From the NCBI GenBank assembly GCA_021851405.1, contig JAJZDW010000004.1, forward strand, positions 295-64,294: 64,000 nucleotides of DNA. The letters run 5' to 3'. Positions 1-64,000 of the stretch are shown in pieces. The position numbers and the translations under genes were made by a program. Origin of the DNA: Pseudomonadota bacterium. Lineage in GTDB: Bacteria; Pseudomonadota; Gammaproteobacteria; Steroidobacterales; Steroidobacteraceae. Below the pieces are notes generated by a model. That model ran no database searches and had not been told where the DNA came from. It saw nothing but the letters and a program-made list of their open reading frames with translations. Numbering within the stretch: the first letter of the stretch is position 1; each line of letters opens with the position of its first letter.

Positions 1-240
1 CCTCGACGCCAAGCGCCGTGGTGCTGTTGAGCCCGCTACCCTCGACACCCATGGCCGTGGAATTGCGGCCGCTGCCTTCGACGCCGAGAGCGATCTGCGC
101 CTTGCCGCTACCCTCGACGCCAAGCGCCGTGGTGCTGTTGAGCCCGCTACCCTCGACACCCATGGCCGTGGAATTGCGGCCGCTGCCTTCGACGCCGAGA
201 GCGATCTGCGCCTTGCCGCTACCCTCGACGCCAAGCGCTT
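1..240. repeat. 111-bp perfect tandem repeat (in-frame, 37 aa per unit)
   Basis: Bases 1-111 and 112-222 are identical, and a third copy starts at 223 and stops after about 15 bases. Each unit is itself three related sub-repeats of 39, 35 and 37 bp, encoding on the minus strand ALGVEGSGKAQI, ALGVEGSGRNSTA and MGVEGSGLNSTT. The array continues beyond the window. The unit length is a multiple of three, so copy-number change keeps the host frame. The perfect identity of the two 111-bp copies indicates recent duplication or homogenisation. Confidence 0.9.
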
Positions 241-778
241 GAGCGCTATTTATCGTGACGACATTCTGCGCCAGGAAAATTCCAGCTGGATTCGGCTGAG
301 TTCCGGAGACCTGTACCAACCCGCCGACAGCGAACCGCTGCGTGTCGCTCGTCAGCGTCGCTGTTACGTCAACAACGAGATTACCAATCTTAATCTGGCC
401 GGTTGACGTCTCTGATGATACGACGCCCGTGACTAGCAACTGTGACGCGCCGGGCACGTCCATTTGCGGAAGGCTCGTAACACCGAGCACCGCAGCCTGG
501 CCGCCTGCAGTTTCGCTGCCGTTGATCTCTACGAGTGTATTAGGCGTCAACCCGCTGAGCGTGACCGGTGCGCCCGATTGGCTCTTAATTGTCGCTGTCG
601 CGCCAATTTGATAGGTCTGCCCGAGGACCACGATGGTCGAATTCTTTACATTGATCTGCTCAATTGGGCCGATGGCCAAGGTGCCGGCCTGGGCGGTCCC
701 GCCTAGCACGGCAGCCACGAATACTGCAACTGCCGGAACAGATGATCCGCGAAAAAGTGCCCTAACCGACCGCACCAT
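1..778 (-). CDS. Secreted DUF5666-like protein with C-terminal GVEGSG repeats (3' end outside window)
   Basis: The frame opens at ATG 778, preceded by a clear AGGAGG ribosome site, and runs off the left edge without a stop, so only about 259 residues are seen. The N-terminus is a signal peptide (hydrophobic stretch ending near AQA|G, residue ~31). Residues ~35-180 are two beta-rich segments with Gly-Val patterns (INVKNSTIVVLGQTYQIG; VTGVVSS...IKIGNLVVDV) that resemble DUF5666 domains of secreted proteobacterial proteins. After residue ~180 the chain becomes 12-13-residue repeats starting A/M-LGVEGSG. It lies 196 bp downstream of two DUF6502-type genes on the same strand; as I recall these two families often neighbour each other, so a functional link is inferred. 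Function unknown; family assignment is by pattern only. Confidence 0.7.
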   Translation of the reverse strand, partial: MVRSVRALFRGSSVPAVAVFVAAVLGGTAQAGTLAIGPIEQINVKNSTIVVLGQTYQIGATATIKSQSGAPVTLSGLTPNTLVEINGSETAGGQAAVLGVTSLPQMDVPGASQLLVTGVVSSETSTGQIKIGNLVVDVTATLTSDTQRFAVGGLVQVSGTQPNPAGIFLAQNVVTINSAQALGVEGSGKAQIALGVEGSGRNSTAMGVEGSGLNSTTALGVEGSGKAQIALGVEGSGRNSTAMGVEGSGLNSTTALGVE

Positions 779-831
779 CTTAGCCTCCTGATTATGTATC
801 GTCCCAGGGGGCGAGACGACACCTATTCTAT

Positions 832-850
832 TTAACGTATTGTACGTTAA
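832..850. promoter_or_regulatory. Inverted repeat TTAACGTA-TTG-TACGTTAA, candidate operator
   Basis: A perfect 8-bp inverted repeat with a 3-base spacer sits 54-72 bp upstream of the ATG of the minus-strand secreted repeat protein (start 778). The minus strand here also carries -10-like hexamers (TACAAT within the repeat, TAGAAT just downstream), so the dyad probably overlaps the promoter. Arm length and spacing fit a dimeric repressor site; no specific regulator can be named. Confidence 0.45.
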
Positions 851-974
851 CAGGAGAATGTGAAGTGCGTCAAAGATTTCCCGGCTTCCGTTCCTTTCCT
901 AAATACTGAGGCTGGACCTTGGCTATAAGCCGAAAGGAATCCTCTAGTCCGTATTATGGCCGTTTCCGCCGAGG

Positions 975-1853
975 TCACCGCTTTGCGGCTGAGCTTGAGC
1001 TACCGCTGAGCGCGCGCAAAGGCTCTTCAGTGCCGAACGGTTCAACGTAGAAAAAAATATTCACGCCCGAATCAACTCGGGCGTCGGTCTCTGAGGTGGA
1101 TGAGTTTCGTTCACTTTTGGCAGCCAGCCAATTATCCAATTCTAATAGCAAGTCAGCTGCCCTACTGCGTGCATAGGCCTCAAATGCGGGCACCAGTTGC
1201 ATGGGAAGCCCTTGATCTGAATGCACGCGCCGATCCAGCCGCTTTTCGGCATGTTTCGGATTCAAGTTATATTCCAAAGTTCCCGCAAGGCGCGATAACG
1301 TCATCCCGAAGCGTTCAATCAGCTTCGGCGAATTCGGATCGGGCATCATTAGGAACCTGGAGACAGGGCGAAAGCGTCTCTCGCCCGCTCGCAGGACAGC
1401 GCCCGACCTTAGGAGCTCAGCAAGAACCGCCTTCGTATTCACATCTGGTTTGACAAGTGCTATCAAACTTTCAAGGCAACGATCCTTCGGATTCGAAAGT
1501 TCGAGCTCAAGTGGAATCCCATAAGGGCCGCCGTATTCGGCTACGGTGTGCCACTTATGCAATACTTCGACCAACATGGCCCTCAGTGTCGGATCGACTG
1601 ACGGCATGTCGTCTTCATGCGTAATGCAGTGGTTGACCTGTCGTAGCGTCAGAACGGTAAGCGCCGAAATGCGGCTCCGAGACGGCGGAGTCAAATGTTC
1701 AAGGTCGCGGACTGCACATTCAACGTAGGCTGACTGAATCAACACTGAAAACTCATCAAACCGAATTCCGGCTCGAATCATCAGGCGCGCTAACGACCGC
1801 AGCGCACGCCGTAGTGCGCCGAGCAGGTAGATGCGTGATTGATCAGAGCTCAC
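975..1853 (-). CDS. DUF6502-family protein, second copy
   Basis: This 292-aa soluble protein is a diverged paralogue of the upstream gene. Both share the N-terminal pattern L-x-ALRR-x-LR-x-x-x-RLM-x-R-x-GIRFDEF, the mid-protein VLHKWHT...GPYGIPLELEL / VLHRWHT...GTYGAPLELQL segment, and the C-terminal GVNIFFYVE / GVNLFFYVE motif. The N-terminal ~80 residues look helical and may include a helix-turn-helix, but this copy has lost the sequence matching the neighbour's helix around residues 60-75. It lies 17 bp after the first copy and probably shares its mRNA with dgt. I recognise the pattern as DUF6502, a family of unknown function; a DNA-binding role is only inferred. Sequence divergence suggests an old duplication. 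Confidence 0.72.
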   Translation of the reverse strand: MSSDQSRIYLLGALRRALRSLARLMIRAGIRFDEFSVLIQSAYVECAVRDLEHLTPPSRSRISALTVLTLRQVNHCITHEDDMPSVDPTLRAMLVEVLHKWHTVAEYGGPYGIPLELELSNPKDRCLESLIALVKPDVNTKAVLAELLRSGAVLRAGERRFRPVSRFLMMPDPNSPKLIERFGMTLSRLAGTLEYNLNPKHAEKRLDRRVHSDQGLPMQLVPAFEAYARSRAADLLLELDNWLAAKSERNSSTSETDARVDSGVNIFFYVEPFGTEEPLRALSGSSSSAAKR

Positions 1854-1870
1854 GAGAGCACCTCAGTAAT

Positions 1871-2770
1871 TTAGCGGGACATCTGTCGTTGCCGTTGAAC
1901 GAGGCTGGTCAGCGGCTTCTCGTCGGGCGGCTGCTCTACGTAGAAAAAAAGATTGACTCCGACTTCTCCACGAGAATTAGATTGATCGATGTTGCTAGGA
2001 CTGTGTTGTGCTAGCCAGTCGTCTAGTTCCGCCAGAAATTGGGTAGAGCGCTCAGTCGCAACGGCGTGAAATGCGGGAAGCAAGTTGGACGGGAGGCCAT
2101 GATCGGCGAACACCGATCGTTCTAGTAGTTTCGCTTCGTTTACAGTCGAGTTCAGGTTGTGTTCGAGCGTTTCGGTCATTCGAGCGAGCGTGACGCCAAA
2201 ATAATCGATACTGGTAATGCTTCCTTGGGGCCAAATGAACGCGCGCGTCAGGGGGCGTATTCGGTCTTCGGTCGTGCGCGTCACCGATTTGGCTTCTATC
2301 AGGCCGTCCAGAATCGCTCGGGGATCAGCATGAGCGCTTATTTCACTGACTAGCTGAGAAAAATTCGGACCATTAGGCGGATCAGTCAGTTGGAGTTCCA
2401 GTGGTGCGCCGTAAGTCCCGAGATACCGAGAGTCTGTGTGCCACCTATGCAGTACCTGAGTCATTATCTGCGTGGACTTCGATACTGGCGGTGGGGCCGG
2501 AGTTAGATTGCCCAAATCGATGTAATGGTCGATTCGCGTCTCCTCGATTCCCGTGGCCCACGCAATCTGTTCAAGGGAAGGTCGATCGATGCCGCCGATA
2601 CCATCTCGGGCGGCGCTCTCAACATAGGCGGTGCGTGCAACTTCGGCGAATTCATCAAAGCGAATGCCGCGCCTCACCATGAGGCGCACAATTGGCCTCA
2701 AAACACGCCGCAGTGCCTGAAGAAAGTGCTGCCGCGCATCGATCGAAACACTTGGATCGACGCTGCTCAT
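1871..2770 (-). CDS. DUF6502-family protein, first copy
   Basis: The 299-aa product begins MSSVDPSVSIDARQHFL and carries the family pattern ALRRVLRPIVRLMVRRGIRFDEF near residues 20-45. The next segment (residues ~60-80: PSLEQIAWATGIEETRIDHY) reads like a helix-turn-helix. The C-terminus ends with a polar tail after GVNLFFYVEQ. No signal peptide or membrane segment is visible. Its ATG is 3 bases after the dgt stop, so it is in the aroK-aroB-dgt transcription unit. Family function is not established; a regulatory or nucleic-acid role is possible from the HTH-like segment and the adjacent secreted repeat protein, but unproven. Confidence 0.75.
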   Translation of the reverse strand: MSSVDPSVSIDARQHFLQALRRVLRPIVRLMVRRGIRFDEFAEVARTAYVESAARDGIGGIDRPSLEQIAWATGIEETRIDHYIDLGNLTPAPPPVSKSTQIMTQVLHRWHTDSRYLGTYGAPLELQLTDPPNGPNFSQLVSEISAHADPRAILDGLIEAKSVTRTTEDRIRPLTRAFIWPQGSITSIDYFGVTLARMTETLEHNLNSTVNEAKLLERSVFADHGLPSNLLPAFHAVATERSTQFLAELDDWLAQHSPSNIDQSNSRGEVGVNLFFYVEQPPDEKPLTSLVQRQRQMSR

Positions 2771-2773
2771 CGC

Positions 2774-3946
2774 TCAGGTCCGCTCCGCAGGATCGTAGAG
2801 GCGCTCATGCTCGAGGATGGCATAACGATCCGTCATCCCTGCGATGTAGTCGGCCACGGCACGGGCACGCCCCTCGGTGCCAAGCGCGGCTTCGGCGCGA
2901 GCGGCGAGCTCATGATGCTCGGGCGGCATCAATTCCGTATTCGACAAAAACGCACTGAACAGCGCCTCGATCACCCGGCGCGCCTTGGTCGTCATGCGCA
3001 GCACCTTGTAATGCCGGTAGACTCGCTCGCGCAGAAACTGCATCAGTTCCCGGTGTTCTTCCAGCGTCACGTCGCTGAGGGCGATCAGCGAACGAGATTG
3101 CAGCCGGACATCCTCGATCGACGCCGGCCGAGCTTCATCGATGCGCGCCTGACTGGTGCGGATCAGATCAACCACGATGTGATTGATCATGCGCCGGATC
3201 ACTTCATGCACGAGTCGTCGCTCACCGAGCTGAGGATACTCGGCGATCACCGTATCGTACTGCCGGCGAAACAGGCGCATGTCGTTGAGCTGGGTCAAGT
3301 CGATCAGCCCCGCACGTATGCCGTCGTCTACGTCGTGGTTATTGTAGGCGATCTCGTCGGCAAGATTCGCGATCTGCGCCTCCAGACCCGGCTGCTGGCG
3401 GCGCAGGAAGCGCTCCCCGATGTCCCCGAGTCGCTGCGCATGGCGCACCGAGCAGTGCTTGAGAATGCCTTCACGGCACTCGAAGGTCAGGTTCAGGCCC
3501 GGGAAGGCCGCATAGCGTTCCTCGAGCTCATCGACGACCCGCAGAGACTGCAGATTGTGTTCGAATCCGCCGTACGGGCGCATGCATTCGTTGAGCGCAT
3601 CCTGGCCGGCGTGCCCAAAGGGGGTATGACCTAGATCATGGGCGAGGCTGATCGCCTCGGTCAGCGTCTCGTTCACCCCGAGCGCACTGGCTACCGAGCG
3701 GCCGATCTGCGCCACTTCGATCGAATGGGTGATTCTCGTGCGGTACAAATCACCTTCGTGATTGACGAACACCTGTGTCTTGTAGACCAGACGCCGGAAC
3801 GCATTGGAGTGGATGATGCGGTCGCGATCTCGCTGGAATTCGGTGCGAAATTGCGGCTTCGATTCGGGGAACCGGCGGCCGCGCGAACTCTCCTCGCGCG
3901 CGGCGTAGGGGGCGAGGGCGGCGCTGTCGACATGCTCCGTGGTCAT
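2774..3946 (-). CDS. dgt: dGTPase-like dNTP triphosphohydrolase
   Basis: Hydrolyses dNTPs to deoxynucleosides and triphosphate and so controls dNTP pools (family knowledge). The HD-domain metal ligands are visible: RITHSIEVAQIGR, then AHDLGHTPFGHAGQ, and a later Asp in NNHDVDDG. The start chosen is ATG 3946 (MTTEHVDSA...), 10 bp after the aroB stop; the frame stays open upstream to 4003, but that part overlaps aroB and is not conserved-looking. At 390 aa it is the shorter dNTPase-like type, not the ~500-aa enterobacterial Dgt, so substrate preference for dGTP is not assured. Co-transcribed with aroB upstream and the DUF6502 genes downstream. Confidence 0.9.
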   Translation of the reverse strand: MTTEHVDSAALAPYAAREESSRGRRFPESKPQFRTEFQRDRDRIIHSNAFRRLVYKTQVFVNHEGDLYRTRITHSIEVAQIGRSVASALGVNETLTEAISLAHDLGHTPFGHAGQDALNECMRPYGGFEHNLQSLRVVDELEERYAAFPGLNLTFECREGILKHCSVRHAQRLGDIGERFLRRQQPGLEAQIANLADEIAYNNHDVDDGIRAGLIDLTQLNDMRLFRRQYDTVIAEYPQLGERRLVHEVIRRMINHIVVDLIRTSQARIDEARPASIEDVRLQSRSLIALSDVTLEEHRELMQFLRERVYRHYKVLRMTTKARRVIEALFSAFLSNTELMPPEHHELAARAEAALGTEGRARAVADYIAGMTDRYAILEHERLYDPAERT

Positions 3947-3956
3947 GGGCGCCCCA

Positions 3957-5045
3957 TCAGCACAGATGCGCCTGAAGCGTGCGCTCAAGGTGCTGCGCCT
4001 CATAGTCCGCGGTCACGAATGCATCACCGATCGCGCGCAGTAGCACCAGGCGGATTTGTCCCTCGAGCACTTTCTTGTCCATGCGCATACCCTGGAGCAT
4101 CGTCTGGGCGGACACATCCGCGAGCCGCGTCGGCAACCCCATGCGCTCGATCAAGGTGGTGATGCGGGCCAGGGAAGCGGCATCGATCCATCCACTCTCG
4201 CGCGACATGCGCGCGGCCATGACCATTCCGGCGGCAACGGCCTCGCCGTGCAGCCAGCGGCCATACCCGGTCGCAGACTCGATGGCGTGGCCGAATGTGT
4301 GGCCAAAATTCAACAACGCGCGCTCACCGTGCTCGAGTTCGTCGCGTCCGACGATCTCGGCCTTGATCTGGCAGGAGCGCAAAATGACGTATGCCAAGGC
4401 CTCCCGCTCGCCCGCGAGCAACGCATCAGCGTGTGACTCCAGCCAATCGAAGAAGGCGGCGTCCCGGATCAGGCCGTATTTGACCACCTCGGCCAGACCG
4501 GCGCGCAGTTCTCGCGGCGGGAGTGTCGCGAGCGTTGCGGTATCGGCGAGCACGACGAGCGGTTGATGGAAGGCGCCGATCAGGTTCTTGCCGCCGGGGT
4601 GATTGACTCCGGTCTTGCCGCCCACCGCCGAATCGACTTGCGCGAGCAGCGTCGTCGGCACTTGCACGAAGAGGACGCCCCGCTGGTAAACGGACGCGGC
4701 GAACCCAGCCATGTCGCCGACGACACCGCCGCCGAGTGCCACCACGACGCAGTCACGCCCGAACCGATTTGCGACCAGCACGTCGAGGATGCGCGCCACG
4801 GTATCCAGAGTCTTGTACGACTCCCCGTCCGGCAGCAACGTTGCGACCGTATGCCGGGGGCGCAGCGCACTTTCCAGGGCCTCCAGATACAGCGGCGCCA
4901 CGGTGGTATTGCTCACGATCAGCACGTCACGGGCAGGCACGTGGCGCCCGATCAGGTCGCGCTCGTTCAGCAGGCCGTGGCCGATCTGGATGGGATAACT
5001 GCGCCTGCCCAGCTCGACCGTCAGTGTATGCGCCACGCTACTCAT
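3957..5045 (-). CDS. aroB: 3-dehydroquinate synthase
   Basis: Second enzyme of the shikimate pathway, converting DAHP to 3-dehydroquinate with NAD and a divalent metal. The NAD-binding glycine-rich segment [16 protein letters not shown], the [12 protein letters not shown] loop and [18 protein letters not shown] (metal/substrate site) are all present. ATG 5045 (MSSVAHTL) is preferred; a TTG three codons upstream (5054) is also in frame. The 362-aa length is normal. It begins 10 bp after the aroK stop and ends 10 bp before dgt, in the common aroK-aroB order downstream of a pilus operon. Confidence 0.95.
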
Positions 5046-5055
5046 GAGGGGCAAT

Positions 5056-5574
5056 CTAGCGGATCAGCTGCAGGATGTCGCGCACCACTGCCTTGATCTG
5101 CCGACTGTCGGTGCTGACCGTCAGATCGGCAACAGATCGATACAGCGGGTCGCGGATTTGCATCAGCTCCTGCAGGCGGTGCGCGGGGTCCTCGACACCA
5201 TTGAGCAGCGGGCGCTGGCGCCCCGGCTTGACCCGCTCGGCCTGCTGGGCCACGGAGGTCTTCAGGTACACCACCCAGCCGTTCTCGGCGAGCAGGCGGC
5301 GGTTTTCCGCCAGCATCACCGCGCCGCCGCCGGTCGACAGCACCACATGCCGGAGGGAGGTCAGGGAGGCAATCACTTCGCGTTCGCGCTCGCGAAACCC
5401 GGTCTCGCCTTCCTTATCGAAAATGAACGGAATGTCGACGCCGGTGCGTCGCTCGATCTCCGCGTCGCTGTCGTAGAACGGCACTCGCAACAGCCGTGCG
5501 AGGTTGCGCCCGACGGCCGATTTGCCCGAGCCCATGGGGCCTACGAGAAAGATATTGGGAGGTTTGCCTTGCAT
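5056..5574 (-). CDS. aroK: Shikimate kinase
   Basis: Phosphorylates shikimate with ATP in chorismate synthesis. The 172-aa protein starts [19 protein letters not shown] with the Walker A near residues 12-19, followed by the shikimate-binding D-x-D ([10 protein letters not shown]), GFREREREV, the STGGG loop (residues ~78-82) and a lid with arginines (GRQRPLL). All are as expected for AroK. It is followed closely by aroB. In most gammaproteobacteria the preceding gene is pilQ; here an Ig-repeat lipoprotein lies between them. Confidence 0.95.
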
Positions 5575-5655
5575 GATGCAGGCACGAGGATACCAAGGCA
5601 GGCGGCTCGAAAGGCGGCGTCTTGCGCCGCATTCTGCGTCCGCGCAGTGGTTCGC

Positions 5656-5685
5656 ATGCGCCGCCCCGAGGTCGATGGGGGCGGC
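5656..5685 (-). terminator. Strong hairpin between Ig-lipoprotein gene and aroK
   Basis: A perfect 10-bp stem (GCGCCGCCCC pairing with GGGGCGGCGC) with a 10-base loop lies 19 bp after the stop of the minus-strand lipoprotein gene and 82 bp before aroK. No T-run follows on the minus strand, so it is not a textbook intrinsic terminator. It could be a 3'-end stabiliser, a Rho-linked terminator or a partial transcription barrier. A smaller GCGGCG/CGCCGC hairpin follows near 5620-5636. Confidence 0.45.
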
Positions 5686-5703
5686 GCAGCTCAGGGGTGC
5701 CGA

Positions 5704-7545
5704 TCAGTTTGGACTGACGCAGGTATTGGCTGTGCCGTACGGGCTGTACGGCCCCGGCGGTGCCGTGTTCTGGCTGTTGAAGTCGGTGGCAAGTGCCGGC
5801 AGCCAGAAAGTGACCGACGTGCTGCTCTGTGACCCTTGAACCTTCGCTGACGCCGTCAGTTCGACCGCGACGTAGTAGGCGTGATCCTTCGGATAAATCA
5901 AGTTCACCGTGGCCGTTCCGTCGCTGCCGGTGGTCGCCGAGGATACATCGGTGGACACCACCTGGCCCGGCCAGACCTGACTGTAGCCGTTGTACGGGTC
6001 GCTCGGGTTTTCCGCGATGCAGCCATCGATGCCGTCGAGCACGTACGCGTACGGGTCGCTCGCGGAGGTGTTCGACACCGTGATCCACGTCGTGGCGGCG
6101 CTATCCCAGCTGCGCTGTCCCTTGAGGTATCCGAGCGGATCGACCGTGAAGGTCACCTGCACACCGGTCACGGGATTGCCGGCCGCATCCACGGCTTGCA
6201 CCGAGTACGGCAGATCGTATTGGGTCGAGTTCAGCGCGGTGATCGTGTTGCCCGTACCCAGCGAGAGAAACACCGTCTGTCCGCCGACCGTCAACGAGGT
6301 CGAACCGGAGACGGTGGTTCCGGCCACCGTCGCATCGATCACAACACCATTGAGTGAGCTGGTGGTGGTCGAGGCCACGTAGTTGGTGCTTGCCTGACCC
6401 TGCGAATTGGTCGTCGCCGAGGCGGCCGTCAGCGTCCCGCCGGTCGGGTCCTGCTGGATGGTGAAGTTCACCGTCTGGCCCTGGACCAGATTGCCATTCG
6501 GGTCGAATACCGTCGCGGTGATCGTGCTCTGACCCTGGGTGGCAATCGTCGCCGGACTCGCCTGCAAATCGAGGGTGCTCGGCGTGGTGGCCACGAAGTT
6601 TACCGGGATCTGCGCCGAGACTCCCGCACCGGAGGCGGAAATCAACGCCGGTCCGGCAGTGGTCGAGGTAATGGTCACGCTCACGTTGCCGCTGCTGCCC
6701 GTCACCCCGCTCGAGGCGCTGAGCGTGCCGCGCGTCGCGGAAAAACTCACCGCCTGACCGACCACGGGGGTGCCGTTGTTGGTCCAATTGACGGTGACGG
6801 TCGCGCCTTGGCCGATGTTGACGTTCTGATTCGCCGCCGGCGAGCTGAACGTGAACGAATTGCCGCTCACCGCGACCCCTTCGGTGCTCTGCAGGCCGAG
6901 CGTCGAGACGGTAATCGTGTCCGAGCCGCTGTTGACGGCCGTCAGCTGGAAGGTTGCCTTGCCGGTCGAATCCGTCGTCAGTGAGCTGGCACTCAGGGTG
7001 TTGTTGTTCGAGGACGTCACTTTGACGGTCTCGCCCGCGATGCCGTTGCCGCTGGAATCCACCAGCGTGACGGTATAGGTGCCACTGTTGTTCAGCACCA
7101 GGTCGGACGGGCCACTGAGGCTCAGGTTCGTCCCGACCACCCCGACGGTGACGCTGGAGGTGATTGTGCCGGAGACTGCGCTGATGGTGATGGAGCGGTC
7201 CGTCGGGTCGCCGCCCGTGCTGAGCGTCGCCGTCGCGGTGCCGTTCGTGCCCGTTGAGCTCTGATTGACCGTCAGCGCCCCGGACGTGGCCGAGAACGTC
7301 ACCGGCGCACCCGAAATCACCGTATTGCTCGAATTTTCCGCGAGCGCCGTCAGCGTGACTGTCTTTGAGCCATCGGAAGGCAGCTGCGGGGCGGTTGCGA
7401 GCAGCGAGAGCTTGGTGACGGAATTGCTGGTGGTGGTCGGACCAGGCTGCCCGACCAGCGCGCCGCCGGTGCTGTTGCCACTGCCACAGCCCGCAATCAC
7501 CAAACTCGCCGCGGCTACCGCGAGCATCGAGACCAGTTTGTTCAT
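5704..7545 (-). CDS. Lipoprotein with about five bacterial Ig-like (Big_1-type) domains
   Basis: The 613-aa protein starts with a lipoprotein signal (LVIAGC, Cys ~20; Gly follows, so outer-membrane sorting is likely). About five Ig-like repeats follow at roughly residues 45-130, 131-221, 222-316, 317-417 and 418-600. They share VTFSATSGALTV..STGTNGTATATL-type strands as in invasin/intimin Big_1 domains. The last repeat is longer, with an insert rich in aromatic residues and a CxxxN tail (TANTCVSPN). Composition is Ser/Thr/Gly rich. It sits between pilQ (54 bp upstream) and aroK on the same strand, so a surface adhesin or pilus/secretin-associated role is plausible but only inferred from position. 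Confidence 0.8.
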   Translation of the reverse strand: MNKLVSMLAVAAASLVIAGCGSGNSTGGALVGQPGPTTTSNSVTKLSLLATAPQLPSDGSKTVTLTALAENSSNTVISGAPVTFSATSGALTVNQSSTGTNGTATATLSTGGDPTDRSITISAVSGTITSSVTVGVVGTNLSLSGPSDLVLNNSGTYTVTLVDSSGNGIAGETVKVTSSNNNTLSASSLTTDSTGKATFQLTAVNSGSDTITVSTLGLQSTEGVAVSGNSFTFSSPAANQNVNIGQGATVTVNWTNNGTPVVGQAVSFSATRGTLSASSGVTGSSGNVSVTITSTTAGPALISASGAGVSAQIPVNFVATTPSTLDLQASPATIATQGQSTITATVFDPNGNLVQGQTVNFTIQQDPTGGTLTAASATTNSQGQASTNYVASTTTSSLNGVVIDATVAGTTVSGSTSLTVGGQTVFLSLGTGNTITALNSTQYDLPYSVQAVDAAGNPVTGVQVTFTVDPLGYLKGQRSWDSAATTWITVSNTSASDPYAYVLDGIDGCIAENPSDPYNGYSQVWPGQVVSTDVSSATTGSDGTATVNLIYPKDHAYYVAVELTASAKVQGSQSSTSVTFWLPALATDFNSQNTAPPGPYSPYGTANTCVSPN

Positions 7546-7599
7546 ATGCCTTGCACCCTGAAATTCCTGATTAGGCGTCTTCGCCCCATGGCACGCCGA

Positions 7600-9765
7600 T
7601 CAATACACCGCTGGGTTCTGATGGACGATCTTCGGCGTCACGAACACTAGCAGCTCATCTTTGAAGTTCTTGTGATCCGTGTTCTTAAACAGATGGCCGA
7701 TGATCGGGATATCCCCGAGCCACGGCACCTTGTTGATCGTATCGGTGCTATTGGTCTGCAGGATGCCGCCGAGGACGACGGTCTGGCCGTCGTTGACCAG
7801 CACCTGCGTAGTCACTTTGCGGGTGTCGATCGCCGGCACCTGCACGCCGCCGGAGGCCACGACCACCTGGCCCACTTCGTCATCCCGCACTTCGAGCGTG
7901 AGGATGATGCGATTGTCGGGGGTGATCTGCGGCGTGACTTTCAGCTCCAGTACCGCGCGCTTGAAAGCGATGGAGGTCGCGCCGCTCGAGGCGGACTGCT
8001 GATAGGGGATCTCGGTGCCCTGCAGGATGGTCGCCTGGCGCTGGTTCGCGGTGATGACCCGCGGGGAGGAGATGACCTTCGCTTCGGTTTCGGCCTGCGC
8101 CGCCGAGAGCTCCAGATCCACCAGATAGTTGCCGCTCAGGATGCCGAAGGCGATCGAGCCGGCCGGGTTGCTCACCGGCAGGTTGACGTCGTAGCGGTTC
8201 GCGGCGCTCGAGCCGGTCGGGATGGACACCGGATATGGCGAATTGGTGGTCTGAATATTGCCGATGGCCGAACTCGTGATCGTGTCGGTGCCCGCGGCGG
8301 TGCCGGTGGTTGTGACGATGCCGTTCGCGCCGTTGGCCTGCACGTCGGTGAGTCCGAGCCGGGTGCCGAGCTGGCGCTCGAAGTCGTTGTTCACCAGCAC
8401 GACCCGGGCGGAAATCAGTACCTGGCGCACCGGCACGTCGAGCCGGCGCACCATGCGCTGGATCTGTGTCAGGCGCTCCGGGGTGTCCTGCACGAGCAGC
8501 GTATTGGTGCGCTTGTCCACGGTGACGCTGCCGCGCTTGGACAGCAGCGAGTGGCCCTGCGACTTGATCAGCGCGGCGAGGTTCGCGGCCTTGGCGTAAT
8601 TGATCTGGATGTACTCCGAGCGCAGCGGCTCGAGCTGCTGCACGGCCTGTTCGGCGGCGAGCTCGGCCTTCTCGCGCGCGGCGAGTTCAGCCTGCGGGGC
8701 GACCAGGATGACGTTGCCCTGGTGGCGTTCGCCGAGGCCCTCGATCTGCAGGATCAGGTGCAGTGCCTGGTCCCAGGGCACGTCGTGCAGGCGCAGCGTG
8801 ACGGTGCCGTGCACGGAATTGGCAACGACGATGTTCTGGCCGCTGGCATCGGCGAGCAGTTGCAGCACTGCGCGGACCTTGATGCTCTGGAAGTTCAGCG
8901 ACAGACGCTGGCCGGTGTACTTCGGCCGCCGCGCGGCCACCTGGCCCGGGGTCTCCGGACGCAGCTCCACGACGTACTGGGTGTTCGCCTGGTAGGCCAG
9001 CTCGGTGAACGCGCCGGTCGCATCGATCGTCATGCGCGAACCGCGCGGCGTGCGGGTCACGGAGAAATCACGGACCGGCGTGCCGTAGTCGGTCGCATCG
9101 AAGCGGCGCAGCAAATTCACCGGGACCGCCGCATGGCTGAAATCGATCACGACCTGGTTGCCGACCTGACGCAGGTTGACCGGAATGTGCGGGTTCGAGA
9201 GACGCACCAGGATCCGCCCGGCGCCATCGGTGCTGCGACGGAAGCTGATGTGGCGGATCTCCCAGGGCGTACTGAGACCGGTGCCGGCCGCCGCGGTGCT
9301 CGCCGCGACGGTCGTCGCTGCGGCGGGTGCGTCGTTCTCGTGCGCCGCGTTGGCGCCGAGGGTGATGAGAATCTCATCGCCGCGGCGCTGCACGGCGTAG
9401 GCGACCATCGAGTCGAGGTTCAACACCACCCGCGCACGGTGGCGCGTTGCGGCCGCGACCACCGACTCGAGTCCGCCGGACTTCACATGAATCTGATTCG
9501 AGGGCAGCGCGAGCTGCGTGTCCGGCAGGTCGATCACGACGCGCGCCGGGTGGTCCATGGTGAACGACAGCGGCTTCGGGGCCGGACCCGACAGGTGCAG
9601 CGCGAGCTGCATCTGCGTATGCGGCAGCGATTGCACTTGGATCGATTGCAGCGCGACCTGGGCTTCGGCTGCCCGCGCCGGGCGAGCCGCCGTGAGCGCC
9701 AGTACGGCGAGCAGGGACAGGGCGGCTGCGTCCACGATGCGCGGATTCCGCGGAAAGGCTTTCAT
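7600..9765 (-). CDS. pilQ: Type IV pilus secretin PilQ
   Basis: Forms the outer-membrane multimeric channel through which the pilus exits. Start at ATG 9765 (MKAFPRNPRIV) with GGGAG eight bases upstream; the frame is open further but that part overlaps pilP. The 721 aa hold a signal peptide ending ARA, two AMIN domains (~35-140 and ~150-270, peptidoglycan binding), a STN domain (~300-350), a secretin N1 domain (~380-450, ending RLDVPVRQVLISARVV) and the secretin barrel (~540-715, with TPQITPDNRI and VPWLGDIPIIGHLF). Last gene of pilMNOPQ; gap to pilP is 38 bp. Confidence 0.96.
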   Translation of the reverse strand: MKAFPRNPRIVDAAALSLLAVLALTAARPARAAEAQVALQSIQVQSLPHTQMQLALHLSGPAPKPLSFTMDHPARVVIDLPDTQLALPSNQIHVKSGGLESVVAAATRHRARVVLNLDSMVAYAVQRRGDEILITLGANAAHENDAPAAATTVAASTAAAGTGLSTPWEIRHISFRRSTDGAGRILVRLSNPHIPVNLRQVGNQVVIDFSHAAVPVNLLRRFDATDYGTPVRDFSVTRTPRGSRMTIDATGAFTELAYQANTQYVVELRPETPGQVAARRPKYTGQRLSLNFQSIKVRAVLQLLADASGQNIVVANSVHGTVTLRLHDVPWDQALHLILQIEGLGERHQGNVILVAPQAELAAREKAELAAEQAVQQLEPLRSEYIQINYAKAANLAALIKSQGHSLLSKRGSVTVDKRTNTLLVQDTPERLTQIQRMVRRLDVPVRQVLISARVVLVNNDFERQLGTRLGLTDVQANGANGIVTTTGTAAGTDTITSSAIGNIQTTNSPYPVSIPTGSSAANRYDVNLPVSNPAGSIAFGILSGNYLVDLELSAAQAETEAKVISSPRVITANQRQATILQGTEIPYQQSASSGATSIAFKRAVLELKVTPQITPDNRIILTLEVRDDEVGQVVVASGGVQVPAIDTRKVTTQVLVNDGQTVVLGGILQTNSTDTINKVPWLGDIPIIGHLFKNTDHKNFKDELLVFVTPKIVHQNPAVY

Positions 9766-9803
9766 TCTCGAACTCCCTGCATGAGCGTTCGCTACCGGAT
9801 TTT

Positions 9804-10319
9804 TCACTGACTGAGTCCCAGGGCTGCCGGCCGTTTCATGAAGCCGCCGAGACCGTCGGGGACGATTTCGGCCAGCCGGATTTGAGTTGGGGTGATCTGG
9901 ATGATGCGGCCGTCGTTCTGGCCCATGTAATTGCCGACGGACACGCGGTGGACCACGCCGTCCTTGGTTTCGACCAGGCCATAGACCTGGTGATTCAGGC
10001 GCAGCGTTCCGACCATCGTCAGCGTGTCGAGCGGGAAGCGCTCGAGGTACTGCTGCGGCCGTGAGGCGTCGGGGCGCACCGTGCCGGCGCCGGTCGGCTC
10101 GCTCGGCACGAACGGCGAGCGCATCGCCTGATCGTCGTAGGTGAAGGTCTCGTATTTCGGCACCGTCGGCAGCGGCTCGACGCGTCCGCCGGGCTGGTGC
10201 TCGACACGCGTGATGAAGCGCTGCACGCTGCTTTGGCCGCCGGAGCATGCCCCGAGGGCGAGGCAGCCGACCGCCGCGCCGATGCGCACCAGTGCGCGGA
10301 TGTGGCTGTGAGTGCTCAT
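9804..10319 (-). CDS. pilP: Type IV pilus assembly lipoprotein PilP
   Basis: Inner-membrane lipoprotein that links the PilN/PilO pair to the PilQ secretin. The 171-aa chain has a lipobox (CLALGAC, Cys ~25) and a low-complexity linker, then a C-terminal beta domain (ERFPLDTLTMVGTL...GQNDGRIIQITPTQIRLAEIVPDGLGGFMKRP) typical of PilP; the LDTLTMVGT segment is the family hallmark. It lies 17 bp after pilO and 38 bp before pilQ in the same operon. Confidence 0.94.
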   Translation of the reverse strand: MSTHSHIRALVRIGAAVGCLALGACSGGQSSVQRFITRVEHQPGGRVEPLPTVPKYETFTYDDQAMRSPFVPSEPTGAGTVRPDASRPQQYLERFPLDTLTMVGTLRLNHQVYGLVETKDGVVHRVSVGNYMGQNDGRIIQITPTQIRLAEIVPDGLGGFMKRPAALGLSQ

Positions 10320-10336
10320 TGCGTCCTCTTGCGCGC

Positions 10337-11008
10337 TCAGCCCGGCCCGCGCTGCGGCGGACGGGCGAACTTGTGCTTGCTCGCGCGCCGCGCGGCCATC
10401 TCGTTCGCGGTGAGGTAGCGATACGTCTCGGCCGTCAGCGTCAGCGACAGCTGGTCATACGCGCCCTTGGTCACCGGTTTGATCTGGATGTCGTGCAGCG
10501 TGACGATGCGCGAGAGCGCGGCGATGTCGCTGACGAATTCACCGAACTGGTGGTAGCTGCCGGCGAGCTGCATCTTGATCGGCAGCACCGCGTAGAACTC
10601 CTTCTTCGATTCCTTGCCGGGCTCGAACAGCTTCTGCTTCAGGCCCGCGGCGGTCGCGGTGTCGGAGATGTCCTCGAGCAGACTCGGCACCTGAGTCTTG
10701 CCGGGCAGCTGGCGCAGCAGCGCGCCGAAGGAGCGGCGCAGCTGCATCAGCTGCGCTCGATAGATGTTCAGGTTGGCCGCCACGGAGTGCTTGATCACGA
10801 ACTCCTGGCGCAGCGACTGCTCCTGGCGGGCGCTTTGCAACAGCTGCGGGCGCACCGAGTTCCACACGAGCAGGTACACCAGGATCAGCGTCAGCAGCAC
10901 GAACGTCAATCCGACGGCACCGGCGCGCACGGCGAGCGGCCAGCGGCCGGGGTCGCGCGGGTCAAGATCGCGCAGCTCCTCGAACAGCTCCTGCACGTTG
11001 ACGTTCAT
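10337..11008 (-). CDS. pilO: Type IV pilus alignment protein PilO
   Basis: Bitopic inner-membrane protein that dimerises with PilN. Start ATG 11008 overlaps the pilN stop by four bases (ATGA); upstream frame opening is ignored for that reason. The 223 aa start MNVNVQELFEELRDLDPRDPG, have one membrane segment (~28-48, AGAVGLTFVLLTLILVYLLVW), a coiled coil and then a periplasmic ferredoxin-like domain (LLEDISDTATAAGLKQKLFEP; SYHQFGEFVSDIAALSRIVTL) that matches PilO. The C-terminal tail is basic and extended. Confidence 0.94.
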   Translation of the reverse strand: MNVNVQELFEELRDLDPRDPGRWPLAVRAGAVGLTFVLLTLILVYLLVWNSVRPQLLQSARQEQSLRQEFVIKHSVAANLNIYRAQLMQLRRSFGALLRQLPGKTQVPSLLEDISDTATAAGLKQKLFEPGKESKKEFYAVLPIKMQLAGSYHQFGEFVSDIAALSRIVTLHDIQIKPVTKGAYDQLSLTLTAETYRYLTANEMAARRASKHKFARPPQRGPG

Positions 11009-11598
11009 GCGCCGTGACCTCCGCGGGCCGCACCGTGATTGGGCTGGGCGTGCTTGCCGGATTTCGGCGCAATCACCTTGGCGTCGAGCGTGAACGTCGA
11101 GCCCGGCGAGCCCTTGCTCGCCTGGATGACTTCGAGCTCGGCATTGGCGAGCCAATGGGAATGATCGATGTTGCGCATGAAATCCGACACGCGGGTGCTC
11201 GACTGCGCCACGCCCTTGAACTGCATCTGCACGCCCTTCTGGGTCACTTCGGTCAGATACAGCCCCGGCGGCACGGTGCGCACGATCTGATCGAAGATGT
11301 GCACGATCTGCGGCCGCGCGCGCTGCAGCTGCTCGATGATGCGCATGCGCGCGAGGAACTTGCGCTTGGTCTTCTCCAGGGTGTTGATCTCCCCGATCTG
11401 GTGGTTGAGCACCTGGATCTGCGCCTGCAGCAGCTCGTTGCGCCGCACCTGTGCGCCGATCAACCCGGTGTAGACCAGGCGCACGCCGAAGGCCACGACG
11501 AGCGCGGCGAGCGCGGCGGCGGCGAGCGCAATCAGGAAGGCGAGCTTGCGCTCTTTGCGCTCTGCTTCACGCCAGGGCAGCAGGTTTATGCGCGGCAT
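11005..11598 (-). CDS. pilN: Type IV pilus assembly protein PilN
   Basis: Bitopic inner-membrane partner of PilO; its short cytoplasmic N-terminus binds PilM. The conserved INLLPWR motif is at residues 4-10 (MPRINLLPWREAERKERK), followed by one membrane helix (~19-45) and a periplasmic coiled coil/ferredoxin-like domain (VPPGLYLTEVTQKGVQMQFKGVAQSSTRVSDF). 197 aa, with a long C-terminal tail. The gene starts one base after the pilM stop and overlaps pilO by four bases, indicating translational coupling. Confidence 0.95.
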   Translation of the reverse strand: MPRINLLPWREAERKERKLAFLIALAAAALAALVVAFGVRLVYTGLIGAQVRRNELLQAQIQVLNHQIGEINTLEKTKRKFLARMRIIEQLQRARPQIVHIFDQIVRTVPPGLYLTEVTQKGVQMQFKGVAQSSTRVSDFMRNIDHSHWLANAELEVIQASKGSPGSTFTLDAKVIAPKSGKHAQPNHGAARGGHGA

Positions 11599-11599
11599 G

Positions 11600-12664
11600 T
11601 CAGTCGAAGCTCCTCAGCGCCAGTCCGCAAGCGGTCAGCAATGCCGTGGCGTCGCGGTGCACGGCCTGGGTGCGCGCGCGCGCCGAGAGCTTCATCTGGC
11701 CGAGCGGATCGCCCTTCTCGGCGGCGATGCCGACGCGGCTCGCGATGACGTCGGCCACGCCGGGGATGTTGGCGCAACCGCCGCACACCAGGATCTTCTC
11801 CGGCTGTTCGCGGCCGGAACCGGAGGCCAGATAGAACTGCAGTGACCGGTTGACCTGCTGGGTCATGTCGTCGATGAACGGGTCGAGCACCTCGGACTGG
11901 TAGTTGCCCGGCAGTCCGCCCTCCTTTTTGGCGCGGCCGGCTTCCTCGAGCGACAGGCCGTAGGTGCGCATGATTTCCTCGGTGAGCTGCTGCCCACCGA
12001 AGGCAAAATCACGGGTATAGGCGACCTTCAGGCTGCGCAGCACGCTGAAGGTCGTGCTGCTGGCGCCGAAGTCGACCACGGCGATGGTGCGGTCGATGCC
12101 CCCGTCGGGCATCTGATGGGTGAGCAGCCGGCAGGCGTTCTCCAGCGCGAACGCCTCGACGTCTACGACCTTTGCCGTCAGCCCAGCGGATCGCACCGCG
12201 GCCTGCCGTTGTTCAACGTTCTCGGTGCGCGTCGCCACGAGCAGTACGTCGTTGGCGTCCGGATCCTTCTCCGAGGCTCCGATGACTTCGAAGTCGTAGC
12301 TCACTTCGTCCATCGGGAAGGGGATGTACTGGTCGGCCTGCATCTGCACCTGCGCCTCGAGGTCGTTGGCGCGCAGCGTGCGGGGCATCTGGATCACTTT
12401 GGTGATGGCGGCATCGCCGCTGATCGCCAGCGCGACCTCGGTGTTCTTGGTGCCGGAGCGTTTGACTGCGCGACGCACGGCCTCGCCGACCGCCTCCGCG
12501 TCCACGATGCTCTTCTCATTGATCGAGTTCACCGGCGTTGCTTCCGCCGCATAACTCTCGACCCGATACTGCCCGCCCGCCATGCTCAGCTCGATGAGCT
12601 TGATGGAGGACGTAGTTATGTCAAGTCCCAGCAGTGGGCGGTGCTTCCGCGGGAAGAGCAACAT
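11600..12664 (-). CDS. pilM: Type IV pilus assembly ATPase-fold protein PilM
   Basis: Cytoplasmic actin-like protein that binds the N-terminus of PilN and couples to the pilus motor. ATG 12664 is chosen (MLLFPRKHRPLLGLDITTSS) because AAGGA lies upstream; an earlier in-frame ATG at 12703 is less likely. The 354 aa show the actin-fold phosphate loops LGLDITTSSIKLIEL and VVDFGASSTTFSVL and the adenosine motif ILVCGGCANIPGVADVI. First gene of pilMNOPQ, divergent from mrcA. A -10-like TATATA near 12732 (minus strand) may be part of its promoter. Confidence 0.95.
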   Translation of the reverse strand: MLLFPRKHRPLLGLDITTSSIKLIELSMAGGQYRVESYAAEATPVNSINEKSIVDAEAVGEAVRRAVKRSGTKNTEVALAISGDAAITKVIQMPRTLRANDLEAQVQMQADQYIPFPMDEVSYDFEVIGASEKDPDANDVLLVATRTENVEQRQAAVRSAGLTAKVVDVEAFALENACRLLTHQMPDGGIDRTIAVVDFGASSTTFSVLRSLKVAYTRDFAFGGQQLTEEIMRTYGLSLEEAGRAKKEGGLPGNYQSEVLDPFIDDMTQQVNRSLQFYLASGSGREQPEKILVCGGCANIPGVADVIASRVGIAAEKGDPLGQMKLSARARTQAVHRDATALLTACGLALRSFD

Positions 12665-12884
12665 TGTTTTCCTTTTCAGGGTCTTACGCCTGAAAATAGC
12701 CACCCCTGATGAATATTCGAGGCACTATATATCAGCGCAAGGTTAAATTGAACGTGAGCCGCCTCACGGAAACGCGAGGCGCCCCGTCCGCCCTGTGCGC
12801 CGGGTCGCAAAACTGCCAGGCGATGCCCGATTTCAGGGCCTCCCGAGGGCGCGCCGGGGGTCCCGAGGGGCCGGTCGGGCGAAC

Positions 12885-12893
12885 TTATCCACA
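12885..12893 (+). promoter_or_regulatory. Consensus DnaA box in the pilM-mrcA intergenic region
   Basis: TTATCCACA matches the high-affinity DnaA box exactly. It lies in the 328-bp divergent region 12665-12992, 100 bp before the mrcA start. It is a single box, so it may be a chance match or a DnaA regulatory site. The rest of this intergenic stretch is AT-richer near pilM (12705-12755), where the minus-strand pilus promoter is expected, and GC-rich toward mrcA. Confidence 0.4.
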
Positions 12894-12992
12894 ATGTGCG
12901 CGGTCCGTGAAGTTGCGGGGTACGATTCGCTTCCGGGAAGCGCCGGACCTTGAGCGGAGCTGTTCCTCCCTGCCACAGAGAGTTCTCATTCG

Positions 12993-15443
12993 GTGAACCT
13001 GAAGCTATATCGAGTTCCGGCGATCGTGGCCGGCGCGCTGGTCTTGGCGGCGCTGGTCGGGCTGTACGCTTACCTGTGCACCTACGTCTACCTCGAGCCC
13101 TCGCTGCCGACCCTGGCGCAGATGCACCACGTCCAGCTGAAGGTCCCGCTGCGGATCTACACGGCCGACGGGCAGCTCCTGGCGCAGATCGGCACCGAGC
13201 AGCGCACCCCGGTGCGCTACCGGGACGTTCCGGCGATGGTGCGCGAGACCTTTCTCGCCGCCGAGGACCACCAATTCTTCCATGAGGGCGGCATCAACCT
13301 GATCAGCATCCTGCGCGCCGGCGTCATCGACCTGATCGAGGGGCGCAAGGCCCAGGGGGGCAGCACCATCACCATGGAGGCGGCCCGCAACGTCTTTCTG
13401 ACCCTCGACAAGACCTGGCGGCGCAAGCTTCAGGAGTCGTTCGTCGCCTACGAGCTCGACCACGACTTCAGCAAGCAGGATGTCTTCCGGCTGTACCTGA
13501 ACGTGATTTTCTTCGGTGAGCGCGCCTACGGCGTGGCGGCCGCCGCGCAAACCTATTATGGCAAGACACTCGCCCAGCTGACGCTGCCGGAGGCTGCGAC
13601 CCTCGCCGGGATCGTGCAGGCGCCCTCCTTATACAATCCGGTGGTCCACCCGCATCTGGCGGCCGACCGTCGCTCTTACGTGCTCACCGAGATGCTCAAG
13701 CTCGGGTACATCACCTCGGCGGCGGCGCAGGCGGCCGATCAGGCGCCGATCGACGCGCGCCTGCATGCGCCGCGGGTGAGCGTGCATGCCCCCTATGTGG
13801 CGGCCATGGTGCGTCAGCAGATGGTGCAGCGCTACGGCGCGGCGGCCGAGACGGCCGGATACCGGGTCTACACGACCCTCGACGGGCGGCTGCAGAACGC
13901 CGCCGACCGCGCGGTTCAGCTCGGGCTGATTGCCTATGACCGGCGGCACGGCTGGCGCGGCCCGATCGGGCGCACGGTGCTCGCCCGTACGGTGAGCCCG
14001 GCCGAGCTGCGCACGCTCACGGCGCAGTATCAGCCGATCGGTGTGCTGCGGCCGGCCGTCGTGGTGCAGGTTGGCGCCCAGGACGCTCAGGTGTATGTGC
14101 GCGACCTCGGCTTCGGCACCATCGGCTGGAACGGCCTGTCCTGGGCCGGCAAGGCGCTCGCCGACGGGTTGGTCGGTGCGGCACCGAAGAGCGCCGGTGA
14201 TGTCCTCTCGCGCGGCGATGTCGTGTACGTGGTGTGGCACGGTCCGACGGACGTCCTGCTCGCCCAGGTGCCGCAGGCCGAGGCGGCCATGGTGGCGCTC
14301 GATGCCGATGACGGTGGCATCGCCGCACTGGTCGGCGGATTCGACTACTACATCAGCAAGTACAACCGCGCCGTCTACGCGCAGCGCCAGCCGGGATCTG
14401 GGTTCAAGCCCTTCTATTATTCCGACGCGCTGCACCACGGGTACACCCCGGCCAGCACCTTCCTCAACGCCCCGCTGGTGGTCGGTGGCCCGGGCATGGA
14501 GAGCACCTGGCGGCCGGCCAACGACAGCGGCCAGTTCAGCGGCCCGGTCCGGCTGCGCGTGGCGCTCGCGCATTCCTTGAACCTGGTGTCGATCCGAGTG
14601 CTGCGCGCCCTCGGGGTGCAGACCGTGACTCAGTATGTGCAGCGGTTCGGGTTCGATCCGAAGGCGCTGCCGCAGAACCTGACGCTCGCCCTGGGGACGC
14701 TGGAGACCAACCCGCTGCAGATGGCCGCCGGCTATGCGGTGTTCGCCAACGGTGGCTACCAGGTCAAGCCGTTCCTCATCGATCGCATCCTCGATGCGGA
14801 TGATCAGGTCATCTGGCAGGCCAAGCCGCGCATCGCCTGCCACGGCTGCAGCCAGCCGGTGCAGCTTTCGGACCTGCAGCCGGCGGCGAACGAGAGCGCG
14901 CTGGTGGCGGAGGCCGATGCGCTGCGCGGCGGCGGGGCGGCCGACATGCCGCCGGGGCAGATCGCCCCGCGTGTCATCAGTGCCGACAACGACTACATCA
15001 TGACCTCGATGATGCGCAGCGTCATCAAATTCGGGACCGGCGTGCGCGCACTGGCGCTGAACCGCAGCGACATCGCGGGCAAGACCGGCACGACCAACAA
15101 CTGGAAGGATGCCTGGTTCAACGGCTTCACGCCGCACCTGGTGGCCAGCGTCTGGGCGGGCTTCGATGATGACCGCACGCTCGGCTACGGCGAGGAGGGC
15201 GCGCACGTGGCCCTGCCGATCTGGATGCGCTTCATGAGCCGGGCGCTGCGCGGGGTGCCGCAGTGGCGCCGGCCGCAGCCTCCCGGCATCGTGCAGCTGC
15301 GCATCTCGCCGCAGAGTGGGTTGCTCGTGAGCGATGAGAACCCGGACGGGATCGAGGAGATCTTCATGGCCAAGCATCTGCCGGCCGGCGCCCCGGCCGG
15401 CCCGGCGAGCCCAGCTCAGGGCTCGGCGGAGTCGATATTCTGA
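12993..15443 (+). CDS. mrcA: Penicillin-binding protein 1A (bifunctional transglycosylase/transpeptidase)
   Basis: Polymerises and cross-links peptidoglycan at the inner membrane. The 816-aa protein starts at GTG 12993 with one N-terminal membrane helix (~7-30). The GT51 domain (~70-250) shows the catalytic Glu in FLAAEDHQFF, GGSTITMEAARN and RKLQESFVAYELDH; the EDHQFF motif is followed by HEGG, a slight variant of the usual HxG spacing. The transpeptidase domain shows the active Ser in PGSGFKP (~465), SLN and KTGTTN (~693). An OB-like insert lies between. Divergent from pilM, the usual mrcA-pilMNOPQ arrangement. Confidence 0.95.
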   Translation: MNLKLYRVPAIVAGALVLAALVGLYAYLCTYVYLEPSLPTLAQMHHVQLKVPLRIYTADGQLLAQIGTEQRTPVRYRDVPAMVRETFLAAEDHQFFHEGGINLISILRAGVIDLIEGRKAQGGSTITMEAARNVFLTLDKTWRRKLQESFVAYELDHDFSKQDVFRLYLNVIFFGERAYGVAAAAQTYYGKTLAQLTLPEAATLAGIVQAPSLYNPVVHPHLAADRRSYVLTEMLKLGYITSAAAQAADQAPIDARLHAPRVSVHAPYVAAMVRQQMVQRYGAAAETAGYRVYTTLDGRLQNAADRAVQLGLIAYDRRHGWRGPIGRTVLARTVSPAELRTLTAQYQPIGVLRPAVVVQVGAQDAQVYVRDLGFGTIGWNGLSWAGKALADGLVGAAPKSAGDVLSRGDVVYVVWHGPTDVLLAQVPQAEAAMVALDADDGGIAALVGGFDYYISKYNRAVYAQRQPGSGFKPFYYSDALHHGYTPASTFLNAPLVVGGPGMESTWRPANDSGQFSGPVRLRVALAHSLNLVSIRVLRALGVQTVTQYVQRFGFDPKALPQNLTLALGTLETNPLQMAAGYAVFANGGYQVKPFLIDRILDADDQVIWQAKPRIACHGCSQPVQLSDLQPAANESALVAEADALRGGGAADMPPGQIAPRVISADNDYIMTSMMRSVIKFGTGVRALALNRSDIAGKTGTTNNWKDAWFNGFTPHLVASVWAGFDDDRTLGYGEEGAHVALPIWMRFMSRALRGVPQWRRPQPPGIVQLRISPQSGLLVSDENPDGIEEIFMAKHLPAGAPAGPASPAQGSAESIF

Positions 15444-16054
15444 TGCCCAAGCGGCCGACACCGCGCGCCGAACACCTGCGGCTCGCGCTCGCCCAGGAGG
15501 CCGCGCGGATCATGGCCGAGCACGGCATCAGCGACTTTCTGCTCGCCAAGCGCAAGGCCGCGGATCGATTCGGTGTCGCCGACGGTGCGGCGCTGCCGAA
15601 GAACGTCGAGATCGAAGCGGCACTCGAGCAATACCAACGGCTCTTCGATGGCGACGGCCATGCCGAGTCGCTGCGCGCTCAGCGCGACGCGGCGCTTAAG
15701 GCCATGCGCCAGCTGCGGGAGTTCGAGCCGCGCCTGGTCGGGCCGGTGCTCACCGGGACCGCGACCCGCCACGCGCAGGTCCAGCTGCACTTGTTTACCG
15801 ACACCGCAGAATCGGTGACGCTGAAAATGCTCGAGATGGGTCTGGCGCACGAGGTGACCGAGAAGCGCGTGCGCATGGACTCGGCGCGGGTGCTGGTCCT
15901 TCCGGGGCTGCGCTTTGAGCTCGAAGCGCAGCCGATCGAGACGACGGTGTTCCCGGCCGACGGCATCCGCCAGTCGCCCGTGAGTCCCGTTGACGGCCGG
16001 CCGATGCGCCGCGCCAGCGCCTCCGAGGTCGAGGCGCTGCTCGCGGCGTCCTAG
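15443..16054 (+). CDS. Conserved protein of unknown function downstream of mrcA
   Basis: The 203-aa soluble protein starts at the ATG that overlaps the mrcA stop (TGATG), so it is probably translated with it. The N-terminal ~75 residues are helical (RLALAQEAARIMAEHGISDFLLAKRKAADRF...). The middle (~85-130: FEPRLVGPVLTGTATRHAQVQLHLFTDTAESV) resembles a nucleotidyltransferase core in which the usual G-S and D-x-D catalytic residues are replaced (GTATRH, QLH). That comparison is by eye and suggests a catalytically dead fold at best. No membrane segment. I do not know a function. Confidence 0.75.
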   Translation: MPKRPTPRAEHLRLALAQEAARIMAEHGISDFLLAKRKAADRFGVADGAALPKNVEIEAALEQYQRLFDGDGHAESLRAQRDAALKAMRQLREFEPRLVGPVLTGTATRHAQVQLHLFTDTAESVTLKMLEMGLAHEVTEKRVRMDSARVLVLPGLRFELEAQPIETTVFPADGIRQSPVSPVDGRPMRRASASEVEALLAAS

Positions 16055-16061
16055 CCGTCGT

Positions 16062-17360
16062 TCAGCGGCGGCGGCCGATCTCCACGTAATCGCGCTGCGT
16101 TGGGCCGGTGTACAGCTGACGGGGTCGGCCGATGCGCATCTGCGGGTCGGCGAGCATCTCCTGCCAGTGCGCCACCCAGCCCACCGTGCGCGCGATTGCG
16201 AACATGACCGTGAACATCGAGCGCGGAATCCCGATCGCGCTGTAGATGATCCCGGAATAGAAGTCCACGTTCGGATACAGCTTGCGCTCGACGAAGTACT
16301 CGTCCTTCAGCGCGATCTCTTCCAGGCGCAGCGCCAGCTCGAACAGCGGGTTGTCCGAGCGGCCGAGCCGCGCGAGCACCTTGTGGCACATCTCGCGGAT
16401 GATCTTGGCGCGCGGATCGAAGTTCTTGTAGACCCGGTGCCCGAAGCCCATCAGGCGGACGTGGCTCGATTTGTCCTTGGCCTGCTCGAGGAACTTCGGG
16501 ATGTTGTCCACGGTGCCGATCTGCTCGAGCATGTTCAGCACCGCCTCGTTGGCGCCCCCGTGCGCCGGTCCCCACAGCGCCGCGACGCCCGCGGAGATCG
16601 CCGCGTAGGGGTTCGTGCCCGTGCTGCCGGCGAGGCGCACGGTGGAGGTGCTGGCGTTCTGCTCGTGGTCGGCGTGCAGGATGAACAGCAGATCGAGCGC
16701 CTGGGCGGCAATCGGGTCGACCTCGTACGGCTCGCACGGCACCGCATAGAGCATGTGCAGCAGGTTGCTGCAGTAGTCGAGGTCGTTGCGCGGGTAGACG
16801 TACGGCTGTCCGAGGGAGTGCTTGTGCGCTGCGGCCGCGATGGTCGGGATCTTGGCGATGATGCGGTGCGCGAAGATCTCCCGGTGGCGCGGGTTATAGA
16901 TGTCCATCGTGTCGTGGTAGAAGGCGGACATCGAGGCGATGACCGCCGAGACCATGGCCATCGGGTGCGCGTCGTAGTGGAAGCCGTGGAAGAAGCGCAG
17001 CAGCGACTCGTTGATCATCGTGTGATGACGGATGCTGCCGACGAATTCGTCGAGCTGTTTGCGCATCGGCAGCTCGCTGTGCAGCAGCAGGTAGGCCACT
17101 TCCATGAAGCTGCTCTTCTCGGCGAGCTGCTCGACCGGATACCCGCGATACAGCAGAACGCCGGCATCGCCGTCGATGTACGTGACGCGACTTTCGGTCG
17201 CGGCGGTCATGCCGAAGCCCGGATCGTAGGTGAACACCCCGAGCTCTTTGTTGAGCTTGGCGATGTCAACGACGGACGGACCGATGCTGCCCGGACGGAC
17301 CGGCAGGCTCAGCTTGCGATCAGTGGCTCGATCGACGAGCTCGAATGTGTTCTGGGTCAT
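16062..17360 (-). CDS. gltA: Citrate synthase, type II
   Basis: Condenses acetyl-CoA and oxaloacetate to start the TCA cycle. ATG 17360 ([17 protein letters not shown]) gives 432 aa, normal for the hexameric gammaproteobacterial enzyme; the frame is open further upstream but without family likeness. Catalytic landmarks are visible: His in [13 protein letters not shown], His in [14 protein letters not shown] and the [14 protein letters not shown] segment with substrate-binding His/Arg and the catalytic Asp. Transcribed opposite to its neighbours, converging with the mrcA operon and diverging from hemW. Confidence 0.96.
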
Positions 17361-17583
17361 TCGGTAGACGCTTCCATTGTTGAGCGGTCGGCGCCCAAGC
17401 GGGGGTGTCTCGAGCGTCGGGGGGAACGAGGCCGCAGGTTTACACGGTCCGAGCCTCGAATCAAGGTACAAGTGCCGAGCTGAGTTTACCAGCCGGTAGA
17501 ATGAGCCCGCCAGCGCGCCGGTACCGGGCGGAGACGAAAAAAATGTGGCATCGTGCGGGCTTGGCCGATCTTCTCCCCGCCCT

Positions 17584-18753
17584 ATGATTGCGCTCGAAAA
17601 CCCGCCGCTCGCCGTGTACGTGCACTTTCCGTGGTGCGTGCGCAAGTGCCCGTATTGCGATTTCAACTCGTACACCCTGCGCGGTGAGCTCGATGAGACG
17701 GCATACCTCGCGGCGCTGCGCGCCGATCTCGCCGCGCAGGCGCGTGATGCGGGTGAGCGAGAGGTGATCAGCGTCTTTCTCGGCGGTGGTACCCCGAGCC
17801 TGTTCTCCCCGCGCGGCATCGGCGAGCTGCTCGATGCTCTGCGTGCAGGGCTGCGGCTCGCCGCGGGGCTCGAGGTCACTCTGGAGGCGAACCCCGGCAC
17901 CATCGAGCGAGGCCGCTTCGCCGAGTACCGCGCTGCGGGCGTCAACCGCGTCTCGCTCGGGGCGCAGAGTTTCTCGGCCGCACAGCTTCAGGCCCTCGGG
18001 CGGATCCACTCGCCCGAGGACACCCGTCGCGCCGCCGAGGAGCTGCACGCGGCGGGGCTGGAGAACTTCAATCTCGATCTGATGTACGGCCTGCCGGGCC
18101 AGGACGTGGCCGGTGCGCTCGGGGATCTCGAGGCGGCTCTGGCGCTCGCCCCGGCGCACCTCTCGCACTACCAGCTCACCCTGGAGGCCGGAACGCCGTT
18201 CGCGGCTCGCCCGCCGCCGTTGCCCGAGGAGGAGCCGATCGAGCAGATGCTCGCCGCCTGCCGCGAGCGGCTGGCCGCCGGCGGCTTCGAGCAGTACGAG
18301 GTCTCCGCCTACGCCCGGGCGGGCCGCCCGTGTCGTCACAACCTCAATTACTGGCAATTCGGGGATTACCTGGGCATCGGCGCCGGGGCGCATGGCAAGC
18401 TCACCCGGGCCGCGTCCGGCGAGGTGCTGCGCAGCGCCCAGGCGCGTGAGCCGCGCCGCTACCTCGCCTGCGCGGCGCAGGGGGCGGCGGGGCGGCGGGC
18501 GGTGCCGGCTGCGCAGCTACCGTTCGAATTCATGCTCAATGCCTTGCGGCTGCGCGCGGGGTTCGAGCCGGCGCTGTTCTGCCGTCGGACCGGGCTCGAC
18601 TGGGCGGCGGCGGCCGGGCCGCTCGAGGCGCTGATCGAGCGCGGCCTGATCGAGCGGGACGGGTCGCGCGTGCGGGCGAGCGGCCTCGGGTGGCGATTTC
18701 TCAACGAGCTGCTGTTGGGCTTTCTGCCGGAAATCCCGAAAAGCATCGGCTGA
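17584..18753 (+). CDS. hemW: Heme chaperone HemW (radical SAM)
   Basis: Radical-SAM protein of the HemN-like family; HemW is thought to deliver heme to membrane respiratory enzymes, not to act as coproporphyrinogen oxidase. ATG 17584 ([18 protein letters not shown]) fits family length (389 aa). The cluster motif CVRKCPYC is at ~21-28, followed by [27 protein letters not shown] and the HNLNYW segment. An in-frame GTG at 17545 with GGAG upstream is a possible alternative start. Not next to rdgB here, unlike in many gammaproteobacteria. Confidence 0.9.
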
Positions 18754-18803
18754 ACAGAATTGTCAATGCTTGTGGGCCATGAATGACCCCTTGACGGCAG
18801 GCC

Positions 18804-19016
18804 TTATACACAGGGTGCAGGCCGGTGTCGGCAAATGAGTGAATTAGCTCTCATACCCGCTAAGTCGCTCAACGATGTCGCTGCAAGTCATTGACGAATA
18901 AGGCAGAAATACCCTGGTCATTTTTTCATCACTGCAACAAAACCGCAATGTGACCGCGCAATTGCATGGGGTGGACCTGAGTCGTCCACAGAGTTATCCA
19001 CAGCTTTTGTGGATAA
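18804..19016. promoter_or_regulatory. DnaA-box cluster in the hemW-rpmE intergenic region
   Basis: The 415-bp non-coding stretch 18754-19168 holds TTATACACA (18804-18812), TTATCCACA (18994-19002) and its inverted partner TGTGGATAA (19008-19016), the last two facing each other with 5 bases between them. GTCCACA at 18984-18990 is a weaker match. The sequence between (18830-18970) is notably AT-richer than the surroundings. Such an arrangement resembles DnaA-titrating or DnaA-reactivating loci or part of an origin; no replication gene lies nearby. Confidence 0.6.
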
Positions 19017-19059
19017 TGCGGGTGAGGCGCTGCTCCCCCGTCCGGGAACGCGGTGACGC

Positions 19060-19088
19060 TTGAGAGAATCCGTTGCGCCGGGTACACT
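19060..19088 (+). promoter_or_regulatory. Sigma70-type promoter for rpmE
   Basis: TTGAGA (19060-19065) and TACACT (19083-19088) are separated by exactly 17 bases, a good sigma70 match. The predicted start of transcription near 19095 leaves a leader of about 75 bases before rpmE. The inverted DnaA boxes lie 44-66 bp upstream of the -35. Confidence 0.65.
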
Positions 19089-19168
19089 CCGCGCCCTTTT
19101 ATTGCAACGAAGGCCTTCGCCGGCCGCGTCCCGCCGCCGGCGCCGACCGCTGATTCGAGTCACGTACT

Positions 19169-19390
19169 ATGAAAGCCGCCATTCATCCCGAGTACAAAGA
19201 GATCACGGTCACCTGCACCTGCGGCAACTCGTTCAAGACGGGTTCCACGCTGGGTCACGACCTGCAGGTGGAAGTGTGCTCGAGCTGCCATCCGTTCTAC
19301 ACGGGCAAGCAGAAGATCGTCGACACGGCCGGCCGCGTGGACAAGTTCCGCAAGAAATACGGCGCTGCCGGCGTCGCGGCCGCCAAGTAA
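19169..19390 (+). CDS. rpmE: 50S ribosomal protein L31 (zinc-binding form)
   Basis: A 73-aa ribosomal protein starting [20 protein letters not shown]. The zinc ligands C16 and C18 (CTC) and C37/C40 (CSSC) with the [17 protein letters not shown] signature identify the zinc-containing L31, not the zinc-free paralogue RpmE2. Monocistronic by its own promoter upstream; the next gene starts 154 bp later. Confidence 0.97.
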
Positions 19391-19544
19391 TCCGCACCGC
19401 GCCCGCGACGCTGGAGCGGCGGCGCGGATCGACCCTGGCGCCGCCGAGGGCCGAGCCTGCGCCTGTGCCGTGCGGCGGGTCCGGAACCGGGCCGCGCGGC
19501 CGCGGTCTCATTCGGGATACCGCTGAGGCCGACAAGGGGGAGCA

Positions 19545-20243
19545 GTGCAGGCGCCGCGCGCGCGCAAAGCCGGAAGGAGCCTGCTCTTTGCGCTCGTCCT
19601 GGCCGCGCATGCGCTGGTCATCGCACTGCTGATCCGGGTCTCGGAGGCCGTGCGGCGTCCCGGCGAGCGTCCGCTCGCGGTCAGCGCCATCATCCTGCTG
19701 CCCGCACGGTACCGCCCCGCGTACGTCGCGCCGGTGAGACTGCGTCGCGCCGCCTTGGTCCGATCCCCGCTCACCGCGCCCATCACGCTGCGGCTGTCGG
19801 GGGTGCTGCAACCCATCCTCGTCCCGCCTCCCATCAACTGGACCCAATCGGCACGTCAGGCCGTGCAGACGGTGCTGCGCCAGCGGCATCGGGTCGCGAT
19901 CGGATTCCCGGCCGGCGCACACCGCCGCCGTGGGCTGTCCTCGAAGGCCTCCGGTATTCACTCGCAGGGGCCGGAGTCCTACCGTACCGACACCGGTGAG
20001 CACGTGGCCCGGGGCAGCGGCAACTGCTACGTGGTCTCCGGTCCACCGCCGATCGATGCCTCGAGGCTCGAGGAGCAGGCGCAGATGTCCACGGTCACCT
20101 GCGCGGGGCGGCAGCACGGACCGCCACCGGACAATCTGTTCAAGAATCTGCCGGCGTACCAGCGCTACCACACCCTGCCGCGGGGCGCGCTGCCGCGCCG
20201 CCGGCACCGACCCCGCCGGCCACCGCGCGCCGGCTCGGGCTGA
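19545..20243 (+). CDS. Membrane-anchored Arg/Pro-rich protein, possibly TonB-like
   Basis: Starts at GTG 19545 with a strong AAGGGGG site. The 232-aa protein has one N-terminal membrane helix (~13-32, LLFALVLAAHALVIALLIRV) followed by a long basic, proline-rich region and no clear C-terminal domain. The anchor-plus-extended-region layout resembles TonB/TolA-type proteins, but the TonB C-terminal domain is not recognisable. Two Cys (~158 and ~182) may form a periplasmic disulfide (SGNCYV...VTCAG). Function not known. Confidence 0.7.
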   Translation: MQAPRARKAGRSLLFALVLAAHALVIALLIRVSEAVRRPGERPLAVSAIILLPARYRPAYVAPVRLRRAALVRSPLTAPITLRLSGVLQPILVPPPINWTQSARQAVQTVLRQRHRVAIGFPAGAHRRRGLSSKASGIHSQGPESYRTDTGEHVARGSGNCYVVSGPPPIDASRLEEQAQMSTVTCAGRQHGPPPDNLFKNLPAYQRYHTLPRGALPRRRHRPRRPPRAGSG

Positions 20244-20264
20244 ATGCCGGCGGGCGGACCGGGT

Positions 20265-20972
20265 TCACTGGGACAGATAGCGCGACAGTCCGGCATACAG
20301 CAGGGCGAGCAGGCCGGTGAGGTAGATCCCGTCGAATGTACCGGCGCCGCCGATGGAGGCGACCGGGGCGCCGAGCGCACGGACCGTGCCGAGGTTCATC
20401 AGATCCGCGCCGATCAGTACCCCGCAGCTGCCGCTGATGTAGGCGAGCGGGGCGGCGCGCCGACGGGTCAGGGCGAGGGCAATGATGGCTGTCGCGCTGG
20501 CCGGCACGAAGATCGGCAGCGCGATGCCGAAGCCGGGCACCGGCCGGGCCAGGAAGTGGCACACGGCTGCGACGCAGGCGGTGGCGATCGCGCCGAGGAC
20601 GTACAGCTCATGTTTCACGAGCAGGTACAGCGAGAGCAGCACCGGAATCACCGCGCCGCCGAGGTTCACCGCCAGCACCGTCGCGCGCGTCTCACGCACT
20701 ACGGGGATCACGTAGGTTATGCCGAAGAAGCGGATCTCATCGGCCGTGACCAGTCGGTGCGCCGGCAGGTAGGCCACCGGGATGTTGATGTAGCTGCCGA
20801 CCAGCGAGAGGCCGAGAATCACGAGCAGCGCCAGTTCGCTGATCTGCATCGACTCCGACGCGTAGCGCAGCAGCCGCAGCGCTACGAGCACCGCCATCAC
20901 GACCAACAGGCCGGCGAGGATCAGCACGAACGGCAGAGTGAGGGGAAAGTACTGAAATGCTGACACCGGCAT
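20265..20972 (-). CDS. DUF1614 multi-pass membrane protein
   Basis: ATG 20972 (MPVSAFQYFPLTLP) with AGAGG upstream gives 235 aa; the frame is open upstream but without a site. Six to seven membrane segments are seen, and the end has the conserved GGAGTFDGIYLTGLLALL motif that I associate with DUF1614. The loop VRETRATVLAVNLGGAVIPV is also characteristic. Function unknown. It is convergent with the preceding gene. Confidence 0.85.
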   Translation of the reverse strand: MPVSAFQYFPLTLPFVLILAGLLVVMAVLVALRLLRYASESMQISELALLVILGLSLVGSYINIPVAYLPAHRLVTADEIRFFGITYVIPVVRETRATVLAVNLGGAVIPVLLSLYLLVKHELYVLGAIATACVAAVCHFLARPVPGFGIALPIFVPASATAIIALALTRRRAAPLAYISGSCGVLIGADLMNLGTVRALGAPVASIGGAGTFDGIYLTGLLALLYAGLSRYLSQ

Positions 20973-21145
20973 CGGAACCTCTCCGTAGTGACACGCCTCG
21001 CGTGAGCCTGAGCGCGACTTCCAAGCATTGTACTGCCTCGCGCCGGGGGCGCCGATACACCAAGCCCGGTCTGCCCGAGGTGCATTCGGCCGAGTCATCG
21101 GAATGCATCGAGCGGTGCGCGGGCCGCTGCGCCGCGGGTCGTGCA

Positions 21146-21183
21146 GCTCACTTCATTGAGTAAAAATACTCAATGAAGTGAGC
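21146..21183. promoter_or_regulatory. 17-bp-arm perfect palindrome over the start of the AAA/DUF4143 gene
   Basis: GCTCACTTCATTGAGTA (21146-21162), AAAA, then the exact reverse complement (21167-21183). The probable GTG start of the downstream ATPase pseudogene (21178) lies inside the right arm. A hairpin this stable at a start codon, or a dimeric operator here, would control expression. I recall that DUF4143-type ATPase genes often have TACTCA-type palindromes in front; that is memory, not a search. Confidence 0.8.
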
Positions 21184-21935
21184 AAGAAGCAGACGGCGTT
21201 CCGACGCCCCCAGGCCACCGTGCGGGCGGAGCGGCTTGCCGAGCCGCGTCGCCTCCTGCACGTCATCGCAGGCCCCCGCCAGGTCGGCAAGTCGATCCTG
21301 GTCCAGCAGGTTACCGATGAGCTGAGCCTGCCGGTCCGCTATGCCAGTGCCGACGAGCCGACGCTCCGGGGCGCCGAATCGCGGACCGTCTCATCGAGAT
21401 CTCCCTTGCGCGTGACGTGTCGCTGCTGACCCGAGTGGACAAGCCGGCACTGCTGCGCCGCCTCTTCGATCTGGCGTGCCGGTATTCCGGCCAGATCCTG
21501 TCGTCCACGAACATGTTCGGGCCGCTGCAGGACGCTGGCTCATTGCTGCAGGTGCTGACCCCTGCGCTCATGACGGTGACCGCAGGGGTCAGTCCGCAGG
21601 AGGTACGCTCAGATCGGGAATTTCGAGGGCGGCTGATCGAGTCCGCAGTCGGCGCGCATCTGGCAAATGCCGCGGCCACCGGCGAGTGCGAACTCTCCTA
21701 CTGGCGAGATCGAGGTCAGGAAGGCGATTTCGTCGTGAAAGCCCGCTCCCGGTTGATTGCCATCGAGGTGAAGAGCGGTCGGGCGCCGCAGGCACATGTC
21801 GGAACGGCAGCCTTTGCGGCGGCGCTCAACGTGAGGCGCACACTGCTCGTTGGCGGCGACGGCATCGCGGTCGAAGACTTCCTGAACCGACACGTCGCCG
21901 AATGGCTGGCGTCATCACGCGCTCCGGGTCCTTAG
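21178..21935 (+). pseudogene. Broken AAA-ATPase/DUF4143 protein
   Basis: The 5' part encodes an ATPase N-terminus with Walker A (AGPRQVGKS, residue ~31) up to DEPTLRGAE, then shifts frame and stops at 21429. A second frame carries the C-terminal DUF4143 half: LTRVDKPALLRRLFDLACRYSG, EVRSDREFRGRLIESAVGAH, YWRDRGQEGDFVVK and IAIEVKSG. Comparison with the usual ~400-aa family layout indicates a large deletion between the two halves and a second, in-frame deletion of about 35 residues after GPLQDAG. The C-terminal nuclease-like motif survives (D...IEVKSG). Intact relatives are ATPases of uncertain role, often in accessory regions. Confidence 0.8.
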
Positions 21936-22009
21936 GGTCAATGGCACTTACGTACCAGCAAGCTCGTGGAGGCCCTTTGTCGTATAGGGCCTGAGAGGCA
22001 TCTGCGGAC

Positions 22010-22342
22010 CTACCGGCGCAGGACCCAGACGAAGATCGCACCTCCAATGAGCAGCAATCCATGTATACGCCGCGGATAAATCGTTCGTTGCAGTCGAATG
22101 GAGTTTTGCGGGAAGCAGAGTCGCCAAATTCCGGACACTGTCAATGCCAAAAGCAGCGTCCGGAAATACCAGCCGCGCCATGCGAGGCATGGAATAGCCA
22201 GCACCAGCAGCAGGATTCCCACCGCGCGAACGATACGGGCGTTTTTCATCCAATAGTCCGTCAAACTCGGCATGGCAATGTGCCACAGGCCGGAGACGAG
22301 CAGAGCACTCGCCAGTATGGAAACGTAGATCGTTCTCCACAT
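22010..22342 (-). CDS. Small multi-pass membrane protein of unknown function
   Basis: About 110 aa from ATG 22342 (MWRTIYVSILASALLVSGLW); an in-frame start 20 codons upstream (22402) is also possible and neither has a good ribosome site. Three or four hydrophobic segments are visible (~3-22, ~36-55, ~58-75 and ~93-108), with basic loops (RTIYPRRIH). No recognised domain. It sits in the accessory patch between a pseudogene and the RloB gene. Confidence 0.6.
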   Translation of the reverse strand: MWRTIYVSILASALLVSGLWHIAMPSLTDYWMKNARIVRAVGILLLVLAIPCLAWRGWYFRTLLLALTVSGIWRLCFPQNSIRLQRTIYPRRIHGLLLIGGAIFVWVLRR

Positions 22343-22526
22343 GCAGGTATGGCCAGCGTCACTTTCTGAGCGGACAGCGCGCCGAGTGTCTGATAGTAAC
22401 ATTCTCTGCTCGGCCGCGATCCGGGCCTAAAGGACAACGGCCGGCGCGCTACCTCCCGCTCTTGGCGGAGCCGACGTCACGAGGCCGTGGAGTTCGGCAA
22501 GCGCGCCCGAAGGAGTCCGCCGGGCC

Positions 22527-23093
22527 TTACGATCTCAGCCCAATCCGCTCGAGCAGCGCCCGGAGCTCGGATTCGACTGCGGCCGCGCGCAGCACTGCTG
22601 CGAGATCGATTCTGCGAGCGAGCGCTACGCGCGTCATGGGCTTCTCGTAAGCCGGCCATTTCCGTTTCAACGCCCGCTGGGCCTCGGGTGTATCCGGCGG
22701 CTGTTGCGTTGCGCACAGCGGGAGGTGACGGAGGATGAGAGCCTCGAAGCAAGGCCGCTGCCACACCACAGAGATCGCGTGGCCATGCGCGAGTCGCTGT
22801 GCGGAGTGCGCGCGAGCAGGGTCTGCGCGGGCTTGATCATGATCGAGGAAGACGAACCGGTCGGCGGGAGCAGTCCGGGTGCGCCGGAGGTGCTCGATCT
22901 TGCGCACCGCCATTTCGATCCTCGAGAGAGGATCTCCTGCACCAAGACCGAGATTCTCGGCGATGAGATGAACGGGAATTCCTGCCGCATGCAGCAGGTC
23001 TTGCAGGAGACCGACGTAGCCGGTCTCCGATTCGCCTTCGCAGCCAATGAAGACGGGGCGGCGCTGCGGTATCCGGGGACGGCGGCTTCTCAT
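22527..23093 (-). CDS. RloB-like protein, partner of the AAA15 ATPase
   Basis: 188 aa from ATG 23093, which overlaps the stop of the ATPase gene by four bases (ATGA), so the two are translationally coupled. Motifs of the RloB family are present: PVFIGCEGESETGYV near the N-terminus (acidic EGExET), FVFLDHDQARADP (D-x-D) and the WQRPCFEALILRHL segment (PCFE..L..H). The layout is similar to Toprim-type nuclease domains, so a nuclease effector is likely. RloB genes were first noted inside restriction-modification loci. Function as a defence effector is inferred. Confidence 0.8.
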   Translation of the reverse strand: MRSRRPRIPQRRPVFIGCEGESETGYVGLLQDLLHAAGIPVHLIAENLGLGAGDPLSRIEMAVRKIEHLRRTRTAPADRFVFLDHDQARADPARAHSAQRLAHGHAISVVWQRPCFEALILRHLPLCATQQPPDTPEAQRALKRKWPAYEKPMTRVALARRIDLAAVLRAAAVESELRALLERIGLRS

Positions 23094-24310
23094 CCGATGT
23101 GCGGCACTCCGCCGTATACGCCGCTGAGGTATTTGCGGTAATGATTTTCGTCGCGTCTGACCTTGACGTCCATGAGGCTGTACACCCTGGTGCGGCCTTG
23201 CCTGTCCTTCTCGCAGATGACGATTTCCTCCTTGTTGAGAACATCCAACAGGGACGCTGAATGGCATGTGAGCCATAGCTGCGCATCGCAAGCGTTGTGG
23301 GACTTGTCATGGAACCAGCGGATGATCTCCGGCAGAATCAACGGGTGGATGAAAGCGTCCAGCTCATCGATCGCGAACAGGCCGCCCTGCGCAAGGGTCA
23401 CGGCAAGTCCCGGGAACATCTTGATGAAGGTTCGGGTACCATGACTTTCAAGTACCCAGGGCATCTCTGAGTGCAGGCCGGAGTGCGTGAAGAGCGGCGC
23501 CGGACCCTGAGGGGTGTTTTCGACGCGCATGCTCTCCACGCCGACGTCGATCCGGCCCAACTCCAGATTGAGGCGAGCCAGGACGGCGGGATGTTGCACG
23601 AGAAACTGGATGATCTGCTGATCCTGGGCTGACCCGGCTTCCAGCTGGAACAGAGCCCGGCGGGCAATGTCGATGAAGAGCGCTGCCGTCGGATGCTGAA
23701 AGAGCGCAAAAGATGACAGCACTGAGGCGTTCGGCTGAAGCGTATTCAGCAGATGCTGATAACCTGACAACGGAAATGATTTGGAGTCCTTCACCGTGTT
23801 GGCGGCCGTGCGTTCGAAGACGCGTTGCCACTTTCCGTGCCCCCGCGGCTTCTGCCGCAACGCCTCCCCTTCGATGCGTTGTGCTTTGCCGTCCTTCAGC
23901 TCGATGCAAAGCTCGTAGCGGTAAAGCCCCTCCTCCGCCGAGGCGCGCTCCTGAACGCGCTTCATGGTCTCGGGCGAGAGGTTCATGACGCCGCCGAACT
24001 CGATCGCAAGGCGGATCGGGCGCGACGCTGATTCGAGATCGTTAAAGCGCTCGCAGGGAAATCCTGGAAATGTTCGTTGGGCGCTGTCGCGGATCATCGA
24101 GACGATGAATTCGAGGGCGCGCAGAACCGTCGTCTTCCCCGACGCGTTGGCGCCGAGGATGGCGATCACCTTGGGAGCACGCGCCTGTGAGCCCGCGAAG
24201 ACCGGCGCGTAGCGGTCCTCGAGGTCAGGCACGTTCGGTGCGATCATCAGATCGATGACCTGACGATCGCGGATGGAAAAGAAATTCTCGATCTCCAGCC
24301 TGTATAGCAT
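23090..24310 (-). CDS. AAA15-type ABC/SMC-like ATPase (RloA-like)
   Basis: 406 aa from ATG 24310 (MLYRLEIENFFSIRD), chosen for the GAGGTGGT site just upstream. It has an SMC/OLD-like head: LxxExFxSI start, Walker A GANASGKTT (~47-55), Walker B LFAIDELDAFIHP (~318-330) and the H-loop LTCHSASLLDVL (~355), with a coil-poor middle insert. This is the AAA15 (COG1106) type found with Rlo and other anti-phage effectors. It probably senses infection and licenses RloB. The promoter upstream carries an inverted repeat. Confidence 0.86.
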   Translation of the reverse strand: MLYRLEIENFFSIRDRQVIDLMIAPNVPDLEDRYAPVFAGSQARAPKVIAILGANASGKTTVLRALEFIVSMIRDSAQRTFPGFPCERFNDLESASRPIRLAIEFGGVMNLSPETMKRVQERASAEEGLYRYELCIELKDGKAQRIEGEALRQKPRGHGKWQRVFERTAANTVKDSKSFPLSGYQHLLNTLQPNASVLSSFALFQHPTAALFIDIARRALFQLEAGSAQDQQIIQFLVQHPAVLARLNLELGRIDVGVESMRVENTPQGPAPLFTHSGLHSEMPWVLESHGTRTFIKMFPGLAVTLAQGGLFAIDELDAFIHPLILPEIIRWFHDKSHNACDAQLWLTCHSASLLDVLNKEEIVICEKDRQGRTRVYSLMDVKVRRDENHYRKYLSGVYGGVPHIG

Positions 24311-24330
24311 GACCACCTCTTCGTGGGCAC

Positions 24331-24366
24331 ATAGTATCAATATTGACGGAAAACCGTCAAAATACT
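24331..24366 (-). promoter_or_regulatory. Promoter and inverted-repeat operator of the ATPase-RloB pair
   Basis: On the minus strand TTGACG (24360-24355) and TACTAT (24336-24331) are 18 bases apart, a good sigma70 promoter about 20 bp before the ATPase ATG. The -35 is embedded in a perfect 7-bp inverted repeat TTGACGG-AAAA-CCGTCAA (24343-24360), with extra AGTAT/ATACT flanks. A repressor bound here would block RNA polymerase; the regulator is unknown and not encoded next door. Confidence 0.7.
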
Positions 24367-24633
24367 AAGTAGAAGTCCTAATGAGCGTGCTCAGCGGACG
24401 GAGCTCAGGCCGTGCGTGTCTCAGAGGCATGTGCCGGCGCGCGAACTGCGAAGGAGGCGGGTGCGCAGCTGCTTCGCAGTAGGTTTCACGGCGGACCTGC
24501 GACGGGTCTGAGGCCAGATGCCCGTCACCGTCGCAATGCCATCGGCCGCTGGAGAACCCGGGAGGTACAGCACATCGTCGCCGCGAACCGCCGCTCCCCG
24601 GGTGCAATCGCGGCGCGCGTGGCGCACACCCGG

Positions 24634-25106
24634 CGTCGACTTCCCGTTTCTCCGGCGGCGGCGCCTGATCGAGGCGCGGCGAGAAGCCGCAGGCCGGGTT
24701 GGCAGGGACCATGCGCTGACGCACGCCGAAGGCAAAGAGGCGACGGGCGAAGCGCAGCAGGTCGTTTGCCGCCGCCGTGCGGCCGAGCTTGGGCAGCCGT
24801 TATTTTGTCGAGGTGCCGGCGTGGAACGCTCGGGTGCCTGATCCCGCGGCCGACGATCTCGTTGCGGTACTACTCTTCGCACAGCTCCCGAAACGAGCCG
24901 CGCTGGCGCGGTGCGGCTTGAGTCGCGCGGCGCACGCTCAGGGGATCCTGGTGCTGGTCGAGCAGTGTACGGGCCTCCCTCGCCTCGATGTGGGTCTGTG
25001 CAGGCGACATGGCGGGGCAGTGGCCTAGGGTCAACCAGTGCTCACGCCCGGCGAAGCGATAGCGCACAGTCCACGGGGCGCCATCGCGAGTCTGCTGACG
25101 CAGAAT
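24634..25106 (-). pseudogene. Decayed tyrosine-type (P4-like) integrase
   Basis: The minus strand encodes an arm-type DNA-binding domain (GAPWTVRYRFAGREHWLTLG, then MSPAQTHIEAREARTLLDQH and PLSVRRATQAA) as in DUF4102-type integrases, then FRELCEE followed by a TAG (24872-24870). After a further frameshift the core-binding domain continues as NDLLRFARRLFAFGVRQRM and VPANPACGFSPRL. The catalytic domain is not recognisable in the remaining sequence down to ~24365. Bases 25107-25440 and 24367-24633 hold nothing else that I can identify. Marks a former mobile element; no attachment-site tRNA is visible. Confidence 0.75.
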
Positions 25107-25440
25107 ACCGCCCGTCGCCGTCACTGAGCAGCATGCGCTCGCCCGATCGATGTGCCCGCTCGACGGCGAGCGCAGTGCGTTTCGCGCGCTCCATCCGGCC
25201 CCTCCATCCGCAAGGCTTCGGTCCGTAGCTCTCGATTGGGTGGTTTGCGGAGGGCTTCCGGTGCGTCGCAAACCGCCTGGTTCGTCGAATAGCCGCTACC
25301 GGGTTAGCTACAGCTCAGCGACCCGGCTGGCGACAGGATGGCCGATGTGGGGTTGGATGGACGTGGCCATTTGTGGCCAAAAGCGCTAGAAATACAGGGC
25401 ATTCCGGACGGCGGTGGACGCCCCGCGACAGCCCTGAGCG

Positions 25441-26304
25441 CTATTCCGCGTTCTGCACCTGCTCGCGCATCTGCTCGATCAGCACCTTCATGTCGACCGC
25501 GCTGCGCGTGGTCTCGAGGTCCTGCGACTTCGAGGAGAGCGTATTGGCTTCGCGATTCAGTTCCTGCATCAGGAAATCCAGGCGTCGACCGGCCGGTTCG
25601 TTGCCGGTGAGCACCCGGCGCACCTCGGCGATGTGCCCGGCCAGCCGCTCGAGCTCCTCGTCCACATCCAGGCGCTGCAGCAGCAGGGCGATTTCCTGCT
25701 CGAGCCGCTCCGGATCGGTGCCCGACGCGAGCTCCTTGATCCGCTCACGCACCCGGGTGGTCAGACGGGATTGCACCTCGGGTAGCCGGGCCTGAACCTG
25801 GGTCACCAGCGCGGCAAGCCCCTCGCAGCGCTGTTCGAGCACGTCACGCAGCTTTGCACCCTCGCGGGCGCGCGCCGCGCACAGGTCCGCGACCGCTGCC
25901 TCGAAGACCTCGCGGGCCGCCGTGAGCAGCGCTTCGCCGGCGACGCTCAGATCCTTCAGCACGCCGGGCCAGCGCAGCACCTCGAGCAGGTTCACCGTCC
26001 CGACCGGGATGACGCGCTGCAGCTCATCGAGCCGGCCCGTCAGGCGATCCAGCGCGCCGGCGTCAACCTCTAAACTGGCCGCGGCGGCCTGAGCGGCCCG
26101 ATAGGTGATGGTGCAATCGACCTTGCCTCGGCGTACGTCGCGCGCCAGGCGCTGGCGCAGATCGCCCTCGATCGCGCGCAGTTCCTCCGGCAGGCGAAAG
26201 CCGGTCTCGAGAAAACGGTGATTGACGCTGCGCAGCTCGCACACGAGGCTGCCCCAGGGGCCGGCGCTCTCGCGGCGTGCGAAGCCTGTCATGCTGGAAA
26301 TCAC
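25441..26304 (-). CDS. yicC: YicC-family endoribonuclease-like protein
   Basis: 287-aa stress-related protein starting MISSMTGFARRE, the family signature, with LRSVNHRFLETGFRLPEEL shortly after. The C-terminal DUF1732 part contains GTDPERLEQEIALLLQRLDVDEEL and GRRLDFLMQELNREANTL. Recent work describes YicC proteins as RNases affecting stress-related RNAs. In many gammaproteobacteria yicC sits beside gmk or rph; here it is divergent from the phosphatase-rph operon. Confidence 0.93.
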   Translation of the reverse strand: MISSMTGFARRESAGPWGSLVCELRSVNHRFLETGFRLPEELRAIEGDLRQRLARDVRRGKVDCTITYRAAQAAAASLEVDAGALDRLTGRLDELQRVIPVGTVNLLEVLRWPGVLKDLSVAGEALLTAAREVFEAAVADLCAARAREGAKLRDVLEQRCEGLAALVTQVQARLPEVQSRLTTRVRERIKELASGTDPERLEQEIALLLQRLDVDEELERLAGHIAEVRRVLTGNEPAGRRLDFLMQELNREANTLSSKSQDLETTRSAVDMKVLIEQMREQVQNAE

Positions 26305-26380
26305 GTGGAAGCGCTACGCTCCGGGTGGCGTGAGATGATATAAAGCGGACCCCGAACTTTAACAGATATGCGGGCGTCAT

Positions 26381-27130
26381 TTGCGGATCGACTATGCCGA
26401 CGTCACGCTGCTCGGCGGACGCGGGGAGAATCAGGACCGTGTCGCGGTCGCGGTCAGCGAACGTGCGGCGCTGTTGCTGGTGGCGGACGGAATGGGCGGG
26501 TATGCCGACGGTGCACGCGCCGCGGAAATCACCCGGCAGACCATTCTGGACGCATTCCGGCAGGCAACGCAGCCGCTGTTCGATCCGCTCGGCTTTCTGC
26601 ACCTGACGCTCGGCCGCGCGCACGATGCCGTGGTCAAGCTCGGCGCGCAGGCGCCCCTCGATCAGCGCCCGCGCGCCACCTGCGCGCTGTGCCTGGTGCA
26701 GCAGGGGGCCTCGTGGTGGGCGCACATCGGCGATAGCCGCATCTATCACGTCCGCGGCCGCAAACTCATCGGCCGCAGCCGCGACCACAGTCACGTGGAA
26801 GGCCTGCTGCGCGAGGGGCTGATCACCGCCGAGCAGGCCCAGGCGCACCCGATGCGCAACTACGTGGAATGCTGCCTCGGTGGCGGGCCGGTCCTGCCGG
26901 ACATGGCGATCACGCGGCGCCGCCCGCTCGAGGCGGGCGATGCGCTGCTGGTGTGCAGCGACGGGCTGTGGGGGCCGCTGAAGGACGAGGAGCTCGCCGG
27001 GGATCTCGGCGCAAGCGCGACGCCGCTGCGCGATACGCTGCTTGATCTGGCCCGGCGCGCGGTGCGCCGCGCGGGCACTGGCAGCGACAACACATCCGCC
27101 GCCGCGTTGCGGTGGCTTGGCGAACAGTAG
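26381..27130 (+). CDS. PP2C-family Ser/Thr protein phosphatase
   Basis: Cytoplasmic Mn/Mg-dependent phosphatase of 249 aa. All PP2C motifs are present: RGENQDR (~14-20), [12 protein letters not shown] (~34-45), [15 protein letters not shown] (~121), CSDGLWGPL (~207) and GSDNTSAA (~236). No in-frame ATG precedes the domain; the only plausible start is TTG 26381 ([13 protein letters not shown]), close after an in-frame stop at 26360, so low translation is likely. It diverges from yicC and is followed 13 bp later by rph. A partner kinase is not visible in the window. Confidence 0.88.
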
Positions 27131-27143
27131 AGTGAATGAATCG

Positions 27144-27866
27144 ATGACGACCCGACAGAGCGGCCGTGCGGCCGCACAGATGCGCCCGGTGAGTTTTACC
27201 CGCCAGTTCGCCAAGCATGCCGAAGGGGCGGTGCTGGTGGCCTTCGGCGACACCCAGGTGCTGTGCACCGCTAGCGTGGAGGAGTCGGTTCCGCCCTTTC
27301 TGCGCGGCAAGGGGCAGGGCTGGGTGACCGCCGAGTACGGCATGCTGCCGCGCGCGACGCACACGCGCTCGGCGCGCGAGGCGGCGCGCGGCAAGCAGGG
27401 CGGCCGCACGCTCGAGATCCAGCGCCTGATCGGCCGTTCTCTGCGCGCCGTGGTCGACCTGAAGGCCCTCGGGGAGCGCACCGTGACCGTCGACTGCGAC
27501 GTCCTGCAGGCAGATGGCGGCACTCGCACCGCCTCGATTGCCGGCGGCTACGTCGCGCTGGCGCGGGCCTGCCGCGGGCTCGAACGGCGGCGGTTGCTGA
27601 CGCGCTCGCCGCTGCACGGGCAGGTCGCAGCGGTCTCCGTCGGACTCGTCGACGGCGGCGCGCTGCTCGATCTGGAGTATTCCGAGGACTCGCGCGCCGA
27701 GGTCGACATGAACGTCGTGATGAATGACGGCGGCGGGTTCATCGAGCTGCAGGGCACGGCCGAGGGTCACGCGTTCCGTCGCCACGAACTCGATGCGATG
27801 CTGGCGCTCGCCGCCAGCGGCATCGAGCAGATCTTTCCGCTGCAGCGCGAGGCGATCGAGGCATGA
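27144..27866 (+). CDS. rph: RNase PH
   Basis: Phosphorolytic 3'-5' exoribonuclease that trims tRNA 3' ends. 240 aa from ATG 27144 ([18 protein letters not shown]); an in-frame GTG at 27132 is an alternative. Family motifs: [26 protein letters not shown]-type region, [29 protein letters not shown] and [14 protein letters not shown], plus [16 protein letters not shown] at the metal site. Its last codons overlap the start of the next gene by four bases (ATGA), so RNase PH and the RdgB-Gmk protein are translationally coupled. Confidence 0.96.
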
Positions 27867-29101
27867 AGGTCGTCCTCGCCAGCGGCAACCCCGGCAAGCT
27901 GCGCGAGCTGGCCCAGCTGCTCGCCCCGCATGGGCTGCGCATGCTGCCGCAGTCGGCGTTCGGTCTGGAAACGCCGCCGGAGACGGGTACTACCTTCCGC
28001 GAGAATGCGCTGCTCAAGGCACGCCATGTGTCTCGCCTGACGGGCCTGCCGGCGCTTGCGGACGACTCGGGCATCGAAGTCGACGCCCTGCAGGGACGTC
28101 CCGGGGTGTACTCGGCCCGCTATGCCGGCGAAGGGGCGAGCGACGCGGAGAACCTCCGGAAGCTGCTCGCCGATCTTCAGTCCGTGCCCGAGGAGGCCCG
28201 CACGGCGCGCTACCGCTGCGTTCTGGCGCTGGTGCGCGGGGCGCAGGACCCCGAGCCGCTGCTTGCCGAGGGCACTTGGTCGGGCCGGATCCTGCGTGTG
28301 CCGCGCGGCACGGGCGGCTTCGGCTACGACCCGGCGTTCCTGCCGGACGGCTTGGAACACACCGCGGCGGAGCTGGCTGCGGCGCAGAAGAATGCGCTCA
28401 GCCATCGAGGACAGGCGTTGCGGGCGCTGGCGGACCGGGTCGGTGAGCTGCCGGGCCTCGGGGGGGGCGGGCGCCGCCGCGGTTCCGGCGAGCCGGGGCG
28501 GCTGTTCGTGCTGGCCGCGCCCTCCGGTGCGGGCAAGACGTCCCTGGTGCGGGCGCTGCTCGAGCGTAAGCCCAGCCTGAGTCTGTCCGTCTCCCACACC
28601 ACCCGGCCGCAGCGGCCCACCGAGACGAACGGTCGTGAATACCACTTCGTGGGCTCCGAGGCGTTCGAGCGCAGCGTCGCCGAGGGTCGCTTCCTCGAGC
28701 ACGCCCGGGTGTTCGGCAATTACTACGGCACGGCGCGTGAGCCGGTGGAGCGTCAGCTCGCCTCGGGCGCGGACGTGGTGCTCGAGATCGACTGGCAGGG
28801 CGCCCGCCAGGTGCGCGCCGCGATGCCGGCCTGCGAGAGCATCTTCGTCCTGCCGCCCTCGCGCGCGGCGCTGGAGCAGCGGCTGCGCGGCCGAGCCACG
28901 GATTCCGCTGAGGTGATCGCGCGCCGGCTGCGCGAGGCCGCCGGTGACATGACCCATTGGAACGAGTTCGACTACGTCGTGGTCAACGACCAGTTCGAAC
29001 CGGCGCTCGAGGATCTGGTGCATATCGTCGAAGGCCGCGGCGAGGCGCTGTTCGCCGGGCGGCCGGCGCTCGCGCCGCTGCTGGCGCAGCTTCTGGCCTG
29101 A
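27863..29101 (+). CDS. rdgB-gmk: Fusion of XTP/dITP diphosphatase (RdgB) and guanylate kinase (Gmk)
   Basis: One 412-aa frame carries two complete enzymes. Residues 1-~200 are RdgB/HAM1: [48 protein letters not shown] and [10 protein letters not shown], which remove ITP/XTP/dITP from the nucleotide pool. A Gly/Arg linker (~197-211) follows, then guanylate kinase (~212-410): P-loop [31 protein letters not shown] (GMP binding), [26 protein letters not shown] and [11 protein letters not shown]. No in-frame ATG, GTG or TTG lies in the linker; the first (GTG 28508) would cut into the first strand of the kinase. The linker includes a run of eight G (28460-28467), so an assembly indel is the main alternative. 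Between rph and rpoZ. Confidence 0.9.
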
Positions 29102-29182
29102 ACGGTCGACTTTGCCGTATAGTAAGCCCCTCTAGGGTGCCTGCCGCGCCCGTTAACCCATTGTCAGTACGCAAGAATCGCC

Positions 29183-29473
29183 ATGGCCCGCATCACCGTC
29201 GAAGACTGTTTGCAGAACGTCGATAATCTCTTTCAGCTGGTGATTCTCGCGGCCCAGCGTGCGCGGCGCCTGGCCAACGGCGCCGAGCCGACCGTGCCGG
29301 TCGAGAACGACAAGCCCACCGTGGTGGCGCTGCGCGAAATCGCCGCCGGCAACGTCACGGTCGAGATGCTGCGTGAGCCGGAGCCGCCGCCGGCGGAACC
29401 CGCCGCTGCGGATGTGCCCGAGCTCGACATGCAGTCCGCGTTCCGCGCCCCGCAGTTCGGCCTGGGGGACTGA
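29183..29473 (+). CDS. rpoZ: RNA polymerase omega subunit
   Basis: 96-aa small RNAP subunit, part of the ppGpp binding site 1 in proteobacteria. It begins [20 protein letters not shown], and [17 protein letters not shown] matches the conserved centre. The C-terminal ~30 residues are an acidic/Pro extension ([16 protein letters not shown]). It lies 81 bp after the Gmk fusion and 231 bp before spoT; the spacer 29474-29704 holds no other gene that I can support. Confidence 0.95.
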
Positions 29474-29704
29474 GCGCCGCCGGGATCCCCGGCCTGCGCG
29501 CCCCGGCGCCCGTCGGCGCTGGCTCCGGCCCTTGTGGCTGTGTACATTTCCAGTCTGGCGGCGTGAGCCGCAAGCGCGTGGAGTGGATGTGACAGACCGT
29601 TCGGCCGCCGGGCAGGCGCAGGCCGTGGGCCCCGCGAACACTCAGGCTGAGCGCCGGCGGCCGACACCGGCCCGGTGCGGCCCGCGGGCGGAGCGTTGAG
29701 CACC

Positions 29705-31927
29705 ATGGACTACGCGTCTTCCCTTCTCGGGCTGCTTCCCGGCGGGAGGCGGACCCCCGGGCTGAAGGAGCTGCTGGCGACCGTCGGCAGTTACCTGCCA
29801 CCGGACCAGGTGGCCCGTGTGCGTGCCGCTGCGGAATTCGGGGCCTCGGCCCACCAGGGCCAGAAGCGCCTCTCCGGCGAGCCGTACATCGCGCATCCGG
29901 TCGCCACGGCGGCCATCCTCGCGGACCTCAGACTCGATGCCGACACACTGGTGGCGGCGATCCTGCACGACGTCATCGAGGACACCCCTACCCCGAAGGA
30001 CCAGCTCGCCGAGCGCTTCGGCGCCGACGTCGCCGAGCTGGTCGACGGGGTGACCAAGCTCGACGCCATTCAGTTCAAGAACCGCGAGGAGGCGCAGGCG
30101 GAGTCGTTCCGCAAGATGCTGCTCGCGATGGTGCGCGATCTGCGCGTGATCCTGGTCAAGCTCGCCGACCGCACGCACAACATGCGCACGATCCAGGCGA
30201 TGCCGCCGCACCGCCGGCGGGCGATCGCCCGTGAGACGCTCGACATCTACGCGCCGATCGCCGAGCGGCTCGGCCTGTACAACCTGAAACTCGAACTGGA
30301 GGAACTCGGGTTTCGCGCGCTGTATCCGCGGCGCTATCGCGTGTTGGAATATGCGCTGCGCAAGGCGCGGGGCAATCAGAAGGAATTCCTCCAGAAGATC
30401 GAGCAGCAGTTCGAGCTGGCGTTGAAGAAGCACGGCATCGCCGCCCAGGTCGAAACGCGTGAAAAGCACATCTACAGCATCTACCGCAAGATGCTGCGCA
30501 AGCGCGCTTCGCTTGCGGAGATCGTGGACGTGTACGGTCTGCGCATCGTCGTCGATGAGTTCGACACCTGCTATCGCGCGGTCGGCGTCGTGCACTCGGT
30601 GTTCAAACCGATGCCTGGACGGTTCAAGGACTACATCGCCATCCCGCGCGTCAATGGCTACCAGTCTCTGCACACGACGCTGTTCGGTCCCAACGCCGTG
30701 CCCCTCGAGGTGCAGATCCGCACCGAGGACATGCATCGGGTGGCGGAGTCCGGCATCGCCGCGCACTGGAAGTACAAGAGCGGGGAGGATGCCGGCACGA
30801 TGCAGCAGGCGCGCGCCCGGGAGTGGCTCTCGGAGCTCGTCGAGCTGCAGGAGGACGGCAGCTCCGAGGAGTTCCTCGAGAGCGTCAAGGTCGACCTGTA
30901 TCCGGACAAGGTGTACGTCTTTACGCCCAAGGGCAAGATCCTGCGCCTGCCGAGCGGCGCGACGCTGGTCGACTTTGCCTACGCAGTGCACACCGACGTC
31001 GGCAACCGGTGCGTAGCGGCCAAGGTCGACCGACGCCTCACGCCGCTGCGTACGGTGCTGCGCAACGGCCAGACCATCGAGATCATCACCGCCAAGGGCG
31101 CCGTCCCGAATCCCGCCTGGGTGGCGTTCGTGGTCACCGCCAAGGCGCGCAGTGCGATTCGCCATTACCTGAAGAGCCTGCGACGCACCGAGGCGATCGC
31201 GCTCGGCCAGCGGCTGCTCGCACAGGCGCTCGGGGAGTTCAACCTCGCGCTCGAGGCCGTTCCGCCGCAGACGCATGCGGCGATGCTCGGGGAGTTCGGC
31301 ATGAAAGACATGGACGAGCTGTGCGAGCGGATCGGTCTTGGCGAGCGCCTCGCCCCGCTCGTGGCGCGCCGCCTGCTGCCGGTGGGCGCCCCGCAGGACG
31401 GGGCGCAGCTGCCCGCACCGCTCGCGATCGCCGGAACCGAAGGGCTGCTCGTGACCTATGCGCGCTGCTGCTTCCCGCTGCCGAACGATCCGGTGTTCGC
31501 GTTTCTCTCCGCGGGGCGCGGCGTGATCATCCACCGTGACCGCTGCGTGAACGTCGAGGATTACCGCAAGCACCCGGAGAAGTGGCTGCCGGTGAGCTGG
31601 CAGCCTGCTCCGGAGCGGCTGTTCAGCTCCGAGATCCGTGTTGATGTGCTCAACCGCACCGGCGTGCTCGCCCAGGTCGCCGCGGCCATCGCCAGCGCCG
31701 ATACCAACATTCATCACGTCTCGATCGAGGAGCAGGAAGGCGACGCCACGACACTGACGTTCGAGCTGAAAGTGCGCGACCGCAAACAGCTCGCGCACGT
31801 GATGCGGGTGATTCGCCGCATGCCGGACGTGGCGCGCGTCAGTCGCACGATCGCATCGCACGCGCGCGGCGGACGCGCCGACAGCGAGGATCTCGACGAC
31901 TCGGATTCGAATTCCCACACTGCATGA
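29705..31927 (+). CDS. spoT: Bifunctional (p)ppGpp synthetase/hydrolase SpoT
   Basis: 740 aa from ATG 29705 ([16 protein letters not shown]); a GTG at 29675 is open but less likely. Order of domains: HD hydrolase with HDVIEDTP (~88) and YIAHPVATA, synthetase (~230-350: [21 protein letters not shown]), TGS (~395-455: [21 protein letters not shown]), conserved-cysteine ([12 protein letters not shown], ~585) and C-terminal ACT (~640-715). The HD motif is intact, so the hydrolase should be active. Followed by ridA and recG in an order known from gamma/betaproteobacteria. Confidence 0.96.
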
Positions 31928-31935
31928 GGATGGAC

Positions 31936-32319
31936 ATGAGCCGCACGATCATTCAGACCGACAGGGCGCCGGCGGCAATCGGCACGTATTCGCAGGCGGT
32001 GCGCGCCGGGGATACGGTGTATCTCTCCGGGCAGATCCCGCTCGATCCGGCCACGAAGGAGCTCGTCAGCGGCGATATCGAGGCGGAGATCCGCCGCGTG
32101 TTCGAGAACCTCAAGGCCGTGGCCGAGGCGGCCGGCGGCTCGCTCGCGCAGGCGGTGAAGGTCAACATCTACCTGGTCGACCTGGCGCACTTCGCCAAGG
32201 TCAACGAGATCATGGCGCAGTACTTCCCGCAGCCCTATCCGGCGCGCGCGGCGGTGGGCGTGGCGCAGTTGCCCAAGGGGGCGCGCGTCGAGGCGGAGTG
32301 CATCCTGCACCTTGGCTGA
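31936..32319 (+). CDS. ridA: Reactive imine/enamine deaminase RidA
   Basis: Hydrolyses reactive enamine/imine intermediates from PLP enzymes. ATG 31936 ([20 protein letters not shown]) has GAGGA seven bases upstream; an upstream ATG at 31924 overlaps the spoT stop. The 127 aa have the YjgF/RidA signature: [31 protein letters not shown] and the catalytic Arg in [22 protein letters not shown]. Overlaps recG by 8 bases. Confidence 0.96.
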
Positions 32320-34411
32320 AGCGGCCGGCAAACGCGGCGCGAACGAACAGCGCCCGGTAACGGCGCTGCGCGGCGTCGGGGCGGCGCTCGCCGATCGGTT
32401 GCGCCGCCTCGGCGTCGAGCAGGTGCAGGATCTGCTGTTCATCCTGCCCGTGGATTACGACGATCGCACCGAGTGCCGGCGCATCGGGACGCTGATGCCC
32501 GGCACGCGCGCGCTCGTCGAAGGGGAAGTGCAGCTGACCGAGGTCGTATTCCGCCGCCGCCGCCAGCTGCTGACACGGTTGTCGGATGGGTCGGGCTTCC
32601 TGACGCTGCGCTTCTTTCACTTCTCCGCGGCGCAGCAGGAGGGGCTGACGCGCGGCACGCGCCTGCGGGTCTTCGGCGAGGTGCGCCGCGGACCCCAGGG
32701 TCTGGAGATCGTCCACCCCGAGTATCAACGGGTCACCGAGCGCTCCGAGGCGGTGCAGGACACGCTGACGCCGCTGTACCCTCTGACCGAAGGGGTGACG
32801 CAGGGTCGGCTGCGCATGTTGATCGGACAGGCGCTGCGTGAATTGGACAGCTCGGGCGTGCACGACTGGGTGCCGCGCGAGCTCGTGGAGGACCTGCATC
32901 TGCCGTCGCTGCGCGAGGCGCTGCACTACGTGCACCGGCCACCGAAGCAGGCGCAGCTCGCCCAGCTCAGCGCCCGACGCCACCCGGCGCAGCGGCGTCT
33001 CGCCTTCGAGGAATTGCTCGCCCACCAGGCGAACCTGCGACTGATCAAACGGGCCACGCGCACCGATCCGGCCTGGGCGCTCGAGGATGCCGAGGGACTC
33101 GCCGCGCGCCTGTTGGCCTCCCTGCCGTTTCAACTGACCGGCGCGCAGGCACGCGCGTTGGCCGAAGTGGAGGCGGACGTGCGCGCCGAGCGGCCGATGG
33201 TGCGCCTGGTGCAGGGCGATGTCGGCTGCGGCAAGACCGTCGTGGCGGCGCTCGCGGCGGCGCGAGCTGCGGGCAGCGGCCTGCAGGCGGCGCTGATGGC
33301 GCCGACTGAGCTGCTCGCCGAGCAGCACGCACGCAACTTCCGCGCCTGGTTCGAGCCGCTCGGATTGCCCGTGGCGCTGCTGTCCGGTGCCCAGCCGGCG
33401 CGGGCGCGGCGCAGTGCGCTCGAGGCGGTCGCCTCCGGTGAGGTGCGCATGGTCGTCGGCACGCACGCGCTGTTCCAGGAGGGCATCGAATTCGCGCACT
33501 TGGCGCTGGTGATCGTCGACGAGCAGCACCGCTTCGGCGTGCAGCAGCGCCTGCGTCTGCAGGAGAAGGGCCGCGTGCGCGGCCGCTTTCCGCATCAGTT
33601 GATCATGACCGCCACCCCCATCCCGCGTACGCTCGCGATGACCGCGTATGCGGATCTGGACGTCTCGGTGATCGATGAGCTGCCGCCGGGACGCACGCCG
33701 GTGCAGACCGTCGTAGTGCCCGAGCAGCGCCGCGACGAGGTCGTCGCGCGGGTCGCGCAAGCCTGCCGCGCCGGACGACAGGTGTACTGGGTGTGTCCGC
33801 TCATCGAGGAGTCCGAGGAGCTGCGGGCACAGGCGGCGGAGGAGACCACGGCCGTGCTCGCCGAGGCGCTGCCGGAGCTGCGCGTCGGTCTGGTGCACGG
33901 CCGGCTCGCCTCGGCAAAGAAGGAGGCCGCGATGCACGCCTTTCAGGCCGGCCACATCCAGGTGCTGGTCGCCACGACGGTCATCGAGGTCGGCGTCGAT
34001 GTCCCGAATGCGACGTTGATGGTGATCGAAAACGCCGAGCGCATGGGGCTGGCGCAGCTGCACCAGCTGCGCGGGCGGGTCGGGCGCGGTGCGGCGGCGA
34101 GCAGCTGCGTGCTGCTCTACCGCGCTCCGCTCTCTGCGCTCGCCCGAGGCCGCCTGGAGGTGATGCGCCAGACCAACGACGGCTTCGAGATCGCACGGCG
34201 CGACCTGGAGTTGCGTGGCCCGGGCGAGCTGCTCGGCACGCGTCAGACGGGACTGGCGCAGATGCGGGTCGCGGATCTGATCCGCGATGCCGACCTGCTC
34301 TCGCGGGTGCAGGCGGCCGCCGAGGTGCTCCTCGAGCGCTATCCGGATAATATCGCGGCGTTGTCGGCCCGCTGGCTGGCCGGCGGCGAGCAGTACGGGA
34401 GGGTAGGTTAG
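32312..34411 (+). CDS. recG: ATP-dependent DNA helicase RecG
   Basis: Branch-migrates and regresses stalled forks. 699 aa from TTG 32312, which lies inside the end of ridA; no other in-frame start is available before the conserved wedge domain. Wedge/OB segment ~60-160, Walker [14 protein letters not shown] (~302-314), DEQH box [13 protein letters not shown] (~400), motif [36 protein letters not shown]-type motif V, and the C-terminal [12 protein letters not shown] motif VI. End of the gmk-rpoZ-spoT-ridA-recG string, 4 bp before ubiA. Confidence 0.95.
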
Positions 34412-34415
34412 GCGC

Positions 34416-35345
34416 ATGTCCGCAACGATCGATGCAGTCCGCCCCGCACGCGGCTCAGGCGAGGCGCCGTTCGCGCACCGTCTGGCGCGGCGGCTTCAGG
34501 AGTACGCGCTGCTCGCCCGATTCGACCGGCCGATCGGCACATGGCTGTTGCTGTGGCCGACGCTCTGGGCACTGTGGATCGCCGGGCGCGGCCGGCCCGA
34601 TCCGCACGTGCTCATCGTGTTCGTGCTCGGCGTCATCGTGATGCGCGCCGCCGGCTGCATCATCAATGACTTCGCCGATCGCAACATCGACCCGCACGTG
34701 AAGCGGACCCGAGACCGGCCGCTCGCCGCGCGGCGCGTCTCCCCGGCCGAGGCAGTCGCGTTGTTCGCCGTGCTGATGCTCTCGGCGCTCGTACTCGTGA
34801 GCCGGCTGAATCGCCTGACGATCGAGCTGGCCGTCGTCGGCGCGGCGCTCACGGCCTCCTATCCGTTCGTGAAGCGATTTTTTCCGCTGCCGCAGCTGTA
34901 CCTGGGGATGTCCTTCGGTGGCTGGAGTATTCCGATGGCCTTTGCCGCCGAGCTCGGCACGGTGCCGAAGGCGGCCTGGGTGATGTACATCGCCGCGGTG
35001 CTGTGGGCGGTGGTCTACGACACGCTCTATGCCATGGTCGATCGCGACGATGATCGCAAGATCGGGATCCAGTCGAGCGCGTTGCTGTTTGCCGATCTCG
35101 ACCGATTCCTGGTCGGGGTGCTGCAGGGCTTGATGCTGATCGCGCTCGTGCTGGCCGGGCGCGAGCTGAAATTGGGCGGGTGGTACGCGGCGGGGCTGTG
35201 GATCGCGGCGGTTCTGTTCGTCTATCAACAGTGGCTCGTGCGCCGCCGCGCACCGGCCGCCTGCCTGCGCGCCTTTCTCAACAACAACTACGTCGGCATG
35301 GCGATCTTTATCGGCGTGGCGCTGCACTACGTGTACGCGCGCTGA
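34416..35345 (+). CDS. ubiA: 4-hydroxybenzoate octaprenyltransferase
   Basis: Membrane prenyltransferase that attaches the polyprenyl tail in ubiquinone synthesis. 309 aa, with 8-9 membrane segments. The first Asp motif is NDFADRNIDPHVKRTRDRPL (~86-105, with the N-x-x-x-D pattern) and the second is DTLYAMVDRDDDRKIGIQS (~202-220). It also has DRPIGTWLLLWPTLWALW near the start. Starts 4 bp after recG. Confidence 0.95.
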   Translation: MSATIDAVRPARGSGEAPFAHRLARRLQEYALLARFDRPIGTWLLLWPTLWALWIAGRGRPDPHVLIVFVLGVIVMRAAGCIINDFADRNIDPHVKRTRDRPLAARRVSPAEAVALFAVLMLSALVLVSRLNRLTIELAVVGAALTASYPFVKRFFPLPQLYLGMSFGGWSIPMAFAAELGTVPKAAWVMYIAAVLWAVVYDTLYAMVDRDDDRKIGIQSSALLFADLDRFLVGVLQGLMLIALVLAGRELKLGGWYAAGLWIAAVLFVYQQWLVRRRAPAACLRAFLNNNYVGMAIFIGVALHYVYAR

Positions 35346-35451
35346 GCGGCGCGCAACTTTTCCCTCGCCGCGGGGTTATGGTTCCAGACCGCGCTGCGGC
35401 GACGCTCGGGACGTCCGGCGGCCTCAGGACCGCGGTGCACGGGAGTGAACG

Positions 35452-35793
35452 ATGAACGCCAATGCCGATCCGAATGCGAACCTCAATGCGCAAATGGTCT
35501 TCTGCCGCGCCTGCGGCCGGCAGCTGCACATCAGCGCCACGAGTTGCCCGGGTTGCGGGGCGCGCCAGCTCGCCGCGGGGGAGTCGCCGCGGTTGCTCCT
35601 GCCGGCGTTCCTGCTGTGCCTGGTGTTCGGCTATCTCGGTGCGCATCGCTACTATGCCGGCAAGATCGGCACCGGGATCCTGATGCTGCTCACCGCTGGC
35701 GGGCTGGGGATCTGGGTGCTGGTCGACCTGATCATGCTGCTCAGCGGGACCTTCACCGATGTCGAGGGACGACGGCTGACGCGGTGGGTGTGA
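35452..35793 (+). CDS. TM2-domain protein with N-terminal zinc ribbon
   Basis: 113 aa with a short Asn/Ala-rich start, a zinc-ribbon CxxC pair (CRACG ~18 and CPGCG ~32) and a TM2 domain: two membrane helices with FGYLGAHRYYAGKIGTGILM and GGLGIWVLVDLIMLL. GGAG lies upstream of the ATG. TM2 proteins are widespread, with unknown function in bacteria. A separate gene after ubiA, with a 106-bp gap. Confidence 0.85.
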   Translation: MNANADPNANLNAQMVFCRACGRQLHISATSCPGCGARQLAAGESPRLLLPAFLLCLVFGYLGAHRYYAGKIGTGILMLLTAGGLGIWVLVDLIMLLSGTFTDVEGRRLTRWV

Positions 35794-36077
35794 GGCGCAC
35801 GGCTGAGCAGACCAGCCTCACCCGGAGCAACCCGGGCTGCGCATCAGGCGTGCCGCTCAGCCCTCGATAGACTGCGGTCACGGCGTGAGGTGCACCGCCG
35901 GTGCCGCCGCGGCAGGTCGCCGCCGCGCGCATGCGCCCGCCCGCCGCGAAGCCCCTGCGCGCCGGCGAACGGCGCGGATGTCCCGCCGACACGGCGGCGG
36001 TGCTTGCAGCGGCGGGGGTTTTCAGTACAGTGCGCGCTCGGTACGCGCGCTGCACGCGCCTGGGATGGCTCGCCGGA

Positions 36078-36443
36078 GTGAACACGCAGAAGAACCTGTC
36101 GTTCCTGCACCGCCTGCGCTTCGCGCTCGCGGGCCTCGGGCACGCGCTGCGCAGTGAGCGCAGTCTGCGCACGCAGGCTGCGATGCTCGGGCTCGTGCTG
36201 CTGGCGCTCATCGTCCTGCGCCCGGGCGCGCTGTGGTGGGCCGCAGTGCTGCTGGCCAGTGCCGCGGTTCTGGCGGCGGAGCTGTTCAACACCGCGCTCG
36301 AGGCGCTGGTCGATCACCTGCATCCGGATCAACATCCGCGCATCCGCATCGTGAAGGATTGCGCCGCCGCCGCCGTGCTCATCGCCAGCCTCGGTGCGCT
36401 CGCCGTCGGCGTCGCGCTCGCTCTGCATCTGCTGGGGCGCTGA
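36078..36443 (+). CDS. dgkA: Diacylglycerol kinase
   Basis: Small integral membrane kinase recycling diacylglycerol to phosphatidate. GTG 36078 (MNTQKNLSFLHRLRFAL) gives 121 aa, the usual size; the longer open frame upstream is not DgkA-like. Signature AELFNTALEALVDHL (the ExxNTAxE motif, ~73-87), basic amphipathic N-terminus with ALRSERSLRTQ and three membrane helices. 284 bp upstream (35794-36077) hold no gene I can support. Confidence 0.9.
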   Translation: MNTQKNLSFLHRLRFALAGLGHALRSERSLRTQAAMLGLVLLALIVLRPGALWWAAVLLASAAVLAAELFNTALEALVDHLHPDQHPRIRIVKDCAAAAVLIASLGALAVGVALALHLLGR

Positions 36444-36562
36444 GGCGCTGCTCAAAAATTACGCAATCGTCGACTCGATGGGCCGGCGTGCGTTGACAAT
36501 CAGGGCGGCGGCCGGGAACATGCGCGGCGCGGAGTCCCGTCCGCCGAGGCCCCTGGATCCCT

Positions 36563-37609
36563 ATGACTGCACTGAATCCCGCTGCGCTTGGCACCGTGCG
36601 CCACGATTGGACGCTCCCGCAGGTCCAGGCGCTGTTTAAGCTGCCGCTGCTCGACCTGCTCCTGCACGCGCAACGCGTGCACCGCGAGCACCACGCGCCG
36701 AACACGGTGCAGATGAGCACCCTGCTGTCGGTGAAGACCGGCGCGTGCCCCGAGGACTGCGCGTACTGCTCGCAGAGCGTGCGCTACGACACCGGTCTGG
36801 AGCGCGAGTCGCTCATGGAGGTCGCCGCGGTGCGCGAGTCCGCCGCCCGCGCCAAGGCCGCCGGTGCGACCCGATTCTGCATGGGTGCGGCGTACCGCTC
36901 GCCGAAGGCCAAGGACCTCAAGGTCATCGCGGCGATGATCCGCGAGGTGCGCGCGCTCGGGATGGAGACCTGCGCCACGCTGGGCATGCTGACCCCCGAG
37001 CAGGCGTGCGAGCTGAAGGACGCCGGACTCGACTACTACAACCATAATCTGGATACCTCGCCGGAGTTCTACGGCGAGATCATCACCACCCGGACCTACC
37101 AGGACCGGCTCGATACGCTCGCGGCGGTGCGCGCGGCGGATCTGAAGGTCTGCTGCGGCGGCATTCTCGGCCTGGGTGAGTCCCCGACCGACCGCGCCGG
37201 CCTGCTGCTCACCCTGGCCAACCTGCCGGAGCATCCCGACAGCGTGCCGATCAACCAGCTGGTGAAGATCGAAGGCACGCCGCTCGCCGACAGCGCGCCG
37301 CTCGATCCGTTCGAGTTCGTGCGCGCCATTGCGGTGGCGCGGCTGCTGATGCCGCGCGCCTACGTGCGCCTCTCGGCCGGCCGCCAGAGCATGAGCGATG
37401 AGCTGCAGGCGCTGTGCTTCATGGCGGGCGCCAACTCGATTTTCTACGGCGAGCGTCTGCTCACGACCGGCAACCCGGACGTCGAGCGCGATCGCCGGCT
37501 GTTCGAGCGACTGGGCCTGCAGGCCGAGGCCGGCACCGCCGAGGCGGGCGAGCCGCTCGCCGGACACTCCTGTGCGCATCCCCGAGCGCATGCAGAGACA
37601 ACCGCTTGA
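36563..37609 (+). CDS. bioB: Biotin synthase
   Basis: Radical-SAM enzyme inserting sulfur into dethiobiotin, the last step of biotin synthesis. The SAM cluster motif [11 protein letters not shown] is at ~54-64. The Asn/Tyr-rich [21 protein letters not shown]-type [14 protein letters not shown] and RLSAGRQSM are also present; 348 aa is normal. First gene of a bioBFHCD operon. A weak sigma70-like TTGACA (36493-36498) lies upstream without a convincing -10, and no BirA-type operator was seen in 36444-36562. Confidence 0.96.
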
Positions 37610-38792
37610 GCCGCTGCTCGCGCACCTCGAGCGCGAGCAGCGTCGTCGCCGCCGCCGCACGGTCGAACGGTACGCGAGCGCGGGCAGTCATGCCGAGCTG
37701 ATCATCGCGGGCCGTCGCCTCGTTGACTTCAGCAGCAACGACTATCTCGGTCTCGCCGGCCACCCCGAGCCCGCCGCGGCGATGGCCGAGTGTGCCGCAC
37801 GCACCGGCGCCGGCAGTGGTGCCTCACACCTGATCAGCGGTCACGGCGCCGAACACGACGCGCTCGAGGAGGCGCTTGCCGCCTACACCGGTCGTGAGCG
37901 CGCGTTGCTGTTCTCCACCGGCTACATGGCCAATCTCGGCGTCATGAGTGCCTTGGGCGGACCGGGCGAGACCGTGCTGCTCGATCGGCTGAATCACGCG
38001 TCGCTGATCGACGGGGCGCTGCTCTGCGGGGCGCGGGTGCGGCGCTTTGCCCATGCCGATGCGGCCGCCGCCGAGCGGTTGCTCGGGACCGTGGCGCAGC
38101 CGCCCGCCGTGCTGGCCACCGATGGGGTGTTCAGCATGGACGGCGATGTGGCGCCCCTGGCAGCGCTCGCGCGCGCCGCGCGCGCTCATCAGGCGTGGTT
38201 CCTCGTCGACGATGCGCATGGCCTCGGTGTCCTCGGCCCGACCGGCCGCGGTGCACTCGAGGCGGCGGGTCTGAGCGCGGATGAGGTGCCCGTGCTGGTC
38301 GGCACACTGGGCAAGGCGTTCGGCTCGTTCGGTGCATTCGTGGCCGGCAGTGCGGAGTTGATCGACCTGTTGGTGCAGAAGGCCCGCTCGTACGTCTACA
38401 CCACGGCGCTGCCGCAGCCGGTGGCGGCCGCGACGCGCGCGGCCCTCGACCTGTCGCAACGCGAGCCGTGGCGCCGCGAGCGGGTGCTGCAGCTCACGGC
38501 GCGCTTTCGCGCCGCGGCGCAGGCCGCCGGCGTGCCGCTCAGCCCCTCCGCGACACCCATCCAGCCCATCCCGCTCGGCAGTGCGCGCGCCGCTCTCGAG
38601 GCGCAGCGCGCGCTCGCCGAATCCGGGTTCTGGGTGGTGGCGATCCGCGCCCCCACCGTCCCGGCCGGGCAGGAGCGGTTGCGCGTGACGTTCACCGCGG
38701 CGCACACCGAGGCGCAGGTCGATGCGCTCAGCGAGGCACTCGGGCGGGTCTGCCGCGCCGTCGGTCCCTCGGCCCCTCAGGCCGATCCGTGA
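37590..38792 (+). CDS. bioF: 8-amino-7-oxononanoate synthase
   Basis: PLP enzyme condensing pimeloyl-ACP with alanine. ATG 37590 is chosen ([19 protein letters not shown]); a GTG at 37572 is also in frame, and both overlap the end of bioB. 400 aa. Typical sites: [58 protein letters not shown] and the PLP lysine in [13 protein letters not shown]. Overlaps bioH by four bases. Confidence 0.95.
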
Positions 38793-39586
38793 GCCGTCTG
38801 TACGTCGAAGTCCGCGGATCCGGTCCTGCACTGGTGCTGCTGCACGGGTGGGGCCTGAACGTGCGCGTGTGGGACACCCTCGGCGCGGCGCTCGAGGATC
38901 GACTGCGGCTGATCGCGGTCGACCTGCCCGGGCATGGCGCCAGTCCGTGGTGCGCCGAGCGCGCCGCTGCGCACCGGCAGGTGCAGTGGCTCGGCGAGGC
39001 GGTCGCCGAGGCCATCGGCGCCGAACCCTATGGGCTGCTGGGCTGGTCGCTCGGCGGACAGCTCGCTCTGGCGTGGGCGGCGGCGCCGCCCGCCGGGCTC
39101 GCGACCCCGACGCACCTGGCGCTGATCTGTGCCACGCCGCGGTTCACCGCCGCGCCGGACTGGCCGCACGGCACGCCCGAGGCGCGGTTGCTGCGCCTCG
39201 CCGAGGGCCTGCGGCACGACTACCACCGCACCGTGAGTGACTTTCTCGATCTGCAGGTGCGCGGCAGCGCCGCCGGCGAGGCGGTGCTCGAGCAATTGCG
39301 TGCGGCGCTGTTTCGCCACGGTGCGGCGCAGCCCGAGGCGCTCGCCGCCGGACTCGAGCTGCTGCGCACGCTCGATCTGCGTGGGGTGCTCGGCTCGATC
39401 CGCGCCCCGACGCTCGCCGTGGCCGGTCAGTACGACCGGGTGCTGCTGCCGGCGGCGACGCGCGCGCTCGCCGCGGCGCTGGCGCACGCGCGCTTTGCGC
39501 AGATCCGCCGCGCTGCGCACGCGCCCTTTCTCTCGCACACGGCCGAAGTGGCCGACCTGCTCAGTGAATTTCTCAGTACATCATGA
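38789..39586 (+). CDS. bioH: Pimeloyl-ACP methyl ester esterase
   Basis: Hydrolyses pimeloyl-ACP methyl ester to release the ACP thioester for BioF. GTG 38789 overlaps the bioF stop (GTGA), giving 265 aa. Alpha/beta hydrolase: oxyanion HGWGLNVRVWD (~22-32), nucleophile GWSLGG (~82-87), Asp in AGQYDRVLL and the catalytic His in AAHAPFLSH. Lies between bioF and bioC in the operon. Confidence 0.92.
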   Translation: MSRLYVEVRGSGPALVLLHGWGLNVRVWDTLGAALEDRLRLIAVDLPGHGASPWCAERAAAHRQVQWLGEAVAEAIGAEPYGLLGWSLGGQLALAWAAAPPAGLATPTHLALICATPRFTAAPDWPHGTPEARLLRLAEGLRHDYHRTVSDFLDLQVRGSAAGEAVLEQLRAALFRHGAAQPEALAAGLELLRTLDLRGVLGSIRAPTLAVAGQYDRVLLPAATRALAAALAHARFAQIRRAAHAPFLSHTAEVADLLSEFLSTS

Positions 39587-40461
39587 ACCGCTCCGATCCC
39601 TTCGCTCTGGCGCGCACCGCGGTGCGCAACACATTCGACCGCGCGGGCGGGAGCTACGAGGCCGCCGCGCTGCTGCAATCGAGCGTCGCCGCGGAGCTGC
39701 TCTCGCGGCTCGAGCCGTTCGACTTCGCGCCCGCGGTGGTGTTGGATCTGGGTGCGGGCACCGGACGCTGCAGCACGCAGCTGAAGCGCCGCTACCGGCG
39801 CGCGCAGGTGCTGGCACTCGATCTGGCGCCCGGCATGCTGCAGGCGGCCGCGCGTCACCAGCGCTGGTTGCGCCGCTTCGAGCGCATCTGTGCCGATGCG
39901 GCCGCGGTGCCGCTGCGCTCCGGGAGCGTCGATGTGATCTTCAGCAACCTGATGCTGCAGTGGTGTGATCCGCCGGATGAGGTGTTTGCCGAAGCGCGCC
40001 GTGTGCTGAAGCCTCAGGGGTTCTTGGCGCTCAGCACCTTCGGCCCCGACACTCTGTGCGAGCTGCGCGAGGCCTGGGGCGAGGATGGACACACGCACGT
40101 CAACCGGTTCCTGGACGTGCATGACATTGGCGATGCGCTGATGCGGGCGGGATTCACCGAGCCGGTGCTCGACGTCGAGCGCATGTGCGTCACCTATCCC
40201 GATGTGCTCGGGCTGATGCACGACCTGCAGGCGATCGGTGCGCGCAACGTCACAGCAGGCCGGGCGCGCACCTTGACGGGCAAGGGGCGCCTGCGCCAGA
40301 TGCGCGAGCGCTACGAGGTGCATCGGCGCGGCGGCACCCTGCCGGCCACGTACGAAGTGATCTACGCGGTCGCCTGGAATGGCCACACGGGGGCCGGGTC
40401 GCCCGGAGGGGGCGAGGTAGTCATCGCGCCGGATCAAATCAGTCACCGGAGACGCTCATGA
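39583..40461 (+). CDS. bioC: Malonyl-ACP O-methyltransferase
   Basis: Methylates malonyl-ACP/CoA so that fatty-acid enzymes can build the pimeloyl chain. ATG 39583 overlaps the bioH stop (ATGA). The 292 aa have SAM motif I VLDLGAGTGRCSTQL (~50-64), the IFSNLMLQWCD segment and LALSTFGPDTLCELREAW. C-terminal tail is basic. Overlaps bioD by four bases. Confidence 0.94.
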   Translation: MNRSDPFALARTAVRNTFDRAGGSYEAAALLQSSVAAELLSRLEPFDFAPAVVLDLGAGTGRCSTQLKRRYRRAQVLALDLAPGMLQAAARHQRWLRRFERICADAAAVPLRSGSVDVIFSNLMLQWCDPPDEVFAEARRVLKPQGFLALSTFGPDTLCELREAWGEDGHTHVNRFLDVHDIGDALMRAGFTEPVLDVERMCVTYPDVLGLMHDLQAIGARNVTAGRARTLTGKGRLRQMRERYEVHRRGGTLPATYEVIYAVAWNGHTGAGSPGGGEVVIAPDQISHRRRS

Positions 40462-41141
40462 GTGCTCGTGGATGGTTCGTCACCGGGACGGACACCGAAG
40501 TGGGCAAGACCGTCTGCGCCGCGGCGCTGACCCGCGCCCTGGCGCGCCGCGGGCTGCGGGTTGCGGTGATGAAACCGGTCGCCTCCGGCGCGCTGCACAC
40601 GCCGCAGGGGCTGCGCAGCGCCGACGCGTTGGCGCTGCAGGCCGAGGCCTCGGTGCCGGCGCCATACGCGACGGTGAATCCGTACTGCTTCGAGCCGCCC
40701 ATCTCCCCGCACATCGCCGCGGCCGAGGCCGGCACGGCCATCGACCTGGCGCGGCTCGAGGCCTGCTACGCCGAGCTCGCCGCTGCGGCGGACTGCGTCA
40801 TCGTCGAGGGGGCGGGCGGATGGCGAGCCCCGATCAGCGCCGATCTCGCCATGGCGGATATCGCCGCATGCCTCGCACTGCCGGTGATCCTGGTGGTCGG
40901 GATGCGCCTGGGATGCTTGAATCACGCGCTGCTGTCGTACGAGTCGATTCGTGCCCGGGGTGCGAAATTCGCCGGATGGGTCGCGAACGGCATCGATCCG
41001 GGCCTGCAGCGCGCTGAAGAGAACCACGCCACACTGTGTGCGCACTGGGGCGAGCCGCTCGCCACGATTGCCCCGCTCGGGGCCGGGTCCGGGCTCCCCG
41101 ATCTGAGTGCGGCTGCCGAGCGTCTGTGCCGCCGGCCTTGA
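40458..41141 (+). CDS. bioD: Dethiobiotin synthetase
   Basis: ATP-dependent carboxylation/ring closure of DAPA to dethiobiotin. ATG 40458 (MSARGWFVTGTDTEVGKT) overlaps the bioC stop. P-loop GTDTEVGKT at ~10-18; VMKPVASGA, VIVEGAGGWRAPI and the GWVANGID segment fit BioD; 227 aa. Last gene of bioBFHCD; a bioA transaminase is not in the operon or elsewhere in the window. Confidence 0.95.
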   Translation: MSARGWFVTGTDTEVGKTVCAAALTRALARRGLRVAVMKPVASGALHTPQGLRSADALALQAEASVPAPYATVNPYCFEPPISPHIAAAEAGTAIDLARLEACYAELAAAADCVIVEGAGGWRAPISADLAMADIAACLALPVILVVGMRLGCLNHALLSYESIRARGAKFAGWVANGIDPGLQRAEENHATLCAHWGEPLATIAPLGAGSGLPDLSAAAERLCRRP

Positions 41142-41328
41142 ATCGCCCTGCGGGGCGCAATACCATGATCTCCGTCAATTCAGGGACGCCGGCGCGTCGG
41201 ACGGTTCGAGACTGCGGTTTCGGGCGTGGCGCGCGCCGGTCACTGGACAGTGCCGGGGGAGATTGCCGGGACGGCCGCAAGGCCGGACCCCTCAGAGCAA
41301 CTTTAGGTAGGCCAGTTCCACGCACGAC

Positions 41329-41814
41329 ATGCCTTCATTGCGCATCGTCCTTTGCCCGAACTGCTCGCTCACGGTGCGAGGCGCTCTCATTTTCTTCGCC
41401 AGTCTTGGCGCGCTCACCCTCGGCATCGGCGCAGCATTCAGCGCGCTCGGCCTCTGGCCGATCCTGCTGATCGGGCTCGGCGAGATGCTCGCCCTCGGGT
41501 GGGCGCTCCGCGAGAGCCTGCAGCGACGCTTCCAGGCGCAGATTCTCACCATTACCGAGTCGGACGTCAGCGTCGAGCTGCGCGACCGCCGCGCCAGCCG
41601 GCGCATTGTCTTCAAGCGCCACTGGGCGCAGGTCAAGTTGACGCACCCCGCCTCACGGCTGCATCCGACCCGTCTGACCATCGAGTCGCACGGACGAGCG
41701 TGCGAACTGGGCGGATTTCTCACGGAAGAGGAGCGGCGCGGGCTCGCGCTGCGCTTGCGGCGGCTGGTCGGACGGGTCAATGAATCTCCACCCCTGGCCC
41801 TGGGCCACGGGTGA
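41329..41814 (+). CDS. DUF2244 membrane protein upstream of cox genes
   Basis: 161 aa, start ATG 41329 (MPSLRIVLCPNCSL), two membrane helices (~18-58), then a cytoplasmic PH-like domain with a VFKRHWAQVKL segment (~103-113) and VESHGRACELGGFL-type end. This fits DUF2244, which I know as common just upstream of coxB in proteobacteria. Function in oxidase assembly is inferred by position only. Confidence 0.82.
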   Translation: MPSLRIVLCPNCSLTVRGALIFFASLGALTLGIGAAFSALGLWPILLIGLGEMLALGWALRESLQRRFQAQILTITESDVSVELRDRRASRRIVFKRHWAQVKLTHPASRLHPTRLTIESHGRACELGGFLTEEERRGLALRLRRLVGRVNESPPLALGHG

Positions 41815-41896
41815 GCGGTACGGCGGGTTCGAGTTCGGTTAGCGTCGCGCGCCTGATCCGCATCGTGCGGAGTGCGCGACTGGGGGCAGAACAACG

Positions 41897-42751
41897 ATGA
41901 AGCGCGCGAGACTCGGCAGACTGCTCGGATCCTCGGTGCTCGGCCTGGCCGGACGGCTGCCGCTCGCCTGGGGCGCCTCCGGGTGGGACGAACTGAACAT
42001 GCCGCGCGGGGTGACCAGCGCCAGCAAGAGCATCTACGCACTGCACATGATGGCGCTCTGGGTGTGCGTCGGGATCGCCGTGGTGGTGTTCGGGGTGATG
42101 ATCTGGTCGCTGATCTTCCACCGCAAATCACGCGGCGCGGTCCCGGATGTCACGTTGACGCACAGCACCAAAGTCGAGGTGGTCTGGACCACCGTGCCGG
42201 TGCTGATCTTAGTCGGTATGGCGATCCCGGCGGCACGGCTGCTGGTGAAGATCAACAACAACACCGATCCGCAGGTCAACATCCGCGTCACCGGCTTCCA
42301 GTGGGGCTGGCGCTATCAGTACCTCGGCACCACTGTGAGCGTCATCTCGAAAATCTCCGCCAGCAGCAACGCGGCCAGCCAGCTGCACTCGGGCATCCGC
42401 CCGACCAGCGTGCCGCACTACCTGCTCAGCGTCGATCATCAGGTGGTGGTGCCGGTGGGCGAGAAGGTGCGCCTGCTGATCACCTCCATCGACGTCATCC
42501 ACTCCTGGTGGGTGCCGGACCTCGGCGTGAAGCGCGATGCCATTCCGGGCTATATCAATGAGGCGTCCTTCACCATCGCGGCCGACCGGCCCGGTACCTA
42601 CCGCGGGCAATGCACCGAGCTGTGCGGCCGCGGGCATGCCTACATGCCGATCGTGGTGCGCGCCGTGACGCCGGCGGCCTACCAGGCCTGGCTGAAGAAA
42701 CACTCGAGCCCCCGAGCGAGGCGGCCGCGCACGCCCCGGCAGCGGCCGTGA
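41897..42751 (+). CDS. coxB: Cytochrome c oxidase subunit II
   Basis: Accepts electrons from cytochrome c via a CuA centre. 284 aa with an N-terminal signal/hydrophobic part, two membrane helices (~50-70 and ~92-114), then a periplasmic cupredoxin domain with FQWGWRYQY (~136-144), His in DVIHSWWVPDLG and the CuA site CTELCGRGHAYM (~236-247, with Cys-Glu-Cys-His-Met pattern). No fused cytochrome c domain. The insert VSVISKISASSNAA is longer than usual. Confidence 0.94.
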   Translation: MKRARLGRLLGSSVLGLAGRLPLAWGASGWDELNMPRGVTSASKSIYALHMMALWVCVGIAVVVFGVMIWSLIFHRKSRGAVPDVTLTHSTKVEVVWTTVPVLILVGMAIPAARLLVKINNNTDPQVNIRVTGFQWGWRYQYLGTTVSVISKISASSNAASQLHSGIRPTSVPHYLLSVDHQVVVPVGEKVRLLITSIDVIHSWWVPDLGVKRDAIPGYINEASFTIAADRPGTYRGQCTELCGRGHAYMPIVVRAVTPAAYQAWLKKHSSPRARRPRTPRQRP

Positions 42752-42840
42752 CCCGTACCTGAAGGCGATTTGAAGGAAGGCGCACACCTTCTCGCCGCGA
42801 GCCGACACAGAACATCCAGTCTTGCCCATCGAGGTTGACC

Positions 42841-44448
42841 ATGGCCGAGCTGCACCAAACCGCTGCACATGCTGAACATGACCACAAGCCGCACGGCTGG
42901 CGCCGCTGGGTGTTCGCGACCAATCACAAGGACATCGGCACGATGTACCTGATCGCCGCGGCCACGATGTTCCTCATCGGCGGCCTGGCGGCGATGGCGA
43001 TCCGCGCGCAGCTGTTCAAGTCGGGTATGAAGCTGTTCGACCCGACCATGTTCAACTCGCTCACCACCATGCACGGCCTGATCATGATCTTCGGGGCGAT
43101 CATGCCGGCCTGGGTCGGGCTGGCGAACTGGATGATTCCGCTGCAAATCGGCGCTCCCGACATGGCGCTGCCGCGGTTGAACAATCTGAGCTTCTGGATC
43201 CTGCCGTTCGCCTTCACCTTGATGCTCGCCTCGTTCTTCGTGCCGGGCGGGGCGGTCGCGGGCGGCTGGACGATGTACCCGCCGCTGATGCAGCAGTTCG
43301 GCGCGGCCTTCCCGATGCTGATCTTCGCCATTCATCTGATGGGGATTTCCTCCATCCTCGGCGCGATCAATGTCATCGTGACCATCATGAATCTGCGTGC
43401 CCCGGGCATGACGCTGCTGCGCATGCCGCTGTTCGTGTGGACCTGGCTGATCACCGCCTACCTGCTGATCGCGGTGATGCCGGTGCTCGCCGGGGCGGTG
43501 ACGATGCAGCTCACCGACCATTTCTTCGGCACCAGCTTCTTCAACGCCGCCGGTGGCGGCGATCCGGTGCTGTTCCTGCACGTGTTCTGGTTCTTCGGGC
43601 ACCCCGAGGTCTACATCCTGATCCTGCCGGCCTTCGGCATCATCTCCGAGATCATCCCCACGTTCTCGCGCAAACCGCTGTTCGGCTACGAGGCGATGGT
43701 CTATGCGACCGCCTCGATTGCATTCCTGTCGTTCATCGTCTGGGGCCACCACATGTTCACGGTGGGCATGCCGGTGGCCGCGCAGCTGTTCTTCATGCTC
43801 TCGACGATGCTGATCGCGGTGCCGACGGGCGTGAAGGTATTCAACTGGGTGGCCACCATGTGGCGCGGCTCACTCTCGTTCGAGCCGCCGATGCTGTTCG
43901 CCGTGGCGTTTCTGTTCCTGTTCAGTATCGGCGGGTTCTCGGGCCTGATGTTGGCGCTGGTGCCGTCGGACTACCAGTACCACGGCACCTACTTCGTGGT
44001 GGCGCATTTTCACTATGTGCTGGTGCCGGGCGCCGTGTTTGCCATCTTCGGCGGGGTGTACTACTGGCTGCCGAAGTGGAGCGGGCGGATGTACGACATG
44101 CGACTCGCGAAGTGGCACTTCTGGTTGTCGGTGATCTTCGTCAACGTGCTGTTCTTCCCGCAGCACTTCCTCGGGCTCGCGGGCATGCCGCGCCGCATCC
44201 CGGACTATGCGCCGCAGTTCACCGACTGGAACATGGTGTCCTCCATCGGCGGGTTCATCTTCGGTGCCTCGCAGGTGCTGTTCCCGTACATCGTCATCAA
44301 GTGCATCCGCTCCGGGAAGCCGATCGAGGCGAACTCGCCCTGGGACGGCGCGCACGGACTCGAGTGGGAGTTGCCGTGTCCGGCGCCGTATCACTCCTGG
44401 CAGACCCCGCCCACCGAAGCAATGCTCGCCCATGGCGCCGAACACTGA
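42841..44448 (+). CDS. coxA: Cytochrome c oxidase subunit I
   Basis: Heme-copper catalytic subunit; reduces O2 and pumps protons in the inner membrane. ATG 42841 (MAELHQTAAHAEH) with GAGG upstream; 535 aa, twelve helices. Ligands visible: MHGLIMIF (heme a His), WFFGHPEVYIL (CuB His and cross-linked Tyr), IVWGHHMFTVGM (two CuB His) and VVAHFHYVLV (heme a3/a His pair). The HPEVY glutamate marks the A-type K/D-channel oxidases. Followed by a small peptide and coxC. Confidence 0.96.
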   Translation: MAELHQTAAHAEHDHKPHGWRRWVFATNHKDIGTMYLIAAATMFLIGGLAAMAIRAQLFKSGMKLFDPTMFNSLTTMHGLIMIFGAIMPAWVGLANWMIPLQIGAPDMALPRLNNLSFWILPFAFTLMLASFFVPGGAVAGGWTMYPPLMQQFGAAFPMLIFAIHLMGISSILGAINVIVTIMNLRAPGMTLLRMPLFVWTWLITAYLLIAVMPVLAGAVTMQLTDHFFGTSFFNAAGGGDPVLFLHVFWFFGHPEVYILILPAFGIISEIIPTFSRKPLFGYEAMVYATASIAFLSFIVWGHHMFTVGMPVAAQLFFMLSTMLIAVPTGVKVFNWVATMWRGSLSFEPPMLFAVAFLFLFSIGGFSGLMLALVPSDYQYHGTYFVVAHFHYVLVPGAVFAIFGGVYYWLPKWSGRMYDMRLAKWHFWLSVIFVNVLFFPQHFLGLAGMPRRIPDYAPQFTDWNMVSSIGGFIFGASQVLFPYIVIKCIRSGKPIEANSPWDGAHGLEWELPCPAPYHSWQTPPTEAMLAHGAEH

Positions 44449-44587
44449 GCGGGACGGCGTGAACGCCCGCGGCGTGACTTTGCAGCAGCGACGCCGGGTG
44501 CGGCTGACCACCTGGGTGGTCTCGCTGATCGCGCTGGCGTTCTACGTCGGCTTCATCGTCCTGACGGTGATGCGCTCACACCGCTGA
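44432..44587 (+). CDS. Small cytochrome oxidase assembly-type membrane peptide
   Basis: 51 aa from ATG 44432, inside the end of coxA (MAPNTERDGVNARGVTLQQ). A basic region RRRVRLTTW is followed by one membrane helix (VVSLIALAFYVGFIVLTVM) and a short HR tail. This matches the small 'oxidase assembly' peptide usually found between coxA and ctaG in gamma- and betaproteobacteria. A start at the GTG (44459, VNARG) is also possible. Confidence 0.72.
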   Translation: MAPNTERDGVNARGVTLQQRRRVRLTTWVVSLIALAFYVGFIVLTVMRSHR

Positions 44588-44621
44588 GTGCCCCGCAGGT
44601 TGCAGACAGGAAAGTGGACAT

Positions 44622-45497
44622 ATGACAGACGCGCACGCTGACAGCAGTAAGTACTATGTTCCCCACGGGAGCCCCTGGCCGATCATCGCGGCGCTGGCAC
44701 TGTTCTCACTCATGGTGGGCGCCGTGCTGTACCTCGATGGCGTCGCGCCAGCGTGGATCCTGGTGCCGGGCGTGGCGCTGCTCGCGTTCATGTTCGCCGG
44801 CTGGTTCTCCACCGTCATCGGGGAGAACCAGCACGGCATGTTCCACTTCCGCGAGGATCGCTCGTTCCGCCTCGGCATGATGTGGTTCATCTTCTCCGAG
44901 GTGATGTTCTTCGCGGCGTTCTTCGGTGCGCTGTTCTACACCCGCAACTTCGCCGTGCCGTGGCTCGGCGGCGAGGGTGCGAAGGCCATGACCAACTTCC
45001 TGCTCTGGCCCCACTATGAGGCGACTTGGCCGACCAATGGTCCGGGTCATGTCGGCGGCCGGGTGTTCAGTGCGATGAGTCCGACCGGTGTGGCGGCAAT
45101 CAATACGCTGGTGCTGCTCACCAGCGGACTGACCATCACGATCGCCCACCACGCGCTGCGCGCGGGCAAGCGGCGCACGCTGACGGTGTTCCTGGCGCTG
45201 ACGTTCCTGCTCGGATTTACCTTCGTCGGCCTGCAGGCGCATGAGTATTACGATGCCTACACGCACTTGAACCTGCGCCTGACCACGGGGATCTACGGCT
45301 CGACGTTCTTCATGTTGACCGGCTTCCACGGCCTGCACGTGACCATCGGGGCGATCATGCTGCTGGTGATCTGGGTGCGCGTTCTGCGCGGTCACTTCAC
45401 CCCGGAGCGGCACTTCGCGTTCGAGGCGGTCGCCTGGTACTGGCACTTCGTCGACGTGGTGTGGCTGTGCCTGTTCGTCTTCGTGTATTGGCTGTGA
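44622..45497 (+). CDS. coxC: Cytochrome c oxidase subunit III
   Basis: 291-aa, seven-helix subunit stabilising the oxidase core. Typical parts: KYYVPHGSPWPI at the start, MMWFIFSEVMFFAAFFGALFY, TFVGLQAHEYYDAY and FHGLHVTIGAIML, ending WYWHFVDVVWLCLFVFVYWL. It follows the small peptide by 34 bp with no ctaG in between. Converges with the DUF2909 gene 22 bp later. Confidence 0.96.
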   Translation: MTDAHADSSKYYVPHGSPWPIIAALALFSLMVGAVLYLDGVAPAWILVPGVALLAFMFAGWFSTVIGENQHGMFHFREDRSFRLGMMWFIFSEVMFFAAFFGALFYTRNFAVPWLGGEGAKAMTNFLLWPHYEATWPTNGPGHVGGRVFSAMSPTGVAAINTLVLLTSGLTITIAHHALRAGKRRTLTVFLALTFLLGFTFVGLQAHEYYDAYTHLNLRLTTGIYGSTFFMLTGFHGLHVTIGAIMLLVIWVRVLRGHFTPERHFAFEAVAWYWHFVDVVWLCLFVFVYWL

Positions 45498-45519
45498 AAG
45501 AGCGCGCGCGCGCCGGCGT

Positions 45520-45744
45520 TCAGCGCCGCGGCGCGAAGCCGTGCGGGGTGATCAGGCCGGCGTACCAGGCGAGCATGAGCAGTGCGAACAGCGCGATCGA
45601 CAGCGCGATGCGGATCGTGAGCGCACGGACCATCTTGCCGGAGTCCGCGCGCGTGCCGCGCGCCAGGTGAAACAGCCCCGAGCCGAGGCTTGCGATGATG
45701 GCGCCGAGCGAGAGGAGAACCAGCAGCCTGAACAGCGGTGGCAT
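45520..45744 (-). CDS. Small two-helix membrane protein (DUF2909-type)
   Basis: 74 aa from ATG 45744 (MPPLFRLLVLLSLGAIIASLG) with two membrane helices separated by a basic loop GTRADSGKMVRALTIRI. Typical of the twin-TM DUF2909 protein found beside cox genes in gammaproteobacteria; function unknown. Encoded opposite to coxC and surf1. Confidence 0.8.
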   Translation of the reverse strand: MPPLFRLLVLLSLGAIIASLGSGLFHLARGTRADSGKMVRALTIRIALSIALFALLMLAWYAGLITPHGFAPRR

Positions 45745-45783
45745 GATGGGATTGTACCGGTTTTGGCGCGCGCGGCGACCCCG

Positions 45784-46518
45784 GTGAGATCGGCGCTGCG
45801 GCTCGGCCGGCGCGAGTTCGCGCCTTCGATGGCGCTGACGCTGCTCATGGCGGCGCTCGCGGCGATCTTCGGCTTGCTCGGCCATTGGCAGTGGCGCCTC
45901 GGCCAGCAACGCGCGGCACAGTACGCGCGCTTCGAGCGCGGCGCGGCGCACGTGCTCGCGCTCGGCGGCGCCCCGCTGCGCTCGGTGCCGCTCTATCAGC
46001 GCATCAGTGTGCGCGGCCGCTACGACGGGGCGCACCAGTTCCTGCTCGACAACAGCATTCACGACGGCGCTGACGGCTATGAGGTGCTGACGCCGTTGCT
46101 GCGCCCCGGTGCCCCGGCGGTGCTGGTCGATCGCGGCTGGGTCGCGTTTACGGGCAGCCGGTCACAGTTGCCCGATACGCATCTGGCGGTGAGCGACCCG
46201 GTCACGGTCATTGGACGGGTCGGACCGCTGCCGGCGGCCGGACTGTCCTTCGGGCGGGCCCCGCCGCCGCCCGGTCCGCAGTGGCCGAAAGTGACGAGCT
46301 TCCCGCGCGCCGCCGAACTGCGCACCGCCCTGGGGCGCCCGCTCGCGACGCGCATCATCCTGCTCGATCCGGCGGCCGCGCACGGCTACGTGCGCACCTG
46401 GACGCTGCCCGGTATGCCGGCGCTGGAGAACTGGGGGTATGCGATCCAATGGTGGGCGTTTGCACTGACCGCGGGGGTGATCTGGCTGGTCCTGAGCCTG
46501 CGCCGCAGCCGCCGCTGA
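45784..46518 (+). CDS. SURF1-family cytochrome oxidase assembly protein
   Basis: 244 aa from GTG 45784 (MRSALRLGRREFAP); no good ribosome site, and a TTG at 45763 is possible. SURF1 layout: N-terminal helix (~16-35, ALTLLMAALAAIFGLLGHWQ), periplasmic domain with WRLGQQRAA, GADGYEVLTPLL and VLVDRGWVAF, and a C-terminal helix after ENWGYAIQWWAFALT. Helps heme a insertion into subunit I. Divergent from the DUF2909 gene (39 bp), followed by ctaA. Confidence 0.9.
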   Translation: MRSALRLGRREFAPSMALTLLMAALAAIFGLLGHWQWRLGQQRAAQYARFERGAAHVLALGGAPLRSVPLYQRISVRGRYDGAHQFLLDNSIHDGADGYEVLTPLLRPGAPAVLVDRGWVAFTGSRSQLPDTHLAVSDPVTVIGRVGPLPAAGLSFGRAPPPPGPQWPKVTSFPRAAELRTALGRPLATRIILLDPAAAHGYVRTWTLPGMPALENWGYAIQWWAFALTAGVIWLVLSLRRSRR

Positions 46519-46550
46519 GTCGGGCGCGCCGGCGAGCGGCGCCACGCCCG

Positions 46551-47657
46551 ATGGCGATGCGCTACCATACTCGACCCTTCCGGAGGTACCGTTTCTTGAT
46601 CCCCGCATCCGTCGAGCGCTGGATTCGCGGCCTGTCACTGGCCGGCGTGCTGCTGTGCTTCGCAGTGATCCTGCTCGGGGCCTACACGCGCCTGACAAAC
46701 TCTGGGATCAGCTGTCCGGACTGGCCGGAATGCTACGGCCACTTGACGCCGATCGGCGCGGCCGACAGCGCGAGCGCGCAGGCGCGCTATCCGGGACGCC
46801 CGCTGAACGTCGATGACGCCTGGCATGAGATGATCCACCGCTACGTGGCGGGCACGCTCGGGGTCCTGATTCTGCTCATCACGGCGCTCGCCATTGCCTC
46901 GCGCGGCCGGATCGTCGGGAGTGCGTACGCGCTGGTGCTGTTCGCGACCGTCATGGTGCAGGCGGTGCTCGGGATGTTCACGGTGACCTGGCTGCTGAAA
47001 CCGCCGATCGTCACGCTGCACCTGCTGTTCGGCATGACCACCCTCGGTCTGCTGTGGTGGATGTGGCTGACGCTGCAGCGCGATGCGAGTGCGTCCAGCC
47101 GGCCCCCGCCGGCCCCGGCCGCCGCGGCCCTGCGGCTCGCGTACCGGCTCTCGCTCATCGGGCTCGCGGTGCTGGCGGTGCAGTTCTTCCTCGGCGCCTG
47201 GACCAGCGCCAACTACGCGCAGTACGCGTGCCCGGATTTCCCGACCTGCCAGGGTTACTGGTGGCCGCCGCACATGGATTTCCGCGACGCGTTCGTGCTC
47301 TGGCGCAGCCTCTGGGTCGATTTTCAGGGCGGCATCCTGCCCAATGCGGCGCGCGTGGCGATCCATTTCACCCACCGGCTCGGTGCACTCGCGGTCACGG
47401 TGGTGCTCGGCGGCGCCTGCGGCTACACCATCAGTCGCCGCTCGCTCGCGGCGGCCCGTCCGTACGCCTACGCGGTGCTGGCCGCACTCATTCTGCAGCT
47501 CGCCATCGGCATCACCATGGTGCTCGAGAGCTTCCCGCTGCTGATCACGACGGCGCACACCGGCGGCGCCGCGGTGCTGCTGATCGCACTGCTCGCGCTG
47601 GTGCACAAATTGCGCTCGCTGCGTCGCTCGGGCCTTCCGTCGGGCGTAGCGCGGTGA
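46551..47657 (+). CDS. ctaA: Heme A synthase
   Basis: Membrane oxidase converting heme O to heme A. 368 aa from ATG 46551; a second ATG at 46557 and a later GTG are possible. Eight helices in two four-helix halves, each with heme-ligand His: [10 protein letters not shown] and VTLHLLFGM in the first, [10 protein letters not shown] and [10 protein letters not shown] in the second. The paired Cys loops ([20 protein letters not shown]) are the family hallmark. Overlaps ctaB by four bases (GTGA). Confidence 0.94.
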
Positions 47658-48577
47658 ACAGTCTCTCGGAACTCGCCAGCGCCGCGCCAATCGCCTGGCG
47701 CCGCTACCTGGAGCTCACCAAGCCGCGCATCGTCGCGCTCATCACCTTCACCGCGCTGGTCGGCACGCTGCTGGCGAGCCCCGGCTGGCCGCCGCTGCGC
47801 GCGGTGGTGTGGGGCACGTTCGGCATCGCGCTCGCGGCGGCCTGCGCCGCGGCGATCAACCACGTGCTCGACCGGCGCATCGATGAGCAGATGTCACGGA
47901 CCCGCTCGCGGCCGTTGCCGCGCGGGCAGCTGACCGAGCGCAATGCGTTGCTGTTCGCCGCTGCGCTTGGCGTGCTCGCCATGACGATTCTCTCGATCCT
48001 GGTCAATCCGCTCACCGCGGTGCTGACCTTCGCGTCGCTGATCGGCTATGCGGTGATCTACACCGGCTGGCTGAAGCGTGCGACTCCGCAGAACATCGTC
48101 ATCGGCGGGGCGGCCGGCGCGGCGCCGCCGATTCTCGGCTGGGCGGCCGTGACCAACACCGTCGATCCGCATGCGCTGCTGCTGTTTCTGATCATCTTCG
48201 TGTGGACGCCGCCGCACTTCTGGGCGCTCGCCATCGCGCGCAAGGACGAGTACGCGCGCGTCGGCATCCCGATGCTGCCGGTCACGCACGGCGTGGAGTA
48301 CACGCGTCTGCAGATTCTGCTGTACTCGGTGCTGCTGCTGGTGGTGACGCTGCTGCCGTTCATCACGGGCATGAGCGGGCTGATCTACCTGGTCGCGGCG
48401 CTCGCGCTCGGGGTGCGCTTCCTCGCCTACGCGGTGCGCCTGAAGTTCGCCCCGCAGCCACACCTGCCGATGCGGCTGTTCCGTTACTCGATTAGCTACC
48501 TGATGTGGTTGTTCGCGGCGCTGCTGGTGGATCACTATGTGCCGATGAGCCGGCTCCTGGGGCTGCTTCGCGTGTAA
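47654..48577 (+). CDS. ctaB: Protoheme IX farnesyltransferase (heme O synthase)
   Basis: Adds the hydroxyethylfarnesyl tail to heme b, giving heme O for CtaA. GTG 47654 overlaps the ctaA stop, 307 aa, about nine helices. The prenyltransferase motif is [20 protein letters not shown] (~74-93) and the second is the [18 protein letters not shown] segment. With ctaA this shows the oxidase uses heme A (aa3-type). Its 3' end overlaps the converging unknown gene by 86 bp. Confidence 0.95.
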
Positions 48578-48998
48578 GCACGATCTCCCACGAGGAGAGT
48601 CGGCGGGTCTCGAGGAGCAGCACGCCGGAGGCCTGGTAGCGGCTGGCGTCGATCTGGCCGTAATGCTCCGCGCCGTGATAGCCGGTCGCCGCGCAGCTGT
48701 ACACCGACAGGATGCATCGCTCGAGTACCGAGAAAGTGCCCTGGACCTTGCCGAGCGTGGCGTTCTCCGAGATCCAGCGCAGGCAGCCGCCCTTCTTCGC
48801 CGGCGGCTCGATCGAGTAGGCATTGCGGAACTCGACCGGTGGGGAGCCGAGGACCTTCAGGGATCCGGCGACCAGCCAGCAGTGGTTCTGGTGGGTGACC
48901 TCGGTGCGGCACTCGGCCAGCAGCGGCTCGCCGTCCTCGCGCCAAAAGGTTCCGCGGCCGCTCCAGATGCCCGGTTCGAGCAGGTAGGTGTGCGTCAT
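48492..48998 (-). CDS. Unknown protein coupled to the LacI-family regulator
   Basis: 168-aa soluble protein, ATG 48998 overlapping the regulator stop by four bases (ATGA), so it is made with the regulator. Sequence begins [20 protein letters not shown] and has alternating hydrophobic/charged strands ([28 protein letters not shown]) that look like a beta-barrel or lipocalin/START-type fold, but I recognise no family. The C-terminal ~28 residues are low-complexity and overlap the 3' end of ctaB, so a shorter native end is possible. A role in sensing or binding the same ligand is only inferred. Confidence 0.65.
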
Positions 48999-50032
48999 GC
49001 GGCCCCGCCGCAGGACTCGCGCACCAACAACTGCGGCGCGAGGATCATGTTCTCCGCCGGCCGGCCTTCGATCTGGGTGATCAGACTCTGCACCAGGACC
49101 TCGCCGGCGCGTTTGGTGTTCTGTGACACGGTGGTCAGCGCCGGGCGGGTCACCGCGCCCATCGGAAGGCCATCGAAGCCGACCACTGCGACGTCCTCCG
49201 GAACCCGCCGTCCGGCGGCGGCGAGCGCCCCCAGCGCGCCAATGGCAATGAGGTCGCTGGCGGCGAACACCGCATCGAAGGGCAGCCCGCGATCCAGCAG
49301 CGCGCGCAGCGCGGCATGGCCAGAGGCTTCGGTCGACACGGCACCCACCTGCAGATCGGGATCGGGCGTGACGCCCGCGGCGAGCAGCGTCTCGCGGTAG
49401 CCGCGATAGCGGTCCGCCATCTCCGGTGCCGAGGCGGCGATGTCGCCGAGAAATGCAATGCGCCGCCGGTCGCAGCGCAGCAGGTGCTCGGCAGCGAGTC
49501 GCCCGCCGGCCACGTTGTCACAGCCGATCGAGACGCCCGGATGATCAGGCAGGAGCTGTCCCCATCGCACCAGGTGTGCGCCGTGCCCGATCAGCGTCTC
49601 GAGTCGTTCGCGGTAGGCGAGGTAATCGCCGTAACCGAGCAGGATGATGCCGTCGGCCTTGTGGCTGTCCTCGTAGTCGGCGAGCCAGTCGCGCAGCAGA
49701 TCCTGGAACGACACGAGCAGATCGTAACCCTGGCGCGAGCAGGCGCGGATGATCGAGCCCAGCATCGAATGGAAGAAGGGGTTGATTGCCGAGTCGTCGG
49801 TGGTCGGATCCTCGAAAAACAACAGCGCCAGCGTTCCGGTGTGCTTGCGGCGCAGGCTCGAGGCGTTCTTGTCGACGTGGTAGTTGAGTTCCCGGGCCAC
49901 CTCGAGAATACGATCGCGGGTCGCCGGGGAGACCATCGGGTCGCCGCGCAGCGCGCGCGAGACCGTCGACTGCGACACGCCCGCCAGGTGGGCAATGTCG
50001 AGCGAGTTGGGCTTGCGGCGCTTATCACGCAC
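48995..50032 (-). CDS. LacI-family transcriptional regulator of the alpha-glucan locus
   Basis: Probable local repressor. GTG 50032 (MRDKRRKPNSLDIAHL) is preferred because GGAGG lies 8 bases upstream; the frame is open to an ATG at 50098 without a ribosome site. 345 aa: LacI HTH at the N-terminus (SLDIAHLAGVSQSTVSRALR) with hinge ELNYHVDKNASSL, then a periplasmic-binding-protein-like core (GCDNVAGGRLAAEHL, VFAASDLIAIGAL, VVGFDGLPMGA). Upstream palindrome and the GH13/TonB/GH31 genes nearby are likely targets. Confidence 0.88.
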   Translation of the reverse strand: MRDKRRKPNSLDIAHLAGVSQSTVSRALRGDPMVSPATRDRILEVARELNYHVDKNASSLRRKHTGTLALLFFEDPTTDDSAINPFFHSMLGSIIRACSRQGYDLLVSFQDLLRDWLADYEDSHKADGIILLGYGDYLAYRERLETLIGHGAHLVRWGQLLPDHPGVSIGCDNVAGGRLAAEHLLRCDRRRIAFLGDIAASAPEMADRYRGYRETLLAAGVTPDPDLQVGAVSTEASGHAALRALLDRGLPFDAVFAASDLIAIGALGALAAAGRRVPEDVAVVGFDGLPMGAVTRPALTTVSQNTKRAGEVLVQSLITQIEGRPAENMILAPQLLVRESCGGAA

Positions 50033-50192
50033 CCCGCAGGCCTCCGGCTGCAGTGGGGTGTGCGTGTGTTCCGCCTCGGCGGCTTGTCCGTTCGGCATGT
50101 GCGATCACACGGCCCATCGGCCGCTCCCCCCTACCTCGAATTGGGCACTGCAGGGAGCCTAGTCTAAATCATGCCGGCGGGCGTCCAAAATA

Positions 50193-50220
50193 CCAAACGT
50201 TGCGTAAACGCAACGTTTGG
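50193..50220. promoter_or_regulatory. 13-bp-arm palindrome upstream of the LacI-type regulator gene
   Basis: CCAAACGTTGCGT, AA, then its exact complement (50193-50220), located ~160 bp upstream of the regulator start and 33 bp after the GH13 stop (both minus strand). On the minus strand the hairpin is followed by TATTTT, so it could terminate GH13 transcripts; the centre TTGCGTAAACGCAA also looks like a LacI-family operator. It differs from the 14-bp site found at the sugar genes. Confidence 0.75.
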
Positions 50221-50252
50221 AGGGGCGTTTCCGGGCATCATGAGCCGATACG

Positions 50253-51869
50253 TCAGGATATTGTTGCGAACAGGACACCATGTGGCGGGAGGTCTGCGGC
50301 CGGGCCGTCGAACTGTCCGCTCTGCAGGCCATGCCCGTTCAGTGCCGCCATCGAGGCGCGCAGCGGCAGCGTGATCCGCTGCGCCTGCCCGCCCAGATTG
50401 AACACGGCGAGCACGCGCTCACCGTCGAGCTCGCGAGTGAAGCCGAGCAGCGGCTCGGGCAGCTCGAGGAAACGGATCTCGCCCCAGCGCAGCGCGGGTT
50501 GCTCGCGCCGCCAGCGCAGGAAATGCCGGAAGCCGTTCAGCGGCGAGTCCGGATCGTGTTCCTGGCGGGAGACGGCGAGCGCCAGGTGCTCGGCCGGGAC
50601 CGGCAGCCAAGGCACGCCCTGGCTGAAGCCCCCGCCGCTACGATCGAGCCACGGCATCGGCGTCCGGCAGCCATCGCGGCCCTTGAAGTTCGGCCAGAAC
50701 GCGATGCCGAACGGGTCGCGCAGGGCCTCGTACGGCACGCCCGCCTCGGGCAGGCCGAGTTCCTCGCCCTGGTAGACGCACACCGAGCCGCGCAGCGAGC
50801 AGACCATGGCGCTGAGCAGGGTGGCGAGGCGAGGGGAGGCGTGCTCGCCGCCCCAGCGGGTCAGCACCCGCGCGACGTCGTGATTGGAGATCGTCCAGCA
50901 CGGCCAGCCGTGCGGCATCCGCTGCTCGAGCGCCTCGACCGTGGTGCGGATGTGCGCGGCGCGGTACTCATCGGTGAGTAGCTCGAACGAGTACGCCATG
51001 TGCAGACGCTGCTCCCCGACGTACTCGGCCATGGTGCCCAGGGAGTCCTCGGAGGAGATCTCCCCCAGCGCCGCGACGCCCGGATACTCATCGAGCAGCC
51101 GGCGCACCCGCTCAAGAAACGCCAGATTCTCCGGCTGCGTGTTGTTGTACCAGTGGTACTGGTAGGCGTACGGGTTGTCCGGACTGAAGCCTCTCCCGGT
51201 GCGCTCGCGCTCGGGCTTGGCCGGATTGTCGCGCAGCCGCCGGTCGTGATAGCAGAAATTGATCGCATCGAGGCGCACGCCGTCAATGCCCCGTCGCAAC
51301 CAGAACTCCAGGTTCTCCAGCATGGCGGCCGGCACCTGGGGATTGTGGAAGTTAAGATCCGGCTGGGAATCGAGGAAATTGTGCAGATAGTACTGCCGGC
51401 GCCGCGGCTCCCAGCGCCAAGCCGGGCCGCCGAAGATCGCCTGCCAGTTGTTTGGCGGTGAGCCGTCCTCGCGCGGATCGGCCCAGACGTACCAGTCGGC
51501 CTTGGGGTTCGTGCGGCTCGAGCGGCTCTCCTCGAACCAAGGATGCTCCGCCGAGGTGTGGCTGAGGACCTGGTCGATCATCACCTTCAGGCCACGCCGG
51601 TGCGCCTCGCTCACCAGTCGATCGAAGTCCTCGAGCGCACCGAACATCGGGTCGACCGCGCGGTAATCGGATACGTCGTAGCCGAAATCCGCCATCGGGG
51701 ACTTGAAGAACGGCGACACCCAGATGGCATCGACATCGAGCCCGGCCACGTAATCGAGCCGCTCAATGATGCCCGGAAGGTCCCCGACCCCATCCCCATT
51801 ACTGTCTTGAAAGCTGCGCGGATAGATCTGATAGATCACCGCCCCCCGCCACCAGCGATTTTCAGTCAT
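50253..51869 (-). CDS. GH13 alpha-glucosidase, cytoplasmic
   Basis: Hydrolyses short alpha-glucans. ATG 51869 (MTENRWWRGAVIYQIYPRSF) is the start; a longer open frame to 51980 would begin inside an operator site and is unlikely. 538 aa with GH13 blocks: DVDAIWVSPFFKSP, VMIDQVLSHTS, catalytic Asp in GIDGVRLDAINF, Glu in VAALGEISSED and transition-state Asp in WTISNHDVARVL. No signal peptide, so cytoplasmic. The pattern is that of GH13 subfamily 23-like glucosidases of Xanthomonas/Caulobacter, by resemblance only. Two 14-bp sites lie upstream. Confidence 0.92.
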   Translation of the reverse strand: MTENRWWRGAVIYQIYPRSFQDSNGDGVGDLPGIIERLDYVAGLDVDAIWVSPFFKSPMADFGYDVSDYRAVDPMFGALEDFDRLVSEAHRRGLKVMIDQVLSHTSAEHPWFEESRSSRTNPKADWYVWADPREDGSPPNNWQAIFGGPAWRWEPRRRQYYLHNFLDSQPDLNFHNPQVPAAMLENLEFWLRRGIDGVRLDAINFCYHDRRLRDNPAKPERERTGRGFSPDNPYAYQYHWYNNTQPENLAFLERVRRLLDEYPGVAALGEISSEDSLGTMAEYVGEQRLHMAYSFELLTDEYRAAHIRTTVEALEQRMPHGWPCWTISNHDVARVLTRWGGEHASPRLATLLSAMVCSLRGSVCVYQGEELGLPEAGVPYEALRDPFGIAFWPNFKGRDGCRTPMPWLDRSGGGFSQGVPWLPVPAEHLALAVSRQEHDPDSPLNGFRHFLRWRREQPALRWGEIRFLELPEPLLGFTRELDGERVLAVFNLGGQAQRITLPLRASMAALNGHGLQSGQFDGPAADLPPHGVLFATIS

Positions 51870-51941
51870 GTGCGTACATTGCGTGTCGTTCGTCCTACTG
51901 TGACACAGCTCGGCGCCGCTGCGCGCCACTCCGCCCGTCAT

Positions 51942-52039
51942 CGCATACGTATTCAGCGCAAGTTTCGCATACGTATTCATACCAAAGCGATGGGTGTATC
52001 AGCGTTGCGCAGCCGCATCGGCGCATGAATACGTATGCG
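51942..52039. promoter_or_regulatory. Three copies of the 14-bp operator between GH13 and the TonB-dependent receptor
   Basis: CGCATACGTATTCA at 51942-51955 and again at 51966-51979 (24 bp apart, upstream of the minus-strand GH13 gene), and the inverse TGAATACGTATGCG at 52026-52039 (upstream of the plus-strand receptor). All are the same 14 bases with a central ATACGTAT palindrome, of LacI/GalR type. The divergent promoters of both genes must lie within 51870-52196, so one repressor could control both directions. Confidence 0.85.
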
Positions 52040-52196
52040 GCCGCTTGCTTTCAAAGTGTTGCTTACGAATCATTCGTCACAGTTTCTTTGCGCCGGCCGC
52101 CGGTGTCACAGGTACGTGCCCGGCAACCGTCGCGAACCGCAGCCCATCAGTGGGCCGGTCGTCGACATCTACATCTTTGCCCTCGGGGGGGTTCTC

Positions 52197-55133
52197 GTGA
52201 TTACCAGACGCAAGCGCAGCATTCTTGAATTGGCGGTCGCCACCGCATGCTTCGGCGCCGCCGCCGTTGCCGCCGTCATTCCGGCCACGGCGCACGCCGC
52301 GCCGCAGAGCACCGCGCAAAGCACTGCTCAGAAGAAGAAAGCCGCCAAGCAGGTGGCCAACGCAGATCTGCTGCACCAGGTCATCGTCAACGGCTTTGTC
52401 AGCAGCATCCAAAACTCGATCGCCATCCAGAAGAACTCCGACTCGATCGTCGAAGCGGTCTCCTCGCAGCAGATCGGTCAGCTGCCCGGCACTAGCATCG
52501 CCGATGCTCTGGGACGCCTGCCCGGCCTCGCGGTGCAGACCGTAAACGGTCGACCGCAGGAGCTGACCATCCACGGCATGAGTTCGGACTTCATTTCCAC
52601 GCAGGTGGATGGCGCGATTCAGCCGAGCACCGCGAATAACCGTGACGTGCAACTCGATCAGTATCCGCCGAGCTGGTTCGACACCGTCATCGTGCACTTC
52701 AGTCCGAGCGCTGACATGATCGACCCGGGTATCGCCGGCACGGTCAATATGAAGACGATGCGGCCGCTGTCGCAACCGAAGCCGGTGGCGACGCTGAATG
52801 CGAATTACCAGTGGATGGAGCCGAACCAGGTCATGCCCGGTCCCGGCGTGAGCAACTCCGGTCACGATATCAATGGCGTGTTCGCCGACCAGTTTCTGCA
52901 CCACACTCTGGGTGTGACCCTGGGTATAGACCTGGAGTCGAATCCCTCGCATATCCTGCACCAGGCGCCCTGGGGATACGCCACGGTCCCGCATAGCACT
53001 AACCTGATCATCGGCGGAGCGAAGAACTACAACATCTCGGACCTGCTGGTGCGCAACGGCTACCTCGCTACCCTCGAGTGGCAGCCCTCGCGCGCCTTCA
53101 CCAGTACGCTCGATATGACTTACGAGAACACGAACGAGACTCAGCAAGCCAAGGGCGCGGAGTTCCCGCTCGCCTACGGCAGCAACGAGACGATCGTCCC
53201 GGGAGTTCTGAGTAACGGCTTCTACACCAGCGGCACCTTCCAGAACGTCTATCCCGTCATCCGCAACGACTACAACCACTACCAGGCGCGCGTCTACAAC
53301 GTGCTGTGGCACAACCATCTGCGTCTGGCCGACAACTGGGTGGCGAGTCTCGGTGGCAGCTACAGCCGTGCCGAGCGGGATGACCAGTTCCTCGAGTCCT
53401 ACTCCGGCTACGGCTACAACGGCCCGGCCAACGAGGCGACTCTCGCTGGCACGAACGTCAACTTCTACGAGGGTAACAACGGTGAGCTGTTCCTCAATCT
53501 TTCGCAGGGATTGAACGGTAGCAACATTGTGCTCACCGACCCGCAGGGTTGGGGCTCGGGCGCGAATCTGGTGCAGGCGGGATTCATCAATCAGCCGCAC
53601 ACTGAGGACTACATCGCCAACCTCAAGTTGGCCGCCACTCACTATTTTGATCGCGGTCCGATTTCGAGTGTCGAATTTGGTGTCGATCGCCGTCGTCGCA
53701 ACAAGAGCTACGACATCTCCCAGGCGTTCCTGGTGCTGCCGGGTGCTGCCAACGGATGCCTGCTGATCAGCTGCGGTGCCACCACCACCGCACCGATCAC
53801 AGCCGCGTCACTCGAGTCGAACACGACCGCCGCGCTCGGCTTCATGGGCGTGGGCCCGGAGGTGCTCTACAACCCGTTCTCGCTGCTCACGACCGGCAAT
53901 CTGGTGCAATACCCGACCTCGCTTTCCTCGATTGCTGTGCCGCCGAACTGGATCGTGAACGAAAACGACACGACCGGGTTCCTGCAATTCAACCTCCATA
54001 CCAATCTCGGCGATCAGGTGGGCTTGCGCGGCAATTTCGGCGTGCAGCTCGTGCACACCGGCCAGACCTCGGAGGGATCGCGGGTCGCCCCGGGGTCGAC
54101 CGCCGGCGGCTCGGTGACGACCCTGCTGCTGCCGACGATGGGCGGCACGAGCTACACGCGCTACCTGCCGAGCCTGAATCTGGTGTTCTCGCTGCCTGAC
54201 AACAATGACGTCCGAGCGAGCGTCGCGCGTACGATGTCCCGTCCGCGCATGGACGAGATGAGTGCGAGCTTCGGCATCAGCACGAATGTCACGGGGTTGA
54301 CCAACAGTAATCCGAACCTCGCCTACTTCAGCGGAACCGGTGGCAATCCGGCGCTGAAGCCGACGATGGCGACAAATTACAACCTCAGCATGGAGCATTA
54401 TTTCTCAAGCCGTGGCGGCTACAGCTGCACGGGCAATCAGGCCAAGAACTCCTCGCTGTGCGCCACGGGCGGACAAGGCTACGTGCAGCTCTCGGGGTAC
54501 TACATCGATCTGTCGAACTACATCAACCCGAACGCGGCGACGCTGACGAACTTCTCGCAGTACGCTGCGGGCTACTTGACGTCCGCGCAGCAGGCGCAGC
54601 TCGGCACCACGTACGGCATTCTGACGATGCCGAACAATCAGGGTACGGGTCACATTTACGGCGCTCAGATCGCCACCAACCTGCCGCTCGGCGACTTGAC
54701 GCGCTGGTTGGACGGACTCGGCGTGCTGGCGAGCGTGGACCGCTCTTGGAGTGCGGTGTACTACCCGGGAAACACCCAGCCGGTGACGGTGTCGGGACTG
54801 TCGAAATGGGATGACAACTTGACGTTGTACTACCAGTATGGTGGCTTCCAGGCGAACGTCTCCGACAGTATCCGCTCCAGCTACCTCGGTCGCGTGTTCG
54901 GGATCAGCGCGACTCGTGTCGAGCAGATCGTTGCGGGTCAGGCCACGGTGGCCGCGCAGGTCAGCTACGCCTTCAGCAGTGGCATGCTGAATGGTCTGAC
55001 GCTGATTGCGACCGGATCGAATCTCACCTCGCAGGGTATGCAGACGTACCAGAACAACGATCCGCGCCAGGTATTGACGTGGGAGGAGTACCCGCGCACC
55101 TACAGCCTCGGGTTCTCGTACTCGTTCCAGTAA
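52197..55133 (+). CDS. TonB-dependent receptor, probably for malto-oligosaccharides
   Basis: Outer-membrane active transporter. GTG 52197 (MITRRKRSILELAV) with GGGGGG upstream; 978 aa. Signal peptide (~1-34, ending AHA), TonB-box/plug region (~60-200: VIVNGFVSSIQNSI, SSQQIGQLPGTSIADALGRLPG, TIHGMSSDFISTQVDG) and a 22-strand barrel ending YSLGFSYSFQ with terminal aromatic. The substrate is inferred from the flanking GH13, GH31 and LacI genes. A strong hairpin terminator follows. Confidence 0.93.
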   Translation: MITRRKRSILELAVATACFGAAAVAAVIPATAHAAPQSTAQSTAQKKKAAKQVANADLLHQVIVNGFVSSIQNSIAIQKNSDSIVEAVSSQQIGQLPGTSIADALGRLPGLAVQTVNGRPQELTIHGMSSDFISTQVDGAIQPSTANNRDVQLDQYPPSWFDTVIVHFSPSADMIDPGIAGTVNMKTMRPLSQPKPVATLNANYQWMEPNQVMPGPGVSNSGHDINGVFADQFLHHTLGVTLGIDLESNPSHILHQAPWGYATVPHSTNLIIGGAKNYNISDLLVRNGYLATLEWQPSRAFTSTLDMTYENTNETQQAKGAEFPLAYGSNETIVPGVLSNGFYTSGTFQNVYPVIRNDYNHYQARVYNVLWHNHLRLADNWVASLGGSYSRAERDDQFLESYSGYGYNGPANEATLAGTNVNFYEGNNGELFLNLSQGLNGSNIVLTDPQGWGSGANLVQAGFINQPHTEDYIANLKLAATHYFDRGPISSVEFGVDRRRRNKSYDISQAFLVLPGAANGCLLISCGATTTAPITAASLESNTTAALGFMGVGPEVLYNPFSLLTTGNLVQYPTSLSSIAVPPNWIVNENDTTGFLQFNLHTNLGDQVGLRGNFGVQLVHTGQTSEGSRVAPGSTAGGSVTTLLLPTMGGTSYTRYLPSLNLVFSLPDNNDVRASVARTMSRPRMDEMSASFGISTNVTGLTNSNPNLAYFSGTGGNPALKPTMATNYNLSMEHYFSSRGGYSCTGNQAKNSSLCATGGQGYVQLSGYYIDLSNYINPNAATLTNFSQYAAGYLTSAQQAQLGTTYGILTMPNNQGTGHIYGAQIATNLPLGDLTRWLDGLGVLASVDRSWSAVYYPGNTQPVTVSGLSKWDDNLTLYYQYGGFQANVSDSIRSSYLGRVFGISATRVEQIVAGQATVAAQVSYAFSSGMLNGLTLIATGSNLTSQGMQTYQNNDPRQVLTWEEYPRTYSLGFSYSFQ

Positions 55134-55160
55134 ACACAGACGCATTGGAGCATCCCCCTC

Positions 55161-55198
55161 GGGCCCTGCCGACGAGAGTCGGCGGGGCCCATTCTTAT
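55161..55198 (+). terminator. Intrinsic-type terminator after the TonB-dependent receptor
   Basis: A 13-bp stem (GGGCCCTGCCGAC / GTCGGCGGGGCCC, one G-U pair) with a GAGA loop, followed by ATTCTTAT. The T-tract is short but the stem is strong. It separates the receptor from the halogenase gene, which then needs its own promoter or read-through. Confidence 0.75.
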
Positions 55199-55242
55199 CC
55201 GGCGGTGCTAACATGGCGGCCGGCGATGCGCGGGGAGCACGA

Positions 55243-56748
55243 ATGAGCCAGTTGCCTATCAAGCGTGTGGTCGTGGTTGGCGGCGGTACCGCGGGGTGGC
55301 TTGCGGCAGCGGTGCTGGCGCGCGCCATGGGCGCAAGCCTCGAGATCCTGCTGGTTGAGTCCGAGACCATCGGCACGGTGGGCGTGGGTGAGGCGACCAT
55401 CCCGCAGATCCGCAACGTCAACGCGTTCCTCGGCATCGATGAGGATCAGATGCTGCGCGCCACGGCCGGCACCATCAAGCTCGCCATCGAATTCAAGGAT
55501 TGGTGGCGGGTCGGTCATTCGTATCTGCATGCGTTCGGCGAAGTGGGGTTGCCGCTCGGCCCGCTGCCCTTCCAGCATTACTGGCTGCGCAGTTGCGCGG
55601 AGCCGTCGGCGGTGGACCTGTGGACCTATTCGATCAACGCGGTGGCCGCTCGTGCGCACCGAATGGCGCGGCTCGAGCGCGTGGGCCGAAGTCCGATCGT
55701 CGGCCCGAAATATGCATTTCATTTCGATGCGGCCCGCTATGGGCACATGTTGCGCCAATATGCCGAGAAGCGCGGCGTGCGACGGATCGATGGGACCATC
55801 GTTGACGTCACGCTGCGTGGCACGGATGGATTCATCGACGCGGTGGTGCTCGAGGGTGGCGCGCGCGTTAGCGGCGACCTGTTCATCGATTGTTCGGGCT
55901 TCCGCGGGCTGCTGATCGAGCGCGCGCTCGGCAGTGACCTGGAGGACTGGCGTGCCTGGCTGCCGTGCGATCGCGCGCTCGCCGTGCAGAGCGAGGCGGT
56001 CGGACCGCTGCGTCCCTATACCCAAGCCAACGCGCGCGCAGCCGGTTGGCAATGGCGCATCCCGCTGCAACACCGCACGGGCAACGGGCACGTGTACTGC
56101 AGCGAATACATGAACGATGACGAGGCGACGGCGGTGCTGCTGGCGAACCTCGAAGGACGCGCGCTCGGCGAGCCCCGTCTGATCCGTTTTACGAGCGGCG
56201 TGCGGCGCCGCACCTGGGTGCGCAATTGCGTGGCGGTCGGGCTGGCGGCCGGATTTATCGAGCCGCTGGAGTCGACGGCGATTCACTTGGCACAGTCGGG
56301 CATCAGTCGCCTGCTCGCCCTGTTTCCGGACCGCGGCTTCGATTCTGCCGTGCTCGAGGAATACAACCGCAAGGTGTACGAGGAATATGCTCAGGTACGC
56401 GATTTCCTCCTCCTGCACTACCGCGCTACCGAGCGCGATGACACCCCGTTCTGGCGCCATTGCGCCGGGCTCCAGGCGACCGACACACTCCGGCGCAAGC
56501 TCGCGCTGTTCGGCGCCACTGGGCAAATATTCCGCGAGGGCGAAGAATTGTTCACCGAGCAATCCTGGCTGCAGGTCATGACGGGCCAGGGCGTGCGGCC
56601 GCGCCGCTATCATCCGGCGGCAGATAATCTGTCGCCCGAGCAATGCACGGAGTTCCTCACCAACATTCGGGTCCTCATTCGCGGCGCGGTCGAGCACATG
56701 AGTACCCACGAGGGGTTCATTGCCGAACATTGCGCCACCGCGAAGTGA
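55243..56748 (+). CDS. FAD-dependent tryptophan-halogenase-family protein
   Basis: 501 aa from ATG 55243, GGGGAG upstream. FAD motif VVVVGGGTAGWLAA (~9-22), GVGEATIPQ (~47-55), catalytic Lys at residue 79 (TIKLAIEF), the WQWRIPL motif (family WxWxIP) and the active-site segment GFIEPLESTAIHL with conserved Glu. The residues required by PrnA-type halogenases appear present, so a real halogenase is possible. Such genes often accompany TonB receptors for sugars in Caulobacter/Xanthomonas relatives; substrate unknown. No flavin reductase is nearby. Confidence 0.85.
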   Translation: MSQLPIKRVVVVGGGTAGWLAAAVLARAMGASLEILLVESETIGTVGVGEATIPQIRNVNAFLGIDEDQMLRATAGTIKLAIEFKDWWRVGHSYLHAFGEVGLPLGPLPFQHYWLRSCAEPSAVDLWTYSINAVAARAHRMARLERVGRSPIVGPKYAFHFDAARYGHMLRQYAEKRGVRRIDGTIVDVTLRGTDGFIDAVVLEGGARVSGDLFIDCSGFRGLLIERALGSDLEDWRAWLPCDRALAVQSEAVGPLRPYTQANARAAGWQWRIPLQHRTGNGHVYCSEYMNDDEATAVLLANLEGRALGEPRLIRFTSGVRRRTWVRNCVAVGLAAGFIEPLESTAIHLAQSGISRLLALFPDRGFDSAVLEEYNRKVYEEYAQVRDFLLLHYRATERDDTPFWRHCAGLQATDTLRRKLALFGATGQIFREGEELFTEQSWLQVMTGQGVRPRRYHPAADNLSPEQCTEFLTNIRVLIRGAVEHMSTHEGFIAEHCATAK

Positions 56749-56773
56749 TCTCGAGAAGCGGTGGGTTCCGCGA

Positions 56774-56787
56774 TGAATACGTATGCG
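56774..56787 (+). promoter_or_regulatory. Fourth copy of the 14-bp operator, upstream of GH31
   Basis: TGAATACGTATGCG at 56774-56787, identical to the sites near 51.9-52.0 kb, lies 26 bp after the halogenase stop and 183 bp before the GH31 start. The 221-bp gap 56749-56969 holds no other recognised feature. Places the glucosidase in the same regulon. Confidence 0.8.
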
Positions 56788-56969
56788 AAGCGTTGCCAAA
56801 TTCGCCGCGCCGGACGCATTCTGACCCGGCCGCGCACGCGATCCCGTCAAGGGGGTTCGGAGACGACGGCATGCTGGGTGCGGGTCTGCCGGTGCCGTGA
56901 GGGGGCGACGCTCGGTGCGACCTGCGTTCTGCGGCGCCAGGGGCAGCTCACAGAGGGGATGAGACGAAT

Positions 56970-59327
56970 ATGACGCTGGGACTTCGCCCGCTGACCGCGG
57001 CGGTCGCGCTTTGCGCACTGTTGAGTTTCCCGATCACCCGCGCTGCCGACGCGGTGAGCCTGCTGCCCAAGGGCGCGACAGTGTCGATGTCCAGCGGAGC
57101 GCTGCAGCTGACACTCGTGCGCAGCAACGTGCTGCGGGTGCATTTTCTGCCCGGCGGGCACGCAACCGCGCCGGCGCTGGTGATGTCGCCGCGGGCGCCG
57201 CGCGCCGCGCGCGGCCCGGTGCGCGTGCAGCAGCGGGGTCATGAGCTGGTACTCGCAAGCCGCACGCTGCGCGTGACGTTCGACACACGCACCGATGCGC
57301 TGGCGGTCTATCGCGCCGGCGCGGCGCAGCCGATCCTGACCCAGCGCGACCTGGCCGGCCTGGCACAACGCACGTTCGCGCTGCGATTCGCACCACGCAC
57401 CGCCGCGCTCTACGGCGTACACGGGTTCGATGCCTTTCAGGCCGCACGCGCCGGCCTGCTGCGCAGCGGCCGCCAGCGGGCCACCGCCGGTGAGCAGGGC
57501 GATGCCGGGGCACCCCTGGTGTGGAGCTCGGCGGGCTTTGCGCTGCTCGTTGACAGCCAGAAGACCCTGTTCGATCTGACCCCGGGGCGCGTCCGGGTGC
57601 TGCGCCAGACCCGGACCGATCCGGACTACTACCTCATCCTCGGCGCCCCGCAGCAGATCTTCGCCGCGCTGGATGATCTGACCGGCCACGCCCCGCTCTT
57701 CCCCAAGTGGTCCTTCGGCTTCATCAACAGCCAGTGGGGGATCAACGAGGGGGAGCTGCTGCGCATCGTGCGCCGCTACCGCGCGCTGCACATCCCGCTC
57801 GATGCGTTCTCGCTCGACTTCGACTGGAAGGCCTGGGGTGAGAACAACTACGGGGAGTTCCGCTGGAACACCCGCAAGTTCCCCGACGCCCCGAGCGGCA
57901 AGCTTGACCGGGAGCTCACCGCCCTCGGGGTGCATCTGATCGGCATCATGAAGCCGCGCATCCATGTGAACACCGTCGAGGGCCAGTATGCCACCGCGCA
58001 TCACTTGTGGATGCCCGGGGAGAAGGCGAGCCTCGATTACTTCTCGCACAAGCCGGTCAAGACACTCGATTTTGACCAAGCGGCCACGCGCCGCTGGTTC
58101 TTCAACCCCACGCTGCGCCAGAGCTTTCGCACCGGCATCGTCGGCTGGTGGAACGACGAGGCCGATGAGACCGGCGATGACACCCAGTTCTTCAACATGG
58201 AACGGGCGCTCTACGACGGGCAGCGCAAGTACTTCAAGCAGCGCGTCTGGTCGCTGAACCGCAACTTCTGGCTCGGTGCGCAGCGCTACGCCTACGGCCT
58301 GTGGTCCGGGGACATCCGCAGCGGCTTCGCCAGCATGGCCGCGCAGCGCCAGCGCATGCTCAGCGCCATCGACGTCGGGGAGATGTGGTGGGGCATGGAC
58401 GGGGGCGGCTTTCACCTGCATCCTTCGGCCGAGAACTACGCCCGCTGGATCGAGTTCGACGCCTTCGCGCCCATCTGCCGCGTGCACGGCAGCTACCTGC
58501 AGCGCCGCCAGCCGTGGATCTATGGTCAGACGGCCGCCCGGGCGGCCACCGCGGCGCTCGATCTGCGCTACCGGCTGATGCCCTATATCTACTCCTACGC
58601 CTGGCAGGACCACGTCTCGGGCGTGGGGCTGGTCCGCCCACTGCTCTTCAGCTGGCCGCACGATCCGCACGTGCGCAACGATGCTCAGGCGTGGCTGTTC
58701 GGTCAGTGGCTGCTGGTCTCCCCGGTCGTGCACCGCCACCAGCGCACCAAGAGACTCTACCTGCCGCCGGGCACCTGGACCAATTTCTTCACCGGTCAGG
58801 TCTATCACGGTGGCACCACCGTGACGCTCACGCTCGATGCCAAGACCTGGGCCGACATCCCGCTGTTCATCCGCCAGGGCGCGATCATCCCGACCCAGCC
58901 GCTGATGCAGTACGTCGGAGAGCATCCGGTCACGACCCTCACCGTCGAGGTCTTCCCCGCTCAGCACCCCACGCACTTCGACTACTACGACGACAACGGC
59001 GAGACCTACGCCTACCAGCACGGGCAGTACTTCCTGCAACGCATCGGCACCGAGCGGCGCGCCGGCCTCGTGCAGCTGACGCTCGGTGTCGTGCGCGGCC
59101 GCTACACACCGGCGCTGCGCCGTTACCTGTTCGTCCTGCACCGGGTACAGGGGCATACCGTCGAGCTCAACGGCCAGGTGCTCCCGCGCCTCGCCAATCC
59201 TGCGGCGCTCAGCCGTTGTGCGCACGCGTGCTGGGCGAGGGGGCACAAGGCAGCGACCGCGCTCACGTATATCGCGCTGCCGGCCGGCAAGCCTTACCGT
59301 GTGCGCATCGACGAAGCGCTCCACTAG
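56970..59327 (+). CDS. Secreted GH31 alpha-glucosidase/alpha-xylosidase-type enzyme
   Basis: 785 aa with a signal peptide (~1-25, ending TRA), an N-terminal beta domain, a TIM barrel and a DUF5110-type C-terminal domain. GH31 features: FSLDFDWKAWGENNYGE (~275), the nucleophile Asp in GWWNDEADE (~395), the acid/base Asp in WSGDIRSGF (~447) and WGMDGGGF. GAGGGG lies upstream. Preferred linkage (maltose versus isoprimeverose-like) cannot be read by eye, but the locus favours alpha-glucosidase. Probably periplasmic. Confidence 0.92.
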   Translation: MTLGLRPLTAAVALCALLSFPITRAADAVSLLPKGATVSMSSGALQLTLVRSNVLRVHFLPGGHATAPALVMSPRAPRAARGPVRVQQRGHELVLASRTLRVTFDTRTDALAVYRAGAAQPILTQRDLAGLAQRTFALRFAPRTAALYGVHGFDAFQAARAGLLRSGRQRATAGEQGDAGAPLVWSSAGFALLVDSQKTLFDLTPGRVRVLRQTRTDPDYYLILGAPQQIFAALDDLTGHAPLFPKWSFGFINSQWGINEGELLRIVRRYRALHIPLDAFSLDFDWKAWGENNYGEFRWNTRKFPDAPSGKLDRELTALGVHLIGIMKPRIHVNTVEGQYATAHHLWMPGEKASLDYFSHKPVKTLDFDQAATRRWFFNPTLRQSFRTGIVGWWNDEADETGDDTQFFNMERALYDGQRKYFKQRVWSLNRNFWLGAQRYAYGLWSGDIRSGFASMAAQRQRMLSAIDVGEMWWGMDGGGFHLHPSAENYARWIEFDAFAPICRVHGSYLQRRQPWIYGQTAARAATAALDLRYRLMPYIYSYAWQDHVSGVGLVRPLLFSWPHDPHVRNDAQAWLFGQWLLVSPVVHRHQRTKRLYLPPGTWTNFFTGQVYHGGTTVTLTLDAKTWADIPLFIRQGAIIPTQPLMQYVGEHPVTTLTVEVFPAQHPTHFDYYDDNGETYAYQHGQYFLQRIGTERRAGLVQLTLGVVRGRYTPALRRYLFVLHRVQGHTVELNGQVLPRLANPAALSRCAHACWARGHKAATALTYIALPAGKPYRVRIDEALH

Positions 59328-60214
59328 CGGGAGCTGGAATGGACCCGATGGCCGGCACTCGCGCTTCAACAGCGGTCCAGTTCGCGCGTGCGTGCGGGAA
59401 TTTCAGGAACAGCCGTGCATGAATCGCCGCAGAGCGGTAGGTGCCCGATCGGGATCACCGGGAGGCCGAGCGGACGGAGGATCGACGTGGCGAGGACTGA
59501 TGGTGCATCTTCGACACGACCATGGAGAGTGGCGCGCGTCGCGCCGCACTCCGCTGTTTCAGCTCAATCCGTTGAGCAGCGCGCTCCTTCGGGTTCCCGG
59601 TCACCACTGGGCGCACGGCGACAACCATGGCCACGGGCCGGAGGTCTCCGGCGACTTGCGGGCGTCGTCTGACCGTCATTCGCAATCCGCCGACTCCGTC
59701 TCCGTCCCCGCGACGCCGCGGATCCGCGGTTGCGTCGTGACGAGAGCCGCTATCGAGCATGACGGTGCCACGATCCGTGCTGTGATCCGGGAGGCACCGA
59801 ACGGGATCTCCACCGACCTAACCGACCACGTCGATGCCATGGCGGGCCTCGTCACGCCCGGCGGGCGGAAGAACGGGGCCAGACACCCGATCCCTCCGGA
59901 TCGCTGCGGCGACGGTAGCACGAGAAATGCGATCCTGACGGAAGAGTGCGGCGCGGTAGACCGAGAGCCCGAACATCACATCTGGAGCAGCGGCCCCAAT
60001 CGCGTTGCGTCCACCGTCAGCGGCGCACCGCCGACTGCGACAGTGGACGGGGTAGGCTGGTGTGGTTCGTCAGCGCCCCATGGCGTGACGCTCGAACCCT
60101 ACTCTGAAGAGCGGCCGCGCTGGTTGCATTCACAACAGCCGCGCGAATTGCGGAGATTCCGGCGAGCACCTCCCGCGAGGATGGCCGGGCGACACGAGCA
60201 AGAAAGGCACACCG
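59328..60214 (+). other. 887-bp stretch with no recognisable gene
   Basis: Between the GH31 stop and the lipoprotein GH13 start. Several open frames cross it, as expected at this GC content, but none has a ribosome site or a recognised motif; an open frame starting at 59419 (MNRRRAVGARSG) was examined and rejected. No copy of the 14-bp operator was found here. It should hold the promoter of the downstream pair (lipoprotein GH13 and six-hairpin enzyme) near its right end. Confidence 0.6.
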
Positions 60215-62278
60215 ATGATCAAACATCAATGGGGATTGCGGCGCCGCGCCGTGGCGCTGGCGATTGCAGGACTGACGTGCGTGCTCGCGGCCTGCGGTGG
60301 CGCCGCCGCGCCCGTCACGGCCATGCCAGGTGCTGCGGCGGGTACGGTGAGCAGTGCGCCGGCGCCGATCGACACCGCGGCGCTGTTTTCCGACCAGGGC
60401 TCGATGTACGACAGTGACTCCCAGCCGGGCGCGACTGATCCGGTCACCGTCACGTTGCAAACGGCACACGCGAACGTCACCAGTGTGAATCTCGAGTACT
60501 ACGATACCGCGGACGGCGCGTTCCACTACATCGCCATGCAGGTTGCTGCGCAGGATCCGACCGGTCAGTTCGATGAGTGGCAGGGGACAATCCCGGCGAG
60601 CGGATCGGAGAAGTACTATCGATTCGAGATCGGCAACGGCAGTGAGACGGTGTGGTACAACGCCGAAGGTGTCAGTATGACGGCGCCCGCGTCGGGGGAC
60701 TTCTTCGTCATTCCGGGATTTCAGACGCCGAACTGGATGAAAGACGGCGTGATGTATGAAATCTTCGTCGATCGATTCTTCGACGGCGACCCGACCAATG
60801 ATGTGACCAGCGGACAGTATACCTATGCGGGGTGCGCAACCGAGCAGCACGCCTGGGGTACGAGCGTCTATGCGACGGTCCCGGGGTGCAACGGGGAAGT
60901 TTTCTTCGGGGGCGACCTGGCGGGCATCGACCAGAAGTTGAGCTACATCAAGCAGACTCTGGGGGCGGACATTCTGTATCTGACGCCCATTTTTCAGGCG
61001 CCGTCGAATCACAAGTACGATACCGCGGATTATTACCACGTGGATCCGGCGTTCGGCACCAATGCGGAACTGGAGACCTTGATCCAGGATGTGCATGGCA
61101 GCGCGAACGGTCCTCCGGGGTACCTCATTCTCGATGGCGTGTTCAATCACACGGGCGACAGCAACTGCTGGTTCGGGCGCGAGACCTACGGCACGCTGAC
61201 GTGTTCGGTGGTCGGGGCCTATCAGTCGCAGTCGAGCCCGTATTACAGCTGGTACACGTTCCAGGATTGGCCGACGCAGTATTCGAGCTTTCTCGACATG
61301 GTTCCGACCATGCCGAAGCTCAATTACGGCGCCAGCGGTTCGTCCGTACGGGAGCAGATCTACGCCAGTCCGAACTCAGTGGTCCAGACGTACCTCCGTG
61401 CCCCCTATGGCATCGACGGCTGGCGCCTTGATTCCGCGCAGCTTCTCGATGCCGATGGCAATGGCGGCTCGGACGCCACCAATCATCAGATCATGCGCGA
61501 GTTGCGCACCGCGGTGCTGTCGGCCAATCCGAACGCCGAGATTCTCGGGGAGTTCTGGGGCGATCCGGCGCCCTGGCTCGACGGCGGCCACGAGTGGGAC
61601 GGCGCGATGAACTACAACGGGTTCACCGATCCGCTCTCGGAGTGGCTCTGCGGTGTGGATGAGAGCGGCAATACCGCCGCGCTGGATGTCGCCCAATTTG
61701 ACGCGGCGTTGCGCAATGCTCGCGCGGACCTGCCGGTGAACGTACAGGAGACGATGACCAACGAACTCGGTACGCACGATACCCCGCGCTTCACGACTCG
61801 CTGCGGCGATGATCTGGCGAAGACCGAGCTGGCGATGATCTTCCAGTTCACCTACATCGGTACGCCGACCATCTACTATGGCGACGAATACGGCATGCAG
61901 GGTGCCAATGACCCGGATGACCGGCGCACGTTCGACTGGTCGAAGGCGACGCTTTCCGATCCACCCGTGGCGCTGACTCATCAGCTGATCACCATCCGCA
62001 ACACGTATGCGGCGTTACGGACCGGCTCGTTCATGACCCTGGTGGTGGATGACGCCGATGACCTCTACGCATATGGTCGCTTCGATGCGAACCACCGCAT
62101 TGCCGTGGTCCTGAACGCGGGCGCCAGCCCCCAGAGCGTCTCGGTGCCGGTGGGCGAGCTCAGTATGACCAATGGGTCGACGGTACGCGACCTGCTCGCC
62201 GGCGGGGTTTACACTGTCGAGCAGGGGGCCGTCACGGTGAGCGTGCCGGCCGACTCCGGAGTGATACTCGAACAATGA
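60215..62278 (+). CDS. Outer-membrane lipoprotein GH13 (neopullulanase/alpha-amylase type)
   Basis: 687 aa; lipobox VLAAC (Cys ~27) followed by Gly, indicating outer-membrane sorting, then an N-terminal starch-binding-like/CBM domain (~40-160, FEIGNGSETVWYN) and the GH13 barrel. Catalytic residues: Asp in GIDGWRLDSAQ (~403), Glu in EILGEFWGD (~445) and Asp in NELGTHDTPRF; DGVFNHTGDSNCWF is block I. The residue after the nucleophile differs from the usual LDVA, but chemistry should be intact. Likely degrades polymeric alpha-glucan at the cell surface. Coupled by four-base overlap to the next gene. Confidence 0.9.
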   Translation: MIKHQWGLRRRAVALAIAGLTCVLAACGGAAAPVTAMPGAAAGTVSSAPAPIDTAALFSDQGSMYDSDSQPGATDPVTVTLQTAHANVTSVNLEYYDTADGAFHYIAMQVAAQDPTGQFDEWQGTIPASGSEKYYRFEIGNGSETVWYNAEGVSMTAPASGDFFVIPGFQTPNWMKDGVMYEIFVDRFFDGDPTNDVTSGQYTYAGCATEQHAWGTSVYATVPGCNGEVFFGGDLAGIDQKLSYIKQTLGADILYLTPIFQAPSNHKYDTADYYHVDPAFGTNAELETLIQDVHGSANGPPGYLILDGVFNHTGDSNCWFGRETYGTLTCSVVGAYQSQSSPYYSWYTFQDWPTQYSSFLDMVPTMPKLNYGASGSSVREQIYASPNSVVQTYLRAPYGIDGWRLDSAQLLDADGNGGSDATNHQIMRELRTAVLSANPNAEILGEFWGDPAPWLDGGHEWDGAMNYNGFTDPLSEWLCGVDESGNTAALDVAQFDAALRNARADLPVNVQETMTNELGTHDTPRFTTRCGDDLAKTELAMIFQFTYIGTPTIYYGDEYGMQGANDPDDRRTFDWSKATLSDPPVALTHQLITIRNTYAALRTGSFMTLVVDDADDLYAYGRFDANHRIAVVLNAGASPQSVSVPVGELSMTNGSTVRDLLAGGVYTVEQGAVTVSVPADSGVILEQ

Positions 62279-64000
62279 ACGTCAAGGTGCGCGTGCTGAA
62301 ATGCAATGCAGGGGCCCGAGGCGCGCGGCTCGCGCTCGCGGCGCTGATCGGGGTGGTCATGGCCGTGCCGGCGGTGGCCGGAGACTGGCACACCTCGCTC
62401 ACCTGGCGGGGCCGCGAGGCGCGGGTTGCCCGGCTGCCTGGAGGCGCGTATCTGCTGCATGGCACACACCGGACTCGCAAGATCGGCCCGCAACGGTTCC
62501 GCACGCACACGGCGAGTCCGATGTTTGATGCGCTGTTCGCCATGGCGCAGTCGGATCTGCGCAAGGACTCGGTGCGCGCCATCGAGGATCCGGCTTTCAA
62601 TCACGGCAAGCCCATTCCCTGCCGCTGCTTCATCGCCGGCAAGGACTGGCCGTTCGCGTGGACGCGCGACCTGTCTTATTCGACCGATCTGGCGCTGTGG
62701 CGGTTCGATCCGCGGCGGGCCCGGACTTCGCTGCTGTTCAAGCTCTCCTCGGTGCGCGCCGCCGGGGTGCGGCCCGGCCTGTACGTCATGCAGGACACCG
62801 GCTCCGGCGGCAGTTGGCCGATCAGCACCGATCGGATCGTCTGGTTCCTCGGCGCGCAACACTTGCTCGGGGATCGCCGGTTTGCTGCCACGGTCTACCG
62901 GGCGGTGCGCGATACCCTCGCGCAGGACCGCCGCTACACATTCGATCGGCACGTCGGGTTGTATCGCGGAGAAACCTCGTTCCTCGACTGGCGCCAGCAG
63001 ACCTACCCGGAATGGACCGCACACAACGTGGTGTTCATTGCCCAGTCATTCTCGCTGTCGACCAACGTGCTGCATTACGACGCGTTGCGGCTCGCCGCGT
63101 CCATGGCACGCCAGCACGCCCAGACGGCGCTCGCGCACCACTATGCCGTGCAGGCACGGCAGTTGAAGCAGGCCATCAACCGGCGGTTCTGGCAGCCCCG
63201 GGCGGGTCTGTACATGAGCTACATCGGTGGGCGCATTCGGCCGGCTCCGTATGATGCCTACGATCTGCTCGGCCTCGATCTGGCCATCACCAGTGGCGTT
63301 GCGTCGCCGGCGCGCGCGCGCCGTGTGCTCGAACGATATCCGGTCTGGCCCGCCGGCAGTCCCGTGATCTGGCCGGAGCGGCGCGATCAGCCGATCTATC
63401 ACAATCGGGCCATCTGGCCGTTCGTCAGCGATTTCACGCTGCGCGCGGCGCGGCGGGTCGAGGACGGCGCGTTGATCACTCGCGAAGTGCGCTCGCTGAT
63501 GCGCGGCGCGGCGCTCGCCGGCTCGAACATGGAAAATTTCTCCCTGCTCGAGCAATCGACCCACGTCCCCGGCAAGCTCGGCGGGCCGGTGGTCGACTCG
63601 CGCCGCCAGCTCTGGTCGGTCGCCGGGTACCTCGACATGGTCATCCGAGGGGTCTTTGGCGTTCGTGACGACGGCACCGTGCATCCTGAAGTGCCGGCGG
63701 CGCTGGTGCCGATGCTGTTCGGGGCTCGGCGCAGCATTCAGATCGATCTCGGTGCCCGGCGCATCGTGCTCGAACGGCCGGCAGATCTCGCCGGCGGCCT
63801 GCTGGTGGCAGGCTCGGTGAGGACTCACGGCCGCCTGACCCGTGTGCGTCTCGTCCGCCGCAGTACAGCGTCGATGCCGCTCAGGCTTCATGCGCCGATG
63901 GACCTCCCGCCGACGCCTGCGGCACCGAGTGTCAGAGCGGTGGGTACGCGCTGGCGCATCCGCTCGTCCGTCCCGGGCATCCTGTACCGCAACGGCCGGC
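62275..64000 (+). CDS. Secreted six-hairpin glycosidase-like protein (3' end outside window)
   Basis: ATG 62275 overlaps the upstream stop (ATGA); the frame is open to the right edge, so at least 575 residues. Signal peptide to ~37 (AVPAVAG|DW). Contains PFAWTRDLSYSTDLAL (~128-143), MQDTGSGGSWPISTDRIVWFLGAQHLL (in segments), and ETSFLDWRQQTYPEW, resembling (alpha/alpha)6 six-hairpin hydrolases of GH63/GH37/GH15-like type. Exact family and catalytic acids not certain. With the lipoprotein GH13 it should act on glucan-derived oligosaccharides in the periplasm. Confidence 0.75.
   Translation, partial: MNVKVRVLKCNAGARGARLALAALIGVVMAVPAVAGDWHTSLTWRGREARVARLPGGAYLLHGTHRTRKIGPQRFRTHTASPMFDALFAMAQSDLRKDSVRAIEDPAFNHGKPIPCRCFIAGKDWPFAWTRDLSYSTDLALWRFDPRRARTSLLFKLSSVRAAGVRPGLYVMQDTGSGGSWPISTDRIVWFLGAQHLLGDRRFAATVYRAVRDTLAQDRRYTFDRHVGLYRGETSFLDWRQQTYPEWTAHNVVFIAQSFSLSTNVLHYDALRLAASMARQHAQTALAHHYAVQARQLKQAINRRFWQPRAGLYMSYIGGRIRPAPYDAYDLLGLDLAITSGVASPARARRVLERYPVWPAGSPVIWPERRDQPIYHNRAIWPFVSDFTLRAARRVEDGALITREVRSLMRGAALAGSNMENFSLLEQSTHVPGKLGGPVVDSRRQLWSVAGYLDMVIRGVFGVRDDGTVHPEVPAALVPMLFGARRSIQIDLGARRIVLERPADLAGGLLVAGSVRTHGRLTRVRLVRRSTASMPLRLHAPMDLPPTPAAPSVRAVGTRWRIRSSVPGILYRNGR

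Follow-up and report, generated by a model that had tools for sequence, protein, structure and literature searches.

The locus examined here raises the question of whether one gene of an uncultured gammaproteobacterium encodes both the XTP/dITP pyrophosphatase RdgB and guanylate kinase (Gmk) on a single chain, or whether the continuous frame across the two arises from a fault at a run of G between them. A sequence-only reading of the window (the whole stretch of 64,000 nucleotides that was analysed, from a genome of 3.5 Mb in 76 contigs that is 97% complete) had proposed a single-ORF fusion with both enzymes complete, lying directly upstream of rpoZ and spoT. In agreement with this, the ORF translates from ATG to TGA as one frame without an internal stop, and rpoZ and spoT are in place behind it (Table 1). 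Its neighbours are named for what we take to be yicC, PP2C, rph, rpoZ and spoT. Beyond yicC, on the minus strand at 23090–24340, lies an ORF of 416 residues that by eye resembles an ATP-binding (ABC/AAA-type) ATPase. No tRNA was found in the window.

Table 1 Features of the fused locus and its surroundings (positions in the window; last row, loci in relatives).
Feature	Position	Strand	Basis or remark
yicC-like gene, flank of inverted block	25441–26304	-	ORF list, gene-order comparison
PP2C-type phosphatase gene	26381–27130	+	ORF list, gene-order comparison
rph (RNase PH)	27144–27866	+	its TGA overlaps the rdgB ATG (ATGA)
Fused rdgB-gmk ORF	27863–29101	+	412 aa; 27 further fused relatives
RdgB/HAM1 domain, residues 1–188	27863–28426	+	profile match 3–191; 1k7k/2pyu alignment 2–193
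D68	28064–28066	+	aligned residue: D in 1k7k, A in 2pyu (E. coli RdgB with IMP)
Linker, residues 189–211	28427–28495	+	23 aa; pLDDT <50 at 200–208
Run of eight G in linker	28460–28467	+	read from sequence
Guanylate kinase domain, residues 212–412, and stop	28496–29101	+	PF00625 213–390; 7u5f, 2an9 alignments
Gmk PSGAGKTS, residues 220–227	28520–28543	+	translation, structure-based alignment
rpoZ	29183–29473	+	ORF list, gene order, sequence-only reading
spoT	29675–31927	+	ORF as listed; start provisional
Loci with TATANT before the gmk ATG	L032–L039, L043, L045, L147, L149–L153		

Both halves of the protein were recognized by profile searches. In Pfam, Ham1p_like (PF01725) covers residues 3–191 (3.4e-64; 216.6 bits, cut-off 22.5) and Guanylate_kin (PF00625) covers residues 213–390 (3.8e-52, far above its cut-off). 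The NCBIfam model TIGR00042 matches the RdgB part with 175.1 bits against a cut-off of 145.35, and TIGR03263 matches the Gmk part with 236.9 bits against an equivalog cut-off of 160.45; the RdgB part does not attain the cut-offs of more specific equivalogs, for example NF011397 (209.6 of 234). Alignment to 1k7k/2pyu places the catalytic Asp and the GGFGYDP and SHR motifs in the RdgB part, and the Gmk part contains the P-loop and GMP-binding region and aligns to 2an9 without large gaps. Here we take D68 to be the catalytic Asp and PSGAGKTS to be the P-loop, and we presume that the GGFGYDP/SHR, P-loop and GMP-binding motifs have their usual roles in the two enzymes. The GTS motif of Gmk reads GTA in all 28 fused sequences; we considered this as a possible mark of the fusion and rejected it, as unfused relatives, too, can have GTA or GTG there.

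An AlphaFold model of the fused protein has a mean pLDDT of 91, with only residues 200–208 under 50, and a pTM of 0.85, and by Foldseek the two halves correspond to solved structures of RdgB and of Gmk. The RdgB half corresponds to the full-length domain of E. coli RdgB (1k7k, 2pyu, 2q16; 54–55% identical by Foldseek, with D68 aligned), but continues through a linker into Gmk where the E. coli protein stops. The Gmk half is likewise full-length, with its P-loop, and 48–54% identical by Foldseek to Proteobacterial enzymes (Pseudomonas 7u5f/8egl, E. coli 2an9), but follows RdgB with no start codon of its own. With both profiles above their cut-offs in one 412-residue frame, the predicted protein supports the earlier proposal of a true single-ORF fusion in which both enzymes appear intact.

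That proposal came with the caution that an indel artefact at the G run had to be excluded, and the relatives exclude it. The eight-G run is present as reported and sits within the linker, where a sequencing or assembly error could in principle have joined two frames. However, searches of 60 relatives and 396 genomes of the order yielded 27 further same-genus genomes, 66–92% identical, in which a single open frame crosses the same junction and both domains are conserved, and at this junction the longest run in any of the 27 is five G. The nearest relative (G023, 92% identical) has a linker of equal length and no G run. Because relatives that lack the run are fused as well, we reject the artefact, which at this point is hardly conceivable. 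Across the 28 fused genomes the linkers are 19–23 residues long and variable in sequence.

We then classified 55 genomes of the genus, including that of the window. The two genes are fused on one contig in 28 and fused in two contig pieces in one more (G020); in 16 they are separate and overlap by ATGA, in three they are adjacent or ambiguous, in two (G005 and G010) they lie apart, and five were not classed (G270, with one match, and G004, G009, G015 and G030, with no match). The two pieces of G020 carry two different linkers, so this genome is probably a mixed bin. In G257 the matched parts are adjacent and separated by 215 bases; a stop follows rdgB, and gmk is preceded by an ATG. G353 came within the E-value limit of the order search and was rejected as a fusion, since its adjacent parts are separated by two stops, with a probable GTG start for gmk. 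The third such genome, G032 (locus L044), has an rdgB that is missing a stretch with the GGFGYDP region in it and that changes frame internally; the end of this rdgB runs in frame to a gmk with an ATG, and we left the case as ambiguous between decay, an intermediate and an assembly fault. The named records of the fused clade are metagenome bins.

Outside the genus, no fusion was found in samples of the order (396 genomes, E ≤ 1e-97), class (369 genomes, E ≤ 1e-90) or phylum (398 genomes, E ≤ 1e-80), and in the latter two only the window's own genome matched. Nor was one found among the best matches listed for a family sample (200 genomes, E ≤ 1e-60), where the known fused genomes and G353 stand on top, followed by single-domain matches. 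These four samples overlap and all lie within the organism's own phylum. Eight further genomes, none of the same genus and mostly with matches that reach across the linker, were inspected: rdgB preceded gmk in none of them, although for three of the eight the fetched piece showed only gmk and its downstream genes. Among 84,980 species genomes scanned, the best 80 loci include eight that are fused; their linkers match exactly the linkers of genomes that we had counted before, and two more of these 80 are the pieces of G020. One locus, L128, looked joined in the match table and was rejected, as it consists of two overlapping genes. At L128:880–2123, in a more distant gammaproteobacterium (~50% identical), rdgB and gmk overlap by ATGA within a colinear rph-rdgB-gmk-rpoZ-spoT order. 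Because so distant a genome has the same order, this neighbourhood may have arisen repeatedly.

To place the fusion among its relatives, we built two trees. A tree of RdgB plus Gmk (55 rows: 28 fused, 14 of the 16 ATGA-type, three adjacent and 10 separate) groups all fused rows in one clade with support of 92/97, which is not maximal; G016 and G026 (contig ends), G020, G270 and the four genomes with no match were dropped from it. A tree of the neighbouring genes PP2C-rph-rpoZ-spoT (45 rows: 28 fused, eight of the 16 ATGA-type, two of the three adjacent and seven separate) also recovers one fused clade, with an SH-aLRT of 100 by a quick method. The sequence-only reading had held that the fusion would be refuted by relatives in which rdgB and gmk are separate and gmk clearly has its own start. 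Such relatives do exist among other genomes of the genus, but in both trees they fall outside the fused clade, and the nearest relatives there are themselves fused. The ATGA-type genomes form a sister line and not a proven ancestor. As in the fused locus, rdgB of these relatives (G001 and G019, for example) lies directly before gmk, head to tail; their pair differs in being two genes with an ATGA overlap and a TATATT box before gmk, and in the 1.4–4.6 kb that separate gmk from rpoZ in the three examined. At two ATGA-type loci (L167:12268–16689 and L168:12582–14575), the genes between gmk and rpoZ include ORFs that by eye are transporter-like and protease-like.

Gene order was compared across 19 fetched loci, the window, L128 and eight further loci. 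In G059, G073, G207, G249 and G045, PP2C-rph-rdgB points away from yicC-gmk-rpoZ-spoT, and G274 has the same divergent order as far as its contig reaches. The block yicC-PP2C-rph-rdgB is reversed, so that rdgB runs into gmk, in the fused window, G029, G006, G031, G355 (whose piece ends in rph) and G023, and also in the overlapping G001, G002 and G155. We propose that an inversion of this block would have put rdgB head to tail ahead of gmk, that a frame change would then have removed the rdgB stop, and that the old gmk start codon would later have been lost by point mutation. For the last of these steps, G031, which belongs to a deep subclade of the fused genomes, has an ATG in its linker, six codons ahead of the first glycine of Gmk, and in its four sisters the codon at this position is ACG (G034, G035 and G375) or AGG (G355); in our reading, point mutations have eroded the former gmk start here. 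G005 and G010 belong to the same genus but have their genes apart, which requires either a single inversion and a subsequent separation or two or more inversions. The comparison displays stages of the fusion, whereas the exact events are inferred. As part of the explanation that best joins these observations, the fusion very probably has a single origin, in one genus of uncultured gammaproteobacteria.

The comparison with ATGA-type relatives also suggests how expression of the kinase may have changed. All 16 ATGA-type genomes have a TATANT hexamer 7–8 nt ahead of the gmk ATG (15 found by script and G155 by eye), which reads TATATT in 15 and TATAGT in G016. It falls in the end of rdgB in two different rdgB reading frames (10 and 5 of 15) and so seems to be kept as DNA and not as protein; we infer that it likely serves as -10 box for a gmk message with almost no leader. 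In G005 and G010, where rdgB is not adjacent, TATGTT stands before the gmk ATG. No -10-like hexamer is present in any of the 28 fused linkers, and because of this an upstream promoter probably drives gmk in the fusion. A simple scan found no sigma-70-like promoters or terminators around the gene, and its sigma-70 part, covering 26250–29750, carries little weight. The independent expression of gmk that is apparent in unfused relatives would thus have been lost in the fusion, if the hexamer is a promoter element, and the kinase would now be made only together with RdgB, at 1:1, from an rph-rdgB-gmk message.

Alternatively, one gene might still give two products, with internal initiation or cleavage freeing Gmk, so that the fusion would be merely genetic. 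Start-like codons (ATG, GTG or TTG) do occur in 10 of the 28 fused linkers, among them the ATG retained by G031, and in the window's ORF V216, in the first Gmk strand, is encoded by GTG. However, their positions vary from linker to linker, and the other 18 linkers contain none. The window's linker is one of these 18: in residues 189–211 we found no ATG, GTG or TTG, as the earlier reading had stated, and going upstream in frame, the first start-like codon encountered is a TTG at 28418, within RdgB. Together with the missing -10-like box in all 28, this makes separate products unlikely.

We favour instead a genuine bifunctional protein, and selection and copy number bear on this reading. For 11 pairs of closely related genomes, picked from the 28 with the fusion, dN/dS was 0.10–0.36 for RdgB, 0.07–0.23 for Gmk (its first 180 codons) and 0.13–1.29 for the linker. 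By these ratios both domains are under purifying selection, and the linker may not be free of constraint either, because its dN/dS is low (0.13–0.25) in four of the 11 pairs. Copy number was searched in the window's genome and 16 of the 27 other fused genomes, 16 of these 17 being at least 90% complete. PF01725 occurs once in all 17, and no second strong copy of PF00625 was found in any; weak second matches were seen in G006 (32.9 bits, above the cut-off of 25.2) and, below the cut-off, in G000 and G003. As these genomes have no second strong copy, the fusion is predicted most likely to supply both activities. One of the two purine enzymes is essential in studied bacteria. In all likelihood, judging from sequence, RdgB and guanylate kinase are joined here as 1:1 tethered enzymes on one chain, through a probably flexible linker of 19–23 residues and with a single origin in the genus. 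The low model confidence within the linker suggests that it is probably disordered, and the two domains would most likely fold and act separately from each other, like beads on a string. The pTM of the model could hint, against such loose beads, at a fixed arrangement of the domains.

A coupling of nucleotide clean-up with GDP supply, as put forward by the sequence-only reading, is possible. In a more specific version, Gmk would at times phosphorylate IMP, leading to ITP and dITP, and the tethered RdgB would degrade these, lowering the error output of the kinase. The substrates of RdgB are triphosphates, formed at a later step than that of Gmk, and because RdgB acts later in the route there would be no direct hand-over between the two; this chemistry argues against proofreading, as does a linker that varies and is probably disordered. 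On the other hand, the fusion has been kept in 28 genomes with both domains under selection, and excerpts of PMC13266583 describe inosine di- and triphosphates as by-products of nucleotide kinases (citing work on human guanylate kinase) that are removed by ITPases. On balance such proofreading seems rather doubtful. RdgB is known as a dimer and Gmk as a dimer or hexamer. It would be a further step, and an unlikely one, to picture a kinase with its own pool proofreader, in which RdgB clears inosine and xanthosine triphosphates arising from Gmk errors and a joint oligomer forms a higher-order purine-quality complex in the genus.

The position of the fused gene ahead of rpoZ-spoT also invites the idea of ppGpp control tied to the adjacent SpoT, and the sequence-only reading had referred to guanylate kinase as a ppGpp target in many bacteria. 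This part of it is not supported. The best solved Gmk relatives of the fusion are from Pseudomonas, E. coli and Stenotrophomonas, and excerpts of PMC9304144 and PMC6783271 describe interaction of GMK with (p)ppGpp, or its inhibition, as absent in Proteobacteria; moreover, the same spoT neighbourhood is found around unfused gmk in relatives. For both reasons a ppGpp link of the fusion is unlikely, as far as these excerpts go. In favour of such control, PMC6783271 in the same excerpts reports that E. coli GMK becomes sensitive to ppGpp once its C-terminal tail, which sets its resistance, is removed, and members of the deep fused subclade have extra residues near this tail. Taken together, we regard a ppGpp-controlled fusion as highly improbable. 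The extra residues of this subclade (L019, L020, L059 and L060) lie before the last Gmk helix and number up to ~24 in L060; going by the published excerpts, they are near the part that touches the lid of the partner subunit in other GMKs.

Fusion of RdgB to another enzyme on one chain has a parallel in the NCBIfam family NF002698 (328 positions), which we take to be a glutamate racemase-RdgB fusion. Positions 130–317 of this model match the RdgB part of our protein with 156.3 bits, against a cut-off of 301, and the two fusions differ in partner enzyme and in domain order. We found no published RdgB-Gmk fusion in the open-licence literature. Within the reach of these searches, then, the enzymes are known ones and their combination in one protein is new.

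Two widespread purine enzymes appear to have become permanently joined in one bacterial lineage. The relatives display what appear to be successive stages, from divergent genes to overlapping genes, to a fusion that retains the old start codon and finally to one without it, providing a clean case of gene order turning into protein fusion. With the fusion, a link that may exist between errors of Gmk and clean-up by RdgB can also be put directly to the test.
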